A stretch of 53,327 nt of DNA from the NCBI GenBank assembly GCA_017563195.1, contig JAFXDO010000037.1, positions 1-53,327 of the forward strand, given 5' to 3'. Position numbers and translations under genes: made by a program. The stretch is from Clostridia bacterium. Lineage in GTDB: Bacteria > Bacillota > Clostridia > Oscillospirales > CAG-382. Of the stretch, positions 1 to 53,327 are shown in pieces. The notes under the pieces are model-generated. The model made no database searches. It was not told the origin of the DNA and worked only from the letters and a program-made list of their open reading frames with translations. Positions within the stretch are counted from its first letter, which is position 1; every line of letters starts with the position of its first letter.

Positions 1-6
1 CATCAA

Positions 7-41
7 AAATCCGCGATATACGCTCGTATTATCGCGGATTT
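7..41. terminator. Intrinsic bidirectional terminator hairpin
   Basis: A 12-bp perfect stem (7-18 pairs with 30-41) around an 11-nt loop. It is followed by a T-rich stretch on the plus strand and preceded by five A residues (a T-run on the minus strand), so it could stop transcripts from either side. It probably ends a gene left of the window. Confidence 0.7.
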
Positions 42-87
42 CTTCTTTGTCTTGCGACAAAACTATCTGATTTTAAGGTGCGTAGCA

Positions 88-195
88 GTTTTGCGCGTAT
101 GCGATTTGTTCTGTAACGACGGCGAAAAACGAAGGAATACCAGCGTATTTCAAGGTTTTTTGACTAAGTTACAGGGCAAAGCGGTAGCGCAAAAC
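88..195. repeat. Long imperfect palindrome, REP/MITE-like or structured RNA
   Basis: The stretch between the first terminator and glnA folds back on itself. Positions 88-96 pair with 187-195 (9 bp), 111-117 with 168-174 (7 bp), with partial pairing between them, and an A-rich block at 125-140 pairs imperfectly with the T-rich block at 145-160. The only open frame, about 52-252, has no RBS and no recognisable product, so I call no gene. Its size and shape suit a non-autonomous repeat or a structured RNA. No second copy occurs in the window. Confidence 0.45.
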
Positions 196-246
196 CGTTT
201 TCTCACTGTGGCGCATCGCCCAACCGCAGGCGTTTTTTATTGCGAA

Positions 247-1671
247 TTATAAATTGTAATACTTATCGAATTCCGCAGGATGAGGGATCTGCGAAAGCTG
301 ACGGCATTCCTCACGCTTATTCTTGATGAAGCTGTTGAGCAGCTCCTTCGGGAATACTCCGCCCTCGGTAAGGAACGCGTTGTCCTTTTCAAGTGCGTCA
401 AGTGCTTCCTCAAGCGACGCAGGAAGGTGATGAAGCTTTGCCTTTTCCTCGTCACTGAGGTGATAAAGATTGACGTCGTAGGGACCCCATCCATTTGCGT
501 GAGGATCGATCTTGTTCTTGACACCGTCGAGACCCGCCATAAGGATAGCTGCATAGCAGAAGTAGGGGTTGCAGGTCGCATCGGGGTTACGAAGCTCGAA
601 GCGACGCTTGTCAGGGCTCTTCGCATATGCGGGTATACGGATGACCGCACTTCTGTTAGAGGTTGCGTAACCGACGGTAACAGGCGCCTCAAATCCGGGA
701 ACAAGACGCTTGAAGGAATTGGTACTCGGGTTGGTTATAGCACAAAGAGCGGCGATATGCTTCAGCAATCCGCCCATAAAGTAATGTGCAGTTTCGCTGA
801 GGTGTGCGTATCCGTTATCATCGGAGAAGACAGGCTGACCGTCCTTAAGGAGAAGCATATGAACGTGCATACCGCTGCCCGCCTCACCATAGATGGGCTT
901 GGGCATAAATGTCGCGGTCTTGCCGTACTTGAGCGCGGTGTTATGGATGATATATTTGATCAACATGGTCGCGTCAGCCATAGTGGACATTTTTCCGAGC
1001 TGAGGCTCGATTTCAAACTGTCCCGACGCAGCAACCTCGGGGTGATGGTAGTTGATCTCGATGCCCGCATCCTTCATATGCATGCACATTTCGCTTCTGC
1101 ATTCATATGAAACGTCAAACGGCTTTGCGATATGGTAAGCCTTCTGCTTGGGAACAACGACACCTCTTCCCTCGCAGGAGCTGTTCCAGTATGACTGAAC
1201 AGCGTCGAGGTTAACGCCGATGCTGTTGGACTCGACCGACCAGCCTACGTTATCGAAAAGATAGAATTCAAACTCGGGAAGGATAAGCATCGTATCCGCG
1301 ATACCCGAATCCTGCATATACTTTTCTGCCGCAAGAACTATATTTCGCGGGTACTGAGCAAGCGGACGGTTTTCGGGCGAATCGATAATCATCGCATTAC
1401 CCGTCATTGTAAGCGTGGGAATCGAGCAGAAGGGGTCGATAAGCGCCGTGTCGGGATCGGGTATAAATACCATATCACTCTTTTCAACGACTGCATATCC
1501 ATAGTTTGAAGCATCAAAGCCGATACCGCTTTTCAAGGTATCCTCCGAAAAGTTTTCGGCAGGTATCGTCACGTGGCGATACTGACCGTTGATATCGACC
1601 ATCTTGAAGTCGACCATCTTGATTCCGTTATCTTTGATTATATTGAGTATATCCTGAACAGTTTTTGCCAT
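247..1671 (-). CDS. glnA: Glutamine synthetase type I (beta-like)
   Basis: Makes glutamine from glutamate, ammonia and ATP in the cytoplasm; the main ammonia-assimilation enzyme. At 474 aa it has the long type I length. Visible motifs are the ATP-site block MPKPIYGEAGSGMHVH, the NPSTNSFKRLVPGFEAPV block and the C-terminal PHPAEFDKYYNL. The segment NLYHLSDEE near residue 403 places a tyrosine where beta-type enzymes are adenylylated; no adenylyltransferase gene is in the window. I chose the ATG at 1671 over an upstream in-frame start because AAAGGAG sits just before it and the -10 box lies at 1697-1702. It is monocistronic, with its own promoter. Confidence 0.95.
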   Translation of the reverse strand: MAKTVQDILNIIKDNGIKMVDFKMVDINGQYRHVTIPAENFSEDTLKSGIGFDASNYGYAVVEKSDMVFIPDPDTALIDPFCSIPTLTMTGNAMIIDSPENRPLAQYPRNIVLAAEKYMQDSGIADTMLILPEFEFYLFDNVGWSVESNSIGVNLDAVQSYWNSSCEGRGVVVPKQKAYHIAKPFDVSYECRSEMCMHMKDAGIEINYHHPEVAASGQFEIEPQLGKMSTMADATMLIKYIIHNTALKYGKTATFMPKPIYGEAGSGMHVHMLLLKDGQPVFSDDNGYAHLSETAHYFMGGLLKHIAALCAITNPSTNSFKRLVPGFEAPVTVGYATSNRSAVIRIPAYAKSPDKRRFELRNPDATCNPYFCYAAILMAGLDGVKNKIDPHANGWGPYDVNLYHLSDEEKAKLHHLPASLEEALDALEKDNAFLTEGGVFPKELLNSFIKNKREECRQLSQIPHPAEFDKYYNL

Positions 1672-1696
1672 ATTTTTACTCCTTTGCGTTTTTTTC

Positions 1697-1725
1697 AGTA
1701 TATCATATTGAAAAATATCTGTCAA
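1697..1725 (-). promoter_or_regulatory. glnA promoter
   Basis: On the minus strand TTGACA (1720-1725) and TATACT (1697-1702) are separated by exactly 17 nt, about 26 nt before the glnA start codon. The short leader leaves no room for a glutamine riboswitch. Confidence 0.85.
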
Positions 1726-1764
1726 CAAACAACAAAAGAGGACCACTCAAATCCCTTCGATTCA

Positions 1765-1791
1765 AAACAAAAAGCCGCACTTCGTACGGTT
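1765..1791 (-). terminator. Displaced terminator of tRNA-Thr
   Basis: On the minus strand a GC-rich hairpin (1772-1780 with 1784-1791) ends in a T-rich run. It follows the partial tRNA-Thr 3' end at 1797-1819, so it looks like the original tRNA terminator, moved about 300 bp from the intact tRNA by the insert between the two tRNA-end copies. Confidence 0.6.
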
Positions 1792-1796
1792 CTTTC

Positions 1797-1819
1797 TTTT
1801 GGAGCTGGTGGAGGGATTT
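1797..1819. repeat. Direct repeat of tRNA-Thr 3' end (attR-like)
   Basis: Exact 23-bp copy of 2100-2122, the T-arm/acceptor end of the tRNA-Thr gene plus its first downstream bases. The two copies lie in the same orientation 303 bp apart, as expected for a site-specific insertion at a tRNA 3' end. No integrase gene lies between them. Confidence 0.75.
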
Positions 1820-1899
1820 TTTGTTTTAGAAAACTCCTCGTAAAACAATACGACCTGTGTTGCAAAATCAAGAGATTTATCGAGCAAAGGAATGTTCAT
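1820..1899 (-). pseudogene. 5' fragment of a four-helix-bundle (S23/IVP-like) gene
   Basis: An ATG at 1899, six bases after GAGGTGA (1906-1912), opens a frame starting MNIPLLDKSLDFATQVV. The DKSxxFA and V-x2-Y/E pattern resembles the N-terminus of four-helix-bundle proteins (23S rRNA intervening-sequence family). After about 27 codons the frame runs into the tRNA-Thr 3'-end copy and continues through the terminator to a TGA at 1762-1764, giving a 45-residue chimaera. I read it as a truncated gene whose promoter and RBS remain. The family match comes from a short segment and is tentative. Confidence 0.4.
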
Positions 1900-1919
1900 T
1901 CATCATCACCTCTGAATGC

Positions 1920-1948
1920 ATTATACCATATTGTACGACTTAATTCAA
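1920..1948 (-). promoter_or_regulatory. Promoter inside the tRNA-downstream block, copy A
   Basis: On the minus strand TTGAAT (1943-1948), a 17-nt spacer and TATAAT (1920-1925), followed by the RBS at 1906-1912. Same architecture and spacing as in copy B at 3675-3703. Confidence 0.75.
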
Positions 1949-2064
1949 TGCTTTGCGAAGCAAAGCTACCTTTTCTTTTATCTCTTCTCTCTTATCTTTT
2001 CTCTGGAAACGACAATTTGAGAGAAGAGAGAAGAATGAAAAGAGAAAAGTGAAAAGAACAAAAA

Positions 2065-2098
2065 GAAACGACAATCTTCTGTCGAAAATTGTCGTTTC
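2065..2098 (-). terminator. Hairpin terminator after tRNA-Thr
   Basis: 11-bp perfect stem (2065-2075 with 2088-2098), followed on the minus strand by a T-run. It is the first element of block copy A and probably replaces the tRNA's own, displaced terminator. Confidence 0.75.
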
Positions 2099-2099
2099 T

Positions 2100-2122
2100 T
2101 TTTGGAGCTGGTGGAGGGATTT
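2100..2122. repeat. Direct repeat in tRNA-Thr 3' end (attL-like)
   Basis: The 3' terminal part of the intact tRNA-Thr gene plus adjacent T residues, repeated exactly at 1797-1819. tRNA 3' ends are standard attachment cores for tyrosine-recombinase elements. Confidence 0.75.
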
Positions 2123-2177
2123 GAACCCTCGGCCTATTGATTACGAATCAATTGCGCTACCCCTGCGCCACACCAGC
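2103..2177 (-). tRNA. tRNA-Thr (anticodon CGT)
   Basis: Full cloverleaf on the minus strand: 7-bp acceptor stem (GCTGGTG with CACCAGC), D arm, anticodon stem ATTGA/TCAAT with loop TTCGTAA giving anticodon CGT (reads ACG, Thr), T arm GAGGG-TTCAAAT-CCCTC, discriminator T, and an encoded CCA at 2103-2105. Confidence 0.95.
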
Positions 2178-2207
2178 ATAGCACCCACATCTGCAGGCGC
2201 AAAATGG

Positions 2208-2236
2208 ATTATAACATTTTTTTGAAGGCTTGTCAA
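2208..2236 (-). promoter_or_regulatory. tRNA-Thr promoter
   Basis: On the minus strand TTGACA (2231-2236), 17 nt, TATAAT (2208-2213): a consensus promoter about 30 nt before the tRNA. Confidence 0.9.
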
Positions 2237-2281
2237 TACAATTTTCGGATTATTCGGGCTTTCATTCCCAAAAGCAGAGGA

Positions 2282-3289
2282 TCAGACGAAGTGCTTACAT
2301 CTTACCGAGAAAAAGTCCTTTACGTTCTTATTTTTCATAGGAGCAAGTACGATTATTCCTATCGCAAACACGACCGTCACGCCCAACCCGCCCTCGGGTC
2401 CGAAGGCGCCTCCGCTCCAAAGCGTCGAGCCGTTGTGAACAGTTGTAAACAGCGTTTCGGAAACGTCTCCGCCGCTGACGCTGCAGCCGAAAATATTACC
2501 CTGCGCGAAGTTCCAAACAGAATGTATCGCACATATCCCCCAGATGCTTCCTCTGCGAAGATAAAACAACGTAGCGAAAACGCCGAAGAGGAAGAGATTA
2601 AAAACTGCGAGCGGAGTTATGCCGGGATTTGCGAAGTGAAGCCAAGCAAAAACACCCGAATTAAGCAACAACGCTATCAATACACCTTGGTTCGCCGCAA
2701 CGGTCGTAAACAAAAAGCCTCGCAACATTATCTCCTCGCTTGCGCCCTGTATTATATATGCAAGGAAGAAGATCAAAATGCTTTCATACGACACGCCTGC
2801 ATTAAAGCCCCCGAAGGAAATATCTCCGCTCAAAATAGCACATCCGTACGCGAAGGAAAACATCAAGACACCGATGAGAAGCCCGACAAGGTACTCTCTA
2901 AGCATTCCCTTCTTAGCAAGCCCTACTGTGAAAAGGCGCCGCTTTTCGACTATAACGCAATATGCAACCACCGCAATGATGACAGCAACTGTCGAAAACA
3001 GGTTGACATAATTCACCCAAATCGGTGCATCTGCGTAAAATCTGGTAAGTGCCTCGTCGAGAGTCTTGGACATCGTTTCGTTATCGACGTCGCTTTGAGA
3101 CATAAGCGCGACCACCTCGGGATCTTCGGATACGGCGGCATAGGTCGGAATGGCTATGATAAAATTCGAACCGAGAGCACCAACCATATAGACGACGAGG
3201 CATATCAAAGCAATCAAAATCAGACTGCGTTTTTTTGTAGTCGCAGCCGTTTCATCTATTGCAGAATTTGTACGAAAGAAGCGAAGCAT
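2282..3289 (-). CDS. CPBP family intramembrane metalloprotease
   Basis: A 335-residue multi-span membrane protein of the CAAX-protease/bacteriocin-processing (Abi) family. Family signature motifs are present: SEEIMLRG (EExxxR), FAWLHF, and HSVWNF, whose Glu/His residues form the metal site in this family. Several hydrophobic segments precede the motifs, starting near residue 25. I prefer the ATG at 3289 because AAAGGA lies about 10 nt before it; the in-frame ATG at 3301 directly abuts that RBS. It stands alone between the two tRNA genes. The substrate is unknown; roles in prenyl-protein processing or bacteriocin self-immunity are only family possibilities. Confidence 0.85.
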   Translation of the reverse strand: MLRFFRTNSAIDETAATTKKRSLILIALICLVVYMVGALGSNFIIAIPTYAAVSEDPEVVALMSQSDVDNETMSKTLDEALTRFYADAPIWVNYVNLFSTVAVIIAVVAYCVIVEKRRLFTVGLAKKGMLREYLVGLLIGVLMFSFAYGCAILSGDISFGGFNAGVSYESILIFFLAYIIQGASEEIMLRGFLFTTVAANQGVLIALLLNSGVFAWLHFANPGITPLAVFNLFLFGVFATLFYLRRGSIWGICAIHSVWNFAQGNIFGCSVSGGDVSETLFTTVHNGSTLWSGGAFGPEGGLGVTVVFAIGIIVLAPMKNKNVKDFFSVRCKHFV

Positions 3290-3374
3290 CAAGCAATTCA
3301 TCCTTTAGAGTTTCTTGGTATATTTTATCACAATATATTTTATTAGTCAACACGAACTCTTGATGAAAAAGTAC

Positions 3375-3403
3375 TTGCAAAATGAAAAACTATGTGATAT
3401 AAT
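3375..3403 (+). promoter_or_regulatory. tRNA-Leu promoter
   Basis: TTGCAA (3375-3380), 17-nt spacer, TATAAT (3398-3403), 30 nt before the tRNA. Confidence 0.85.
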
Positions 3404-3433
3404 ACACCTTGCGCGATGAAGGCGCAAGCAATT

Positions 3434-3520
3434 GCCGGAATGATGGAATTGGCAGACGTGCTGGACTCAAAATCCAGTGGTAGCGATACCGTGCGGGTTC
3501 GACCCCCGCTTCCGGCACCA
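3434..3520 (+). tRNA. tRNA-Leu (anticodon CAA)
   Basis: Class II tRNA of 87 nt including an encoded CCA (3518-3520). Acceptor stem GCCGGAA/TTCCGGC, anticodon stem CTGGA/TCCAG with loop CTCAAAA (anticodon CAA, reads TTG), a long variable arm around 3478-3493, and a normal T arm. Confidence 0.95.
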
Positions 3521-3524
3521 AAAA

Positions 3525-3558
3525 GAAACGACAATTTTCGACAGAAGATTGTCGTTTC
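3525..3558 (+). terminator. Hairpin terminator after tRNA-Leu
   Basis: 11-bp perfect stem (3525-3535 with 3548-3558) followed by five T residues. Same hairpin as at 2065-2098. Confidence 0.75.
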
Positions 3559-3674
3559 TTTTTGTTCTTTTCACTTTTATCTTTTCGTTCTTCTCTTTTC
3601 TCACAAATTGTCGTTTCCAGAGAAAAGATAAGAGAGAAAAGTGAAGAGAAAAGGTAGCTTTGCTCCGCAAAGCG

Positions 3675-3703
3675 TTGAATTATATAATAATTTGTGATAC
3701 AAT
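3675..3703 (+). promoter_or_regulatory. Promoter inside the tRNA-downstream block, copy B
   Basis: TTGAAT (3675-3680), 17 nt, TACAAT (3698-3703), then an RBS (GAGGTGAT) before the ATG at 3725. Likely drives the orphan gene that follows. Confidence 0.7.
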
Positions 3704-3724
3704 TAACATAAAGAGGTGATTTCT

Positions 3725-4210
3725 ATGGTAAATAGCAACTTCAAACATATTGACCCAGATGAATTTCATGACAAAGAACTTATTTTTCACGATTGCGTAG
3801 CGGATCATGTTTCATGCGTAGATGGTATACTCCGCTTCCATTTTCCGGACGGTTTTTGGGTTACTCCTAACCATAAAGAAAGTCACTGTGATAAAGTAGT
3901 ACGGACAAATGCATCAGCTGTTGTTTTTTCTCTCAAAAACATTAATAATGCCTATGTTCGTGTGTTCACTCGGAATATTTTCAAGAAAACATATACAGAT
4001 GTTTGGGAAATAAATAAGCTTGTTTCCACAATAAACAACGGAGAATGTTCGATAGAATTTATTTATCAGTACAGAACCTATTTCGAGCAGATGTGGCATT
4101 GTGTAATTCATTCCAAGAAAAAGCCGTATTATAGGGAATGCCAACTGCACTTGCCGGAAACAGAAGCAACTTTCTTTTGGAATGATCTTCGTCCGGATCG
4201 TGAATGGTAG
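3725..4210 (+). CDS. Unrecognised protein, possible cargo of the tRNA-downstream block
   Basis: A 161-residue soluble protein that I do not recognise. It has no signal peptide or membrane segment; it is rich in His, Asp and aromatic residues (for example HIDPDEFHDKELIFHD near the N-terminus) and looks like a compact all-beta/alpha-beta domain. The ATG at 3725 is preferred over an in-frame GTG at 3716 because GAGGTGAT sits just before it. Its promoter and RBS lie inside the repeat block after tRNA-Leu, and it is more AT-rich than the housekeeping genes around it, so it may have arrived with that block. No function is assigned. Confidence 0.7.
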   Translation: MVNSNFKHIDPDEFHDKELIFHDCVADHVSCVDGILRFHFPDGFWVTPNHKESHCDKVVRTNASAVVFSLKNINNAYVRVFTRNIFKKTYTDVWEINKLVSTINNGECSIEFIYQYRTYFEQMWHCVIHSKKKPYYRECQLHLPETEATFFWNDLRPDREW

Positions 4211-4331
4211 TCTGCACTACTTTTAGGCTTTTTTACCTGCCCGACGGGGTTCGGAAAACCGCAAGTTTATGCGGAATGGGCGGTTATAAGTGATATATAG
4301 AAACTGTCAAATGATTTGGTAGGAGAGCGGT

Positions 4332-4796
4332 ATGTCAAGGTATGAAGAAATCGAGCTGACAAATATGTGTATGATTTGTGACGGCAAAGGAAACGTACTT
4401 GTCCAGAACAAGAAAAATCATCCAACCTGGTGCGGTTGGAATTTTCCGGGTGGGCACGTAGAAAGAGGGGAATTTGTCACACCGTCCGTAATCCGCGAAA
4501 TGAAAGAAGAAACCGGATTGACCATAGATAGTCCAAGGCTATGCGGAATTAAAGAGTTCCACAAATCAAAGGACGGAAAAAGATACATTGTTTTTTTGTA
4601 CGTTGCCAACCATTTCTCCGGTGAACTTAAATCATCCTCAGAGGGAGAAGTATTTTGGCACCCGTTATCTGAGCTGACGCACTCGGATAAGCTTATCGAC
4701 GGTTTTAGAGAAATGTTGCCCGTTTTTATTTCCGATGAAATTAACGAGGTTTACTACGAACGCTGTGAAGACGAACTGAAGACCATATTTTGCTGA
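4332..4796 (+). CDS. NUDIX hydrolase (MutT-like)
   Basis: 154-residue pyrophosphohydrolase of the NUDIX superfamily. The full Nudix box G-x5-E-x7-REMKEETGL is present around residues 41-63. The overall form, with CMICDGKGNVLVQNK near the N-terminus and F/W-rich middle strands, resembles 8-oxo-dGTP diphosphatases. GGTAGGAGA provides the RBS. It could clean oxidised nucleotides or act on another nucleoside diphosphate derivative; the fold cannot settle the substrate. It shares the bidirectional terminator at 4801-4829 with the convergent CCA-adding enzyme gene. It follows the orphan gene with 121 nt between, which hold no clear gene. Confidence 0.88.
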   Translation: MSRYEEIELTNMCMICDGKGNVLVQNKKNHPTWCGWNFPGGHVERGEFVTPSVIREMKEETGLTIDSPRLCGIKEFHKSKDGKRYIVFLYVANHFSGELKSSSEGEVFWHPLSELTHSDKLIDGFREMLPVFISDEINEVYYERCEDELKTIFC

Positions 4797-4800
4797 TTTC

Positions 4801-4829
4801 ATAAAAGACGAGCAACGCTCGTCTTTTAT
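4801..4829. terminator. Bidirectional terminator, NUDIX / cca
   Basis: A 13-bp perfect stem (4801-4813 with 4817-4829) with a 3-nt loop between convergent genes, with T/A runs on both sides. It overlaps the last bases of cca. Confidence 0.9.
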
Positions 4830-5971
4830 TTATATTCCTTCGCTTTTTCAAGCAGCTCTTCCCTGCTATTATTGATTTCCTCATTAATGACAGCGCGCAG
4901 GAGCGACGCAAGTACGGCCCCGAGCTGCTTGGGTGCAAGACCCAATGCGAGCAGATCGTTACCCTTTATCGCAAGGTCTGATATAAACAAAGGCTCGTTT
5001 GACGATAAGACGCGCGATGAATTGTATTCCTCATCCTCTCCGTAAACCGCCTTGCGATAAGAGACGACGATTTCGGCATCATCCCGTCCGAGCGATGAGA
5101 TATACAGCTTCAGCTCGGGTAAAGACGGGGGGATCGGAGTCGAAACGGAAAGCAATCTGCAGATATGCTTTGTACGATTATCGGCACGCAAGGCAGAAAG
5201 CGTCGCCTCAATGCCTTCACCGCATAGACAATACAAACGCATCGCCGCATCGCCCGGACAACGCGAAACCGACTTGAAGTCGCCGTTTGCGGGAATTATT
5301 GCTCTGATCGCGTCGATATATTCGTCGATAACGTATTGACAGTTCTTGCCGAGGAGAAGCTTATTTAGCTCGGTATAGATACGCTCACCCGAAACAGACT
5401 TGACCGTATGCGCAAGTGTATTTATTGCTTTTGCGGTTTCTGCTTCTATTTGAAATCCGAGAGTGGACGAAAAGCGGAGCGCGCGAAGAATTCGCAACGC
5501 ATCCTCGGAAAAACGCTTGTAGGGGTCACCGACGGCTCGTATAACACGTTTTTCTATATCTTCCCTGCCGCCGTGCGGATCGACGATACCGACGGACGGT
5601 GAATAGGCAATTGCGTTAACGGTAAAGTCGCGTCTCGCGAGATCTCGATAAACCTCGCGCACAAACGTCACCGAATCGGGGTGGCGCGAATCGCTGTAGC
5701 CCGACTCGACGCGAAAGGTAGTCACTTCAAAAGGCTGTCCGTCGACCATAACCGTCACGGTCCCGTGCTTGATGCCGGTTTCCAAAACACGCAAGTCCGA
5801 AAACACCGACTTTGTCTCCTCGGGAAGCGAAGAGGTAGTTATATCAAAATCATTGACTTCCCTACCCATCAGCATATCTCTTACGCATCCGCCGACGACG
5901 TACGCCTCGAAGCCTGCAGTCTCGAGTCGTTTTATGATAAATTCTGCATTTTCGGGTAAATCAAGACGCAT
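4826..5971 (-). CDS. cca: CCA-adding tRNA nucleotidyltransferase
   Basis: Adds or repairs the 3' CCA of tRNAs using CTP and ATP; class II nucleotidyltransferase/poly(A) polymerase family. In 381 residues it has the VVGGCVRD motif at 25-32, the metal-binding DFD (Asp41, Asp43), the RRDFTVNA motif and the RILRALRF segment typical of the family. The length matches CCA enzymes without an extra HD domain. GGGAGGTGG gives the RBS. It is transcribed alone from the promoter at 5991-6019. Both tRNAs in the window already encode CCA, so repair or other tRNAs would be its targets. Confidence 0.93.
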   Translation of the reverse strand: MRLDLPENAEFIIKRLETAGFEAYVVGGCVRDMLMGREVNDFDITTSSLPEETKSVFSDLRVLETGIKHGTVTVMVDGQPFEVTTFRVESGYSDSRHPDSVTFVREVYRDLARRDFTVNAIAYSPSVGIVDPHGGREDIEKRVIRAVGDPYKRFSEDALRILRALRFSSTLGFQIEAETAKAINTLAHTVKSVSGERIYTELNKLLLGKNCQYVIDEYIDAIRAIIPANGDFKSVSRCPGDAAMRLYCLCGEGIEATLSALRADNRTKHICRLLSVSTPIPPSLPELKLYISSLGRDDAEIVVSYRKAVYGEDEEYNSSRVLSSNEPLFISDLAIKGNDLLALGLAPKQLGAVLASLLRAVINEEINNSREELLEKAKEYK

Positions 5972-5990
5972 TTTTCCACCTCCCTGCCTT

Positions 5991-6019
5991 ATTTTATCAC
6001 ATACCGACTACTTTTGCAA
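5991..6019 (-). promoter_or_regulatory. cca promoter
   Basis: On the minus strand TTGCAA (6014-6019), 17-nt spacer, TAAAAT (5991-5996), 20 nt before the cca start codon. Confidence 0.75.
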
Positions 6020-6069
6020 CAACGCATTTTTTTATCGGTATTGAAATAGACTCTAACAGGTGATAAAGG

Positions 6070-7329
6070 TTGAAAAGAATAATGATGATAATCATTTGTA
6101 TGCTGTTGCTTGCCTCCTGCGAGGACTCGATAGTTACAAAAGAAAGTGAAATCGAAAAGCGATACAGAGTCGTGCCGATTGGTATGATTGCTGAAGACGA
6201 TGCAAGCGACGAAGCCTTGCGCGCAGTATGGGTCTCGCAATTCGATATGCACCCGATATACCGCGACGGCGGCAGACAGAGGGCCAAGCAGGACTACGCA
6301 AGGTTAGTTGAAGTTATGCTCGACAATCTTATAAGAGACGGATTTAACACAGTGCTGTTGCAGGTACGTCCGAACGGCGACAGCATGTTTGTAAGCGATA
6401 TCTATCCCACATCCAAGTACGTTGCGGGAAGCTACGGAGGCTCCGTCGAATACGACGCTGTCGGGATTTATCTTGACAGTGCAAAGAAAAAGGGCATATC
6501 CGTACACGCCTGGATCAATCCATACAGGCTTTGCTATGAGGAAGAGCTGATCGCATACGGCAGAGGAATCCTGTACGAATGGTATTGCGAAGGAATCGGA
6601 AAACGGATCGAGCGCGCTCCTGACGGACTGCTGTACCTCGACCCGAGCTATGACGAGGTGCACAGCCTGATCGCAGACGGTGCTTCGGAAATACTTGCCG
6701 AATACGACTTTGACGGCATACATCTCGACGACTACTTTTACCCAACCGAATTCGAATTCGACGACCTTTATGAATTCTCTCAAAGCGGTTATTCCGACTT
6801 AGGCGAATTTCGACGAAGCAACACCGAAAAGACGGTAAGAGCGCTTTATGAAGCGGTGCACGGCTATGACGGAAGGGTGTTCGGCGTTGCACCCGCAGGA
6901 AATATATATTCGCTTGAGTCGGGATGGTATATAGATATTTACGGTTGGCTGTCGTCAGACGGTTACGTAGACTACATTATGCCGCAATTATATTACGGCT
7001 TCAACAACGCAACCTGCCCGTTTGATACCGTTCTTACCGACTGGTGCAATGCCGTAAAGAACGACGGAATAAAGCTCTATATCGGGCTTTCGGCGGCGAA
7101 ATGCGCGCTCGGAAGCGAGGGCTTCGCAGACGCATATGCCGGAAGTAGCGGCAAATACGAGTGGCGCGACAGCAAGGATATACTTGCTCGCTCCTGCAAA
7201 GCCGCGCTGAACGTTTCAGACGGCGTATGTATCTTCTCCTATTCATCGTTTTACGACCCCATCACAGGAAAAAGCAACCCTCTGACCGACGAAGAGAGGA
7301 CTGCGTTTATCGAAGTAAAAGGCTCCTGA
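6070..7329 (+). CDS. GHL10 (DUF187) glycosyl-hydrolase-like lipoprotein
   Basis: A 419-residue surface lipoprotein. The N-terminus has KR, a hydrophobic stretch and a lipobox LASC with the lipidated Cys at 17. The rest is a TIM-barrel of the glycosyl-hydrolase-like 10 family (YngK-like): LRAVWVSQFD opens it, then VLLQVRPNGDSMF, HAWINPYRL, DFDGIHLDDYFYP with its acidic pair, and VDYIMPQLYYG. The family is thought to act on cell-surface or peptidoglycan-related sugars, but chemistry is unproven for most members. I chose the TTG at 6070, which keeps the positively charged n-region and has AGGTGAT at 6058-6064; the ATG at 6082 is an alternative. Confidence 0.85.
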   Translation: MKRIMMIIICMLLLASCEDSIVTKESEIEKRYRVVPIGMIAEDDASDEALRAVWVSQFDMHPIYRDGGRQRAKQDYARLVEVMLDNLIRDGFNTVLLQVRPNGDSMFVSDIYPTSKYVAGSYGGSVEYDAVGIYLDSAKKKGISVHAWINPYRLCYEEELIAYGRGILYEWYCEGIGKRIERAPDGLLYLDPSYDEVHSLIADGASEILAEYDFDGIHLDDYFYPTEFEFDDLYEFSQSGYSDLGEFRRSNTEKTVRALYEAVHGYDGRVFGVAPAGNIYSLESGWYIDIYGWLSSDGYVDYIMPQLYYGFNNATCPFDTVLTDWCNAVKNDGIKLYIGLSAAKCALGSEGFADAYAGSSGKYEWRDSKDILARSCKAALNVSDGVCIFSYSSFYDPITGKSNPLTDEERTAFIEVKGS

Positions 7330-7348
7330 GAAAAACTCAAGAGCCTTT
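7318..7348. terminator. Bidirectional terminator, GHL10 / GH20
   Basis: An 8-bp stem (7318-7325 with 7341-7348) with an A-rich loop at the convergent ends of the two genes, overlapping the GHL10 stop codon and followed by a T-rich run. Confidence 0.75.
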
Positions 7349-7351
7349 ATC

Positions 7352-10138
7352 TTATTTCTTTTTCTTTTTGACTATCGCAACCACGACAACGATCACGGCT
7401 GCTGCGGCTGCTGCGGCGAGTATTATAGGCAACGCTTTGTTGCTCTTATTTTCCTCGGATTCACCGGATTCGTCGATTATGCTTTCCTCGGGATCATAGC
7501 GGTTGTAAGCATCGATTGCATTCGTAAGCTCGGCATACAATGCTTCAAGGTTTGCGGTAAACATAACCGATTCATTAAGATAAGCAGAAAGCTCGTTACT
7601 CTTGGTGCGTATCTCCCTAAACGAGGGATTATCCTTATCTCCGTTTGTAAGAATATATTCTGCATCCTTGATTATCGCATTATAGCGCGCCTCGTCGAAG
7701 CTGTATGCGCGGAACTCGCAGATGCCGCCGCTGTAATAAGTGTTCCAATCTGCCATATACCAGCGTTTGAGCTGTACGTACTTGATATATCTCGCTTTAA
7801 CGGAGTTTTCAAGCTTTATCACGTCGGTTTGGCGCATACCCTCGGTCGTATCCGATACCTCGTAAATCTTTTCAAAGCTTTCACCGTCTGTCGATGCGTA
7901 TATCTCGTACTGCGGCACGCGCTCGAAGAAGTCGATCTCGATCACCGACAGGTCGTATTCCTTACCAAGATCGAGCATCAGCCATTGTGTGTCGACGTCG
8001 CGCGCGAAGGAAAGCCTTGTGTTTTCGTTGCCGTCAACAGCCATTTCTGCGGTAAATCTGCCGTCGTTGACCTCCAGTCCCGAAACCGTCGCGTGTGCAT
8101 TATAAGCGACATTCGCCTTTGCAAGGATGCTCTTTGCGTCGACCGCATAAGGGACGACCTTGATATTGTCGATGCTTCCCTTTGTGCCCTTGCCGATTTC
8201 TGCAAGAGGTATGGTCAGGGTATTAAGCTTGGTGCCGTTCCTGTTAAGATCGTTTTTCGGCGCATAAAATTTTTCGCCGTTCACAGAAAGATAGGTGTTC
8301 TTAAGGTCGCTCGAAAGACAAATATGCGTCCTTTCATTAAGCGGTATCCGATAATCGAACACAAACGTATAGAATTCGGTCTTATAGCCGAAATTGCCCC
8401 TACCGTCTGCATCGGCAAGTATCTCTACCCCGTCGCCCGAAAACAGAGGCGAGTCGTTTATCTCGGTCAAGGTTACGTCAAATTCAAGAGTATTGGGGAA
8501 TCCGACCGCCTTTGGGGTAAGCGTCAGGTAGGATTCACCGTCGAGCAAGAATTCACCGTCCTTGATATCGCCGTAAAGCGCAGCATATTCGGGTACGTTG
8601 GATTCAAAATCGACAAGCAGTTCACTATCAACCAACGAATGTCTTCCCGGATCGGCATCACCCGCCCTCAAAGACAGAGTCTCGAAACGGGATATGAAGT
8701 CCTTTACGTCTCGATTTGCGGTATCTTCACCGCACCAGCTCTTTTCCGATACGAGGCATACCATACCGCGTAATCTGTCGAATATGTCAAATTTGGTTAC
8801 ACCCAAATATTCGGTATGCAGATCGTTCCACAAAGCGAAGCAGGCACCGAGGAGACGCTCGTCGTCGGGATCCATTTTACATTCCCTGTTATACATATCG
8901 AACATATTTACCTGCCAATTGCTATACAGGTATTCAAGATCGAAATAATCGGGAAAGCCGTAATTGGTAGTGGGAACCGTGTAAAGTATCATATTCACGG
9001 TGTTGATCACGTCAAAATCGCTTTCAAGCACCTTGTCAAGTCCCGAAATGTTAACGTCCCAGAAGTTCATTTGAGCATTTTGAGAAATAGGCGTTTCACC
9101 CGGGAAGCCCGCCTCTCCCAATCCGCCCCAGAAGCGCGGTGTATATCCGAGCGAATTTACGTAATCGATAAGCTCGTCTGTATACTTACGCATCTGCTCG
9201 GCGTATTCACGCGGGTATTCGTCGGTACCGATATGCACCACCTTTCCGACAAACACGGGGTCGTCGCCGGTCATATACTCGGCGAAAAGGTTCTTTACAA
9301 ACTCAAGTGTTTCGGGCTTCGAAATATCGAGACAGCGGTTATTACCCTCGAGGTAAGGAGGGGGATTTTCCGCTTTGGAATAACAGCTCGAGTGGAACGG
9401 GGTGTCGATCTCGGTGACGACGGTCACGCCGTATTCAAGCATCTTCTTTTGGTATGCGCGGTATTCGTCCTTGGTGTAGTAGCCGTCCTCAGACGAAAGC
9501 CCCTTGACATCGCTTTCAAGGCGGAAGCCCGAATAGCCGTTTGCGCCGTCGTCGTTAATATGGAGATGTATTTCATTCATCTTGAAATACGCCATATAAC
9601 GAGTAATCTCCTCAACGTAGTCGAGAGGGATCCACGCCCTGCCGACGTCGAGCATACCCGATCTTACCTCATATTCGGGATAATCGACAGCTCTGCCGCA
9701 GGGGAATTCTTTATCTGCAGTAAGGCACTGCACGACGGTAATACCGCCGTAGAGAAGCCCTGTATCGGACGACGCCTTAACGTTGATGGCATTTTCCTCG
9801 GCTACAAGCTCATAGCCCTCGCCCCCGACGCTTGAAGCAAGGCTCTCGTCAAGCGTGAATATGATTTCATTGCCGCCGCGTGACGAATCGACCGTTTCGA
9901 GCTCAAGCGAAAGCATCTCCTTAAAGAAAGTCGAAACCTTTTCGACCGAAGCTGAGCCCGAAACGTTTACAAGCACGGTATTTGAATCGGCAACAAAGCT
10001 GCCGCTTGAACCATACCATTCACGTATTGAGGGAATTACTGTGGGAGCATCATTAACGCTCTTTTCTGCAAAAGAGGATATTGAAAGCGGGTTCAACATA
10101 AATATCACCGTTAAGATAAAAGCGCAAAATCTTTTCAT
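7352..10138 (-). CDS. Membrane-anchored GH20 beta-N-acetylhexosaminidase
   Basis: A 928-residue exported enzyme releasing terminal GlcNAc/GalNAc from glycans. Order: signal peptide (~1-24); GH20b-type N-domain to ~150; GH20 TIM barrel with EIHLHINDD near 190 and the catalytic pair Asp306-Glu307 in HIGTDEYP; a concanavalin-like segment with a laminin-G feel (~560-690); an F5/8C-type carbohydrate-binding domain ending in KARYIKYVQ and ICEFRAY (~740-850); a helical stalk; an acidic linker; and a C-terminal Ala/Val-rich membrane span ending in five lysines. The tail implies membrane rather than sortase anchoring. It lies 16 nt after the thioesterase gene and shares its promoter. Host mucin or chitin-type glycans are plausible substrates. 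Confidence 0.9.
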   Translation of the reverse strand: MKRFCAFILTVIFMLNPLSISSFAEKSVNDAPTVIPSIREWYGSSGSFVADSNTVLVNVSGSASVEKVSTFFKEMLSLELETVDSSRGGNEIIFTLDESLASSVGGEGYELVAEENAINVKASSDTGLLYGGITVVQCLTADKEFPCGRAVDYPEYEVRSGMLDVGRAWIPLDYVEEITRYMAYFKMNEIHLHINDDGANGYSGFRLESDVKGLSSEDGYYTKDEYRAYQKKMLEYGVTVVTEIDTPFHSSCYSKAENPPPYLEGNNRCLDISKPETLEFVKNLFAEYMTGDDPVFVGKVVHIGTDEYPREYAEQMRKYTDELIDYVNSLGYTPRFWGGLGEAGFPGETPISQNAQMNFWDVNISGLDKVLESDFDVINTVNMILYTVPTTNYGFPDYFDLEYLYSNWQVNMFDMYNRECKMDPDDERLLGACFALWNDLHTEYLGVTKFDIFDRLRGMVCLVSEKSWCGEDTANRDVKDFISRFETLSLRAGDADPGRHSLVDSELLVDFESNVPEYAALYGDIKDGEFLLDGESYLTLTPKAVGFPNTLEFDVTLTEINDSPLFSGDGVEILADADGRGNFGYKTEFYTFVFDYRIPLNERTHICLSSDLKNTYLSVNGEKFYAPKNDLNRNGTKLNTLTIPLAEIGKGTKGSIDNIKVVPYAVDAKSILAKANVAYNAHATVSGLEVNDGRFTAEMAVDGNENTRLSFARDVDTQWLMLDLGKEYDLSVIEIDFFERVPQYEIYASTDGESFEKIYEVSDTTEGMRQTDVIKLENSVKARYIKYVQLKRWYMADWNTYYSGGICEFRAYSFDEARYNAIIKDAEYILTNGDKDNPSFREIRTKSNELSAYLNESVMFTANLEALYAELTNAIDAYNRYDPEESIIDESGESEENKSNKALPIILAAAAAAAVIVVVVAIVKKKKK

Positions 10139-10154
10139 CGCTTATCATTCCTTG

Positions 10155-10538
10155 TTATTTATTGAGCTTCGCATAGGTCTTTTCGGTAAAACGCTCGGAT
10201 AAAACAATGAAGCGCTCGTGTATACCCTCACCGATAACACCGCATTCGTCGGACGCAGACACGTTAAATACAAGGCGTCTGCCATCGCGCTCTATCAGCT
10301 CAGCCGTGGCTGAGACGTTCATTCCGACAGGTGTTGCCGCAAGATGCTTAACGTTCAAAAGAGTACCTACAGAGGTTTCCTCTTCCGATAAAACGCCCTC
10401 CAATGCGACACACGCCGCCTTCTCTATCAACGCAAGCATAGCAGGAGTCGCGTACACGTTAAGACTGCCGCTTCCGACAGATTTTGCAGTATTGTTTTCA
10501 GTAACCGCTTCGTTTACGGTTGCTTTGATATTTTCCAT
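10155..10538 (-). CDS. FlK-like hot-dog thioesterase
   Basis: A 127-residue single hot-dog domain resembling the fluoroacetyl-CoA thioesterase-like family: YATPAMLALIEKAACVALEG, a conserved SVGTLLNVKHLAATPVGM segment that holds the Thr/His-type active site, and a C-terminal strand with GEGIHERFIV. Such proteins hydrolyse short acyl-CoAs, or only bind them; which one is unknown here. The ATG at 10538 is preferred over upstream in-frame starts because AAGGGTGA precedes it. It is first in a two-gene transcript with the GH20 gene, an unusual partner with no obvious metabolic link. Confidence 0.85.
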   Translation of the reverse strand: MENIKATVNEAVTENNTAKSVGSGSLNVYATPAMLALIEKAACVALEGVLSEEETSVGTLLNVKHLAATPVGMNVSATAELIERDGRRLVFNVSASDECGVIGEGIHERFIVLSERFTEKTYAKLNK

Positions 10539-10567
10539 AAAATTCACCCTTTTTGATTGATATTTAA

Positions 10568-10596
10568 AGTTTATCATATCGCAGATATACTGTCAA
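10568..10596 (-). promoter_or_regulatory. Promoter of the thioesterase-GH20 operon
   Basis: On the minus strand TTGACA (10591-10596), 17 nt, TAAACT (10568-10573). Confidence 0.8.
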
Positions 10597-10628
10597 TCGA
10601 AAATATTTTTATTTTTTTAAAAAAACTA

Positions 10629-10657
10629 TTGACAAAATTGGTTGGTTGTTATAGACT
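10629..10657 (+). promoter_or_regulatory. Promoter/operator region of the blaI-blaR1-like operon
   Basis: TTGACA (10629-10634) and TAGACT (10652-10657) with a 17-nt spacer. CTATT at 10626-10630 and AATAG at 10658-10662 form a small inverted repeat bracketing the promoter, a reasonable place for a BlaI-type dimer to bind, but no canonical TACA/TGTA operator is evident. Confidence 0.6.
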
Positions 10658-10748
10658 AATAGCGAGGTTGGTGATCGCAAACCATTTCGGCCGAATGGTT
10701 GGCATCCGCAAACCCGTGTGCACACAAATAAACAACGAAGGTGAAATT

Positions 10749-11111
10749 ATGGAAAATTTGAAGTTATGCGAAAGCGATTACCGTTTTATGTCGGTCATTT
10801 GGGATAATGAGCCGCTTCCTTCCGGAAAGCTTGTCGAGCTTTGCAATGAAAGGCTCGGCTGGAAAAAACCCACGACCTACACTACGCTGAAAAAGCTTTG
10901 CGAAAAGGGATTTGCGCAGAACAAGGACACCGTTGTTAGCGCGCTCATTCCCCGCGACAGAGTGCAGACCTATGCGAGCGAGCATTTTGTCGAGCATACC
11001 TTTGAAGGATCGCTTCCAAAATTTCTTGTTTCATTTCTCGGCGGCAAAAAGCTGAGCGAGGACGAGGCGGAGGAATTGAAGAAGCTTATCGACGAACACA
11101 AGGAGGATTAG
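10749..11111 (+). CDS. BlaI/MecI family transcriptional repressor
   Basis: 120-residue winged-helix repressor. The N-terminal two thirds carry the BlaI pattern (ESDYRFMSVIWDNEPLPSGK, then the recognition segment KKPTTYTTLKKLCEKG) and the C-terminal helices form the dimer/cleavage region. In known systems the partner BlaR1/MecR1 senses a signal at the membrane and triggers removal of the repressor from its operator. The start at 10749 follows GAAGGTGA. It lies 1 nt before the M56 sensor gene, so the two are co-translated. No beta-lactamase or PBP gene is nearby, so the regulated signal may not be an antibiotic. Confidence 0.92.
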   Translation: MENLKLCESDYRFMSVIWDNEPLPSGKLVELCNERLGWKKPTTYTTLKKLCEKGFAQNKDTVVSALIPRDRVQTYASEHFVEHTFEGSLPKFLVSFLGGKKLSEDEAEELKKLIDEHKED

Positions 11112-11112
11112 T

Positions 11113-12900
11113 ATGGTAGATTTTTTCAATACCATACTTGAAATGAGCGTCAAGGGCGCGGTAGTTGCACTTGTCGTTATGCTCCTGCGCGTGATTCTTT
11201 ACAAGGCACCGAAGAAGTATTCCTATCTTCTTTGGGGCGTTGTCGGATTTCGACTCGTTTGTCCGATAAGCTTTGCGTCGGTTATGAGTATATTCAGAAT
11301 CGCGTCTCCGAAGGCTCCTACGTTGCCCGGCGTCGGCGGCGATATAGTCGTCAGCAGAGGTAATGAGTTTGGCATTTCGGTAGACAGTGACGATTTTGTA
11401 AGCAACGGATTTGCAAGCGTCGAATTTGCTCAAAAGCTTGATTTTATCGATATCTTCAACAGAATTGTAATGATAATATGGGTCATCGGAGTGATCATTG
11501 CACTCGGTTACAATTTCGTTTCGTATTTCAGGCTTAAGGCAAGGATGGAGTTTGCGGTACGCTACAAAGACAACGTTTTTATGTCCGAAAGCGTCAGCTC
11601 GCCGTTTGCTTTGGGTTTTTTCAGCCCAAGGATATACCTGCCCTACGGTCTCGACGACAACACGATGGAGCAGATAATTGCCCACGAGAAATGTCATATC
11701 AAAAGGCTTGACCATATCGTAAAGCCTCTGGCGTTTCTGATACTTTCAATACATTGGTTCAATCCGATTTGCTGGTTGGCTTTCAGGCTTATGAGCCTCG
11801 ATATGGAAATGAGCTGTGACGAAAAGGTTCTGAAAATTCGAGGAGATGAAGTCATGAAGAAAAACTATACGAGAGCATTGCTCTCTTTTGCAAGCAACAA
11901 GCGCTTCCCTGCCCCGAGTCCCATTGCATTCAGCGAAAGCAGCGGAAACGCAAAAAAGCGCATCAAGCACGCACTTTATTGGAAAAAGCCCAAGCTGGCT
12001 GTAAATCTCATTTGCATTTTCATTTGTGTAGCCGTCCTTGTTGCCTGTGCGGCAGATGCAGGTGACTACAAATGGAAGGACGTAAAGACCGAAGTCTTCG
12101 GCGACGTACCCTACAACATAGTTTACGTTTCGAACGGCGACGGCACCTGCTACGTCAGCGAGATACGAGTTGATAAGGATCACAACGGCAATATTCACCT
12201 TGTTATACCCGAAAAAGCTCCCAACGGCGACACGGTAACGGCGATAAAAAACCACTGGGGACTTACAAGCGGCGAAACAAAGGTCAACCTTCCGACTTAT
12301 CTTACCTTTGACAGCATGAAGGCGATAATCAAGCGCATCGAAACTGCGGACGTCAAAGCGACGACGGTCGGTCGATTCACCTACGGAAGCTCTACCGAGC
12401 GTGATGCCAAGATCTTTAACGCGTTTTACGCCGAAAGGATCGGTGACGACGGTACGGGCTACTACGAGCTTGAGCCTTTTATGAATCTCGAGGAAAAGAA
12501 CAGACTTGCGTATATGCTCGATTTCTACGGATACGACGAGGAGGCGTGCTACGAGGACACAGTCAGCTTCCTTAACAGCCTTAAGGTCGAGGACGACGTA
12601 CGTAACAGCTTCGCACGCGAGGCATTCAAGTATATGTATCATTACGGAAGCAGCATTACCGAGATCACTCTGCCCTCAACCGTGAAGCTTATCGACTACG
12701 GCTCGTTCGACGGCTGCAACAATCTTAAAAAGGTCCGTGGCATCAGCGACGACTGCGAATTGTTCGTCTATGCAGAGCAGCTCACGACCGGTCTGCAGGC
12801 AGACTATACGGTGGTTATCAACGGAACTCCCAAGGAAAAGCTATACAGCGACGTTCCCGATCACGATGCGAACGAAGACTTTATAAAAGCGCTTGACTAA
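11113..12900 (+). CDS. BlaR1-like M56 peptidase sensor with non-PBP C-terminal domain
   Basis: A 595-residue membrane protein. Residues 1-220 hold hydrophobic segments (about 12-30, 38-60, 115-135 and 200-222) around a cytoplasmic M56 zinc peptidase with HEKCH at 191-195 and CDE at 235-237. A last membrane span lies near 298-315. The exterior part is not a penicillin-binding domain; it has beta-rich segments and, near the C-terminus, a BspA-type leucine-rich repeat (EITLPSTVKLIDYGSFDGC). The sensor domain has thus been swapped while the signalling peptidase stays. It is paired with the BlaI-like repressor just upstream. What it senses is unknown. Confidence 0.87.
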   Translation: MVDFFNTILEMSVKGAVVALVVMLLRVILYKAPKKYSYLLWGVVGFRLVCPISFASVMSIFRIASPKAPTLPGVGGDIVVSRGNEFGISVDSDDFVSNGFASVEFAQKLDFIDIFNRIVMIIWVIGVIIALGYNFVSYFRLKARMEFAVRYKDNVFMSESVSSPFALGFFSPRIYLPYGLDDNTMEQIIAHEKCHIKRLDHIVKPLAFLILSIHWFNPICWLAFRLMSLDMEMSCDEKVLKIRGDEVMKKNYTRALLSFASNKRFPAPSPIAFSESSGNAKKRIKHALYWKKPKLAVNLICIFICVAVLVACAADAGDYKWKDVKTEVFGDVPYNIVYVSNGDGTCYVSEIRVDKDHNGNIHLVIPEKAPNGDTVTAIKNHWGLTSGETKVNLPTYLTFDSMKAIIKRIETADVKATTVGRFTYGSSTERDAKIFNAFYAERIGDDGTGYYELEPFMNLEEKNRLAYMLDFYGYDEEACYEDTVSFLNSLKVEDDVRNSFAREAFKYMYHYGSSITEITLPSTVKLIDYGSFDGCNNLKKVRGISDDCELFVYAEQLTTGLQADYTVVINGTPKEKLYSDVPDHDANEDFIKALD

Positions 12901-12903
12901 AAA

Positions 12904-12931
12904 AATCACCCCAAGAATTCTTGGGGTGATT
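12904..12931. terminator. Bidirectional terminator, blaR1-like / ZIP
   Basis: A 28-nt perfect palindrome (12904-12917 with 12918-12931) between convergent genes, with A-run before and T-rich run after. Confidence 0.9.
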
Positions 12932-12940
12932 ATTTATTGT

Positions 12941-13702
12941 TTAGCCTAAAAGCACGTCGGTCGCAAGCATTATGCAAAAGCCTACAAGCAACGAATAGGT
13001 TGCGCCGCGCTCGTTACCGTGGGCGTGTGTTTCGGGTATCATTTCATCGCTGATGACGTAAAGCATCGTGCCTCCTGCAAACGCAAGCGCAAACGGAAGT
13101 ATAAACGTCGCCACGCTGACTGCAAAATAACCGATAAAGGTTCCTATAACCTCGATCACACCTGTAAATGCCGCACACATGAAGGTCCTGCGCGGAGATA
13201 CGCCCGCAGAAAGCATCGGGCCGATTATGACCATACCCTCGGGTATTTTCTGAAGCGCGATACCGCCCGCAATAAGCAGCGCCTGCGTATTATCGCCCGA
13301 GCCGAAGCCTACGCCCGCAGCTATGCCCTCGGGCAGGTTGTGAATAGCTATAGCAGTCACGAACAGCAGCACCTTATCTACGTTTGTGTGTTCGTGCGAT
13401 TCGTTGTGGACGTCGTCGGAGCCGATCATCTTATGCAGGTGCGGAACAAGCTTATCGATGAGATTCAGGCAAAGTGCGCCTGTAAAAATTCCTGCAACCG
13501 TGATAAGCAATCCGTATTTTCCGCCGTATTCCAGAGAAGGAAGCACAAGACCCAACACAGCAGCTGCAAGCATTACCCCTGCCGCGAAGGAAAGGACGAT
13601 ATCTGAAAATTTATGTGATATTTTCTTAAAGGCAAAGCCAATGAGAGATCCGAACACCGTTGCGCCACCAACTCCGAGCGCGGTGATCAAAACCATTTCC
13701 AT
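12941..13702 (-). CDS. ZIP family divalent-metal transporter
   Basis: A 253-residue integral membrane transporter of the ZIP/GufA family, importing Zn2+, Fe2+ or related ions. It shows about eight hydrophobic segments and the binuclear-site signatures HNLPEGIAAGVG (fourth helix) and LQKIPEGM (fifth helix). A His-rich loop (DDVHNESHEHTN) precedes the fourth helix, as usual. The ATG at 13702 follows GAGGTGG; an in-frame GTG at 13711 overlaps that RBS and is rejected. It lies downstream of the oxygen-defence operon beyond a terminator hairpin, so read-through could supply part of its transcription. Metal choice cannot be told from sequence. Confidence 0.92.
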   Translation of the reverse strand: MEMVLITALGVGGATVFGSLIGFAFKKISHKFSDIVLSFAAGVMLAAAVLGLVLPSLEYGGKYGLLITVAGIFTGALCLNLIDKLVPHLHKMIGSDDVHNESHEHTNVDKVLLFVTAIAIHNLPEGIAAGVGFGSGDNTQALLIAGGIALQKIPEGMVIIGPMLSAGVSPRRTFMCAAFTGVIEVIGTFIGYFAVSVATFILPFALAFAGGTMLYVISDEMIPETHAHGNERGATYSLLVGFCIMLATDVLLG

Positions 13703-13725
13703 ATAATCCACCTCGTTAAAGAGAG

Positions 13726-13754
13726 ATCGGGAAGGAATTTTGATCCTCCCCGAT
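13726..13754. terminator. Hairpin terminator after the oxygen-defence operon
   Basis: Imperfect stem (13726-13736 with 13744-13754) between the end of the 2Fe-2S protein gene and the ZIP gene, flanked by T/A-rich tracts. Confidence 0.65.
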
Positions 13755-13761
13755 TATTATT

Positions 13762-13977
13762 TTATGCGTTATCTGCAGAGGGCGCCATCATAAGCTCGGA
13801 GATGATGTCGAGAACCTTCTGATGACAGCCGCCGCAGCCGGTAGAGCACTTCGTTGCGAGCTGTACGCCCTTGAATGCCTCGAGTACGCTCGGGAAGGTT
13901 TCGTGGGTGTGAAGCGCATCCTCGATATCGCCGTAGCTGACCTGCATACAATTACATACCATATAGTTTTCTTTCAT
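13762..13977 (-). CDS. BFD-like (2Fe-2S) protein
   Basis: 71-residue Fe-S protein resembling bacterioferritin-associated ferredoxin and the BFD-like domain of NifU/NirB. Its cysteines are C-x-C (residues 8 and 10) and the KCSTGCGGC cluster, followed by a short helix. Such domains pass electrons or bind regulatory clusters. The RBS AGAGGTAA selects the start at 13977. It is last in the operon FDP - desulfoferrodoxin - rubredoxin - this gene, which suggests a role as an electron carrier in oxygen or superoxide reduction, or in iron release under stress. Confidence 0.8.
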   Translation of the reverse strand: MKENYMVCNCMQVSYGDIEDALHTHETFPSVLEAFKGVQLATKCSTGCGGCHQKVLDIISELMMAPSADNA

Positions 13978-13989
13978 TTAATTTACCTC

Positions 13990-14145
13990 TTATTCTTCGC
14001 TGAAATTGTCCTTGCCGACGCCGCAGAGCGGGCATTCAAAGTCTTCGGGAAGGTCAGAAAACAGGGTGCCGGGCTCGATTCCGAAGTCGGGAGCACCGAG
14101 CTCCTCGTCGTATTCCCAGCCGCATACCTCACATACGTACTTCAT
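13990..14145 (-). CDS. Rubredoxin
   Basis: 51-residue rubredoxin, [15 protein letters not shown] at the start and [13 protein letters not shown] near the end. Four Cys (5, 8, 38, 41) bind a single iron. It carries electrons to superoxide reductase and flavodiiron protein in anaerobes, and both genes are directly upstream. RBS AAAAGGAGA lies before the ATG. It is 18 nt after the desulfoferrodoxin gene and 12 nt before the 2Fe-2S protein gene. Confidence 0.96.
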
Positions 14146-14163
14146 GTCAGTTGTCTCCTTTTA

Positions 14164-14544
14164 TTAAAGTTCGGTCTTCCACAAGCCGTGGAGATTGCAA
14201 TACGCGTAAACAGCAACAGGAGTTTCCCCCTCAAGTGCAAACACAACGTTGGGTGCATCGCCTGCATTGAGGCACTTTCTCTGTCCGCCTCTGTCGGTCT
14301 GAAGGTATACCCATTCGATAAGATGCTCTTCGGTCATGGGATGATCTACCGAGCCTACGTTTACGATAACCTTACCGTTTTCAACGGTGACAACGGGAAT
14401 ATGCTTTTCCTTACTTGCTTCAACGGTACCGGGAACGATATGTGTCATCTTCTTGCCGCAACACATCATCGGAACACCCGATTCGTTTATCATCCCCACG
14501 AGATTACCGCAGGTCTCACATACAAAAAACTTTGCTTCTTTCAT
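14164..14544 (-). CDS. dfx: Desulfoferrodoxin (superoxide reductase)
   Basis: 126-residue two-domain enzyme reducing superoxide to peroxide without releasing O2. The N-terminal desulforedoxin-like iron site has Cys9, Cys12, Cys28 and Cys29; the C-terminal catalytic site has the expected His48 (in EKHIP), His68, His74, Cys116 and His119 (CNLH). Both centres look intact. AAAGGAA before the ATG is the RBS. Second gene of the oxygen-defence operon, 32 nt after the flavodiiron gene. Confidence 0.95.
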   Translation of the reverse strand: MKEAKFFVCETCGNLVGMINESGVPMMCCGKKMTHIVPGTVEASKEKHIPVVTVENGKVIVNVGSVDHPMTEEHLIEWVYLQTDRGGQRKCLNAGDAPNVVFALEGETPVAVYAYCNLHGLWKTEL

Positions 14545-14576
14545 AGCTAATTTCCTTTCTAAGCTGTTATATTGTT

Positions 14577-16367
14577 TTATTCTATAGGTTCAAAATCACT
14601 TGCGGGGTGCTTGCAAAGCGGGCAGATGAAATCGTCGGGGATCGGGTCTCCCTCATAAACGTATCCGCAGATCTTGCAGACCCAGCCCTTCTTGCCCTCT
14701 GTTTCGGGCTTGGGCTTAACGTTGCTCTGGTAGTAGCTGTAGGTCATCGTTTCAGCGTCCGAAATGACGCGCGACTCGGTTATCGAGCAGATAAACATTC
14801 CGTGAGTATCAAGATCAACGTACTGCTCGACCTTCAGGGACATAAACGAGTTAATGTACTTGGGAAGGAACACGAGCCCGTTATCCGAACGAAGGGGTGT
14901 GCAGTTGGCGAATTTATCAACGTTTCTGCCGCTTTGGAATCCGAAGGTCTCGAACACCTTAAAGGGCGCCTCGACCGAGAGGCAGTTGACGTTCATAATG
15001 CCGGTCTGCTTGATAACGTGATGCGAGTAATTATCCTTATTGATGGTTACCGCGATCCTATTGGGAACGTTGGTGACCTGAGAAACCGTATTAACTATAA
15101 GGCCGTTATCCTTCTTACCGTCGTTACTCGTAACCACGTAAAGTCCGTAGCCGATCTTGAACAGCGCGGTAAGGTCGTTTTTATTCGCGGTCGCATCCTG
15201 ACGTGCAAGGTATTCCTTGCAAAGCTCGTCGGCAAGTGCATCGATCTGCTTATTGCTTTCATCATTGATGGCGGACATTATCCTTACTGTATTGTCTGCA
15301 AAGGTGATATTTTTGCTGTTTTCAAGCATCGATTTCATAACCTTTGCCGCCAAAGGCGCCCAGCTGCCGTTTTCGATAAAAGCAACGGTACGGTTCTGAT
15401 AGTTACGTTCGGTGAGGTGATTGATAAACTCACGCATAAACGGGAAAATATCTGCATTGTAAGTCGTGGTTGCAAGGACAAGCTTTCCGTAACGGAAGGC
15501 ATCCTCTACAGCCTCTGCCATATCGCAGCGTGCAAGGTCGTTAACGACCACCTTGGGGCAACCGTTTGCCTTAAGCTTTTCGGCAAGCTTCATAACAGCC
15601 TTTTTGGTGTTGCCGTACACCGAGGTGTAAGCGATTACGATACCGTCGGATTCGACGCCGTAGCTCGACCAGGTATTATACAGGTCGAGATAATAGCCGA
15701 AATTCTCGGTAAGAACAGGACCGTGAAGCGGACATATGATAGAAATATCCAGGCCGGATGCCTTCTTAAGAAGCGCCTGCACCTGTGCGCCGTACTTACC
15801 GACGATTCCGATATAGTAGCGTCTTGCCTCGCAAGCCCAGTCCTCCTCGACGTCGAGAGCGCCGAATTTGCCGAAGCCGTCTGCCGAAAAGAGAACCTTG
15901 TCGGTGCTATCATAGGTTACGATAACCTCGGGCCAATGAACCATAGGAGCGGTCACAAAGGTAAGGTTATGCTTACCGAGAGAAAGCGTACTTCCCTCGC
16001 CTACTACGATCTGTCGCTCTGCAAAGTCGGTTCCGAAGAAATTCTTCATCATAGCGAACGCCTTTACCGAGGAAACGATCTTTATATCGGGATAAGCCTT
16101 GACGAAGTTGAAAATATTTGCCGAATGGTCGGGCTCCATATGCTGAACCACAAGATAATCGGGCTTTCTGCCGCCGAGCAGGTTTTGAATGTTATCGAGC
16201 CATTCGTGACCGAAATTGGCGTCCACCGTATCCATAACCGCGATCTTTTCATCAAGTATTAGGTAGGAATTGTACGCCATACCGTTGGGAACAACGTACT
16301 GTCCCTCAAAAAGATCAACGGAATGGTCGTTTACGCCAACGTATTGAATATCGTTCGTTATCTTCAT
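14577..16367 (-). CDS. Flavodiiron protein fused to flavin reductase and rubredoxin
   Basis: A 596-residue electron-transfer chain in one protein that reduces O2 to water (or NO to N2O). Order: metallo-beta-lactamase-like diiron domain (1-~250) with HMEPDH at 76-81; flavodoxin domain starting IVIAYTSVYGNTKKA; flavin-reductase-like FMN domain (~405-550) with ALFKIGYGLYVVTS; and C-terminal rubredoxin with CKICGY and CPLC. NAD(P)H electrons could thus reach the diiron site internally. The ATG at 16367 is preferred because AAAGGA lies 9 nt before it; the ATG at 16376 abuts the RBS. First gene of the operon, with its own strong promoter. Confidence 0.93.
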   Translation of the reverse strand: MKITNDIQYVGVNDHSVDLFEGQYVVPNGMAYNSYLILDEKIAVMDTVDANFGHEWLDNIQNLLGGRKPDYLVVQHMEPDHSANIFNFVKAYPDIKIVSSVKAFAMMKNFFGTDFAERQIVVGEGSTLSLGKHNLTFVTAPMVHWPEVIVTYDSTDKVLFSADGFGKFGALDVEEDWACEARRYYIGIVGKYGAQVQALLKKASGLDISIICPLHGPVLTENFGYYLDLYNTWSSYGVESDGIVIAYTSVYGNTKKAVMKLAEKLKANGCPKVVVNDLARCDMAEAVEDAFRYGKLVLATTTYNADIFPFMREFINHLTERNYQNRTVAFIENGSWAPLAAKVMKSMLENSKNITFADNTVRIMSAINDESNKQIDALADELCKEYLARQDATANKNDLTALFKIGYGLYVVTSNDGKKDNGLIVNTVSQVTNVPNRIAVTINKDNYSHHVIKQTGIMNVNCLSVEAPFKVFETFGFQSGRNVDKFANCTPLRSDNGLVFLPKYINSFMSLKVEQYVDLDTHGMFICSITESRVISDAETMTYSYYQSNVKPKPETEGKKGWVCKICGYVYEGDPIPDDFICPLCKHPASDFEPIE

Positions 16368-16397
16368 AATAGCCATTCCTTTGAATTTGTTGTCTTC

Positions 16398-16425
16398 ATT
16401 ATATCACATTTTTTCATTTTGTAAA
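16398..16425 (-). promoter_or_regulatory. Promoter of the oxygen-defence operon
   Basis: On the minus strand TTTACA (16420-16425), 16-nt spacer, TATAAT (16398-16403). No clear PerR box was seen. Confidence 0.8.
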
Positions 16426-16471
16426 GGGGGTTTTGTGAAATTTATTGATAATTTTTCTTATTAAGAACAAA

Positions 16472-16499
16472 AAACAAGACCGCAGATGCAGTCTTGTTT
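16472..16499 (-). terminator. Terminator of the C39-dockerin gene
   Basis: 9-bp stem (16472-16480 with 16491-16499) with a T-run on the minus strand, just after the gene's stop codon. Confidence 0.85.
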
Positions 16500-16532
16500 C
16501 TTTTTGATTATTGTTGCTTTTTCAAAAGCTTA

Positions 16533-19505
16533 TCAACCGATCTTGTAGGTGCCGAAATAGTGACGACAGATAAGGATGTAGTCGTACTGGTTAACAACGT
16601 TGTCCTTATTAACGTCACCACGGACCATTTCGTCATCGGTAAGATAACGGGTCTCGAAGTAGTGGCGCTTAACGAGGATATAGTCGTACTGATCAACGCT
16701 ACCGTCATTGTTAACGTCACCGAGGATGCCTTCGTCGGGATCGGGATCGGGTTCATCGCCAAGGCGTTCATAGGTGGAGGTGCAGACGTAGCCTGCGTCG
16801 TACCAGTTAAGAGTTGCCGTAGTGGTGGGAACCGTCTTGCCAACCAGGTCGAGATTACCGAAAATGAACTGATCTCCGAGCTTCCATGTCGCAACGATTT
16901 CGATCATATCGAAGCAGTTATCCGAGGTGTAGTTAGGCATATCGGGGAACTGACCAATGGTATCGCCCGTAGAGTTAAGCTTGGGATAGTCGTTACCGGG
17001 GTTGATTGCATAAAGGAATCCGCCCTCGGGGATCGTGGGCATTACTGCCTTACCGGTGCCGATACCGGTATCGTCAATAGCAACAAGCTCATATGCGTTG
17101 GTGCCTGCAACGGGCGCGAATGCGTAGTAGTTGTTCCAGGGAGAGTGAGGAATGGTGCTGTCGGTTACGATTGCGCCTGCACCCTCCTGCTTAACGTTAT
17201 TGAAGTGGGTTATCCAGAGACTGTTTTCGTAAATGGTGGTGTCGTAATCGGGCTCTACTGCGGTAGAGTTGTACATTACGTAGTTAGCGGTGCACTTATA
17301 AGCATCATCATACCAGTAAAGCGTGGGAGTAGTAGTGGGTATAACCTTGGATAAGGTATTGATACCGCTGATCTTCAGCTGATCGCCGATCTTCCAGGTA
17401 AGTGCATCGATGATAGCGGCAGTACAGGTGGGCGAGGTGTAGTCGGTACCGCTGCCGTCCGCGTTGATAGCGGGATAGTTATTACCGTAGTTAAGTGCGT
17501 ATACAAAGCCGCCCGAGGGGATCGAAAGTGCGGTTGCATCGCCGATATCGGTACCGTCGGAAATAGCGGTTACCTCATATACATTAGCAACATCGGTAGG
17601 CTTGAATGCGATGTGGAGCCACCAAGAGCCGCCGGTATATGCCTCGGTGAAGATAACGCCTGCACCCTCATCCTTATTGTTGTTGTAGTGAGTGAGCCAG
17701 AAGGTCTTACCGCCTACAAGCTGCTCGACGTCGGAGCCGCCGACGGTGCCGGAAACGTTGGAATCGGTGGAAACGTAAGCACCTATATTAATGAAGGAGT
17801 AATCGATGTTGATACCGCTGAGATAGATGATATCGCCGGGCTCGAGTGCGCCGACCTTCCTGAAGTTATCGGCACTGTCGCCTACGGGATTGTCCGCACC
17901 GTCTTCCCACGCGTGAGCCGCGATGAGGATCTCGTCAGATGCAAGATTGTAGGTTACGCTCGAATCGCCGTTACCTGCAGCAACCTTCAAAACGGTGTAG
18001 GAGCCGTCTGCATTCTTTCTTGCGACCGCGTTCATAGTCCAAACGAGGTTTGCAGCATCGTATGCAGTGGAGACTGCGCCGTTATTGAACTTGGGCGTGA
18101 AGATCTTGGTTTCGCCTGCCTTGACTGCAGAGTTAACACCGTTGACGTAGATACCGTTATTGATATGCTCAGCGGTATAGCGAGAAACCTCGACCTCGTC
18201 GATCCAGATATGAGATGCGTCGGCATCAAAGTTCTTGATCACAAACTTGACGTATCTTGCGTCGAGCTGAGTATCCGAGGTTGCAGTGATCGTATGATTG
18301 GACCAAGCGGATCCGGGAGAGCCGGTGCCGTTTACGAGAAGTGCCGCTGTAGAGCTTGCCGCCTTTACGTATTCCGAATTATCGGTGGAAACGTAAACGT
18401 CAACGTACATATGCTTGGGAGGAAGGATTCCCCAAAGACCGGACGAGAAGTATACCTTATAGCTGTCGGTCTTTTCGACGTTACCGAGGTCGACAACGAT
18501 CTCGGTGCTGCCGGAAAATCCGGAATAGTAGCTGGTGCCGCCGTCCTTATTGCCCTTCGAGCCGTCGGTAAGACGCTTTCCGTCATCTGCGAAATCGTCG
18601 GTTCTGGTTACGTTGGATGCGGTGTAGGACTTGCCGGTCGAAAGAATGGTTCTCGAGCTGGTGTTAAGGAGAGCATTAACGAGAGCATTCTTAGCTGCGT
18701 CAACCTCGGACTGGGTAGCGGAGCCATTATTGTAAACGGTGACAGCAGAGTCATATGCTACACGAAGAGTCTGAAGGTTGGTAGCGTTGTAATCCTTGTG
18801 AGACACGTAGGACGCACGGTTGATTACGCCTTCAAGAGTAGACTTATCAACGGTGGGAACCTTTTTGGTAGCCGAGAGGAGACAGAACCAGTCAAGCTTA
18901 AGCTTGCCGGTGGAGAGTCTGGACTGAGTTACCCAGCAGTCACCGAGACCGGTCGCACCGTAGGTTGCAGTACCTCTCGAGGAGCTGGGAGCACTGTCGT
19001 AAACGTGGAACTTATTGGTCGAATAGTCGTATCCGACGATAGCGATGAAGTGACCGGGAACGTGACCGATAGCAACACCGCCGTTTGCAAGGTGATTCTT
19101 AAGAGTCGTGCTCGCTGCGGTTGCCCAGTAGCCCGAGCCGCCTGCTACGTCGCAGGTGAAGCCGTAGGTCGCGCCGTACTTCTTCTGAATCTTGGGATAC
19201 AGCGCACTTCTGTCGGTGCCGCCAAATCCTGCGTTAAACGCGCCTATAGAGTTAGCCCATTTAGCCGCGGAATATACTTCGGGAGCGTCACCGGTCAGAT
19301 AACCGATAGCGTTGACCATGGAGAAGATACCGCACGCAGTCGCGTACATGGTTCTTCCGCCTACGTAGTAGTTTTTCCATTTTGCATCCCACTGACGCTG
19401 AATCGTAAATGCAGCGGCGGAAGCGGAAATGGACGTACCCACGAAGATCGTGAGCAGCATCGTTGCAACAAGAAGTAAACAAACTGATCTTTTCAGAAGC
19501 TTCAT
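16533..19505 (-). CDS. Secreted C39-like cysteine peptidase with dockerin
   Basis: A 990-residue exported modular protein. Signal peptide 1-~32; a C39-like papain-fold peptidase ~33-225 with a plausible triad Cys58 (ATACGIF), His152 (PGHFIAIVGYD) and Asp170 (HVYDSAP); a short helical FIVAR-like linker; an F5/8C-type binding domain (~315-450) with VVDLGN and RYVKFVI; long beta-rich regions with two related modules (each with W-K-[IL]-G-D-Q, P-T-T-T and L-x-W-Y-D); and a C-terminal type I dockerin with calcium loops DVNNDGSVDQYD and DVNKDNVVNQYD. The dockerin should bind a cohesin on a scaffold; none is in this window. ACGGAGG gives the RBS. Target proteins or peptides are unknown. Confidence 0.85.
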   Translation of the reverse strand: MKLLKRSVCLLLVATMLLTIFVGTSISASAAAFTIQRQWDAKWKNYYVGGRTMYATACGIFSMVNAIGYLTGDAPEVYSAAKWANSIGAFNAGFGGTDRSALYPKIQKKYGATYGFTCDVAGGSGYWATAASTTLKNHLANGGVAIGHVPGHFIAIVGYDYSTNKFHVYDSAPSSSRGTATYGATGLGDCWVTQSRLSTGKLKLDWFCLLSATKKVPTVDKSTLEGVINRASYVSHKDYNATNLQTLRVAYDSAVTVYNNGSATQSEVDAAKNALVNALLNTSSRTILSTGKSYTASNVTRTDDFADDGKRLTDGSKGNKDGGTSYYSGFSGSTEIVVDLGNVEKTDSYKVYFSSGLWGILPPKHMYVDVYVSTDNSEYVKAASSTAALLVNGTGSPGSAWSNHTITATSDTQLDARYVKFVIKNFDADASHIWIDEVEVSRYTAEHINNGIYVNGVNSAVKAGETKIFTPKFNNGAVSTAYDAANLVWTMNAVARKNADGSYTVLKVAAGNGDSSVTYNLASDEILIAAHAWEDGADNPVGDSADNFRKVGALEPGDIIYLSGINIDYSFINIGAYVSTDSNVSGTVGGSDVEQLVGGKTFWLTHYNNNKDEGAGVIFTEAYTGGSWWLHIAFKPTDVANVYEVTAISDGTDIGDATALSIPSGGFVYALNYGNNYPAINADGSGTDYTSPTCTAAIIDALTWKIGDQLKISGINTLSKVIPTTTPTLYWYDDAYKCTANYVMYNSTAVEPDYDTTIYENSLWITHFNNVKQEGAGAIVTDSTIPHSPWNNYYAFAPVAGTNAYELVAIDDTGIGTGKAVMPTIPEGGFLYAINPGNDYPKLNSTGDTIGQFPDMPNYTSDNCFDMIEIVATWKLGDQFIFGNLDLVGKTVPTTTATLNWYDAGYVCTSTYERLGDEPDPDPDEGILGDVNNDGSVDQYDYILVKRHYFETRYLTDDEMVRGDVNKDNVVNQYDYILICRHYFGTYKIG

Positions 19506-19562
19506 TGCAAATACCTCCGTATAATTTTGGGAAACAGAGTTTCCCCTTTTATTAACTATGTA

Positions 19563-19591
19563 ATTATACAATTTTGTGAACAATTTGTCAA
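19563..19591 (-). promoter_or_regulatory. Promoter of the C39-dockerin gene
   Basis: On the minus strand TTGACA (19586-19591), 17 nt, TATAAT (19563-19568): full consensus. The 5' leader contains a GGGGAAAC/GTTTCCC hairpin around 19529-19546 that may stabilise the mRNA. Confidence 0.9.
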
Positions 19592-19644
19592 CGCAAAAAG
19601 CCTTTAATTATTTTTTTCGTCAAAAGCAACAAATTTCAAAGGAA

Positions 19645-19671
19645 AAAGTCGGGACAACAGGCCCCGACTTT
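19645..19671 (-). terminator. Terminator of the GH35/ceramidase-like operon
   Basis: 9-bp GC-rich stem (19645-19653 with 19663-19671) with a T-run on the minus strand, 6 nt after the last stop codon. Confidence 0.9.
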
Positions 19672-19677
19672 GTCTAT

Positions 19678-21129
19678 TTAGTCCTTTAAGAATTCATCGA
19701 GCATAGGCGCAAGCTGCTTTTTGAAGCCGGGTATTGCATCGCGGCTTATCCAGCTCGACCAGAAGGTATAACCACCGAGAGTAAGCGAGCGCGGCGTAGC
19801 CACGTAATTATAATATCCGCCGCACTGATCCACCGGAATCGTCTTCGTGCCGGTAAAGCGAGAGCGCATCCAGATCGACATATCAACCAGACTTTCGCCC
19901 GGTACACCTACAAACAGATATCCGCCGAAGCGAAGCGCGGAAACGTATACCGTTACCTTGTGCGTCCTGAGCTCCTCATCGGTAAAGCCGTACTGTGCAC
20001 CGCGGACCATATGATTGAGGTGTCCCGCGCGCCAGAGATCGTCAATTATACGCTTTACCTCGTATGCGGGACGCTTTTCGGCGACAGCCGCTTCAAATTC
20101 CTTCTGCAGCTCGTTGAATCTGTCCCAGCATTTGGGCATATCGGCATAATTATCGGGAATATCCTCATTCATCGGCATTACGATCTCAAAGGTTTCGGTC
20201 TTGAACACTGCGTCGCAATCAAGCTTGACTGCAGTCTTGTCAAACACCTCACGTATACGCGAGCCGATCGACTTTGCAAGCCGTCTGCACTCTGCCGCAG
20301 AGGTCTCGTAGGTTCCGTGTCCCGGCGAGCAGTCCTTCTTGGTGGCAAGGTCGGCGCAGGGACCGTTTATATACATACCGATACCGCCGTATACCTCAGC
20401 CATATCGTCGGCGAGATATCCCGTCCAGTCGTAATCGTAGTGATACTCGGTCAGGCGATCGGGATTTTCGCTGTGCTCGAAAAGCACGCCGACGTCGGGA
20501 TGCGCCGCAAATCTGGATACGGTACCGATCGTTTCGCCGTTTTTGTTGACGAATCTGAACATATACGCCATCTGATCGACGTTGTTGTCGAAATAAATCG
20601 GCTTATCGAATACGGGAAGCTCGGGCTTATAGCCGCGGAGAAGCATTATATCGGGGTTTTGGGTGAATGCCCTTCCCTGCTCGTCGAATTCCATTCCGCG
20701 CCAGACGGTAACGCCGCCCAAGCCTTCCACGTACTGCTCACGATTGAAGGAATAGTCGGTGCCCATATCGATCTCGGCAGCATAAACGTCGCATTCCTCG
20801 GCACGAGCGATGAGGTCCTTGACGGTTTCGACCGATTTATCGATAAGCTTGTCCATCGCCTCGCCCGCAAGCATATCGTGATAGGGTGCTGCGTGTATCT
20901 GAAGCTCGTGATACCAGACCGATTTTTCGGGAATACCCGTACGCTCGGCAACCTCGCGTCTCCAGCGGTCTGCCTCGCGAGGATACGTCGCGTTGAAGTC
21001 GAATCCGGCGATAAGCACACGCTCGTTTCCCTGCTCAAGATAAATAAATCGTCCGTAAATATCGGTCCCATAGGGCCATTCGGGCTTAAAGGTGCCCTTT
21101 GTTGACATTTTAGCAAAGCTGCATTTCAT
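19678..21129 (-). CDS. Neutral/alkaline ceramidase-like amidase
   Basis: A 483-residue protein resembling the N-terminal domain of neutral/alkaline ceramidases. Supporting motifs in the family order are YHELQIHAAPYHD (zinc-ligand H-x-H type block), SRFAAHPDVG (second His block) and VGVPGESLVDM. There is no signal peptide, so it is cytoplasmic, and no C-terminal ceramidase domain, so it may act on a smaller amide or sugar conjugate rather than on lipid. It follows the GH35 gene by 14 nt with RBS AAGGGA, suggesting that both act on one imported glycoconjugate. Function beyond the fold is inference. Confidence 0.65.
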   Translation of the reverse strand: MKCSFAKMSTKGTFKPEWPYGTDIYGRFIYLEQGNERVLIAGFDFNATYPREADRWRREVAERTGIPEKSVWYHELQIHAAPYHDMLAGEAMDKLIDKSVETVKDLIARAEECDVYAAEIDMGTDYSFNREQYVEGLGGVTVWRGMEFDEQGRAFTQNPDIMLLRGYKPELPVFDKPIYFDNNVDQMAYMFRFVNKNGETIGTVSRFAAHPDVGVLFEHSENPDRLTEYHYDYDWTGYLADDMAEVYGGIGMYINGPCADLATKKDCSPGHGTYETSAAECRRLAKSIGSRIREVFDKTAVKLDCDAVFKTETFEIVMPMNEDIPDNYADMPKCWDRFNELQKEFEAAVAEKRPAYEVKRIIDDLWRAGHLNHMVRGAQYGFTDEELRTHKVTVYVSALRFGGYLFVGVPGESLVDMSIWMRSRFTGTKTIPVDQCGGYYNYVATPRSLTLGGYTFWSSWISRDAIPGFKKQLAPMLDEFLKD

Positions 21130-21143
21130 TTCTGTTTCCCTTT

Positions 21144-22880
21144 CTATCCGAGGATGGGTGTATCGGTAAATTCAATTTCGGGTGCGCCCTTTAAGCCGTC
21201 CGATTCAAATACTACGATCTCATTTCTGCCTGCCTTAAGTAGTGACGCAGGCAGATAGAGCGTCCGCTGAGGTCCGATCTCCCAATATCTGCCGATATTG
21301 AAGCCGTTCACCGTCACGAAGCCCTTCTTGAAATTATCGAGCTTGACAAAGGTATCCGCAGGCTCGTCGACGTCGAGATATCCGCGATAGAAGCAGGAAT
21401 CCTCAACGCAGCCTTCACTCGAATAAACAACCGAATCGAGGTTGTCCATAGGAAGCGGATAAACCTCCCAATTGAAATGTATCTTATTATTGAGCAGACA
21501 TCTGCCCGCAATACCCTTCTTGCGCATCATCTTTGCGCCGAAGTTTGCTCTGCCCATATTCTCGCAAAGCACGGTCAGAACGTCGCCCTCCTTAGCGCTG
21601 ATATCGATCTGAAGAGAATCGTTGATATATACGACTCCGACGAGGGATCTGTTAATATATATCTGTGCTCTGTCGCCAAGGCTTTCAAAGGTGAGGCTCG
21701 CATTTTCGTAGTCGCGGTTAAGACGGGTTCTGTACGCGATATATCCGTAGCCGCAGCCGTAATGCTCCATACAACGCGGAACGTTCGACATAATCGGCTT
21801 GGAAAGCCTGTCATGGTTATCGAAAATACCCGAGGACTCGTCAAGAGAGATCCTTCCGTATGCCTTTTTTCTGCGGTTTTCGGGTATTTCGGGAAGTTCT
21901 TCCTTGCAGTATTTTTTGAATATCTCGCGAAGCGCAAGATACTTCGGGGTGATATCGCCGCATTCGGTAAGCACTGCGTCGTAGTCGTAGCTCGTGACGT
22001 CGGGCAGGAATTTATCAAAGTGGTTCGCGCCGTTCATAAAGCCGAAGTTTGTGCCGCCGATGAACATATACATATTCAGGCTGCCGCGTTTGAGCATATC
22101 GTCGACTGTTTTGCAGTAATCATCGACAGTCGTGGTATGGTGATATCCGTCGCCCCAGGCGTCGAACCAGCCGTCCCACATTTCCATACACATTTTAGGC
22201 ATATCGGGGAACATTTCGTCGTGGTCCCTGAAGCGATTCTCGACGTCAGAGCCGAAGTTGAGCGTGACGAGAGTACCTTCGATCATACCGTCGAGCATAT
22301 CCGCCCTGCTCGTGCCGTCGGATGTGAAAAGAGGAACGTTCATTCCGCGGCGGAGATAGCCCTCCTTCAGATAAGCAAGGTATTCCTTATCATCGCCGTA
22401 GTAGCCGTATTCGTTTTCGCATTGAAGCATTATGACGTTGCCGCCGTTTATCGAAAGCAGCGGGCGTATTTCCTCGAAAAGCCTATCAAGATAGCGGTCG
22501 AAATATTTTATGTAGGTAGGGTTCAAGCAGCGTATCTCCAAATCGGGCTCGGTCTGTATCCACCACGGAAGCCCGCCGAATTCCCATTCCGCGCAAATGT
22601 AAGGACCCGGGCGCACTATCGCCATCAGCCCCTCCTCCTCCGCGGTGCGCAGGAATTTCGCAATGTCGAGTATTCCCGAAAAATCAAAAGCACCCTTCTG
22701 CTTTTCGTGCATGTTCCACGCGCAGTAGGTCTCTACGCAATTACAGCCGAGCGCACGCAGCTTTTTGAAAATATCGCGCCAGGTGTCCGGCAGATTGCGG
22801 AAATAATGAACGGCGCCCGAGATTATCTTTATCGGCTCACCGTCTTTGATAAATTGATTGCCTTGAATTCTGAAATCCAT
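21144..22880 (-). CDS. GH35 beta-galactosidase
   Basis: 578-residue cytoplasmic glycoside hydrolase family 35 enzyme removing terminal beta-galactose. The family signatures are GAVHYFRNLPDTWRD near 22, RPGPYICAEWEFGGLP near 90, the acid/base Glu157 in QCENEYG, and the nucleophile Glu233 in CMEMWDGWFDAWG. C-terminal beta domains carry the usual VNGFNIGRYW segment. It has no signal peptide. RBS CGGGAGT. Leading gene of a two-gene operon with the ceramidase-like protein, driven by the promoter at 22913-22941. Confidence 0.95.
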   Translation of the reverse strand: MDFRIQGNQFIKDGEPIKIISGAVHYFRNLPDTWRDIFKKLRALGCNCVETYCAWNMHEKQKGAFDFSGILDIAKFLRTAEEEGLMAIVRPGPYICAEWEFGGLPWWIQTEPDLEIRCLNPTYIKYFDRYLDRLFEEIRPLLSINGGNVIMLQCENEYGYYGDDKEYLAYLKEGYLRRGMNVPLFTSDGTSRADMLDGMIEGTLVTLNFGSDVENRFRDHDEMFPDMPKMCMEMWDGWFDAWGDGYHHTTTVDDYCKTVDDMLKRGSLNMYMFIGGTNFGFMNGANHFDKFLPDVTSYDYDAVLTECGDITPKYLALREIFKKYCKEELPEIPENRRKKAYGRISLDESSGIFDNHDRLSKPIMSNVPRCMEHYGCGYGYIAYRTRLNRDYENASLTFESLGDRAQIYINRSLVGVVYINDSLQIDISAKEGDVLTVLCENMGRANFGAKMMRKKGIAGRCLLNNKIHFNWEVYPLPMDNLDSVVYSSEGCVEDSCFYRGYLDVDEPADTFVKLDNFKKGFVTVNGFNIGRYWEIGPQRTLYLPASLLKAGRNEIVVFESDGLKGAPEIEFTDTPILG

Positions 22881-22912
22881 ACTTAACTCCCGTTTTTAGG
22901 ATCTTCATAGCT

Positions 22913-22941
22913 ATTATACACGCAAGTAATGCAAATTGCAA
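22913..22941 (-). promoter_or_regulatory. Promoter of the GH35/ceramidase-like operon
   Basis: On the minus strand TTGCAA (22936-22941), 17 nt, TATAAT (22913-22918). Confidence 0.85.
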
Positions 22942-23143
22942 ATGTTTTCTTCAACGCGCGTGACGATAATACGTGCTGATATTGACATTGATCGGCGCAT
23001 TTTATATACTAAAACTGTGAACAATAAGATTTTTTTGCATTTTTAAAAAATTTCTTATAGACGTTTTTGCTTTTTTTGACATTTATATAGTGAACGGAAA
23101 AATACTCTGCCGTTTAACTAAATATATAACTAGGAGATTGATC

Positions 23144-25939
23144 ATGAAAAAAGCAAAAAGACTCAGCAAACTCGTGTCGTATCTATTGACTCTATGTTTT
23201 CTATTTGCAGCCCTCACTTATGCATTGCCGACATATGTGCTCGGCGAAATCGAAGCTGATTCCGGTGATGATATTTCATCTTCCTCACATGAAAATGTAT
23301 TCGAAAGCAAATTGATTTTGGCTGCAGATGATGTTCCCGAAGTAATAGATTTTGCCGAAGCACAGAAAAAAGGGCACGTTTTAAGACTTCGTGAAAAAGA
23401 GCCCGATGAGCATACGGTTATTTTCCTCAACGATAACAACACCGAAACAATGTATGTTTTCGCAGAACCCATCAAATATACCGATTCAAACGGTAATATT
23501 AAAGACAAAAGCACAACTCTTTCTCTCTCGAATAACGCATATGTTACAGAGCAAAATGATATATGCGTTCGTTTTCCGAACAACGTAAACGATGGCGTTT
23601 CTGTTTCTAAGGACGGCATAAGTATATCCGTCACGCCGATATTCACACAAGGCAACGGTACTATGTCAACAGGTCTACTTGCAAACGACAACATTTCTGC
23701 GAGCGATATCGTTTCAATTGTAAGTGACAATAAAATGACATATGTTAATACATTCGGTCAAGGTGTCGACCTTCAGTACACCCCGCTTTATTCCGGCTTC
23801 AAAGAAGACATCATTCTTGATTCTTACACCGGTGTAAGCGAGTTTTCGTTTGCAGTAAAAACCAACGGACTTTATCCCGTAGAAAACGAAAACGGAAGTG
23901 TAAGCTTTTACGCTCCAGCTACAGACGCAATTAAAGCTGAAATGATGCAGGTTGTCTGCTATGATGCAAATAACCGTTTCGCTGACGGCAGTATAAGAAT
24001 AACACCAGTAAAAGAAAATCAGCTGTATTTATTTACCGTAATTGCAGATGTAAATTTTCTCACCGATGAGAACACAGAATATCCTGTTTCCGTCGACCCT
24101 ACAATAACGCTCAACACCGAATCTGCAATTGAAGACACCGCGGTTTATTCAGGAAAGCCAAACAATAACTATGCAAGTCACAAATACCTCAACGTAGGTT
24201 ACGTAGATTCGACCTATAAGATCGGATATCTGTTTGTAAAATTCCCTACGCTTGCAAGTAATGCGGTATTCAATCAACTCAGCAGTACCGATATCACGTC
24301 CGCTACACTTTCTCTTTATACCGCAAGCGGAGGTAGCGGAGACGAGATTTTACGTTGCTTTCAGCATAATGGCTCCGCATGGGACGTTTCAACTGTAACG
24401 TATAGTAATATCACATTTGGTAGTATGCCCATGGAAATGCCGCGTCCTGACGTGCCTTCAAGCGGCGGCGCAGAAATGCAGATCAATATGCTCGCTCCTG
24501 TGCGAAACTGGGCTAACGACAGCACTATTACAACGCCAAATAAAGGTATTTTTATTGGAAATTACAATAATTCTTCCTCAAGTGAATGTAGGGATTTTTT
24601 AAGCGTTGAATATGCACAGTCTTCCTCATCCAGGGCACAATATATGCCAACATTAGAAATAACCTTTAACAGTTTCTCAAGAATTGTTGTGACAAACTAC
24701 CCCACCACAATGTATACCGGCGAAACCTATGCTTGCGACGCTAAATATATAGTCGATGGGGTCGTTATAGCTACACATAACGGTACCAGTTTTACTTTTA
24801 CTTCAGGTGATACCACCAAACTAACAACAACACAGGGAAATCTAAAAGGTGTATTAACTGCAAAAAAAGCCGGAACTGTTAGAGTTACCGTATCCTTCAA
24901 TGGCGCAAGCACTTATTTTAATGTTCAAATACTGGCCACAGTAGTCAAAAGCGGAGCTTCGCAAGACACTTATACCATTAACAACGATCAACCAAATCCA
25001 TATTGCGATATTGATGCGTATATTTCACGAGGCGCCACTAGTTACGAATATGACCAAGATATAACATATTCTATTTATTCATATGGTGATTACGATGGTG
25101 ACGTTTCGGTCAACGCAAATACAGGTGTGGTCACAGTAACTCACCCCTCGGATCATAATCCTCTATTTGCCCATGAATGTGGCAGTATTACTGTTCGCGC
25201 TACATCACCTTATGCAATCAAAGATATCACAGTAGATATAGATTGTCTTGAACCTCTTGACCAAACCAGCGGTACATCACAGGTGCCGCTATATGACGGA
25301 AGATACATTAGAATAGCCTACCCATCAGAATATACTGATGATGACATAGACAATGAGATTTTTAGAGGTCTTACCGAAGTGTTTAGAAGTTTAGTCGAAG
25401 CATTCTCCCCAGAACGAACATTCGAAAAAATTGATACCAATTTTACTTTCGAAAATGGTTGGTGGCAATACGATGATCCACAGGGATATGGTTACGACCG
25501 CAGATTTTTCGAATTGATTCGAACCTCCAAAGTCGTCTTCATTACCACTCACGGAGAAACCGGAAGCATATCTATTAATACCGCGGGCAATGATGAATAC
25601 AAAATATATGTAGATGATATTTTAGCACTTCATAAGGGCTATTTCAGATATTGCGATTTAATTGTACTTACATCATGCAATGGTGCAACGCCAAGTACAA
25701 ACGCGATGAGTTTAGCAGAGGCTTTTTACGAACGCGGCGCAAAATGCGTCATCGGTTTCGGCTTTAGCATCAGCTATACGAATCACGAAGCATTCGAAAA
25801 TGAATTTTTTAATTATGCTTTAGAGAATAATGCTACGAAAACAGTAGGTGAAATATTGGCAGAAATTAACCCTAATAACAATTTCGAAGGCGAGATTATT
25901 GTTTTCGGAGATGAAGAAATTGTACCGTTTGGAGGCTAA
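23144..25939 (+). CDS. Secreted DNRLRE/Ig-like protein with CHAT/caspase-like domain
   Basis: A 931-residue exported protein. Signal peptide ~1-38. A beta-rich N-region, then a DNRLRE-type domain (~320-515, with SAIEDTAVYSG and LFVKFPTL), a bacterial Ig-like region (~510-600) and further beta modules. The C-terminal ~765-920 resembles a clan CD peptidase: VVFITTHGETG (His803) and DLIVLTSCNGATP (Cys845), followed by LAEAFYERGAKCVIGF, the order of the His/Cys dyad in CHAT and caspase-like domains. RBS AGGAGA. The gene is more AT-rich than its neighbours. The 5' spacer 22942-23143 holds no gene, only an unclear TTGACA near 23077. It precedes a lipoprotein gene by 2 nt. Confidence 0.72.
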   Translation: MKKAKRLSKLVSYLLTLCFLFAALTYALPTYVLGEIEADSGDDISSSSHENVFESKLILAADDVPEVIDFAEAQKKGHVLRLREKEPDEHTVIFLNDNNTETMYVFAEPIKYTDSNGNIKDKSTTLSLSNNAYVTEQNDICVRFPNNVNDGVSVSKDGISISVTPIFTQGNGTMSTGLLANDNISASDIVSIVSDNKMTYVNTFGQGVDLQYTPLYSGFKEDIILDSYTGVSEFSFAVKTNGLYPVENENGSVSFYAPATDAIKAEMMQVVCYDANNRFADGSIRITPVKENQLYLFTVIADVNFLTDENTEYPVSVDPTITLNTESAIEDTAVYSGKPNNNYASHKYLNVGYVDSTYKIGYLFVKFPTLASNAVFNQLSSTDITSATLSLYTASGGSGDEILRCFQHNGSAWDVSTVTYSNITFGSMPMEMPRPDVPSSGGAEMQINMLAPVRNWANDSTITTPNKGIFIGNYNNSSSSECRDFLSVEYAQSSSSRAQYMPTLEITFNSFSRIVVTNYPTTMYTGETYACDAKYIVDGVVIATHNGTSFTFTSGDTTKLTTTQGNLKGVLTAKKAGTVRVTVSFNGASTYFNVQILATVVKSGASQDTYTINNDQPNPYCDIDAYISRGATSYEYDQDITYSIYSYGDYDGDVSVNANTGVVTVTHPSDHNPLFAHECGSITVRATSPYAIKDITVDIDCLEPLDQTSGTSQVPLYDGRYIRIAYPSEYTDDDIDNEIFRGLTEVFRSLVEAFSPERTFEKIDTNFTFENGWWQYDDPQGYGYDRRFFELIRTSKVVFITTHGETGSISINTAGNDEYKIYVDDILALHKGYFRYCDLIVLTSCNGATPSTNAMSLAEAFYERGAKCVIGFGFSISYTNHEAFENEFFNYALENNATKTVGEILAEINPNNNFEGEIIVFGDEEIVPFGG

Positions 25940-25941
25940 TT

Positions 25942-26892
25942 ATGAAAAAAATACTTTGCATAACGTTGATTGCTTTTATCTGCTTAACAGGTTGTAGCAA
26001 AGAGGTTGACCTTGATCAGTTAAAAGGAGATATCTTAATCGGTATACGCGCCGCTAAAATTCCTACAATTAAATGTGAAACTCCGGAGGAATATATCGGC
26101 AGAGGTGCCGACGCTTTCGGCCCCGATAGCGTATTCCAAGAACCACCGTTTCAAGCAGAAAACGAAACGTATGGATTTATTGAACAATACAACGTGAGTC
26201 CTCGCTGGTTATATGAAGACTACGAACGCTTAACCGGCGAAACAATTGTTGATCTTACCGGCGAGGATTCTAACGGTGTACTTCGTATTGTTTTTGGAAA
26301 AAACTCAGGCGAGATTTATTCATTGAAAAGAAACATTCAAAAAGAAGGAGAAGAAATCACACAAGAGGAAGCTCTCGACATTGCGAAATCGTTCATACAA
26401 AATACGCTCATAACGGATTATAACAAAAAATTCGACCTATCAAACTACGAACTAATCACAGCCGATAACAAAGAATCATCTCCAAACTATTATTATTTCT
26501 ATTGGTTTTGGAAAAAAAACAACGTCACTTTTCATGACTTTTCCATCACCGTTTCAGAATACGGTGACGTCATTAAATTTGACGCAAGACCGATTTTCAA
26601 CACAAAATTATTAAAAAAAATCCCCGATATAACCGAAGAACAATATTGCAACATTATTCACGGTATTTTAACAGACTTTTACAAACAGACCGAGGAATCG
26701 TTCGAACTGGACGTTCAGTTAAACAGATCTCAGAGAACCGCATCTGAATATGAAATCCTACGCATAGTACGACTTTTTTCACCCGAAATATATGCTATTG
26801 AAATTGACGCGAAATGGACTGTATCGACTCCCGATGGCAGAAGCGATACAGGTCAGCAGCACTTTTATCTGCCGATTGCAGATGCGGAATAA
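25942..26892 (+). CDS. Lipoprotein partner of the CHAT-like protein
   Basis: A 316-residue lipoprotein with lipobox LTGC (Cys18) after a short hydrophobic stretch. The middle (QEEALDIAKSFI, then beta strands with FHDFSITVSEYGDVI) resembles PepSY/YcdB-type modules, often linked to inhibition or control of secreted peptidases. I do not recognise the protein as a whole. It starts 2 nt after the CHAT-like gene's stop, with GGAGG inside that gene's last codons, so the two are translationally coupled. A role in anchoring, inhibiting or activating the partner is a guess from position. Also AT-rich. Confidence 0.7.
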   Translation: MKKILCITLIAFICLTGCSKEVDLDQLKGDILIGIRAAKIPTIKCETPEEYIGRGADAFGPDSVFQEPPFQAENETYGFIEQYNVSPRWLYEDYERLTGETIVDLTGEDSNGVLRIVFGKNSGEIYSLKRNIQKEGEEITQEEALDIAKSFIQNTLITDYNKKFDLSNYELITADNKESSPNYYYFYWFWKKNNVTFHDFSITVSEYGDVIKFDARPIFNTKLLKKIPDITEEQYCNIIHGILTDFYKQTEESFELDVQLNRSQRTASEYEILRIVRLFSPEIYAIEIDAKWTVSTPDGRSDTGQQHFYLPIADAE

Positions 26893-26930
26893 ACCGATTA
26901 CGCGTAGCGATAACTTAGCAAACAGCATCA

Positions 26931-26959
26931 AAAAGGAGAAGCATCGCGCTTCTCCTTTT
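26931..26959. terminator. Bidirectional terminator, lipoprotein / aro operon
   Basis: 12-bp stem (26931-26942 with 26948-26959) between convergent transcripts, with T/A runs on both sides. Confidence 0.9.
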
Positions 26960-26971
26960 GTTTTTGAAATA

Positions 26972-28000
26972 TTAAAGCTTTTCTGCCAATTCGAGAACTA
27001 ATTTTTCGGTCTTTTCCCAGCCGAGGCAGGGGTCGGTAATCGACTTACCGAAGACGTGCTCGCCGATCTTCTGGGCGCCGTCCTCGATATAGCTTTCGAT
27101 CATCAAGCCCTTTACGAGCTTTTTGACGTCGTTGTTATACTTACGGCTTTCGACTATCTCGTTGGATATTCTTATCTGCTCGAGGTAGCGCTTGCCGGAG
27201 TTATTGTGGTTGGTGTCAACGATTACGCTCGGGTTTGCAAGTCCCGATGCAAGGTAAAGTTCGTTAAGCTTTACGAGGTCCTCATAGTGATAGTTGGAAA
27301 CGCTCTTGCCTGCAAAGTCGACGTAGCCGCGAAGGATCGCGTGTGCATAAGGGTTGCCTGCGCTCTTTACCTCCCAGCCGCGGTAGATAAAGGTATGGCT
27401 CGCGTGTGCGGCACGGATGGAATTCATCATTACGGTAAGATCGCCGCCCGTGGGGTTCTTCATACCGACGGGAACGTCGAGGCCGCTTGCGGTAAGGCGG
27501 TGCTGCTGGTCCTCAGCCGATCTTGCACCGACTGCAACGTATGCGAGCAGGTCGGAGAGATAGCGGTGGTTTTCAGGATAAAGCATTTCGTCCGCACAAG
27601 TGAAGCCGTAGTCCTTTAGCGCGCTCATATGGAGCTCGCGGATAGCAACGATACCCTTGTACATATCGGGCTTTTCATCGGGGTCGGGCTGATGGAGCAT
27701 ACCCTTGTAGCCCTCGCCCGTGGTGCGGGGCTTGTTTGTATAGATTCGGGGGATTATGAATATTTTGTCCTCTACCTTATCCTGAAGCAGACGGAGTCTC
27801 GAGATATATTCGAGCACCGGCTCGCGGTGGTCTGCCGAGCAGGGACCGATAACGAGAATAAATTTATCGGACTCACCCTTGAATATCGCCTGTATCTCCT
27901 CATCACGCGCGTCCTTTGTCGCCTTCATTTCGGGACTGACGGGGTAATCCTGCTTAACCTGCTGAGGAATAGGCAGCTTGCGGAAGAATTCCATGTTCAT
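26972..28000 (-). CDS. aroF: DAHP synthase, class I (AroFGH type)
   Basis: Condenses phosphoenolpyruvate and erythrose-4-phosphate to DAHP, the entry step to aromatic amino acids. 342 residues, normal for the E. coli-like type. Motifs: LVIGPCSADHREP, PRIYTNKPRTTGEGYKG, PTGGDLTVMMNS, and DTNHNNSGKRY with metal and substrate residues. Last gene of the eight-gene Phe/Tyr operon, 20 nt after tyrA, with GAGG before the ATG. The attenuator at the head of the operon would couple its synthesis to Phe/Tyr supply; allosteric specificity cannot be read. Confidence 0.95.
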   Translation of the reverse strand: MNMEFFRKLPIPQQVKQDYPVSPEMKATKDARDEEIQAIFKGESDKFILVIGPCSADHREPVLEYISRLRLLQDKVEDKIFIIPRIYTNKPRTTGEGYKGMLHQPDPDEKPDMYKGIVAIRELHMSALKDYGFTCADEMLYPENHRYLSDLLAYVAVGARSAEDQQHRLTASGLDVPVGMKNPTGGDLTVMMNSIRAAHASHTFIYRGWEVKSAGNPYAHAILRGYVDFAGKSVSNYHYEDLVKLNELYLASGLANPSVIVDTNHNNSGKRYLEQIRISNEIVESRKYNNDVKKLVKGLMIESYIEDGAQKIGEHVFGKSITDPCLGWEKTEKLVLELAEKL

Positions 28001-28020
28001 GATTAGTGCCTCTTTTTTGC

Positions 28021-28884
28021 TTATTTCTTTTCTTTATTGAATTTGCGGCGGCGTGCTGTGGAAAGTCGCATCATATCGCGCATTTCCTCGCGGTCTCCGT
28101 TTTTGATAGTGTCATAAAGCTTATCGAAGGATCTGCGGTAATTATCCATCTCCTCGAGAAGCGTTTCTCTGTTTGCCAAGAACAGCTCCGACCACATTTC
28201 GTCGTTGATGTTCGCAATTCGGGTAAGATCCCTGAACGAGTCGCCGGTATAGCGCTCAAGGTCGGGCTCATCGCATGCGCACATAAGCGAAACCGCGATG
28301 CAGTGGGTAAGCTGAGACAGAAACGCGATCATTTTGTCGTGCTTCTTGGGGCTGAGCACAGATATCTCACGGAAGCCGAGCGTCTCGCCCAGATCGCCGC
28401 AAAGCTCTACCGTATCGAGAGAATTTTGCTCGGTCGGGACAACAATGTAGTTGGCGTTTTTGAATATCGACTCGTCGGCGAATTCCACACCCGCGGTCTC
28501 CTTGCCCGCCATAGGGTGAGCAGCTATAAACTCTACCCCCTGCGGAAGCATGGACTGTATCTCGTAAACTATGCATTCCTTTACGCCGGTAACGTCGGTG
28601 ATAACCGTCTTCGGTGCGATAAGATGCCCGTACTGCTTTATCCAATCGACGAAAATATGAGGATACAGGGCGAAGACGATTATATCCGCTTCTTTTATGA
28701 GCGACTCGTCAACGAACGAGGAGCCCTTGGTTATCAGATCGTGCTCGACAGCGTAGTCGATGGTCGACTGCTTTCTGGTGATCGCGGTCACGTAATATCC
28801 CTGCCGCGTAAGGCTTTGAGCATAGCTACCGCCCAAAAGACCGAGGCCAACGATCAATATTTTTTTAGATTTATCAAGTTTCAT
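28021..28884 (-). CDS. tyrA: Prephenate dehydrogenase
   Basis: Oxidative decarboxylation of prephenate to 4-hydroxyphenylpyruvate, toward tyrosine. 287 residues: NAD-binding ILIVGLGLLGGSYAQSL near residue 9; then TDVTGVKECIV and FIAAHPMAGKETAGVEFADESIF, typical of TyrA; a helical C-terminal dimer domain. There is no ACT domain, so feedback inhibition by a C-terminal module is unlikely. Its ATG overlaps the aroA stop in the ATGA arrangement. Confidence 0.93.
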   Translation of the reverse strand: MKLDKSKKILIVGLGLLGGSYAQSLTRQGYYVTAITRKQSTIDYAVEHDLITKGSSFVDESLIKEADIIVFALYPHIFVDWIKQYGHLIAPKTVITDVTGVKECIVYEIQSMLPQGVEFIAAHPMAGKETAGVEFADESIFKNANYIVVPTEQNSLDTVELCGDLGETLGFREISVLSPKKHDKMIAFLSQLTHCIAVSLMCACDEPDLERYTGDSFRDLTRIANINDEMWSELFLANRETLLEEMDNYRRSFDKLYDTIKNGDREEMRDMMRLSTARRRKFNKEKK

Positions 28885-30092
28885 ATCCGTTCCAGCTTAA
28901 CGTTTAATTTTTCTATATCGTCAAAGAAGCCCCTATAGCTCTTTCCGCAAGCCTCGGCATCCTTGATCTCGCCGCCCGTAAGCGTGCAGAGCACGGCAAG
29001 CGACATAACTATGCGATGATCGTTATGGGCATCGAGTACTTCGGTCGGGGTCTTCAGCTCGGCGTCGCAAACGCTAACGCTGTTTTCCTTGACGATGACG
29101 GGAACACCGAATTTTGCAAGCTCAGTCGCCATTGCCTCGGCACGGTCGCTTTCTTTGATCTTAAGTCTTGCCGTGCCCGTAAACTCGGCGCCGCCCTTTG
29201 CCGAAGCCACGGCAAAAAGGATGGGTGCCAGATCGGGGCAATCGGACAGATCGAAGTGTCTCTCCCCTCTTTCCATCGCCGCGAAAATATCCTTATAAAC
29301 CCTGTCGCCCTGATGGGTCGAGTCGGAGATGCCGTTAACCGTGACGTCGCCGCCGAGGAAGTCAAGCGCCTGCAGGAACGCCGCATTCGAGCAATCACTC
29401 TCGACCGTATATTCGCTGCTTTGGTACCTTTGGTTACCGAGTATCACGAATCGATTCCCGTTGCGGGTGACCTTAATGCCAAATTCGGCTAGCGTATCAA
29501 GCGTCAGATCGACGTATGATGCGCTTTCGAACTTACCGGTGACCTCGATTATGCTGACACCGTCGAGCAGAGGGAGCGCAAAAAGCAGACCCGTTATGAA
29601 CTGGCTCGAAATATCGCCGGGAACCTTATAAATACCGCTCTTCAGCTTTCCGCATAGAGTAACGGAATTTTTGGATTTCTCAAAGAGGATGCCCTGCTCG
29701 CGGCAGATGTCCTCGTAAACTCCGAGAGGTCGCTCGAAAAGCCGTTCCGCACCGCGAAGCGTGATCCTTTTTCCGCAAAGCAGGCAAAGAGGAATCAGGA
29801 AGCGAAGCGTGCTTCCGCTTTCGACGCAGTCGAGCTCGGTATCGGTTTTCGGATCAAACGGGTTGAAATTGCCTATCTTGACCTTCAAGCCGTGAACGCA
29901 GATGTCGGCTCCGAGATTGCAAAGACAATTAAGCGTCGCACCGACGTCCCCCGACTGATGTCCGCCGAAGACGTTATAAAGCGTACTTCCGCCCGAGAGT
30001 GCTCCGCAGATCAGGGCGCGGTGCGACAGACTTTTTGAGGGCGGCGCGGTTATTTCACCGCTTGCCCTCGAGGGGTATATTTTGACGTTCAT
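28881..30092 (-). CDS. aroA: 3-phosphoshikimate 1-carboxyvinyltransferase (EPSP synthase)
   Basis: Transfers enolpyruvate from PEP to shikimate-3-phosphate. 403 residues with N-terminal PPSKSLSHRALICG, VESGSTLRFLIPL, PGDISSQFITGLLFALP, DCPDLAPILFAVA and KESDRAEAM: both EPSP-synthase half-domains are present. I chose the ATG at 30092, preceded by TTGGAGAG, over a longer in-frame extension. It starts 2 nt after aroQ ends and overlaps tyrA by 4 nt. Confidence 0.95.
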   Translation of the reverse strand: MNVKIYPSRASGEITAPPSKSLSHRALICGALSGGSTLYNVFGGHQSGDVGATLNCLCNLGADICVHGLKVKIGNFNPFDPKTDTELDCVESGSTLRFLIPLCLLCGKRITLRGAERLFERPLGVYEDICREQGILFEKSKNSVTLCGKLKSGIYKVPGDISSQFITGLLFALPLLDGVSIIEVTGKFESASYVDLTLDTLAEFGIKVTRNGNRFVILGNQRYQSSEYTVESDCSNAAFLQALDFLGGDVTVNGISDSTHQGDRVYKDIFAAMERGERHFDLSDCPDLAPILFAVASAKGGAEFTGTARLKIKESDRAEAMATELAKFGVPVIVKENSVSVCDAELKTPTEVLDAHNDHRIVMSLAVLCTLTGGEIKDAEACGKSYRGFFDDIEKLNVKLERI

Positions 30093-30094
30093 AA

Positions 30095-30520
30095 TTACTC
30101 TCCAAGCAGAAAATCGATAGCCTCGGTATATCCGTCGAAGCCATGTCCGCATATGGTTTTTTGACAGTAAGCGCGAACGTAGCTTATCTGTCTGAAATCC
30201 TCGCGCTTGGACATGTCGGAGATATGTACCTCGACTGTCGGAATGCTGACCGACTTAAGCGCATCGAGGATCGCGACGCTTGTGTGAGTATACGCCGCGG
30301 GGTTGATGACAATGCCGTCGGTATTACCGTAGGCAGACTGTATCTTATCGACGATATCGCCCTCGTGGTTCGATTGAAAGAGCTCGATTTCGATGCCTCT
30401 GTCGTTGGCGTGTGCGCGTATTTTATCGCAAAGATCGGCATAGGTGGAATTGCCGTATACCGACGGCTCGCGAATGCCGAGCATATTGATGTTCGGCCCG
30501 TTAATTACAAGAATTTTCAT
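30095..30520 (-). CDS. aroQ: 3-dehydroquinate dehydratase, type II
   Basis: Dehydrates 3-dehydroquinate to 3-dehydroshikimate. 141 residues, matching the dodecameric type II family: NGPNINMLGIREPSVYG with the active Tyr, FQSNHEGDIVDKIQ, VINPAAYTHTSVAILDAL, VEVHISDMSKREDFR. The ATG at 30520 has TGGAGGATC before it and lies 20 nt inside the 3' end of the aroE-aroK gene. No type I aroD is present in the operon. Confidence 0.95.
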   Translation of the reverse strand: MKILVINGPNINMLGIREPSVYGNSTYADLCDKIRAHANDRGIEIELFQSNHEGDIVDKIQSAYGNTDGIVINPAAYTHTSVAILDALKSVSIPTVEVHISDMSKREDFRQISYVRAYCQKTICGHGFDGYTEAIDFLLGE

Positions 30521-31754
30521 ATTTAAGATCCTCCAGGATCGCATTTGCATTTAACTGCTTACCGTCGACTGCGACTATTCGCTTATCACAGCAGGAGCAA
30601 TATATTTCGTAGCGTTCGTCATAACGCTTCTTAAGGCTTTCGTACGTCGAAGAAAGCGGTCTGTCGCTCGTGATGCAAAGATGCTCTATATCACGGTCAA
30701 GGAAATAAATCCTGCCGTTCGAACGAAGATTATCGATATTTTCTTTTCTCAGAATCGCACCGCCGCCGGTGGAAATAACTCGAGACTGAAGCTTCGAAAC
30801 GTCTTTAATTACCTCGGACTCGATATCGCGGAACGCAGGCTCGCCCGATTCGGTGATGATCTCGTTGGGAGTTCTTCCGGTACGTGCTTGGATCTCCTTG
30901 TCGGTATCGACGAATTCAAAGCCGAGTGCCTCGGCAATGAGCCTGCCGGTGCTTGTTTTTCCACAGCCCGGCATTCCGACGATAACGACGTTTTGCTTCG
31001 CAGCGAGCATATCGCGGAATATTTCGTCGACACGCTCCTTTTCGACCGTCTTATCGACAAAAAGCTCAGCCGCATACGCCGCCTGTGCGACGAGCATATA
31101 CAGCCCACCGACCGCCTTGACGCCTTTATTCAGCGCATCTGTAACAAGCTTACTTCTCAACGGATTGTACACGGCGTCGACAACAGCCTCAAGTCTCGGG
31201 TAATCGTTCACGTCAACCGCCGCAACGCCTGTTTCGGGAAACATTCCGCAGGGCGTCGTGTTTATTATGACCTCGGCATCGGAATGTAACGTTCGTGCAT
31301 TTTCATACGTTATGCAACCGTCCCTACCGCTGCGCGAAACGCGATAAGCGTCTACACAGCCAAGCTCACGTGCAACGAACATAGCGGTCTTTGAGGTACC
31401 ACCGCTGCCGAGAACAAGAAACTTTTTACCCGAAAGCTCGATCCCCTCACGTCTTATCATCGCGAGCATTCCCATGAAGTCGGTATTGTAGCCGTAAAGC
31501 TTGCCTCCGCGTTTCACAACGGTGTTTACAGCGCCTATCTCCAACGCCTTGGGGTTGACATAATCAAGAAACGGAATGACCGCCTCCTTGTAAGGTATCG
31601 TCACGTTTATCGCATCGAACTCGCGTGTTTTCAGGAATTCATCAAGAGAGTCGCGACTTATCGCCTTCAGCTCGTAATCGTAGCCGAAGAGTCTTTTGTG
31701 AATATCCGCAGAAAAGCTGTGACCTACTCTCTCGGCTATTAATCCGTATTTCAT
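30501..31754 (-). CDS. aroE-aroK: Shikimate dehydrogenase-shikimate kinase fusion
   Basis: A 417-residue bifunctional protein doing two successive steps: 3-dehydroshikimate to shikimate (NADPH), then shikimate-3-phosphate (ATP). Residues 1-~250 are AroE with VTIPYK (Lys56), GYNTD (Asp92) and the NADP-binding LVLGSGGTSKTA near 114. Residues ~254-417 are AroK with P-loop GMPGCGKTST at 260-269, DTDKEI near 283 and STGGGAI at 328-334. No linker or stop separates them. Overlaps aroC by 4 nt (ATGA) and aroQ by 20 nt. Confidence 0.95.
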   Translation of the reverse strand: MKYGLIAERVGHSFSADIHKRLFGYDYELKAISRDSLDEFLKTREFDAINVTIPYKEAVIPFLDYVNPKALEIGAVNTVVKRGGKLYGYNTDFMGMLAMIRREGIELSGKKFLVLGSGGTSKTAMFVARELGCVDAYRVSRSGRDGCITYENARTLHSDAEVIINTTPCGMFPETGVAAVDVNDYPRLEAVVDAVYNPLRSKLVTDALNKGVKAVGGLYMLVAQAAYAAELFVDKTVEKERVDEIFRDMLAAKQNVVIVGMPGCGKTSTGRLIAEALGFEFVDTDKEIQARTGRTPNEIITESGEPAFRDIESEVIKDVSKLQSRVISTGGGAILRKENIDNLRSNGRIYFLDRDIEHLCITSDRPLSSTYESLKKRYDERYEIYCSCCDKRIVAVDGKQLNANAILEDLKYENSCN

Positions 31755-32842
31755 TTTGCCAACCAGTCCGTTCCGTATTTACCCGAAAGCGCGTCGGCAA
31801 TTACCAAGGCGGTGACGCAATCGACGACTATACGTGCACGGTGTACGATGCAAGGATCGTGTCTTCCCGCAGCAGAAAGCGTCGCGCTTTCTATGTTTAC
31901 ATAATCAATTGTTTCCTGTTCCTTGGATATGGTGGGAGTGGGCTTTACTGCAGATCTGAAAACTATGGGCATTCCGTTCGTGATGCCGCCGTTTATGCCG
32001 CCTGCATTGTTGGTCTTGGTGCAAACCCTGCCGGACTCGATACAGAACGCATCGTTTGCCTCGGAGCCGCGCATTCTTGCAAATTCAAAGCCCGCGCCGA
32101 ATTCTATTCCCTTGATAGCCGGAATCGAGAAGACCGCGTGGGATATCATACCCTCGAGAGTGTCGAACCAGGGCTCGCCGATGCCTGCGTCAAGACCTAC
32201 GACCGCGGTTTCGAGCACTCCGCCGACTGAGTCGCCTTCCGACCTTGCATCAAGTATCCTTGCTTTCATTGCGTCTGCCTTTTCGGTATCGAGCACGGCA
32301 AATTCCATGCCGCTCAACACCTTAATATCATCGCAAATATCGCCAAAATCTCTATCACTCACGCCCGCACATTCCTTTACGTGTGTGCCGATAAAAATGC
32401 CTTTTCTGTTCAGCGCGGGGATCAATATGCCGCCTGCGGCTACAAGCGCTGCGGTTATCCTGCCGCTGAAATGTCCGCCGCCGCGATAATCCTCGTACCC
32501 GCTATATCTGACGTGTGCGGTATAGTCTGCATGAGAAGGACGTGCAAGGCGAGCCATAGCGCCGTAATCGGCAGATCGAGTGTCCTTGTTGGGTATCGTT
32601 ATGCATATCGGTGTGCCGGTGGTACGTCCGTTGAACACGCCGCTGAGTATTTCGAATTTATCCTCTTCTCTTCTCGCCGTCGAGATCGCGCCGGCGGGTC
32701 TGCGAAGAGAAAGCAGTCTTGATATCTCGTCTTCGTTCACCTCAAGCCCCGAGGCGATGCCGTCGATAACGCAGCCTATGGCATTACCGTGGCTTTCGCC
32801 GAACAGTGTGAGGGTTACGTTATTACCGAAAGTATTCTTCAT
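31751..32842 (-). CDS. aroC: Chorismate synthase
   Basis: Converts EPSP to chorismate using reduced FMN. 363 residues with the start signature GNNVTLTLFGESHGNAIG, the RPSHADYTAHVRYSGYEDYRGGGHFSGR block, and a conserved C-terminal GRHDPCIVHRA. It starts on the last base of aroB and overlaps aroE-aroK by 4 nt. A reduced flavin must come from elsewhere; no fused flavin reductase is seen. Confidence 0.96.
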   Translation of the reverse strand: MKNTFGNNVTLTLFGESHGNAIGCVIDGIASGLEVNEDEISRLLSLRRPAGAISTARREEDKFEILSGVFNGRTTGTPICITIPNKDTRSADYGAMARLARPSHADYTAHVRYSGYEDYRGGGHFSGRITAALVAAGGILIPALNRKGIFIGTHVKECAGVSDRDFGDICDDIKVLSGMEFAVLDTEKADAMKARILDARSEGDSVGGVLETAVVGLDAGIGEPWFDTLEGMISHAVFSIPAIKGIEFGAGFEFARMRGSEANDAFCIESGRVCTKTNNAGGINGGITNGMPIVFRSAVKPTPTISKEQETIDYVNIESATLSAAGRHDPCIVHRARIVVDCVTALVIADALSGKYGTDWLAK

Positions 32843-33855
32843 CAGCGAATAACCTCTCTGATCGTTTTTTCGTATTCATCGAACGCCATTTTTCGGAATT
32901 CAAAGCTGCCGATTTCGTTAACGTAAACTACCGTAATATCCTTACCCGTAAGCTTTTTATCGTGTGAGCAGGCGTCTATGAGCGCGTCGACGCTTTCGCC
33001 GCCAAGCTCGTAAGGAAGCTCGAGCTTCTTAAGCACGGGAATAAGCCTTTCCCTGACAGCCTGCGAGCACATAGGCACCATACCTATTGCGACGCATTCG
33101 CCGTGGTAGTAGTTTTCCATGCCGTTGGCAGTCTCTACAGCGTGTGCAAGAGTGTGTCCGAAATTCAACACTCTGCGGAGGCCCGATTCCTTTTCATCCT
33201 CCTCTACAACGCTTTTCTTAATCATCAGCGAGCGCTCGATGATCGTATCGATCGCTTCGTCAACGTCAGCATTTTCAAATATATCAAAAAGAGTCGCGTC
33301 GCTAGTCAACGACATCTTCAGCGCCTCGGAAAGACCGTTGGAGACCTGACGCTTCGGAAGCGTTTTAAGCGTTTCGGGGTCGATTATGACCTTCTTCGGC
33401 GGATAAAACGCACCGACTATATTTTTTATGCCCATAAAATCAACAGCGGTCTTACCGCCGATGGAGGAATCCACCTGCGATAACAGCGTCGTGGGGATAT
33501 TTATAAAATCTATTCCGCGCATATACGCACTTGCGGTGAAGCCCGCAAGGTCTCCGACAACACCGCCGCCGACCGCTATTACTCTGTCGGAGCGGGTAAA
33601 GCCGTATTCGACGAGCTTAGAAAGCAGATGCTTAAAGCTATCGAGAGTTTTTGATGCCTCACCCTGCTCTATCGTAACGGTGTATGCGCTTTCGCATTTC
33701 TCGGCAACCGACTCTGCATACCGAGACGGAACCCCGCTGTCGGTGACGACCAGCGTTTTACCCGAAAGGCAGAGGTACTCTTCTATTTTGCCGATTGCGC
33801 CTCTTTCGAGGATTATATCGTATCCGCCCGTCGAGGTTTTTACCGGAATTATCAT
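32842..33855 (-). CDS. aroB: 3-dehydroquinate synthase
   Basis: NAD- and metal-dependent cyclisation of DAHP to 3-dehydroquinate. 337 residues with EQGEASKTLDSF, NAD-binding AVGGGVVGDLAGFTASAYMR, PTTLLSQVDSSIGGKTAVD, and metal-ligand motifs RRVLNFGHTLAHAVE and YHGECVAIGM. Second gene of the operon, 18 nt after pheA. Confidence 0.96.
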   Translation of the reverse strand: MIIPVKTSTGGYDIILERGAIGKIEEYLCLSGKTLVVTDSGVPSRYAESVAEKCESAYTVTIEQGEASKTLDSFKHLLSKLVEYGFTRSDRVIAVGGGVVGDLAGFTASAYMRGIDFINIPTTLLSQVDSSIGGKTAVDFMGIKNIVGAFYPPKKVIIDPETLKTLPKRQVSNGLSEALKMSLTSDATLFDIFENADVDEAIDTIIERSLMIKKSVVEEDEKESGLRRVLNFGHTLAHAVETANGMENYYHGECVAIGMVPMCSQAVRERLIPVLKKLELPYELGGESVDALIDACSHDKKLTGKDITVVYVNEIGSFEFRKMAFDEYEKTIREVIR

Positions 33856-33873
33856 TATGAACGCTCCAATTCG

Positions 33874-34962
33874 CTAAATTTTGATTTCCTTTTCGTAGCT
33901 TGCGATTATCTTTACGCTGCTGCAGCAGGAGCTGAGATCGGCAAGCATCGCCTTTCCCTCGAACGTTCCGAGGTTACCGTCGCCCTCTGCATAGAAGTAA
34001 TATTCCCAGTTAAGATCCTTTGTGGGACGGCTCTTAAGCGCACGGAGATTAAAGCCGTGCTCGCCGATGACCGAAACGGCACGACCGAGCGAGCCTGCCG
34101 TATTGTTAACCGTAAAGAGCATAATGAAGTGCTTGTCGTTTGCGGCGAAATCGCGGTGATTACGTGAAAATACGGCGAATCTCGTGGTGTTGTTTCCGCT
34201 TTCGTTGATTCTGCCCTCGAGCTTGACGAGCCCGAACTTCTCCGCAGCCTCCTCACTTCCGATCGCGGCAAGATTCTTCCTCCCCGATTCGGCAACCACC
34301 TTTGCGGCAACCGCGGTATTGACCGCCTCGACCGGCTCAAAGCCGTGCTTTTCAATATATTGGGCACACTGACCCAGAGCCTGAGGATGAGAAATGACCT
34401 GCTCGATATCTTCGATCGTGCTGCCCTTCGGTCCGAGAAGATTTTGAACTATTTCCGCTTCATAAACTCCATTTATGTACAAAGCACCGAAGAAGGCGAG
34501 ATCAAGCACCTTGCCGACGTCTCCGTTGAAGCTGTTTTCTACGGGAAGCAGGGCGCAATCGCATTCACCCGAAAGCGCCGCATTATATGCCGCCGCGAAA
34601 TCGGGATATCCTATGCAAGTGGCATCGGGGAAAATCTTCTCCGCCGCAATGTTAGCAAACGCGCCGACGACGCCGCTGTATGCAACTCGCATACCGTCGA
34701 GAAGTCTATGCTGATATCGCTTGGAAACCTCAATGTTATTTCTCAGAAAATCCACGTAATAGGAACGGTAATCGTCGTTTTCGACTATTTCGGAGTTCTT
34801 TGCGATTATATCCGCCTCTCTGCCGAGGTCGTCAACGGGAAGCCCGTGCTCCTTTTTGTAATGCGCAACCATTCTTACCGCGTCCATACGCTGCTCAAAC
34901 AGCTTCGCCATTTCCCTATCGGTCGCGTTGATAATATTCCGTGCCTTATCCAGTTCGGTCAT
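33874..34962 (-). CDS. pheA: Bifunctional chorismate mutase/prephenate dehydratase
   Basis: 362 residues: AroQ-type chorismate mutase (1-~85, ELDKARNIINATDREMAKLFEQRM), prephenate dehydratase (~105-270, AYSGVVGAFANIAAEKIFP, then LLPVENSFNGDVG and NTTRFAVFSR) and an ACT regulatory domain (~280-355, IMLFTVNNTAGSLGRAVSV and ESRP-like ALKSRPTKDLNWEYYFYAE). The ACT domain is the usual Phe feedback site. The ATG at 34962 has AAGGAGAG before it and lies 22 nt beyond the attenuator terminator stem. As first structural gene it directly reads the attenuation decision. Confidence 0.95.
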   Translation of the reverse strand: MTELDKARNIINATDREMAKLFEQRMDAVRMVAHYKKEHGLPVDDLGREADIIAKNSEIVENDDYRSYYVDFLRNNIEVSKRYQHRLLDGMRVAYSGVVGAFANIAAEKIFPDATCIGYPDFAAAYNAALSGECDCALLPVENSFNGDVGKVLDLAFFGALYINGVYEAEIVQNLLGPKGSTIEDIEQVISHPQALGQCAQYIEKHGFEPVEAVNTAVAAKVVAESGRKNLAAIGSEEAAEKFGLVKLEGRINESGNNTTRFAVFSRNHRDFAANDKHFIMLFTVNNTAGSLGRAVSVIGEHGFNLRALKSRPTKDLNWEYYFYAEGDGNLGTFEGKAMLADLSSCCSSVKIIASYEKEIKI

Positions 34963-34984
34963 AATGCTCTCCTTCAAAATAAAA

Positions 34985-35020
34985 AATCCGCCATCATATG
35001 CTTCAAAAGAGCATAGCGGA
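34985..35020 (-). terminator. Attenuator terminator of the aromatic operon
   Basis: On the minus strand a bulged stem (ATCCGC 35015-35020 with GCGGAT 34985-34990, plus TATGC with GCATA) followed by a long T-run ending at the pheA leader. It lies between the leader peptide and pheA. A 7-nt complement pair, 35071-35077 with 35023-35029, links the leader coding region to the base of the terminator and could be the 1:2 stem; an antiterminator 2:3 stem is not obvious by eye. Confidence 0.8.
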
Positions 35021-35049
35021 TGCGGACTGCCGTTTGTAGTGAACCTTGC

Positions 35050-35112
35050 TTACGCGTTCAGAGCAGACGAGCAGTCCTTTATAAAATAATAAAAGTATGC
35101 GTTAAAGAACAT
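35050..35112 (-). CDS. Phe/Tyr-rich leader peptide (attenuator)
   Basis: A 20-codon ORF with AAAGGAG 8 nt before the ATG. It has Phe at 2, 3, 7 and 10 and Tyr at 6, 8 and 9, so seven of residues 2-10 are Phe or Tyr; then IKDCSSALNA and TAA. It lies between a consensus promoter and an intrinsic terminator in front of pheA. Ribosome stalling at the Phe/Tyr codons when charged tRNA is scarce would alter folding of the leader and permit read-through, as in E. coli pheL. I see no T-box motifs, so a T-box is less likely. Confidence 0.88.
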   Translation of the reverse strand: MFFNAYFYYFIKDCSSALNA

Positions 35113-35148
35113 CTCGTGTACTCCTTTCGTGAAAACTAAGATGCGTTC

Positions 35149-35177
35149 ATAATAGTACTTTTTTTGCAATTTGTCAA
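35149..35177 (-). promoter_or_regulatory. Promoter of the aromatic amino acid operon
   Basis: On the minus strand TTGACA (35172-35177), 17 nt, TATTAT (35149-35154), about 37 nt before the leader peptide start. Confidence 0.9.
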
Positions 35178-35281
35178 TAGTAAATTGCAATTTTATGAGC
35201 GTTTATTCCATAATAATCCTATTATTTTCATAATTTTTGCAATTTTGTAACCTCCAATACACCATTTAAGTCCTTACGCTC

Positions 35282-35310
35282 TTGATTTTTATGCAGATAT
35301 ATAGTATAAT
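35282..35310 (+). promoter_or_regulatory. Citrate synthase promoter
   Basis: TTGATT (35282-35287), 17 nt, TATAAT (35305-35310). Confidence 0.85.
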
Positions 35311-35347
35311 CGATATAAGAATTCCTTTAAGAAAGCGAGGCAGTAAG

Positions 35348-36703
35348 ATGAAGTATTCCGACATCACTCCTTATATTGCCGAAATGGCGGAGATCTCAAA
35401 CCGCAACAATCATATAGAGCCTTCAATGTACGTCCATCACTGCGTAAACAAGGGCTTGCGCGATATGAACGGCAACGGCGTCGTTACCGGACTTACCGAA
35501 ATATCAAAGATCAAGGCAAAGGCCACCGACGAAAACGGCGCGGTCATCCCCTGCGACGGTCAGCTTTGCTACCGCGGTATCGACGTGCGCGATCTTGTCA
35601 AGGGCTTCCAATCCGATGACCGTTTCGGATTTGAGGAGACGGTTTATCTACTTCTGTTTTCCGAGCTCCCCAACAAGGAACAGCTTGCGCGCTTTTCCAA
35701 GGAACTGACAAAATACCGCAGTCTTCCGAAATCGTTCGTACGCGATATGATACTCAAGGCACCCGGCAAGGATATGATGAATATCCTTTCGAGATGTGTG
35801 CTTGCGCTTTACGCTTACGACGATAATCCCGACGACATTTCGATACCCAACGTGCTGAGACAGAGCATGCAGCTCATTGCCATGTTCCCGCTTCTTGCCG
35901 TCTACGGTTATCAGTCCTACAGGCACTATCACCGCGGAAAGAGCCTTCACATACGTCTCCCGAAGCCTCAGTTCTCGACTGCCGAAAACCTTTTACATAT
36001 CCTTCGTAAGGACGGCACCTTTACCGACCTTGAGGCTAAGATACTGGACCTTGCAATGGTGCTTCATGCAGAGCACGGCGGCGGTAACAACTCGACCTTT
36101 ACCACCCACGTCGTCACCTCCTCGGGAACCGACACGTACTCATCGGTTGCTGCGGCGCTCGGCTCGCTCAAGGGACCGCGTCACGGCGGCGCAAACATCA
36201 AGGTCGTTAAGATGTTCGAGGATATGAAAAAGAGCATCAACGTCAAGAAGAAGGGCGAGATCGAGGATTACCTGAAGAAGCTTCTCGACAAGCAGGCGTT
36301 TGACAACGCGGGTCTTATCTACGGTATGGGACACGCAGTATATTCTCTGTCCGACCCCAGATCCGATATTCTTAAGGAATGTGCGAAGATGCTTTCCAAG
36401 GAAAAGGGCCGCGAGGAGGAATACGCGCTTTACGAAACTGTAGCCAAGATGGCACCCGAGCTTATCGCAGAAAAGCGCAAGATGTATAAGGGTGTCAGCG
36501 CGAACGTCGACTTTTACTCGGGACTTATTTATAAGATGCTCAACCTACCGAACGAGCTTTACACCCCGATCTTCGCAGTATCGCGCATCGCAGGCTGGTC
36601 GGCGCACCGCATCGAGGAGATACAGAACGCGGGCAAGATAATAAGACCCGCGTATATCAGCGTCATCGACGACAGAAAGTATATTCCGCTGAACGAAAGA
36701 TAA
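35348..36703 (+). CDS. gltA: Citrate synthase
   Basis: Forms citrate from acetyl-CoA and oxaloacetate. 451 residues of the standard (Si-type fold) family: CYRGIDVRDL at the domain entry, LHAEHGGGNNSTFTTHVV with the catalytic His, LKGPRHGGANIKV, GMGHAVYSLSDPRS, and VNFDFYSGL-like ANVDFYSGLIY. The ATG at 35348 follows a weak GCGAGG; an in-frame upstream ATG at 35282 overlaps the promoter and is rejected. In an anaerobe it probably supplies 2-oxoglutarate for glutamate, linking to the oxaloacetate pool also used by the malate/fumarate genes downstream. Confidence 0.94.
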   Translation: MKYSDITPYIAEMAEISNRNNHIEPSMYVHHCVNKGLRDMNGNGVVTGLTEISKIKAKATDENGAVIPCDGQLCYRGIDVRDLVKGFQSDDRFGFEETVYLLLFSELPNKEQLARFSKELTKYRSLPKSFVRDMILKAPGKDMMNILSRCVLALYAYDDNPDDISIPNVLRQSMQLIAMFPLLAVYGYQSYRHYHRGKSLHIRLPKPQFSTAENLLHILRKDGTFTDLEAKILDLAMVLHAEHGGGNNSTFTTHVVTSSGTDTYSSVAAALGSLKGPRHGGANIKVVKMFEDMKKSINVKKKGEIEDYLKKLLDKQAFDNAGLIYGMGHAVYSLSDPRSDILKECAKMLSKEKGREEEYALYETVAKMAPELIAEKRKMYKGVSANVDFYSGLIYKMLNLPNELYTPIFAVSRIAGWSAHRIEEIQNAGKIIRPAYISVIDDRKYIPLNER

Positions 36704-36705
36704 AG

Positions 36706-36740
36706 AAATTTCCGTTCTGTTTTACACAGAGCGGAAATTT
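36706..36740 (+). terminator. gltA terminator
   Basis: Stem of 36706-36720 with 36726-36740 (one mismatch) followed by T-rich sequence. Confidence 0.85.
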
Positions 36741-36831
36741 TCTGTTTCTATTAATAAATTTGTAAAAATATAGTGATTTTTTGTTTTTGTTGTGCTATAA
36801 TAGAAGCATCACAGCAATACGAGGCTTGCTT

Positions 36832-37752
36832 ATGAACATCATCCATATGAAATACGCCGTTGAGGTTGCAAAATTCGGCTCGATCAACAAAGCGAGTGAA
36901 AGCCTCAGCATGGCTCAGCCGAACATAAGCCGCGCGATAAAGGACCTTGAGGCCGATATCGGAATAATAATATTCGACCGATCGGCAAAGGGCATGAACC
37001 TCACACCCGAGGGAAAGGATTTTATCGCAAGGGCGCAGAATATCCTCAATCAGATCAACGATCTCGAATACGTTTATCGCGGCGGACTTCCCAACAAGCA
37101 AAAGTTTTCGATATCGGCACCGAGAGCAGGATATATCGCAGAGGCATTCGCGGAGTTTTCCAAGTCGATAGATGCCCCTCACGCCGAAATCGTGCTTGAT
37201 GAGACCGGCACCTTCAACACCATCAAAAAGGTTATCTCCTCAGACTGCAAGCTCGGCATAATCCGCTATGAGGTTGCGGCAGATGCATACTTCAAGGAGA
37301 TGCTCGAGAAAAACGAGCTCGAGTACAGATCGATATCGACCTTCAAATACGCTGTTATAGCAAGCAAAAACGGTCCGCTTGCAGGTATGGATACAGTCCG
37401 CGAGTCCGAGCTTCACGGCTTGGTGCAGGTAACCCACAATTCTCCTTATGAAGCTACACTCACAGCGAGCGATGCCCCTCCCAAGGAAGAAACCCGCAAG
37501 TGTGCCGACAGATCGGTATACGTGCTCGACAGCGCGGCTCAGCTCGAATTGCTTTCCGAAAACACCGAAAGCTTTATGTGGGTCTCCCCTGCTCCGAAAA
37601 AGCTGCTTGACAGGTATGGGCTTATACAGCTTAAGAGCGACAGCAAAAAGACCTATATCGACGTATTGATATATCGCAAGGGTTACAAGCTGAGCGAGCT
37701 TGACGAAAGATTCGTTTCGGCTCTTGAATCCGCGAGCATCGCGCTTAAATAA
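36832..37752 (+). CDS. LysR family transcriptional regulator
   Basis: 306-residue regulator: N-terminal winged HTH (MKYAVEVAKFGSINKASESLSMAQPNISRAIKDLE) and a periplasmic-binding-like effector domain from ~90. The ATG at 36832 follows a weak ACGAGG; a TATAAT at 36796-36801 supplies a -10 box. It lies after gltA's terminator, so it is transcribed separately. The effector domain gives no clue to the ligand; neighbours suggest central or amino-acid metabolism. Confidence 0.9.
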   Translation: MNIIHMKYAVEVAKFGSINKASESLSMAQPNISRAIKDLEADIGIIIFDRSAKGMNLTPEGKDFIARAQNILNQINDLEYVYRGGLPNKQKFSISAPRAGYIAEAFAEFSKSIDAPHAEIVLDETGTFNTIKKVISSDCKLGIIRYEVAADAYFKEMLEKNELEYRSISTFKYAVIASKNGPLAGMDTVRESELHGLVQVTHNSPYEATLTASDAPPKEETRKCADRSVYVLDSAAQLELLSENTESFMWVSPAPKKLLDRYGLIQLKSDSKKTYIDVLIYRKGYKLSELDERFVSALESASIALK

Positions 37753-37756
37753 ACTT

Positions 37757-37799
37757 AAAACACTGCAACAGGCATTCGTTTTGCCCGCTGCAGTGTTTT
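37757..37799. terminator. Bidirectional terminator, LysR / PQ-loop protein
   Basis: 11-bp stem (37757-37767 with 37789-37799) between convergent genes, with T/A runs on both sides. Confidence 0.88.
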
Positions 37800-37804
37800 T
37801 TCTG

Positions 37805-38104
37805 TCAGAACTCGCTTACTGCAGTAGCCTCAGTCAGCTCCGCCGCATCGTATCTTTTGTTAATGAAATATACGAACAGATTAGTACATACGCACAGCAG
37901 ATTGAAGAGATATGCTATAAGCACGTAATTAACGTTTCCGCTCACCACCTTTGCGGTTATTCCGGCAACGTAGCCTACGATTATCAGCAAAATAAACTGA
38001 AGGCTCATGGATTTCGCCGTTTTCGAGCGTATATTCTTGACCACGGAAATCGGCCAGGACGCACCAAAGCAAAGCAACATCAAAGTTTCCAAAATTTCCT
38101 GCAT
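37805..38104 (-). CDS. Small PQ-loop/SemiSWEET-like membrane protein
   Basis: 99 residues with three hydrophobic segments (about 8-25, 34-55, 60-83). The first carries CFGASWPISVVKNIRSKTAKSMSL, which resembles the PQ-loop motif (here W-P with a following K/R-S-K) of SemiSWEET-type three-helix transporters that work as dimers. The C-terminal tail is short and charged. It is divergent from the next LysR gene with overlapping promoters in the 109-nt gap, the classic layout for a LysR regulator and its target. A small solute such as a sugar or metabolite is a reasonable guess. Confidence 0.65.
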   Translation of the reverse strand: MQEILETLMLLCFGASWPISVVKNIRSKTAKSMSLQFILLIIVGYVAGITAKVVSGNVNYVLIAYLFNLLCVCTNLFVYFINKRYDAAELTEATAVSEF

Positions 38105-38133
38105 AACATCAGCACCTCACATTCTTTTGCTAT

Positions 38134-38163
38134 ATAATACCATTGACAAACGATAATGTCCAA
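38134..38163 (-). promoter_or_regulatory. Promoter of the PQ-loop protein
   Basis: On the minus strand TTGGAC (38158-38163), 18 nt, TATTAT (38134-38139). It overlaps the divergent LysR promoter at 38143-38171, so one bound LysR dimer could control both. Confidence 0.6.
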
Positions 38164-38171
38164 TATATAAT
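38143..38171 (+). promoter_or_regulatory. Promoter of the divergent LysR gene
   Basis: TTGACA (38143-38148), 17 nt, TATAAT (38166-38171): full consensus, overlapping the opposite promoter. Confidence 0.85.
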
Positions 38172-38213
38172 TAAGCCGTATTCTATAACATTTTTGTTAT
38201 GATTGGAGAAGCT

Positions 38214-39104
38214 ATGGAGATTACAGAGATCAGATACTTTTTAGAGGTAGCCGAAACACAGCACATAACCGCAAGCGCCGAAAGGCTTCATATCGCACAG
38301 CCTGCGCTTTCCAGATCGATACATAAGCTTGAAAAATCCCTCGGGGTCAAGCTTTTCGAATCCAAGGGACGCAACATTGTGCTGACCGAAAGCGGGAAAT
38401 ATTTGCAGGAAAAGCTGAAGCCGATACTGTGCCGGCTTGATGAATTGCCCGAGGACTTAAAAAGAATAGCGAAGCTGCAGGACGAGACTATTCATCTCAA
38501 CGTGCTTGCCGCCTCTCCTTTCATCACGAGCGCAATAATAGAATACAAGAGCAGGCACGAAAACCTGAATTTCCAGCTGCTGCAGAACAGCGAAAGTGAT
38601 ATTTTCGACATCGAGATAACGACTCGGGCGGGGTACACCAAGACCGCAGAGGAAAAGCAGAACAGGTTCGTGTGCAACGAAAAGATATTCCTCGCGGTTC
38701 CGAAAAACGACTATTTTCGCAGCAAAAGCAGCATTTCGCTTAAAGAAGCGGGCGAATTCGGCTTTATACGCGTTTCGGGAGCACGACAGTTCGGAAGCAT
38801 TTGCGACAGATTCTGCAGAAATGCCGAGATCACACCGAGAATCATATTCGAGAGCGATAACCTTACCGCCGTACGGAATATGATCGCAGCGAATATGGGC
38901 GTCGGTTTCTGGCCCGAATTCACTTGGGGCAGGCTCGACAGCGACAGCGTAAAGCTGCTTGAGATAACCGATCCGTCCTGCAGCAGAGATCTGATCATCA
39001 ACTATAATCAAAGACGTGCGGACGGTAAAAAAACAGTCGATTTTTTCAATTTTTTAATGGCTTACTGCAACGAACAGAAGCTCGAGGTCGCAGAATGCCG
39101 ATAA
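38214..39104 (+). CDS. LysR family transcriptional regulator
   Basis: 296 residues: HTH domain ITEIRYFLEVAETQHITASA with HIAQPALSRSIHKLEKSLGVKLFE, then an effector-binding domain from ~90. It resembles the CynR/CysB-like group by its HTH only. The ATG at 38214 follows TTGGAG; the in-frame ATG at 38199 has no RBS. Divergent from the small membrane protein gene, its most likely target. Confidence 0.92.
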   Translation: MEITEIRYFLEVAETQHITASAERLHIAQPALSRSIHKLEKSLGVKLFESKGRNIVLTESGKYLQEKLKPILCRLDELPEDLKRIAKLQDETIHLNVLAASPFITSAIIEYKSRHENLNFQLLQNSESDIFDIEITTRAGYTKTAEEKQNRFVCNEKIFLAVPKNDYFRSKSSISLKEAGEFGFIRVSGARQFGSICDRFCRNAEITPRIIFESDNLTAVRNMIAANMGVGFWPEFTWGRLDSDSVKLLEITDPSCSRDLIINYNQRRADGKKTVDFFNFLMAYCNEQKLEVAECR

Positions 39105-39215
39105 CCGCAAAACCAGACATTATGTAAATCGCCGAAAGTGCCTGTATTTATGCTGTGTTTCAAATTCGTTACAGGGTATATCAATACACATAATATCGAT
39201 ATACAAAATTCATAA

Positions 39216-39244
39216 TTCCCAAACGGCGATTTTTTTGATAGAAT
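39216..39244 (+). promoter_or_regulatory. Possible promoter of the rex cluster; 230-nt spacer
   Basis: The spacer 39105-39334 holds no gene. TTCCCA (39216-39221), 17 nt, TAGAAT (39239-39244) is the best promoter I see, and it is weak. An inverted repeat GTATATC (39176-39182) / GATATAC (39198-39204) lies upstream. No good Rex operator (TTGTGAA-N6-TTCACAA type) is visible. Confidence 0.35.
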
Positions 39245-39334
39245 ATTGTCGATAAACTGCGGCGTTATGGGCTTTTACGGTCTTAACGTTCGCATAAGCC
39301 CGCGGGCATCACATTTCGAAACGGAGGAAAGCGT

Positions 39335-39964
39335 GTGAAGCAGACTGCTGTTATGAGATCCACACTCGGCAGACTTCCTGCATATCTGCAGTATTTAAGA
39401 AGTCTTGACCGTGAAGAAAACGCGAATATTTCCGCAACGGTCATCGCAAAGGCGCTCGGCCTCGGCGAGGTACAGGTGCGCAAGGATCTGAGTGCTGTCA
39501 GCGGAGCGGGGCGGCCCAAGCTCGGCTATCACACTAACGACCTTATCAAGAGGCTTGAGGAGGTGCTCGGACAGTACTCGCTCGCAAAGGCTGTAATAGT
39601 CGGTGCGGGCAGACTCGGAAACGCGCTTCTCGGCTACAATGGGTTCGCCGATTACGGTCTGGAGATCTCGGCGGCATTTGATTCGGATCCCTCGAAGCTT
39701 AACGACACCAACGCAGGCAAGGCTGTATATCCCCTCTCGATGCTTGAGGAATACTGCAAGCGCGAGGATATCAAGATCGCCGTCATAACCGTTCCCGCTG
39801 TCGCGGCGCAGGATATTTGCGACAGACTCGTGGCGTGCGGCATCGATGCGATACTCAATTTCGCACCCTGCACTCTGAGCGTCCCGGATAACGTCATCCT
39901 GCAAAACGAAAACCTTGCTCTTTCCCTGGCACATCTGAAGCATCAGATGGACAACAAACAGTAA
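39335..39964 (+). CDS. rex: Redox-sensing transcriptional repressor Rex
   Basis: 209 residues: winged-helix domain 1-~80 (STLGRLPAYLQYLRSL, then LGLGEVQVRKDLSAVSGAGRPKLGYH) and a Rossmann NAD(H)-binding domain with AVIVGAGRLGNALLGY. Rex binds DNA when NAD+ is high and leaves when NADH accumulates, releasing fermentation and hydrogenase genes. The GTG at 39335 is chosen since GGAGG lies 7 nt before it; an ATG at 39353 is possible. It heads the same-strand redox cluster, starting 33 nt before the ferredoxin gene, so it likely autoregulates the cluster. Confidence 0.95.
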   Translation: MKQTAVMRSTLGRLPAYLQYLRSLDREENANISATVIAKALGLGEVQVRKDLSAVSGAGRPKLGYHTNDLIKRLEEVLGQYSLAKAVIVGAGRLGNALLGYNGFADYGLEISAAFDSDPSKLNDTNAGKAVYPLSMLEEYCKREDIKIAVITVPAVAAQDICDRLVACGIDAILNFAPCTLSVPDNVILQNENLALSLAHLKHQMDNKQ

Positions 39965-39997
39965 TTTTAAATTTTAACATATTAAGGAGTATTCACC

Positions 39998-40237
39998 GTG
40001 AAAGTAACCATTTGCATCGGAAGTTCTTGTCATCTCAAAGGCTCTCGTCAGGTCGTAGAGTCGCTTCAAAAGCTTGTAGCTGACAACAAATTGGAAGACA
40101 AGGTCGAGCTCAGCGGCACCTTCTGCATCGGAAAATGTCAGCAGGGAGTCTGCGTTAACGTAGACGACGAGTTTTTCTCGGTAAGCCCCGAAACCGTAAA
40201 CGAGTTCTTCAACACTCAGATACTCGCCAAGGTATAA
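39998..40237 (+). CDS. Thioredoxin-like (2Fe-2S) ferredoxin
   Basis: 79 residues of the thioredoxin-fold 2Fe-2S ferredoxin family (NuoE/HndA-like domain): CIGSSCHLKGS at the start and CIGKCQQGVCVNV in the middle supply the four cluster cysteines. Free-standing versions sit beside [FeFe]-hydrogenases and pass electrons between NADH-linked flavoproteins and the catalytic subunit. It lies 36 nt before the PAS-hydrogenase gene. RBS TAAGGAG. Confidence 0.9.
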   Translation: MKVTICIGSSCHLKGSRQVVESLQKLVADNKLEDKVELSGTFCIGKCQQGVCVNVDDEFFSVSPETVNEFFNTQILAKV

Positions 40238-40273
40238 TCCCATCACCCCGCAAAACAACCAAGGAGGGATTTT

Positions 40274-41962
40274 ATGCCAAACTGTCTTACGCTGAAAAAA
40301 TCCAACTGTAAAAACTGTTATAAATGCATCAGGTACTGTCCCGTCAAGGCGATCCGCTTTTCGGGAAACCAGGCGCATATAATCGGCAACGAATGCATCC
40401 TTTGCGGACATTGCTTTGTCGTATGTCCCCAGAACGCTAAGGAGATCGTTAACGAAACCGAAAAGGTACGCGTTCTTCTCCAAAGCGGCGATCCCGTGAT
40501 CGTAAGCCTCGCACCTTCGTTCATTGCGAACTATGAGGGCGTGGGCATCAAGTCGATGCGCGAGGCTCTTAAGAAGCTCGGTTTTTACGACGTTGAGGAA
40601 ACTGCCATCGGCGCTACGATGGTCAAAAACGAATATGAAAGAATACTGCGCGAGGAAAACCGCGATATCGTCATCGCGTCCTGCTGTCACTCGATAAACC
40701 TTCTTATCCAGAAGCACTTCCCGCGTATGCTCCCCTATCTTGCAGACGTTGTTTCACCCATGCAGGCACACTGCAAGGATATCAAGTCGCGCTTCCCCAA
40801 TGCAAAGACCGTGTTTATCGGTCCCTGTGTTGCAAAGAAGGATGAGGCTGAGCATTACGAGGGCATCGTTGATGCGGTGCTCACCTTTGAGGAGCTTACC
40901 GAATGGCTCAATAAGGAAAGCATCGAGCTCAAGCAGGAGATATTCCCCAACGAAAACAGCCGTGCAAGATTTTTCCCGACAACCGGCGGTATTCTCAAAA
41001 CCATGAAGCAGGACGCACCCGGATATACCTATATGGCTATTGACGGCGTCTCAAACTGCATACAGGCACTCAAGGACATCGAAAAGGGCAACGTACACAA
41101 ATGCTTCATCGAAATGTCCGCGTGCGTGGGCAGCTGTGTTGGCGGACCTATTATGGAAAAGCTTCACAAGAGCTCCAGCACCATAAGAGACTATATGGCT
41201 GTTGCAAGCTTCGCGGGCACGAAGGACTTCGAGGTCGATCAACCCGATATGCTTACCATGAAGAAGCATTTCGAGTTCATCGAACAGCGCTCTCCGATAC
41301 CTACCGAGGACGAGATTTGCGAAATACTTCAGCAGATGGGCAAGTTCAAGCCCTCTCAGGAGCTCAACTGCGGCTCCTGCGGATACGATACCTGCCGCGA
41401 CAAGGCAGTTGCTATCTATCAGGGAAAGGCGGAGATTTCCATGTGTCTCCCCTTCCTTAAGGACAAAGCCGAAAGCTTCTCGGACACCATCGTCAAGAAC
41501 ACGCCCAACGGTCTGTTCGTTCTGAATGACAAGATGGAGGTACAGTCCATCAACAACGCCGCGCTCAAGATAATGAATCTGCGCTCCGCCAAGGACGTCC
41601 TCGGTGATCAGGTAGTACGCATACTCGATCCCGGCGTGTTCATGAGCGTTCAACGCACGGGCAAGGGCGTATATAACGAACGAGTTTATCTTGCCGAATA
41701 CGACAGATACGTCGAGCAGACGGTCGTACCCGACAAGGAAAGCCATATGCTCATATGCATTATGCGTGACGTGACCGATGAAGAGCACGAGAGAGACAGA
41801 AAAGAATCAATAAGCCGTCAGACAGTAGAGGTTGCCGACAAGGTCGTTGAAAAGCAGATGAGAATCGTTCAGGAGATCGCATCGCTTCTCGGCGAAACGG
41901 CTGCCGAAACAAAGATCGCCTTGGCAAAGCTCAAGGAATCGATCACCGACGACAACGATTAA
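40274..41962 (+). CDS. [FeFe]-hydrogenase homologue with PAS domain (sensory HydS-like)
   Basis: 562 residues. Two N-terminal 4Fe-4S motifs (Cys12/15/18/22 and 41/44/47/51); an H-cluster domain to ~310; a 4Fe-4S four-Cys module CGSCGYDTC (366-374) with Cys391; a PAS domain ~405-505; and a helical C-terminus. All H-cluster cysteines remain: ASCCHS (137, 138), GPCVAKK (185) and SACVGSCVGG (284, 288), though the L1 motif has His where Pro is usual. The PAS domain and tuned motifs match the sensory group C type. The usual downstream phosphatase/kinase is absent; a second hydrogenase gene follows 25 nt later. It may be an H2/redox sensor or a low-rate enzyme. Confidence 0.88.
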   Translation: MPNCLTLKKSNCKNCYKCIRYCPVKAIRFSGNQAHIIGNECILCGHCFVVCPQNAKEIVNETEKVRVLLQSGDPVIVSLAPSFIANYEGVGIKSMREALKKLGFYDVEETAIGATMVKNEYERILREENRDIVIASCCHSINLLIQKHFPRMLPYLADVVSPMQAHCKDIKSRFPNAKTVFIGPCVAKKDEAEHYEGIVDAVLTFEELTEWLNKESIELKQEIFPNENSRARFFPTTGGILKTMKQDAPGYTYMAIDGVSNCIQALKDIEKGNVHKCFIEMSACVGSCVGGPIMEKLHKSSSTIRDYMAVASFAGTKDFEVDQPDMLTMKKHFEFIEQRSPIPTEDEICEILQQMGKFKPSQELNCGSCGYDTCRDKAVAIYQGKAEISMCLPFLKDKAESFSDTIVKNTPNGLFVLNDKMEVQSINNAALKIMNLRSAKDVLGDQVVRILDPGVFMSVQRTGKGVYNERVYLAEYDRYVEQTVVPDKESHMLICIMRDVTDEEHERDRKESISRQTVEVADKVVEKQMRIVQEIASLLGETAAETKIALAKLKESITDDND

Positions 41963-41987
41963 CGGCTTGAAACAGGAGATATTATAA

Positions 41988-43412
41988 ATGAGAAAGTTTG
42001 ATACAAAGGTACAGCACCTCAAATATAAGGTGCTGCGCGAGGTGGCAAGGCACGCCTGGGACGACAGTCTATACGATAAAATCTTGGACATACCTTCCAT
42101 TATTTCCCCGGGTAAGACTCCCACGATGCGTTGCTGTGTATACAAGGAACGCGCGATACTCACCGAAAGAGTAAAGCTTGCCATGGGCGGCGATAAGTCG
42201 AATCCCAACGTCATCGAGGTAATCGACATTGCCTGCGATGAATGCCCTGCAGCGGGATATGAGGTCACCGACTCCTGCCGCGGCTGTCTCGCTCACAGAT
42301 GCGAGGACGTATGCAAGCGCGGCGCGATCACCTTCGACCAGTACCACGTCGCACATATCGACAAGTCCAAGTGCGTCGAGTGCGGTCAGTGTGCAAAGGT
42401 CTGCCCCTTCAGCGCTATCGCAAACCGCAAGCGTCCCTGTCAGAACGCTTGTAAGGTTAAGGCAATCTCGATCAACAGCAACAACGCCGCGCACATCGAC
42501 AACAGTAAGTGCATATCCTGCGGCGCCTGTGTATATCAGTGCCCTTGGGGTGCGATTTCCGAAAAGTCGTTCATTCTCGACGTTATCGCGACACTCAAGG
42601 CAAGCAAGAGCGGAAACAACAAGGTCTATGCGGTAGTTGCACCCACCATCTCGAGCCAGTTCACCTATGCTAAGCTCGGACAGGTCATCACCGGTCTCAA
42701 GGAGCTCGGCTTCCACACGGTTATCGAGGCGGCTCTCGGCGCGGATATGGTCGCGCTCAGCGAATCGAAGGAGCTTGTGGAAAAGGGATTCCTCACCAGC
42801 TCGTGCTGTCCAGCGTTCGTAATGTACATCCAGAAGACCTTCCCCGAGCTCGTGCCCTTCATTTCGCACAACCCCTCGCCTATGACTGCGATCTCCGAGC
42901 ACATAAAGAAGATGGACCCCACCGCGAAGGTCGTATTCATCGGTCCCTGCACGGCTAAGAAGATGGAATTCCAGCTTGACAGCGTTAAGCCGTTCGTCGA
43001 TTCGGTCATCACCTTCGAGGAGCTTCAGGCACTGTTCGACAGCAAGGGCGTCGACATCACCGAGCTTGACGAGGGCGTGCTCGATAACGCTTCTTACTTC
43101 GGTCGTATCTTTGCTCGCTGCGGCGGCCTGTCAGACGCGGTAACCGAGGCTCTCAAGGAGCAGGGCATCGAGGACTTCGTGCTCAAGGCGTTCGCCTGCG
43201 ACGGCATCGAGGAATGCCGCACGGCGCTTCTCAAGAAGAGCAAGAACGTGCTTGACGCAAACTTCATCGAGGGTATGGCGTGCGTAGGCGGCTGTATCGG
43301 CGGCGCCGGCTGTCTCACCCACGGCGAAAAGAACAAGTCCGAGGTCGACAAATACGGCAGAGAGGCATTGGAAAAGACCATTCTCGACGCTACCAGCGTT
43401 CTCAATATGTAA
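41988..43412 (+). CDS. Group B-like monomeric [FeFe]-hydrogenase
   Basis: 474 residues. A long N-terminal part with Cys-rich DECPAAGYEVTDSCRGC and CEDVCKRGA, two ferredoxin motifs (CVECGQCAKVCP, CISCGACVYQCP), then an H-cluster domain with SSCCPAF (Cys273, 274), GPCTAKK (Cys321) and ACVGGCIGG (Cys432, 436). All five expected cysteines are present, so catalysis is likely. The layout matches group B enzymes common in fermenting gut Clostridia and Bacteroidota, which probably oxidise reduced ferredoxin to H2. It is in series with the PAS-linked homologue and the Hdr/Flx genes that could feed it ferredoxin. Confidence 0.88.
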   Translation: MRKFDTKVQHLKYKVLREVARHAWDDSLYDKILDIPSIISPGKTPTMRCCVYKERAILTERVKLAMGGDKSNPNVIEVIDIACDECPAAGYEVTDSCRGCLAHRCEDVCKRGAITFDQYHVAHIDKSKCVECGQCAKVCPFSAIANRKRPCQNACKVKAISINSNNAAHIDNSKCISCGACVYQCPWGAISEKSFILDVIATLKASKSGNNKVYAVVAPTISSQFTYAKLGQVITGLKELGFHTVIEAALGADMVALSESKELVEKGFLTSSCCPAFVMYIQKTFPELVPFISHNPSPMTAISEHIKKMDPTAKVVFIGPCTAKKMEFQLDSVKPFVDSVITFEELQALFDSKGVDITELDEGVLDNASYFGRIFARCGGLSDAVTEALKEQGIEDFVLKAFACDGIEECRTALLKKSKNVLDANFIEGMACVGGCIGGAGCLTHGEKNKSEVDKYGREALEKTILDATSVLNM

Positions 43413-43473
43413 TATTATATATAATTGAAAGTATCACTGCAAAAAGAATTACTGTAATATAAAGGAGCTTACT

Positions 43474-44418
43474 ATGACTAAGATCACTATTATCGGTACC
43501 GGCAGCGTCGGTTCCACCATCGCTTACACCCTCACCGTTCAGGGTATCGCATCCGAAATCGTCATGATCGATATCAACGGCGAAAAGGCAATGGGCGAAG
43601 CGCTCGACATCCGTCAGGGCACCCCCTTCTGTCATCCCTGCACCATCTACGCAGGCAGCTATTCCGACGCAGCAGGCTCGGACATCGTCATTCTCACCTC
43701 CGGCGTTGCAAGAAAGCCCGGTCAGTCGAGACTTGACCTTGCTCAGATCAACGTTAACATCACCAAGCAGATCATTCCCGAGATCACCAAGTATGCACCC
43801 GATGCAACTTACGTTATCGTAAGCAATCCCGTTGATATTCTTACCTACACCTTCTGCAAGTACTCGGGACTTCCCCAGGAACGCATCATTGGCTCGGGCA
43901 CTATTCTCGACACCTCGAGACTTCGCTCGAGAATCTCCGAATACTATCAGGTCAACCAGCAGAACGTTCACGCATACGTGCTCGGTGAGCACGGCGACAG
44001 TTGCTTCGTTCCCTGGTCGCTCGCTAACATCAGTAACGTTCCCGTTAAGGATTACCGCGACTCCGTCCTCGGCACCGAGGGCGTATATCCCGAGCTCAAC
44101 GAAGCTGAGGTCGAGGAATACGTTCGCAAGTCCGGCGCACGCGTTATCCAGCGTAAGGGTGCGACCTTCTATGCGGTATCCATCTCTGTTTGCCGCGTAG
44201 TAAAGGCTCTTCTTTCGGGCATCGATACCACTCTAACCGTTTCCACCATGTGCAACGGCGAATACGGTATCGACGACGTTTGCCTCTCGCTTCTTAGCGT
44301 AGTCGGCAACAAGGGTGCACACGGCAAGGTCCTCCTTCCCTTGAACGACAAGGAAATCCAGCTTCTCCACAACAGTGCAAACGCGCTCAAGGAAGTTATC
44401 AACGCTATCGAGTTTTAA
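43474..44418 (+). CDS. Malate/lactate dehydrogenase (likely malate)
   Basis: 314-residue NAD-dependent 2-hydroxyacid dehydrogenase of the LDH/MDH family. NAD motif IIGTGSVGSTIAYTL, with Asp33 (MIDING) favouring NAD; catalytic Asp146, Arg149 and His173 (GEHGDS). The position that reads substrate, Gln102 in lactate dehydrogenases, is Arg80 here (GVARKPGQSR), which favours the extra carboxylate of oxaloacetate/malate. The downstream Thr in GATFYA is LDH-like, so the signature is mixed. Annotation pipelines will probably say L-lactate dehydrogenase. Fumarase follows 25 nt later, supporting oxaloacetate to malate to fumarate. RBS AAAGGAG. Confidence 0.88.
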   Translation: MTKITIIGTGSVGSTIAYTLTVQGIASEIVMIDINGEKAMGEALDIRQGTPFCHPCTIYAGSYSDAAGSDIVILTSGVARKPGQSRLDLAQINVNITKQIIPEITKYAPDATYVIVSNPVDILTYTFCKYSGLPQERIIGSGTILDTSRLRSRISEYYQVNQQNVHAYVLGEHGDSCFVPWSLANISNVPVKDYRDSVLGTEGVYPELNEAEVEEYVRKSGARVIQRKGATFYAVSISVCRVVKALLSGIDTTLTVSTMCNGEYGIDDVCLSLLSVVGNKGAHGKVLLPLNDKEIQLLHNSANALKEVINAIEF

Positions 44419-44443
44419 TAGATATTGAAAGGAAGCATCAGAA

Positions 44444-45820
44444 ATGGAATACCGCATAGAACACGATTCCATGGGCGAAATGAAGGTCCCTGCCGACAGA
44501 CTTTGGGCGGCACAGACTCAGAGAAGCCATGAGAATTTCGAAATCGGCGTAGGTATCGAAACCATGCCCGCCGAAATCATCCACGCCTTCGGTGTACTCA
44601 AAAAGGCTGCCGCCATCACCAACAACGCTCTCAAGCCCGAAAAGATGACCGACGAAAAGCTCGGAGCACTCAAGCAGGCTTGCGATGAGGTTATGGCAGG
44701 CACGCTCAACAGCCACTTCCCTCTCGTTGTCTGGCAGACCGGCTCGGGCACTCAGTCCAACATGAACTCGAACGAGGTTATTGCCAACCGTTCGAATCAG
44801 ATACTCGGCAAAAAGCTTCTTCATCCCAACGATGACGTTAATATGAGCCAGTCGTCCAACGACACCTTCCCCACCGCAATGCACATTGCGGCTGTCATCG
44901 CACTTGAGGATAAGCTTATCCCCGCGGCAGAAAGGCTCATCGAGACCTTTATCCGTCTCGAAGCAGAAAACGAGGGCATCGTTAAGAGCGGCAGAACCCA
45001 TCTTCAGGATGCTACCCCCATTAAGTTCAGTCAGGAAATCAGCGGCTGGAGATCCAGCCTTCAGAAGGACGTTGAGCTCATCAAGCGCTCTATCGATCCC
45101 CTTCGCGAGCTTGCGCTCGGCGGCACCGCAGTAGGCACCGGCCTCAACGCGCCCAAGGGCTTTGCCGAAAGAGTTGCAGAGGAAGTCAGCAACATCACCG
45201 GCAAGAAATTCATCACCGCAGAAAACAAGTTCCACTCGCTCACCTCGAAGGACGAGCTTGTATTCGCGCACGGTGCTATCAAGGCTCTCGCTTGCGATAT
45301 GATGAAGATAGCCAACGACGTTCGTTGGCTCGCTTCCGGCCCCAGAGACGGCTTGGGCGAGATCTTTATTCCCGAAAACGAGCCCGGCTCCTCGATTATG
45401 CCCGGCAAGGTCAACCCCACTCAGTGTGAGGCTGTTACCATGGTTGCCGTTCAGGTCATGGGCAACGACGTTGCCGTCAGCATGGCTGCTTCGCAGGGCA
45501 ACTTCGAGCTTAACGTATTTATGCCCGTTTGCATCTACAACTTCCTCCAGTCGGCAAGACTTCTTGCAGAGGCTATCGTTTCCTTCAACGACAAGTGCGC
45601 TGTAGGCATCGTTGCAAACAGAGAAAAGATGCATCACAACCTTCACAACTCTCTTATGCTCGTTACCGCGCTTAACCCCTACATCGGTTACGAAAACGCT
45701 GCAAAGACCGCAAAGAAGGCATACAAGGACAACATCTCGCTTAAGGAAGCCTGCGTAGAGCTCGGATTCCTTACCGCGGAACGCTTTGACGAGGTATTCC
45801 ACCCCGAAGAAATGGCTTAA
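44444..45820 (+). CDS. fumC: Fumarate hydratase class II
   Basis: Interconverts malate and fumarate. 458 residues with DSMGEMKVPADRLWAAQTQRS at the start, the SGTQSNMNSNEV block, GRTHLQDATPIKFSQE, and the superfamily signature GSSIMPGKVNP. It is iron-free and oxygen-tolerant, unlike class I. It lies between the malate dehydrogenase and the Hdr/Flx genes, so the likely direction is malate dehydration to supply fumarate as electron acceptor. Aspartase or argininosuccinate lyase is ruled out by overall pattern. Confidence 0.95.
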   Translation: MEYRIEHDSMGEMKVPADRLWAAQTQRSHENFEIGVGIETMPAEIIHAFGVLKKAAAITNNALKPEKMTDEKLGALKQACDEVMAGTLNSHFPLVVWQTGSGTQSNMNSNEVIANRSNQILGKKLLHPNDDVNMSQSSNDTFPTAMHIAAVIALEDKLIPAAERLIETFIRLEAENEGIVKSGRTHLQDATPIKFSQEISGWRSSLQKDVELIKRSIDPLRELALGGTAVGTGLNAPKGFAERVAEEVSNITGKKFITAENKFHSLTSKDELVFAHGAIKALACDMMKIANDVRWLASGPRDGLGEIFIPENEPGSSIMPGKVNPTQCEAVTMVAVQVMGNDVAVSMAASQGNFELNVFMPVCIYNFLQSARLLAEAIVSFNDKCAVGIVANREKMHHNLHNSLMLVTALNPYIGYENAAKTAKKAYKDNISLKEACVELGFLTAERFDEVFHPEEMA

Positions 45821-45873
45821 TTGCCGTATTCAAGGCTGATACAAAATATTTTAAAACTTACCGGAGGTAAAAT

Positions 45874-46662
45874 ATGAAGTTCAGTTATTTCCCCGGATGT
45901 ACTCTTAAGAACAAGGCGAAGGATCTTGATATATACGCAAGAAAGTGCGCCGAGGTCTTGGGTGTCACTCTGGAAGAAATAGAAAACTGGCAATGCTGCG
46001 GCGGCGTATTCACTACCGCCAAGGATGAGGTTGCCACCAAGCTTTCTTCGGTCCGTATCCTTAAGGACGCTCAGAAGAACAACTTAGACCTTGTAACCGT
46101 CTGCTCTGCCTGCCACAACGTTGTCAAGCAGACCAACTACGCAATGCAGAACGACGCCGAATTTGCAAGCAAGGTCAACAGATATATGGCTGAGGACGAG
46201 TACAACGGTGAAACCAAGATCTACCATTATCTTGAGCTTATCCGTGACGTTATCGGCTATGACAAGGTCAAGGAATGTGTCGTTAATCCCCTTGCAGGCA
46301 AGAAGATCGCCGCTTATTACGGTTGCCTTCTTCTCCGTCCCAACTCGGTAATGCGTATGGACGATCCCGAAAACCCCACCATTATCGAGGATCTTATCAA
46401 GGCTTTGGGTGCTACTCCCGTTGTTTACTCCTACCGCAACGAATGCTGCGGCGGCTACGTAAGAATGGAAAGCCCCGAATTGGCTGTCAAGAAGAGCAAC
46501 ACCGTCATCGAGTCGGCAAAGAAGGCAGGTGCGGAGGTTATCGTTACCGCTTGCCCGCTTTGCAAGTACAATCTCGAAAAATCGGGCTGTGACATTCCCG
46601 TAGTATATCTCACCGAGCTTCTCGCAGAGGCTTTGGGCGTCAAGGAGGATACAAATGAGTAA
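45874..46662 (+). CDS. hdrB: Heterodisulfide reductase subunit B-like
   Basis: 262 residues with two complete CCG motifs: Cys9, Cys41-42, Cys77/80, and Cys151, Cys191-192, Cys227/230. In methanogen HdrB these bind two non-cubane 4Fe-4S clusters where the disulfide is reduced. The same domain forms the C-terminal half of thiol:fumarate reductase subunit B. It overlaps hdrC by 8 nt. No DsrC-type or coenzyme M/B partner gene is visible, so its disulfide or thiol substrate is unknown. Confidence 0.92.
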   Translation: MKFSYFPGCTLKNKAKDLDIYARKCAEVLGVTLEEIENWQCCGGVFTTAKDEVATKLSSVRILKDAQKNNLDLVTVCSACHNVVKQTNYAMQNDAEFASKVNRYMAEDEYNGETKIYHYLELIRDVIGYDKVKECVVNPLAGKKIAAYYGCLLLRPNSVMRMDDPENPTIIEDLIKALGATPVVYSYRNECCGGYVRMESPELAVKKSNTVIESAKKAGAEVIVTACPLCKYNLEKSGCDIPVVYLTELLAEALGVKEDTNE

Positions 46663-47047
46663 CAGCAAGAAGTATCTTCGGGAAGAGATCATCCGCATCA
46701 GCGGTGTTAACCCCAAGAAGTGCATGCGTTGCGGCAAGTGCTCCGCCACCTGCCCCGCATACGACGAGATGGAATACCATCCTCATCAGTTCGTTTATAT
46801 GGTTGAAAACGGCAACATCGAGCCGCTCCTCGAATCCGAGTCGCTTTACAGATGCCTCACCTGCTTCGCATGCGTCGAAAGATGCCCGAGAAGCGTTGAG
46901 CCTGCAAAGCTCGTCGAGGCAGTACGCCTTGCCGCTGTCCGCAAGCAGGGCAACAACCGTATGACCGCAAACGACGTTCCCGAGCTTATCGACGACGAGA
47001 CCCCTCAGCAGTTGATAGTTTCGGCATTCAGAAAGTACACTAAGTAA
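46655..47047 (+). CDS. hdrC: Heterodisulfide reductase subunit C-like
   Basis: 130-residue soluble Fe-S protein with two 4Fe-4S motifs, CMRCGKCSATCP (followed by AYDEMEYHPHQ, typical of HdrC) and CLTCFACVERCPRSV. It carries electrons from HdrA to HdrB. It starts inside the end of hdrB and ends 15 nt before hdrA. Confidence 0.93.
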   Translation: MSNSKKYLREEIIRISGVNPKKCMRCGKCSATCPAYDEMEYHPHQFVYMVENGNIEPLLESESLYRCLTCFACVERCPRSVEPAKLVEAVRLAAVRKQGNNRMTANDVPELIDDETPQQLIVSAFRKYTK

Positions 47048-47062
47048 GGAGGAAAAGACAAA

Positions 47063-49057
47063 ATGCAAAGAATCGGTGTATTTGTATGCTGGTGTGGCAG
47101 CAACATCGCGGGAACCGTCGACGTTGTGGCTGTTGCCGAGGCTTTGAAGAAAGAGCCCGGAGTAGTCTTTTCCGCCAACTATCAGTATATGTGCTCGCAG
47201 GCAGGTCAGGATCTTATCAAGCAGGCCGTTAAGGAACACAACCTTACCGGTATCGTAGTTTGCTCCTGCTCTCCCCGTATGCACGAAGCAACCTTCCGCA
47301 AGACCGCGGCGGCTGCAGGCCTCAACCCCTATATGGTTGAAATCGCTAACATCCGTGAGCAGTGCTCCTGGGTCCACAAGGAAATGCCCATCGGTACCGA
47401 AAAGGCTATCATCCTCGGTAAGGCGGCTATCGCTAAGGTAAACCTCAACGTACCCCTCACCCCCGGTGAATCGCCGGTTACCAAGCGTGCCCTCGTTATC
47501 GGCGGCGGTATCGCAGGTATCCAGACCGCTCTCGACATCGCTGACGCAGGCTTTGAGGTAGACATTGTAGAAAAGAAGCCCACCATCGGCGGTAAGATGG
47601 CTCAGCTCGACAAGACCTTCCCGACGCTCGACTGCGCGGCTTGTATCCTCACCCCTAAGATGGTTGACGTCGCTCAGAACGAAAAGATCCGCATCTTCTC
47701 GTACAGCGAGGTGACCGAGGTCAAGGGCTTCGTCGGCAACTTCGACGTTAAGATCAAGAAGAAGGCTCGTTACGTTAAGGAAGAGCTTTGTACCGGCTGC
47801 GGTGCTTGTACCGAAAAGTGTCCCATGAAGAAGGTTCCCAACGACTTTAACCTCAACATGGACACCAAGCGTGCGATCTATATTCCCTTTGCACAGGCGG
47901 TTCCGAAGGTCGCGACCATCGACCCCGACTACTGTAATATGCTCAAGAACGGCAAATGCGGTGTTTGCTCCAAGGTTTGTACCGCAGGCGCTATCGATTA
48001 TACTCAGAAGGACGAATTCATCGAGGAAAAGTACGGTGCAATCGTTGTTGCGACCGGCTTCAATCCCATCAGCATGGATAAGTTCGACGAATTCGCTTAC
48101 AATCAGTCCAAGGACGTTATCACCTCTCTTGAATTCGAGCGTCTTACCAACGCCGCAGGTCCTACCGCAGGTAAGCTTCTCCGTCCCTCCGACGGAAAGC
48201 ATCCCGAAAAGATCGTTTTCGTACAGTGCGTAGGCTCGCGTTGCGATGCTTGCAACGAAAAGGGCAAGGAATATTGCTCGAAGATCTGCTGTATGTACAC
48301 CGCTAAGCACGCAATGCTTACCCGTGACAAGTATCCCGACACCGACGTTACCGTATTCTACATAGACGTAAGAACACCCGGTAAGAACTTCGACGAATTC
48401 TATCGCAGAGCAGTCGAGGAATACGGCGTTCACTACATCAAGGGTATGGTCGGCAAGGTCAGCCCCGAGGGTGACAAGCTTATGGTTCAGGCCTCCGATC
48501 TTCTTGACAACAAGCAGCTCAAGATCGAAGCAGACCTTGTAGTTCTTGCCGCGGCTATCGAGCCCGACAAGTCGGCACGTCCTTTAGCGACCATGCTTAC
48601 CGCAAGCATGGACACCAACGACTTCTTCACCGAAGCGCATCCCAAGCTTCGTCCCGTAGAGAGCCCCACGGCAGGCGTATTCCTTTCGGGCGCGTGCCAG
48701 GGTCCCAAGGACATTCCCGAAACCGTTGCTCAGGCAGGTGCCGCAGCATCTAAGGTTATCGGTCTTCTTGCAAAAGACAAGCTCACCGGCAACCCCTGCG
48801 TTGCTCACTCGAACGAGCTTATGTGTAACGGCTGCTCGAGCTGTGAAAGAGTATGTCCCTACGGCGCTATCACTTACGAGGATAAGGAATTCCGTATGCC
48901 CGACAGAACCACTCAGATTCGCAGGATCGCAGTAGTAAATCCCGCAGTCTGCCAAGGCTGTGGATGCTGTACAGTTGCTTGTCCTTCGGGCGCAATGGAT
49001 CTCAAGGGATTCGCAAGCGAACAGATCATGGCGGAGGTTGATGCAATATGCAAGTAA
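47063..49057 (+). CDS. hdrA: Heterodisulfide reductase subunit A-like flavoprotein
   Basis: 664 residues. Order: N-terminal domain with CWCG; FAD-binding Rossmann motif ALVIGGGIAGIQTAL (143-157) with TIGGKMAQLDKTFPTLDCAAC (Cys191/194); an inserted ferredoxin pair (CTGCGACTEKCP at 243-254, then CGVCSKVC); and a C-terminal dicluster ferredoxin (CNGCSSCERVCP, CQGCGCCTVACPSG). HdrA is the bifurcating flavoprotein in Hdr complexes, splitting electrons between ferredoxin and a high-potential acceptor. Its end overlaps the MvhD/FlxD gene by 10 nt. Confidence 0.94.
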   Translation: MQRIGVFVCWCGSNIAGTVDVVAVAEALKKEPGVVFSANYQYMCSQAGQDLIKQAVKEHNLTGIVVCSCSPRMHEATFRKTAAAAGLNPYMVEIANIREQCSWVHKEMPIGTEKAIILGKAAIAKVNLNVPLTPGESPVTKRALVIGGGIAGIQTALDIADAGFEVDIVEKKPTIGGKMAQLDKTFPTLDCAACILTPKMVDVAQNEKIRIFSYSEVTEVKGFVGNFDVKIKKKARYVKEELCTGCGACTEKCPMKKVPNDFNLNMDTKRAIYIPFAQAVPKVATIDPDYCNMLKNGKCGVCSKVCTAGAIDYTQKDEFIEEKYGAIVVATGFNPISMDKFDEFAYNQSKDVITSLEFERLTNAAGPTAGKLLRPSDGKHPEKIVFVQCVGSRCDACNEKGKEYCSKICCMYTAKHAMLTRDKYPDTDVTVFYIDVRTPGKNFDEFYRRAVEEYGVHYIKGMVGKVSPEGDKLMVQASDLLDNKQLKIEADLVVLAAAIEPDKSARPLATMLTASMDTNDFFTEAHPKLRPVESPTAGVFLSGACQGPKDIPETVAQAGAAASKVIGLLAKDKLTGNPCVAHSNELMCNGCSSCERVCPYGAITYEDKEFRMPDRTTQIRRIAVVNPAVCQGCGCCTVACPSGAMDLKGFASEQIMAEVDAICK

Positions 49058-49482
49058 AAGAATATAAGCCGCTTATCGTGGCATTCTGCTGTAACTGGTG
49101 CTCATACGCAGGCGCAGACCTTGCGGGCAACAACAGACTTAACTATCCCGCGGACGTAAAGATCATCCGTGTTCCCTGCTCCTGCAGAGTAAACCCGATG
49201 TTCGTTCTTCGCGCTTTCCAGCGCGGTGCCGACGGTGTTATCCTTTGCGGATGCCACCCCGGTGACTGCCACTACACCTCCGGCAACTACTACACCCGCC
49301 GCAGAATGGCGTTGCTCTTCTCTATGCTCGATTACCTCGGCATTGAAAGAGAGCGCACCAGAGTTGAATGGGTTTCTGCAGCTGAGGGTGCAAAGTTTGC
49401 CGCAACTATGAACGATTTCGCCGAAAAGGTCGCTGCCTTGGGCGAAAACAAGAGATTGGAGGACCTCCGATGCAAAAAATAA
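49048..49482 (+). CDS. MvhD/FlxD-type iron-sulfur subunit
   Basis: 144 residues with FCCNWCSYAGAD, VPCSCRVNP and CGCHPGDCHY, the cysteine pattern of MvhD (2Fe-2S), which docks an electron-input module onto HdrA. In Flx-Hdr complexes the same protein is called FlxD. It overlaps hdrA by 10 nt and the next gene by 13 nt, so complex assembly is probably co-translational. Confidence 0.93.
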   Translation: MQVKEYKPLIVAFCCNWCSYAGADLAGNNRLNYPADVKIIRVPCSCRVNPMFVLRAFQRGADGVILCGCHPGDCHYTSGNYYTRRRMALLFSMLDYLGIERERTRVEWVSAAEGAKFAATMNDFAEKVAALGENKRLEDLRCKK

Positions 49483-50456
49483 CTCGTGACGTATTGGTCG
49501 AAAAGGCGGTATCTCTTCTCGAAAACGGCAGTGTATCCTGTGTTCTCGGTTGGAAGAAGGGCGAATTCGACTACGACATAACTCCCGCGGTTTTCGAAAG
49601 CAAGGAGGAGCTCGTTAGCGACTTCATTTTCGATGATTTCTGCGGCGCAAACTTTTCCAAATATCTTGTTCAGAAGACTCGCAAGGTGGAAGGCAAAATC
49701 CTTGTTTTCCTCAAGCCCTGCGACACTTACAGCTTCAACCAGCTCCTCACCGAGCATCGTTTTGACAGAGAAAAGGTCTACGCGGTTGGCATCCCCTGCG
49801 AGGGCATGGTTGATATCGGTAAGATCAAGGCTATCACCGGCGATGGTATATCGAGCATCGTTTGCGGCGATACCATCAAGGTAAATACCATTTACGACGA
49901 AAGCTTCGATATCAACGCTAAGGACGTACTTCTCGAGCGTTGCATCAACTGCAAGAGCAAGAAGCACGTCGCTTACGACGAGCTCATCGGCGAAGAGGGC
50001 GAGGTAATCGAATCCAACAGATTCGACGAGGTCGCAAGACTCGAGGCTATGACTCCCGACGAAAGATTCGCATTCTGGCAGAACGAGCTTTCCAAGTGCA
50101 TCCGTTGCAACGCTTGTCGCGACGTATGCCCTGCCTGCACCTGCGAAAAGTGCGTATTCAACAACCCCAAGTCGGGTGTTGAAAACAAGGCTCCCGCAAA
50201 CGAATTCGAGGAAAAGATGTTCCACATCATCCGCGCATTCCACGTTGCAGGCCGTTGCACCGACTGCGGCGAATGCTCGAGAGTATGTCCCCAGAACATT
50301 CCTCTTCACCTCCTGAACAGAAAGTTCATCAAGGACATCGACAGCTTTTACGGCGAATATCAGGCAGGTGCAGAGGTTGGCTCGCGCGCACCGCTTGTCA
50401 ACTACACCACCGAGGACATCGAGCCCTGCGACGTTTTTGAAAGGGGGAACGACTGA
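49470..50456 (+). CDS. FlxB/C-like 4Fe-4S protein (FrhB-type + dicluster ferredoxin)
   Basis: 328 residues. N-terminal region resembles the FrhB/HdrX-like fold (LVFLKPCDTYSFNQL, GIPCEGMVDI, RCINCKSKKHV); C-terminal dicluster ferredoxin CIRCNACRDVCPACTC and CTDCGECSRVCPQN. Likely carries electrons from the NAD(P)H flavoprotein toward HdrA. Matches one of the two middle subunits of the Flx module; I cannot say FlxB or FlxC with certainty. Shares one base with the next gene (TGATG). Confidence 0.8.
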   Translation: MQKITRDVLVEKAVSLLENGSVSCVLGWKKGEFDYDITPAVFESKEELVSDFIFDDFCGANFSKYLVQKTRKVEGKILVFLKPCDTYSFNQLLTEHRFDREKVYAVGIPCEGMVDIGKIKAITGDGISSIVCGDTIKVNTIYDESFDINAKDVLLERCINCKSKKHVAYDELIGEEGEVIESNRFDEVARLEAMTPDERFAFWQNELSKCIRCNACRDVCPACTCEKCVFNNPKSGVENKAPANEFEEKMFHIIRAFHVAGRCTDCGECSRVCPQNIPLHLLNRKFIKDIDSFYGEYQAGAEVGSRAPLVNYTTEDIEPCDVFERGND

Positions 50457-51472
50457 TGCTTAAGTGTTCTATCGACGCATTAAACGGCGTTTTCGCGAAG
50501 ATCGCGGCTGACGCTACCCTTTATCTCCCCACCGACAAGGACGGTAGTACCGTTTACGCAGAGTGGTCCGAGGGCGTAGAATTGAGCAATGCGCTCAATA
50601 CCGCCAAGAGCCCCAAGGATTTCTTCTTCCCTCAGGTCGAGGATCTTATGAAGTTCAAGGTTGAGGGCAAGAGCATCTCTGTAGACGACATACGCTCCGA
50701 ATCCGAGGATTTCGTGGTATTCGGCGTTCGCGCTTGCGACGTAAGAAGCTTTGACATTCTCGACAGAGTTTTCCTTGTCGAGCCCTACGACAGCTATTAT
50801 GCATCCCGCAGAGAGCACGGCGTTATCATCTCGATGGCGTGCTCCAAGCCTGCTGAAACCTGCTTCTGCCGTACCTTCGGCATCGATTGCACCAACCCCG
50901 GCGGTGATATTGCAGTCTGGAAGACCGAGGATTCGGTTTATTGGAATGCTAACACCGAAAAGGGCGAAAAGCTTTTGAGCAAGCTCGGTCTTGAGGAATG
51001 CTCCGACGACGCGGTCAACGCTCAGAAGGAAAAGACCGAAAAGATCATGAGCAAGCTTCCGCTTGCAGGTCTCACCACCGACGGCTTCGGCGGCGGCAAG
51101 ACGCTCGATCTCTTCAACCGTCCCGAATGGAAGTCGCTTTCGGAATCCTGCTTGGGTTGCGGCACCTGTACCTTTGTATGCCCCACCTGTCAGTGCTACG
51201 ACGTGAAGGACTTCAACACCGGTAACGCGATTATCAGATACCGCTGCTGGGACTCCTGCATGTATTCCGACTTCACCAAGATGGCACACGGCAACAACCG
51301 TAACAGTCAGGTTGAAAGATTCAGACAGAGATTTATGCACAAGCTTGTTTACTATCCCGAAAACAACGAAGGTATTTTCGGTTGCGTAGGCTGTGGCAGA
51401 TGTCTTGCCAAGTGTCCCATCTCTATGAATATCGTTAAGGTTATGAAAACTATCGGAGGTAACGCAGAATGA
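50456..51472 (+). CDS. FlxC/B-like 4Fe-4S dicluster protein (sulfhydrogenase beta-like)
   Basis: 338 residues. An N-terminal domain like the beta subunit of sulfhydrogenases and AsrA (FVVFGVRACDVRSFDILDRVF, then SMACSKPAETCFC) and a C-terminal dicluster ferredoxin CLGCGTCTFVCPTCQC and CVGCGRCLAKCP, with RCWDSCMY between. Electron carrier in the Flx module. Overlaps the flavoprotein gene by 4 nt. Confidence 0.82.
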   Translation: MLKCSIDALNGVFAKIAADATLYLPTDKDGSTVYAEWSEGVELSNALNTAKSPKDFFFPQVEDLMKFKVEGKSISVDDIRSESEDFVVFGVRACDVRSFDILDRVFLVEPYDSYYASRREHGVIISMACSKPAETCFCRTFGIDCTNPGGDIAVWKTEDSVYWNANTEKGEKLLSKLGLEECSDDAVNAQKEKTEKIMSKLPLAGLTTDGFGGGKTLDLFNRPEWKSLSESCLGCGTCTFVCPTCQCYDVKDFNTGNAIIRYRCWDSCMYSDFTKMAHGNNRNSQVERFRQRFMHKLVYYPENNEGIFGCVGCGRCLAKCPISMNIVKVMKTIGGNAE

Positions 51473-52302
51473 ATACACGTAAAGAGCCGTTGATTCCTAC
51501 TGTCGGCGTTATCACCGACGTACGTCTTGATACACCCGATATCAAGACCTTCCGTGTTGTAACTCCCGACGGAAAGAAGGCGTTTGACCATATGCCCGGT
51601 CAGTGCGCTATGCTTTCCATCCCCGGTGTGGGCGAGGCGATGTTTTCCATCACCTCCTCCCCCACAAACACCGAATATATGGAATTTTCCATTAAAAAGT
51701 GCGGCTGTGTAACCGAATGGTTGCATCAGGCAGAGGTTGGTCAGAACATCACCATCCGCGGTCCGTACGGCAAGCCCTTCCCCGTTGATACCGAATTTGC
51801 GGGCAAGAACCTCCTGTTCATCGCAGGCGGCGTTGCGCTTGCTCCGCTCCGCTCGGTCATCAACTACGTTCGTCACTACAAGGACAGATACGGTAAGATC
51901 GACATCGTTTACGGTGCAAGAAGCAAGGAAGACCTTCTTCAGTACCGCGAGATCATCGAGGAATGGTCTGTTGACGAGGGTGTAACCGTTCACCTTACCA
52001 TCGACCGTGAGCAGGAGGGCTGGGACGGACACGTTGGATTTGTTCCCAACTACGTCAAGGAGCTTGGATTCGATACCGACAAGACCGTTATACTTTGCGG
52101 ACCTCCCATTATGATCAAGTTCACGCTCGCAGGTCTTACCGAGCTCGGCTTCGTCAAGGATCAGGTCTACACGACGCTCGAGCTTAAGATGAAGTGTGCG
52201 ATCGGCAAATGCGGCAGATGCAACGTCGGCTCCAAGTACGTCTGCAAGGACGGTCCCGTTTTCCGTCTCGACGAGCTTGACGAGCTTCCCAATGAGTATT
52301 AA
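51469..52302 (+). CDS. FlxA-like FAD/NAD(P)H oxidoreductase subunit
   Basis: 277 residues of the ferredoxin-NADP reductase/PyrK superfamily. FAD-domain pieces MPGQCAMLSI and FSITSSPT; RGPYGKPF; NAD(P)-binding FIAGGVALAPLRSVI and CGPPIMI; and a C-terminal 2Fe-2S motif CAIGKCGRCNVGSKYVC. This is the NADH (or NADPH) entry gate of Flx-Hdr complexes, and of sulfhydrogenase gamma subunits. The absence of a NiFe-hydrogenase gene in the cluster argues for the Flx reading. A 17-nt gap with AAAGGAG leads to the next gene. Confidence 0.88.
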   Translation: MNTRKEPLIPTVGVITDVRLDTPDIKTFRVVTPDGKKAFDHMPGQCAMLSIPGVGEAMFSITSSPTNTEYMEFSIKKCGCVTEWLHQAEVGQNITIRGPYGKPFPVDTEFAGKNLLFIAGGVALAPLRSVINYVRHYKDRYGKIDIVYGARSKEDLLQYREIIEEWSVDEGVTVHLTIDREQEGWDGHVGFVPNYVKELGFDTDKTVILCGPPIMIKFTLAGLTELGFVKDQVYTTLELKMKCAIGKCGRCNVGSKYVCKDGPVFRLDELDELPNEY

Positions 52303-52319
52303 TAAAGGAGATTCCGAAA

Positions 52320-52994
52320 ATGTCTAATATGGTAAATATTTTCCTGTTCGGTAAAAAGTACGAGGTTCCGGACAATTTAACTATAATGAACGCAATGGAA
52401 TACGCCGGCTATCAGCTCGTTCGCGGTTGCGGATGCCGTAACGGCTTCTGCGGTGCCTGCGCTACCATCTACCGCATCAAGGGCGACAAGGAACTGAAGT
52501 CCTGTCTCGCTTGCCAGACCAAGGTAGAGGACAATATGTACATTGCGACCCTTCCCTTCTTCCCTCTCGTGAAGCAGGTATACGACATCAACAAGGTTCC
52601 CGTAACCGAAACCGTTATGATGCAGCTCTATCCCGAGATCTATGCCTGCATCGGCTGTAACGCCTGCACCAAGGCTTGTACTCAGGAGCTCAACGTTATG
52701 CAGTACATTGCATACGCTCAGCGCGGCGACTTTGAAAAGTGTGCTGAGGAATCCTTCGACTGCGTAATGTGCGGCGTTTGCTCGTCGCGTTGCCCCGCAG
52801 GCATTTCGCATCCTCAGGTTGCAATGCTCGCGCGCAGAATCAACGGTAAGTACCTTGCTCCCGACTGCGGACATCTTAACGACCGCGTTCAGGAGATCAA
52901 GGACGGCACTTTCACCGAGCTCATCGAGGCTCTCATGCAGAAGCCCGTTGAGGAAATGAAAGAGCTTTACAACAACCGTGAGATCGAGAAATAA
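52320..52994 (+). CDS. Fumarate reductase/succinate dehydrogenase-type Fe-S subunit
   Basis: 224 residues. N-terminal plant-type 2Fe-2S domain with CRNGFCGAC (Cys39/44/47) and Cys62; C-terminal two-cluster domain CIGCNACTKACTQ and CVMCGVCSSRCPAG. This is the layout of SdhB/FrdB, but lacking a third 3Fe-4S-type pattern and any quinone-linked motif. It equals the N-terminal part of methanogen TfrB without the CCG half; an HdrB carrying CCG clusters is encoded in the same cluster. Probably transfers electrons to the flavoprotein that follows 14 nt later. Confidence 0.85.
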   Translation: MSNMVNIFLFGKKYEVPDNLTIMNAMEYAGYQLVRGCGCRNGFCGACATIYRIKGDKELKSCLACQTKVEDNMYIATLPFFPLVKQVYDINKVPVTETVMMQLYPEIYACIGCNACTKACTQELNVMQYIAYAQRGDFEKCAEESFDCVMCGVCSSRCPAGISHPQVAMLARRINGKYLAPDCGHLNDRVQEIKDGTFTELIEALMQKPVEEMKELYNNREIEK

Positions 52995-53008
52995 GGAGGG
53001 CTGACGAG

Positions 53009-53327
53009 ATGTATTCCGAAAAATTCCAAAAATCCTTAGCGGCAGTTGAGGCTGCAAGAGAAAAGAACATCGCTCTTGAGCCCGCTCGTATGACCGCACA
53101 GCAGAAGACCGATCTTCTCGCCGAATACCATCCCGACTACAAGCAGGATGAATTCGAGCTTCTTCAGATTGGTCCCAACAAGGGTGACAAGGTTCCCAAG
53201 GAGCTTGCGGCTACCCTTCAGGCTCACAGCAGAATATGTCCCTGCTGCGTTGATCTCGAAAACCCCGACTACGACGTTGACGTTCTCGTCATCGGCGGCG
53301 GCGGTGCAGGTTCCTCTGCAGCTATCG
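53009..53327 (+). CDS. FAD-binding fumarate reductase-type flavoprotein, partial
   Basis: The first 106 codons before the window ends. After an ~88-residue N-terminal extension containing SRICPCCVDL comes VLVIGGGGAGSSAAI, the FAD-binding start of the SdhA/FrdA/AprA superfamily. Its place directly after an SdhB-type subunit, with RBS AAGGAGGG, supports a fumarate reductase catalytic subunit. The catalytic residues lie beyond the window, so fumarate specificity is unproven. The N-terminal extension with a CPCC motif is unusual. Confidence 0.75.
   Translation, partial: MYSEKFQKSLAAVEAAREKNIALEPARMTAQQKTDLLAEYHPDYKQDEFELLQIGPNKGDKVPKELAATLQAHSRICPCCVDLENPDYDVDVLVIGGGGAGSSAAI

Follow-up and report, generated by a model that had tools for sequence, protein, structure and literature searches.

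A Flx-Hdr-fumarate reductase operon of gut clostridia, a candidate for soluble electron bifurcation from NADH to fumarate and ferredoxin

Described systems related to the locus

The closest described counterpart is the "succinate operon" of Pseudoclostridium thermosuccinogenes (CDQ83_RS03365-RS03315), for which coupling to ferredoxin has been proposed (PMC7282089; cited alongside the earlier preprint 10.20944/preprints201912.0288.v1). That article assigns, in this order, (i) a fumarase (RS03365), (ii) Flx-Hdr (RS03360-30, i.e., seven genes if the tags step by five), (iii) a fumarate reductase (RS03325-20) and (iv) a putative succinate transporter (RS03315), and reports an approximately 4-fold higher expression under CO2 limitation, according to the authors not significant for all subunits (PMC7282089). 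The idea of bifurcation is already in print for this bacterium and is therefore not new. Judged by the locus tags alone, its order of fumarase, Flx-Hdr, fumarate reductase and transporter is that of the relatives of the locus described here, whose own contig ends within SdhA. P. thermosuccinogenes is a thermophilic isolate, whereas our sequences come from gut metagenome-assembled genomes (MAGs), and here a malate dehydrogenase (MDH) gene leads the operon, with [FeFe] hydrogenase and Rex genes upstream.

The FlxABCD-HdrABC complex of Desulfovibrio vulgaris, linked to DsrC, shares seven subunit types with the operon, but here DsrC is absent and SdhBA lies within the operon. The D. vulgaris complex has been tied to ethanol metabolism (reference cited in PMC7282089). 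In tubeworm symbionts and Thioflavicoccus, fumarate reductase genes are placed among the Hdr-Flx genes (hdrABC-flxABCD-korABCD-tfrAB) and a direct complex was proposed (PMC6315080, PMC11636981), while for Riftia symbionts it was reported that tfrAB expression did not track the rest of the hdr-flx cluster (PMC11636981). As portrayed in these articles, that cluster belongs to an autotrophic rTCA metabolism and includes korABCD, whereas the present operon has fumarase and MDH genes and no kor gene; one distant locus (L188), with a dual HdrA and a 2-oxoacid:ferredoxin oxidoreductase gene after SdhA, looks nearer to the symbiont type.

Methanogens provide two further points of comparison. The TfrAB enzyme, which works with thiols (cited in PMC6315080), resembles the present proteins in that the flavoprotein scores best with TfrA and that SdhB and HdrB match the halves of TfrB; in methanogens TfrB is one chain, whereas here there are two genes, the TfrA and TfrB cut-offs are missed and the electrons would come from HdrA, not from thiols. 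The HdrABC-MvhAGD complex (5odc, 8rvu), which offers solved structures of HdrA and HdrB homologues, has a hydrogenase as donor and CoM-S-S-CoB as acceptor.

Organization and conservation of the operon

The window, i.e., the whole analyzed stretch of 53,327 nt, is an entire contig (C52), and the SdhA-like gene at its end is therefore broken off by the assembly; the remainder of the flavoprotein was not found in the source MAG (completeness 72.85%). Eleven genes of the + strand are arranged in the order MDH-FumC-HdrB-HdrC-HdrA-FlxD-FlxC-FlxB-FlxA-SdhB-SdhA, with intergenic spacing of 14-53 bp and five overlapping junctions (Table 1). Open reading frames and family profiles agree on this tight cluster, which confirms the preliminary description in both gene content and positions. 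All seven FlxABCD-HdrABC subunits are encoded together, with most family scores of the operon proteins below the curated cut-offs.

Table 1. Predicted genes of the operon and of its upstream region.
Feature	Position	Strand	Basis of assignment
Rex, NADH/NAD+-sensing repressor, upstream of cluster	39335..39964	+	NCBIfam Rex 255.6 bits (cut-off 130)
Monomeric group B [FeFe] hydrogenase, upstream	41988..43412	+	TIGR04105, 563.4 bits (cut-off 450)
Malate dehydrogenase, LDH-like family (oxaloacetate to malate)	43474..44418	+	Pfam Ldh_1_N/C; Arg80
FumC, class II fumarate hydratase	44444..45820	+	NCBIfam TIGR00979, 705.7 bits (cut-off 664.75)
HdrB, two CCG domains, putative fumarate type	45874..46662	+	Pfam CCG; conserved Cys; tree
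HdrC, dicluster ferredoxin-like subunit	46655..47047	+	NCBIfam HdrC 65.8 bits (below cut-off 160)
HdrA, flavin subunit, putative bifurcation site	47063..49057	+	NCBIfam HdrA2 788 bits (below cut-off 1100)
FlxD/MvhD	49048..49482	+	Pfam FlpD, 186.6 bits
FlxC-like iron-sulfur subunit	49470..50456	+	Fer4 dicluster domains; operon position
FlxB-like subunit (ShyB/AsrA relatives)	50456..51472	+	Pfam Fer4_22; NCBIfam ShyB 185.6 bits (below cut-off)
FlxA-like NAD(P)H-binding flavoprotein (HydG/AsrB relatives)	51469..52302	+	NAD_binding_1, FAD_binding_6, DHODB_Fe-S_bind
SdhB/TfrB-N-like iron-sulfur subunit	52320..52994	+	Fer2 and Fer4 domains; TfrB model 19-95
SdhA/TfrA-like fumarate reductase flavoprotein, first 106 aa	53009..53326	+	95% identity to L041 residues 1-106

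The first gene exceeds the NCBIfam cut-off for L-lactate dehydrogenase. Its substrate loop carries Arg80, which all 50 distinct relatives share, and an arginine at this position is a mark of malate dehydrogenases; on this ground lactate dehydrogenase was set aside despite the score, and of the original label "malate/lactate dehydrogenase" the malate half is retained. Scans for promoters and terminators gave no more matches than shuffled sequences. Control by Rex was not supported: five matches to the one consensus used, that of clostridial Rex boxes, occur in the window (2.4 expected), none of them near the operon.

The same order was sought in other genomes, as had been suggested, and the nine genes from HdrB to SdhA are collinear in 62 of 80 loci from named genomes and in 15 of 17 loci of relatives (the sets share six loci; 97 loci were read in all). 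Each of the incomplete loci, including the other 18 of the 80, starts or stops at a contig end. Given this constancy, the association of the nine genes is far beyond chance, and the Flx-Hdr-SdhBA gene set is common in gut clostridia. In 62 of the 80 loci SdhA is followed by a gene for an AspT-family transporter, which here would lie beyond the contig end; the family includes succinate exporters.

Across the phylum, 39 genomes (38 plus the source genome) encode an SdhB-like protein, and 28 distant loci, some of them cut near SdhB (L173, L197), were examined. Three gene orders, each in a separate clade, place SdhBA beside Flx-Hdr (trees of SdhBA and of HdrA, built with FastTree and rooted at midpoint, play a supporting role only). 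In three of the 28 loci HdrC-HdrB alone adjoin SdhBA, the Flx-Hdr set being encoded elsewhere in the genome, and at 15 no clear Hdr gene adjoins. A search for HdrA at 1e-40 found none in G435 and G353, two genomes of a single genus that carry SdhBA; because of these genomes and the 15 loci, it follows that in some settings SdhBA can do without Hdr. At least 13 of the 28 loci have fumarase, malic enzyme or pyruvate carboxylase nearby, and some neighbors are unrelated to C4 acids (a BCCT transporter, MmgE/PrpD, RtcB, ThiF and acetyl-CoA synthetase).

The 15 loci also bear on whether the operon bifurcates. It might encode a plain soluble NADH:fumarate reductase, with paired electrons passing from FlxA through Hdr to SdhBA, HdrA acting as a mere conduit and ferredoxin left unreduced; the potentials alone make electron transfer from NADH to fumarate strongly favorable. 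A bifurcating-type HdrA and all four Flx genes are nevertheless kept in all 62 untruncated loci, which would be costly for a downhill reaction, and we consider this explanation unlikely. The bifurcating reading also accords with the HdrA protein, whose nearest solved chain is 5odc_A (E 3.7e-205; MvhAGD-HdrABC type). Position 194 of HdrA is Cys, not Sec. The eight cluster Cys of HdrC are invariant in 71 distinct sequences.

SdhBA and a distinct HdrB subfamily

In relatives the full-length flavoprotein has 534 aa (e.g., L041). The contig's own copy ends before the catalytic residues, so that the residue evidence comes from the relatives' proteins: H318, T334, E335, R338, R359, H431 and R466 do not vary among 82 distinct sequences, and they align with E. 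coli SdhA, as well as with FrdA except for R359 (alignment gap). Loss of the fumarate reductase active site, put forward in the preliminary description as a finding that would speak against its interpretation, is thus not observed. Among 58 families TfrA is the best match of the L041 protein (343.9 bits, below the cut-off of 718). L-aspartate oxidase (NadB; 263 vs. 344 bits for TfrA) was rejected, as it would leave the SdhB partner unexplained. No Pfam match to the C-terminal Succ_DH_flav_C domain was obtained in the four relatives' flavoproteins scanned. An AlphaFold model (mean pLDDT 73.6), used at the level of the fold because of low confidence over the active-site loops, has complex II and fumarate reductase chains as its top Foldseek matches.

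The SdhB-like protein is 72-97% identical across 13 relatives. Its match to the TfrB model is N-terminal and that of HdrB spans the C-terminal half (both below the cut-off), and SdhB itself has no CCG half. The proposal of a TfrB split into two genes is borne out by these matches and by the phylogeny of HdrB. In the HdrB tree, one subfamily (support 100/100), a group defined only after the tree was seen and with 13 rows that are close kin from gut clostridia, takes in 26 of 27 HdrBs adjoining SdhBA (two rows, L112 and L053, are from one contig) and none of 22 HdrBs from SdhBA-less genomes, these being drawn from the best 30 HdrA matches among 72 genomes with a match. Ten HdrBs lie away from SdhBA in SdhBA-bearing genomes: four fall inside the subfamily, five outside, and one was dropped. 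A clade holding all SdhBA-adjacent HdrBs and nothing else was rejected. Omitted from the tree were L210 (very long branch), L208, L209, L223 and L239 (no usable HdrB) and, as copies, L211, L213, L231 and L236. A distinct HdrB subfamily thus exists beside SdhBA and constitutes new evidence beyond the published proposal.

Both non-cubane cluster motifs of HdrB are intact, C9, C41C42, C77, C80 and C151, C191C192, C227, C230 being invariant in all 72 distinct sequences, which leaves room for a disulfide substrate. HdrB could then reduce some disulfide (of a protein or a low-molecular-weight thiol), and SdhBA would be a separate, TfrAB-like enzyme using the thiol, as methanogen TfrAB does, with the genes merely co-transcribed. 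That arrangement seems to us quite improbable, since (i) SdhB has no counterpart of the CCG half with which TfrB handles thiols, (ii) three distant loci pair HdrC-HdrB with SdhBA and no adjoining HdrA or Flx, (iii) the operon HdrB is the sole CCG protein found in 17 of 18 cluster genomes (in all nine of high quality; in the 18th HdrB is cut off), and (iv) DsrC (PF04358), whose discovery would also have weakened the preliminary description, was found in none of the 18, the E. coli control being positive. The operon is accordingly not of the DsrC-linked Flx-Hdr form.

Proposed electron route and its implications

The best reading, and in our view a probable one, is a soluble, quinone-free NADH:fumarate/ferredoxin bifurcation in which HdrB would hand electrons to SdhB. 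The operon would supply the last steps of a reductive C4 branch, from oxaloacetate to malate (MDH), fumarate (FumC) and succinate (SdhBA), the last probably exported by the AspT-family transporter encoded next in relatives. FlxA is predicted to accept hydride from NAD(P)H; the electrons would then move via FlxBC and FlxD to HdrA, at whose FAD each pair would be split: one electron would travel through HdrC, HdrB and SdhB to the FAD of SdhA, reducing fumarate, and the other would reach ferredoxin. The net cytoplasmic reaction would be 2 NADH + fumarate + Fd(ox) -> 2 NAD+ + succinate + Fd(red). We infer NADH as the donor, the HdrB-to-SdhB transfer, the bifurcation itself, ferredoxin reduction and the direction in vivo; the interpretation in the preliminary description is partly supported, through the catalytic residues retained in relatives, the absence of DsrC and the division of TfrB into two genes. 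A literature search found no published enzyme test of Flx-Hdr-linked fumarate bifurcation.

The chemistry of Flx-Hdr and of fumarate reductases allows either direction, and the complex might run in reverse, oxidizing succinate and reduced ferredoxin together to yield NADH (confurcation). The surroundings argue against this: the neighbors are MDH, FumC and a transporter whose family includes succinate exporters, and the hosts are labeled as gut clostridia and presumably ferment. The His for covalent FAD is replaced by Asn127 in 81 of 82 flavoproteins (His in one), so the FAD is probably non-covalent, a state that usually disfavors succinate oxidation. Confurcation is therefore very unlikely.

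We give an even chance to a broader proposition: that the acceptor of fumarate-type HdrB would be SdhB and not a disulfide; that SdhB-SdhA would be a portable module placed on several donors (Flx-Hdr in three orders, dual HdrA with a 2-oxoacid oxidoreductase gene, HdrBC alone, or none); that most residues recording the acceptor change would be no more than three positions away from a CCG Cys (T10, S78, V83, Y195; also H118); and that quinone-less gut clostridia would have here their main soluble path to succinate and would conserve energy in the form of reduced ferredoxin. HdrB would then be a more general electron relay, beyond its role in disulfide reductases. Succinate is a main gut hydrogen sink and the precursor of propionate, and on the means by which quinone-less clostridia (including MAGs labeled Ruminococcus) reduce fumarate, and on whether energy is saved in the process, the literature search found no tested answer. 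If bifurcation is correct, succinate formation would also give reduced ferredoxin, and models of the rumen and hindgut would have to balance ATP and H2 differently.

The system had been described as a soluble alternative to Rnf/quinone fumarate respiration. UbiA prenyltransferase is absent from 16 of 18 cluster genomes, including the source genome, and present in two (control positive in 14 of 14), which by this marker speaks against a quinone-linked complex II. The Rnf part is loose, as RnfC exceeds its cut-off in eight of the 18. Within the operon's own clade, RnfC-like proteins reach at most 153.6 bits (cut-off 245.95); the top-scoring one, beside an ORF labeled RnfD-like from its sequence, was not counted as Rnf. 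The upstream [FeFe] hydrogenase is a possible ferredoxin sink; a homologue, in some cases partial, occurs in 16 of the 97 loci read (six fetched twice).

Content and conservation of the operon

The window is the entire contig C52 of a metagenome-assembled genome (MAG) of 1.71 Mb with an estimated completeness of 72.85%. Gene calling confirmed the positions of all eleven genes assigned in the preliminary description, and the junctions between them are either overlapping or separated by gaps of no more than 53 bp. The operon is real and well conserved. The features and their family assignments are listed in the table.

Features of the operon and of associated loci
Feature	Location	Assignment	Basis
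MDH-FumC-HdrB-HdrC-HdrA-FlxD-FlxC-FlxB-FlxA-SdhB-SdhA	window, + strand, 43474 to contig end		gene call
FumC	operon	match above family cut-off	Pfam/NCBIfam
HdrB	operon	CCG	Pfam/NCBIfam
HdrC	operon	Fer4	Pfam/NCBIfam
HdrA	operon	HdrA2-type	Pfam/NCBIfam
FlxD	operon	FlpD	Pfam/NCBIfam
FlxC, FlxB	operon	Fer4 proteins	Pfam/NCBIfam
FlxA	operon	DHODB/AsrB-like	Pfam/NCBIfam
SdhB-like protein	operon	Fer2 + Fer4	Pfam/NCBIfam
[FeFe]-hydrogenase-like protein	window, 40274-41962	TIGR04105 match below cut-off	
RnfC-like gene	contig C22 of the window's genome (G000:C22), L143:6340-8558	153.6 bits (cut-off 245.95)	
Second HdrB of L191	L191:14569-15441		

The SdhB-like protein was searched for in 60 related genomes and found at ≥72% identity in 18, including the window's own (one match is truncated); 17 of these loci were read. 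A scan of named genomes gave 593 stretches, of which 574 were confirmed, and the following counts refer to the best 80 of these 574. The same gene order recurs elsewhere: 62 of the 80 named-genome loci and 15 of the 17 relatives (six loci are common to both sets) keep all nine genes from HdrB to SdhA in this order on a single strand, and in the remaining 18 and 2 loci a contig end falls where the missing genes are expected. Of the 80 loci, 59 carry FumC, 43 carry MDH and 62 carry a transporter of the AspT family, which includes succinate exporters according to the abstract of PMC9527358. The record titles of these 80 name Clostridia, Oscillospiraceae, Ruminococcus and similar hosts, 41 loci name a ruminant gut sample, and the closest is L061, from water buffalo rectum (RGIG7669). 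One copy of the cluster (L135) comes from a MAG whose record title reads "uncultured Treponema", owing to a binning error, a naming error or horizontal transfer.

The 106-aa flavoprotein start in the window, by itself, has no Pfam or NCBIfam match; it shares 95% identity with residues 1-106 of a 534-aa relative. The flavoprotein of locus L041 scored highest with TfrA (343.9 bits, cut-off 718), followed by SdhA/FrdA (283) and NadB (263). It is extended at the N-terminus by about 85 aa and gave no match to the Succ_DH_flav_C domain. The fumarate-reductase active-site residues are kept in the relatives: H318, T334, E335, R338, R359, H431 and R466 (matched by alignment to Escherichia coli SdhA) correspond to the residues for dicarboxylate binding and proton transfer and do not vary among 82 distinct sequences, and the position of the covalent-FAD His is occupied by Asn in 81 of the 82. 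An AlphaFold model of the flavoprotein (pLDDT 73.6) matched complex II chains first, among them Sdh1 and FrdA. The SdhA-like gene is broken into two ORFs in L129 and in L051/L082, which are one contig, by mutation (frameshift) or assembly error.

Genomic context and the proposed electron path

Both C-CC-CxxC motifs of HdrB are kept in all 72 distinct sequences, and the nearest solved chain to HdrA is that of MvhAGD-HdrABC. In 17 of the 18 cluster genomes, a CCG-domain search gave two matches, which correspond to the halves of a single HdrB; the exception is G016, whose cluster contig stops before HdrB. In genome G012 this HdrB is located on another contig (C5) and presumably belongs to the cluster. 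The lack of a DsrC partner held genome-wide (0/18). UbiA prenyltransferase, which is required for quinones, was detected in 2 of the 18 genomes. RnfC scored above the cut-off in eight, and in none of the contigs of the window's own genome. That genome does carry an RnfC-like gene (see table), directly followed by an ORF that in our reading may encode an RnfD-like membrane protein; RnfA, RnfB, RnfE or RnfG were not recognised by eye in the neighbouring ORFs. RnfC proteins below the cut-off occur in close relatives too.

Most likely, the original reading of the operon, a soluble NADH oxidation split by HdrA between fumarate and ferredoxin, is correct. Beyond gene content we infer every step, the likeliest course being that (i) FlxA-FlxBC-FlxD would pass electrons from NADH to HdrA, (ii) the high-potential branch would run through HdrC-HdrB to SdhB-SdhA and fumarate, and (iii) the low-potential branch would reduce ferredoxin, whose outlet may be the upstream group B FeFe hydrogenase or, in some relatives, Rnf. 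With textbook potentials of -320 mV (NADH), +33 mV (fumarate) and about -500 mV (ferredoxin), the sum would be downhill by roughly 30 kJ/mol. Between Rex and the group B hydrogenase lies a further [FeFe]-hydrogenase-like protein. It begins with a ferredoxin part, carries a long additional region at its C-terminus and looks to us like a sensory hydrogenase.

The operon belongs to an already proposed kind of system. The relevant passages of PMC7282089 describe a "succinate operon" of P. thermosuccinogenes, comprising fumarase, Flx-Hdr, fumarate reductase and a possible succinate transporter. Its expression is reported to rise about 4-fold when CO2 is limiting, a change that the paper elsewhere describes as not significant for every subunit. 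The hypothesis of a ferredoxin-coupled fumarate reductase is stated there with reference to a 2019 preprint (Koendjbiharie and van Kranenburg). For tubeworm symbionts, a link of hdr-flx with tfrAB is proposed in parts of PMC6315080 and PMC11636981; the latter reports tfrAB expression departing from that of the hdr-flx cluster. Among the open-access titles and abstract openings listed, none described a gut clostridial version or an HdrB subfamily, and excerpts of two rumen papers (PMC6776011, PMC7174568) treat fumarate reduction without an Flx-Hdr-linked fumarate reductase. New here are the spread in the gut, the absences seen across whole genomes and the HdrB subfamily.

An HdrB group associated with SdhBA

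The HdrB tree comprised 58 rows: 27 adjacent to SdhBA (13 belong to the gut clade, with one contig represented twice), 9 unlinked in SdhBA genomes and 22 from SdhBA-less genomes, i.e., those without an SdhB-like protein at E 1e-30 in the phylum-wide search. One branch (support 100/100) sets off 30 rows, with 26/27 adjacent, 4/9 unlinked and 0/22 SdhBA-less HdrBs; the group was named post hoc from the tree, and its counts are inflated by near-copies. A clade of only SdhBA-adjacent HdrBs was rejected (p 4e-37), because four unlinked rows nest inside and one adjacent row lies outside. The latter is the second HdrB of L191, which adjoins a giant HdrA in the same operon as an HdrB inside the group. 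In genomes G310, G103 and G357, the SdhBA-adjacent HdrB falls inside the group and that of a separate Flx-Hdr set outside.

Group rows differ from the others at position 10 (T in 30/30 vs. S in 26/28), 78 (S in 28/30 vs. A in 28/28), 83 (V in 30/30 vs. R in 26/28) and 195 (Y in 29/30 vs. S/A/G); T10, S78, V83 and Y195 each lie at most three residues from the CCG cysteines. H118, present in 30/30 group rows, also differs between groups. Tree group and group-specific positions together are the best new evidence that this HdrB may be fitted to SdhB.

At the position of Cys194 of the window's HdrA, an in-frame TGA was observed in 15 of 40 HdrA loci (L201-L240, which include the window's own and three copies), as would be expected of a selenocysteine HdrA, and in 0 of 81 HdrA ORFs longer than 600 aa from gut loci.

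SdhBA across the phylum

Of 398 genomes drawn from across the phylum, 39 encode an SdhB-like protein with an E value of 1e-30 or better; leaving aside the window's own genome, this gave 38 loci, of which 28 were read. These distant loci carry beside SdhBA: (i) an Flx-Hdr set in five (L177, L180, L183, L184 and L190), in two gene orders, neither being that of the window (FlxA of the first four is cut by the edge of the fetched stretch); (ii) HdrC, HdrB, HdrA, a second large HdrA-containing protein (1058-1489 aa), FlxD and an Fe-S protein in five (L188, L191, L192, L198 and L199); (iii) HdrC-HdrB alone in three (L176, L187 and L189), whose genomes encode an Flx-Hdr set at another site; and (iv) no clear Hdr gene in 15. 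The dual-HdrA loci would feed the same fumarate reductase through a different, possibly ferredoxin-linked input; L188 contains a malic enzyme gene, and a pyruvate/2-oxoacid:ferredoxin oxidoreductase gene follows its cluster. HdrA was not found at 1e-40 in two SdhBA genomes, both of one genus. SdhBA stands beside varied Hdr partners or none and so resembles a portable module for fumarate reduction. At least 13 of the 28 stretches encode fumarase, malic enzyme or pyruvate carboxylase, and DcuC or DctM is also present among them, together with neighbours that give no hint of C4 acids (BCCT, MmgE/PrpD, RtcB, ThiF, acetyl-CoA synthetase, CoA-transferase and cytochromes).
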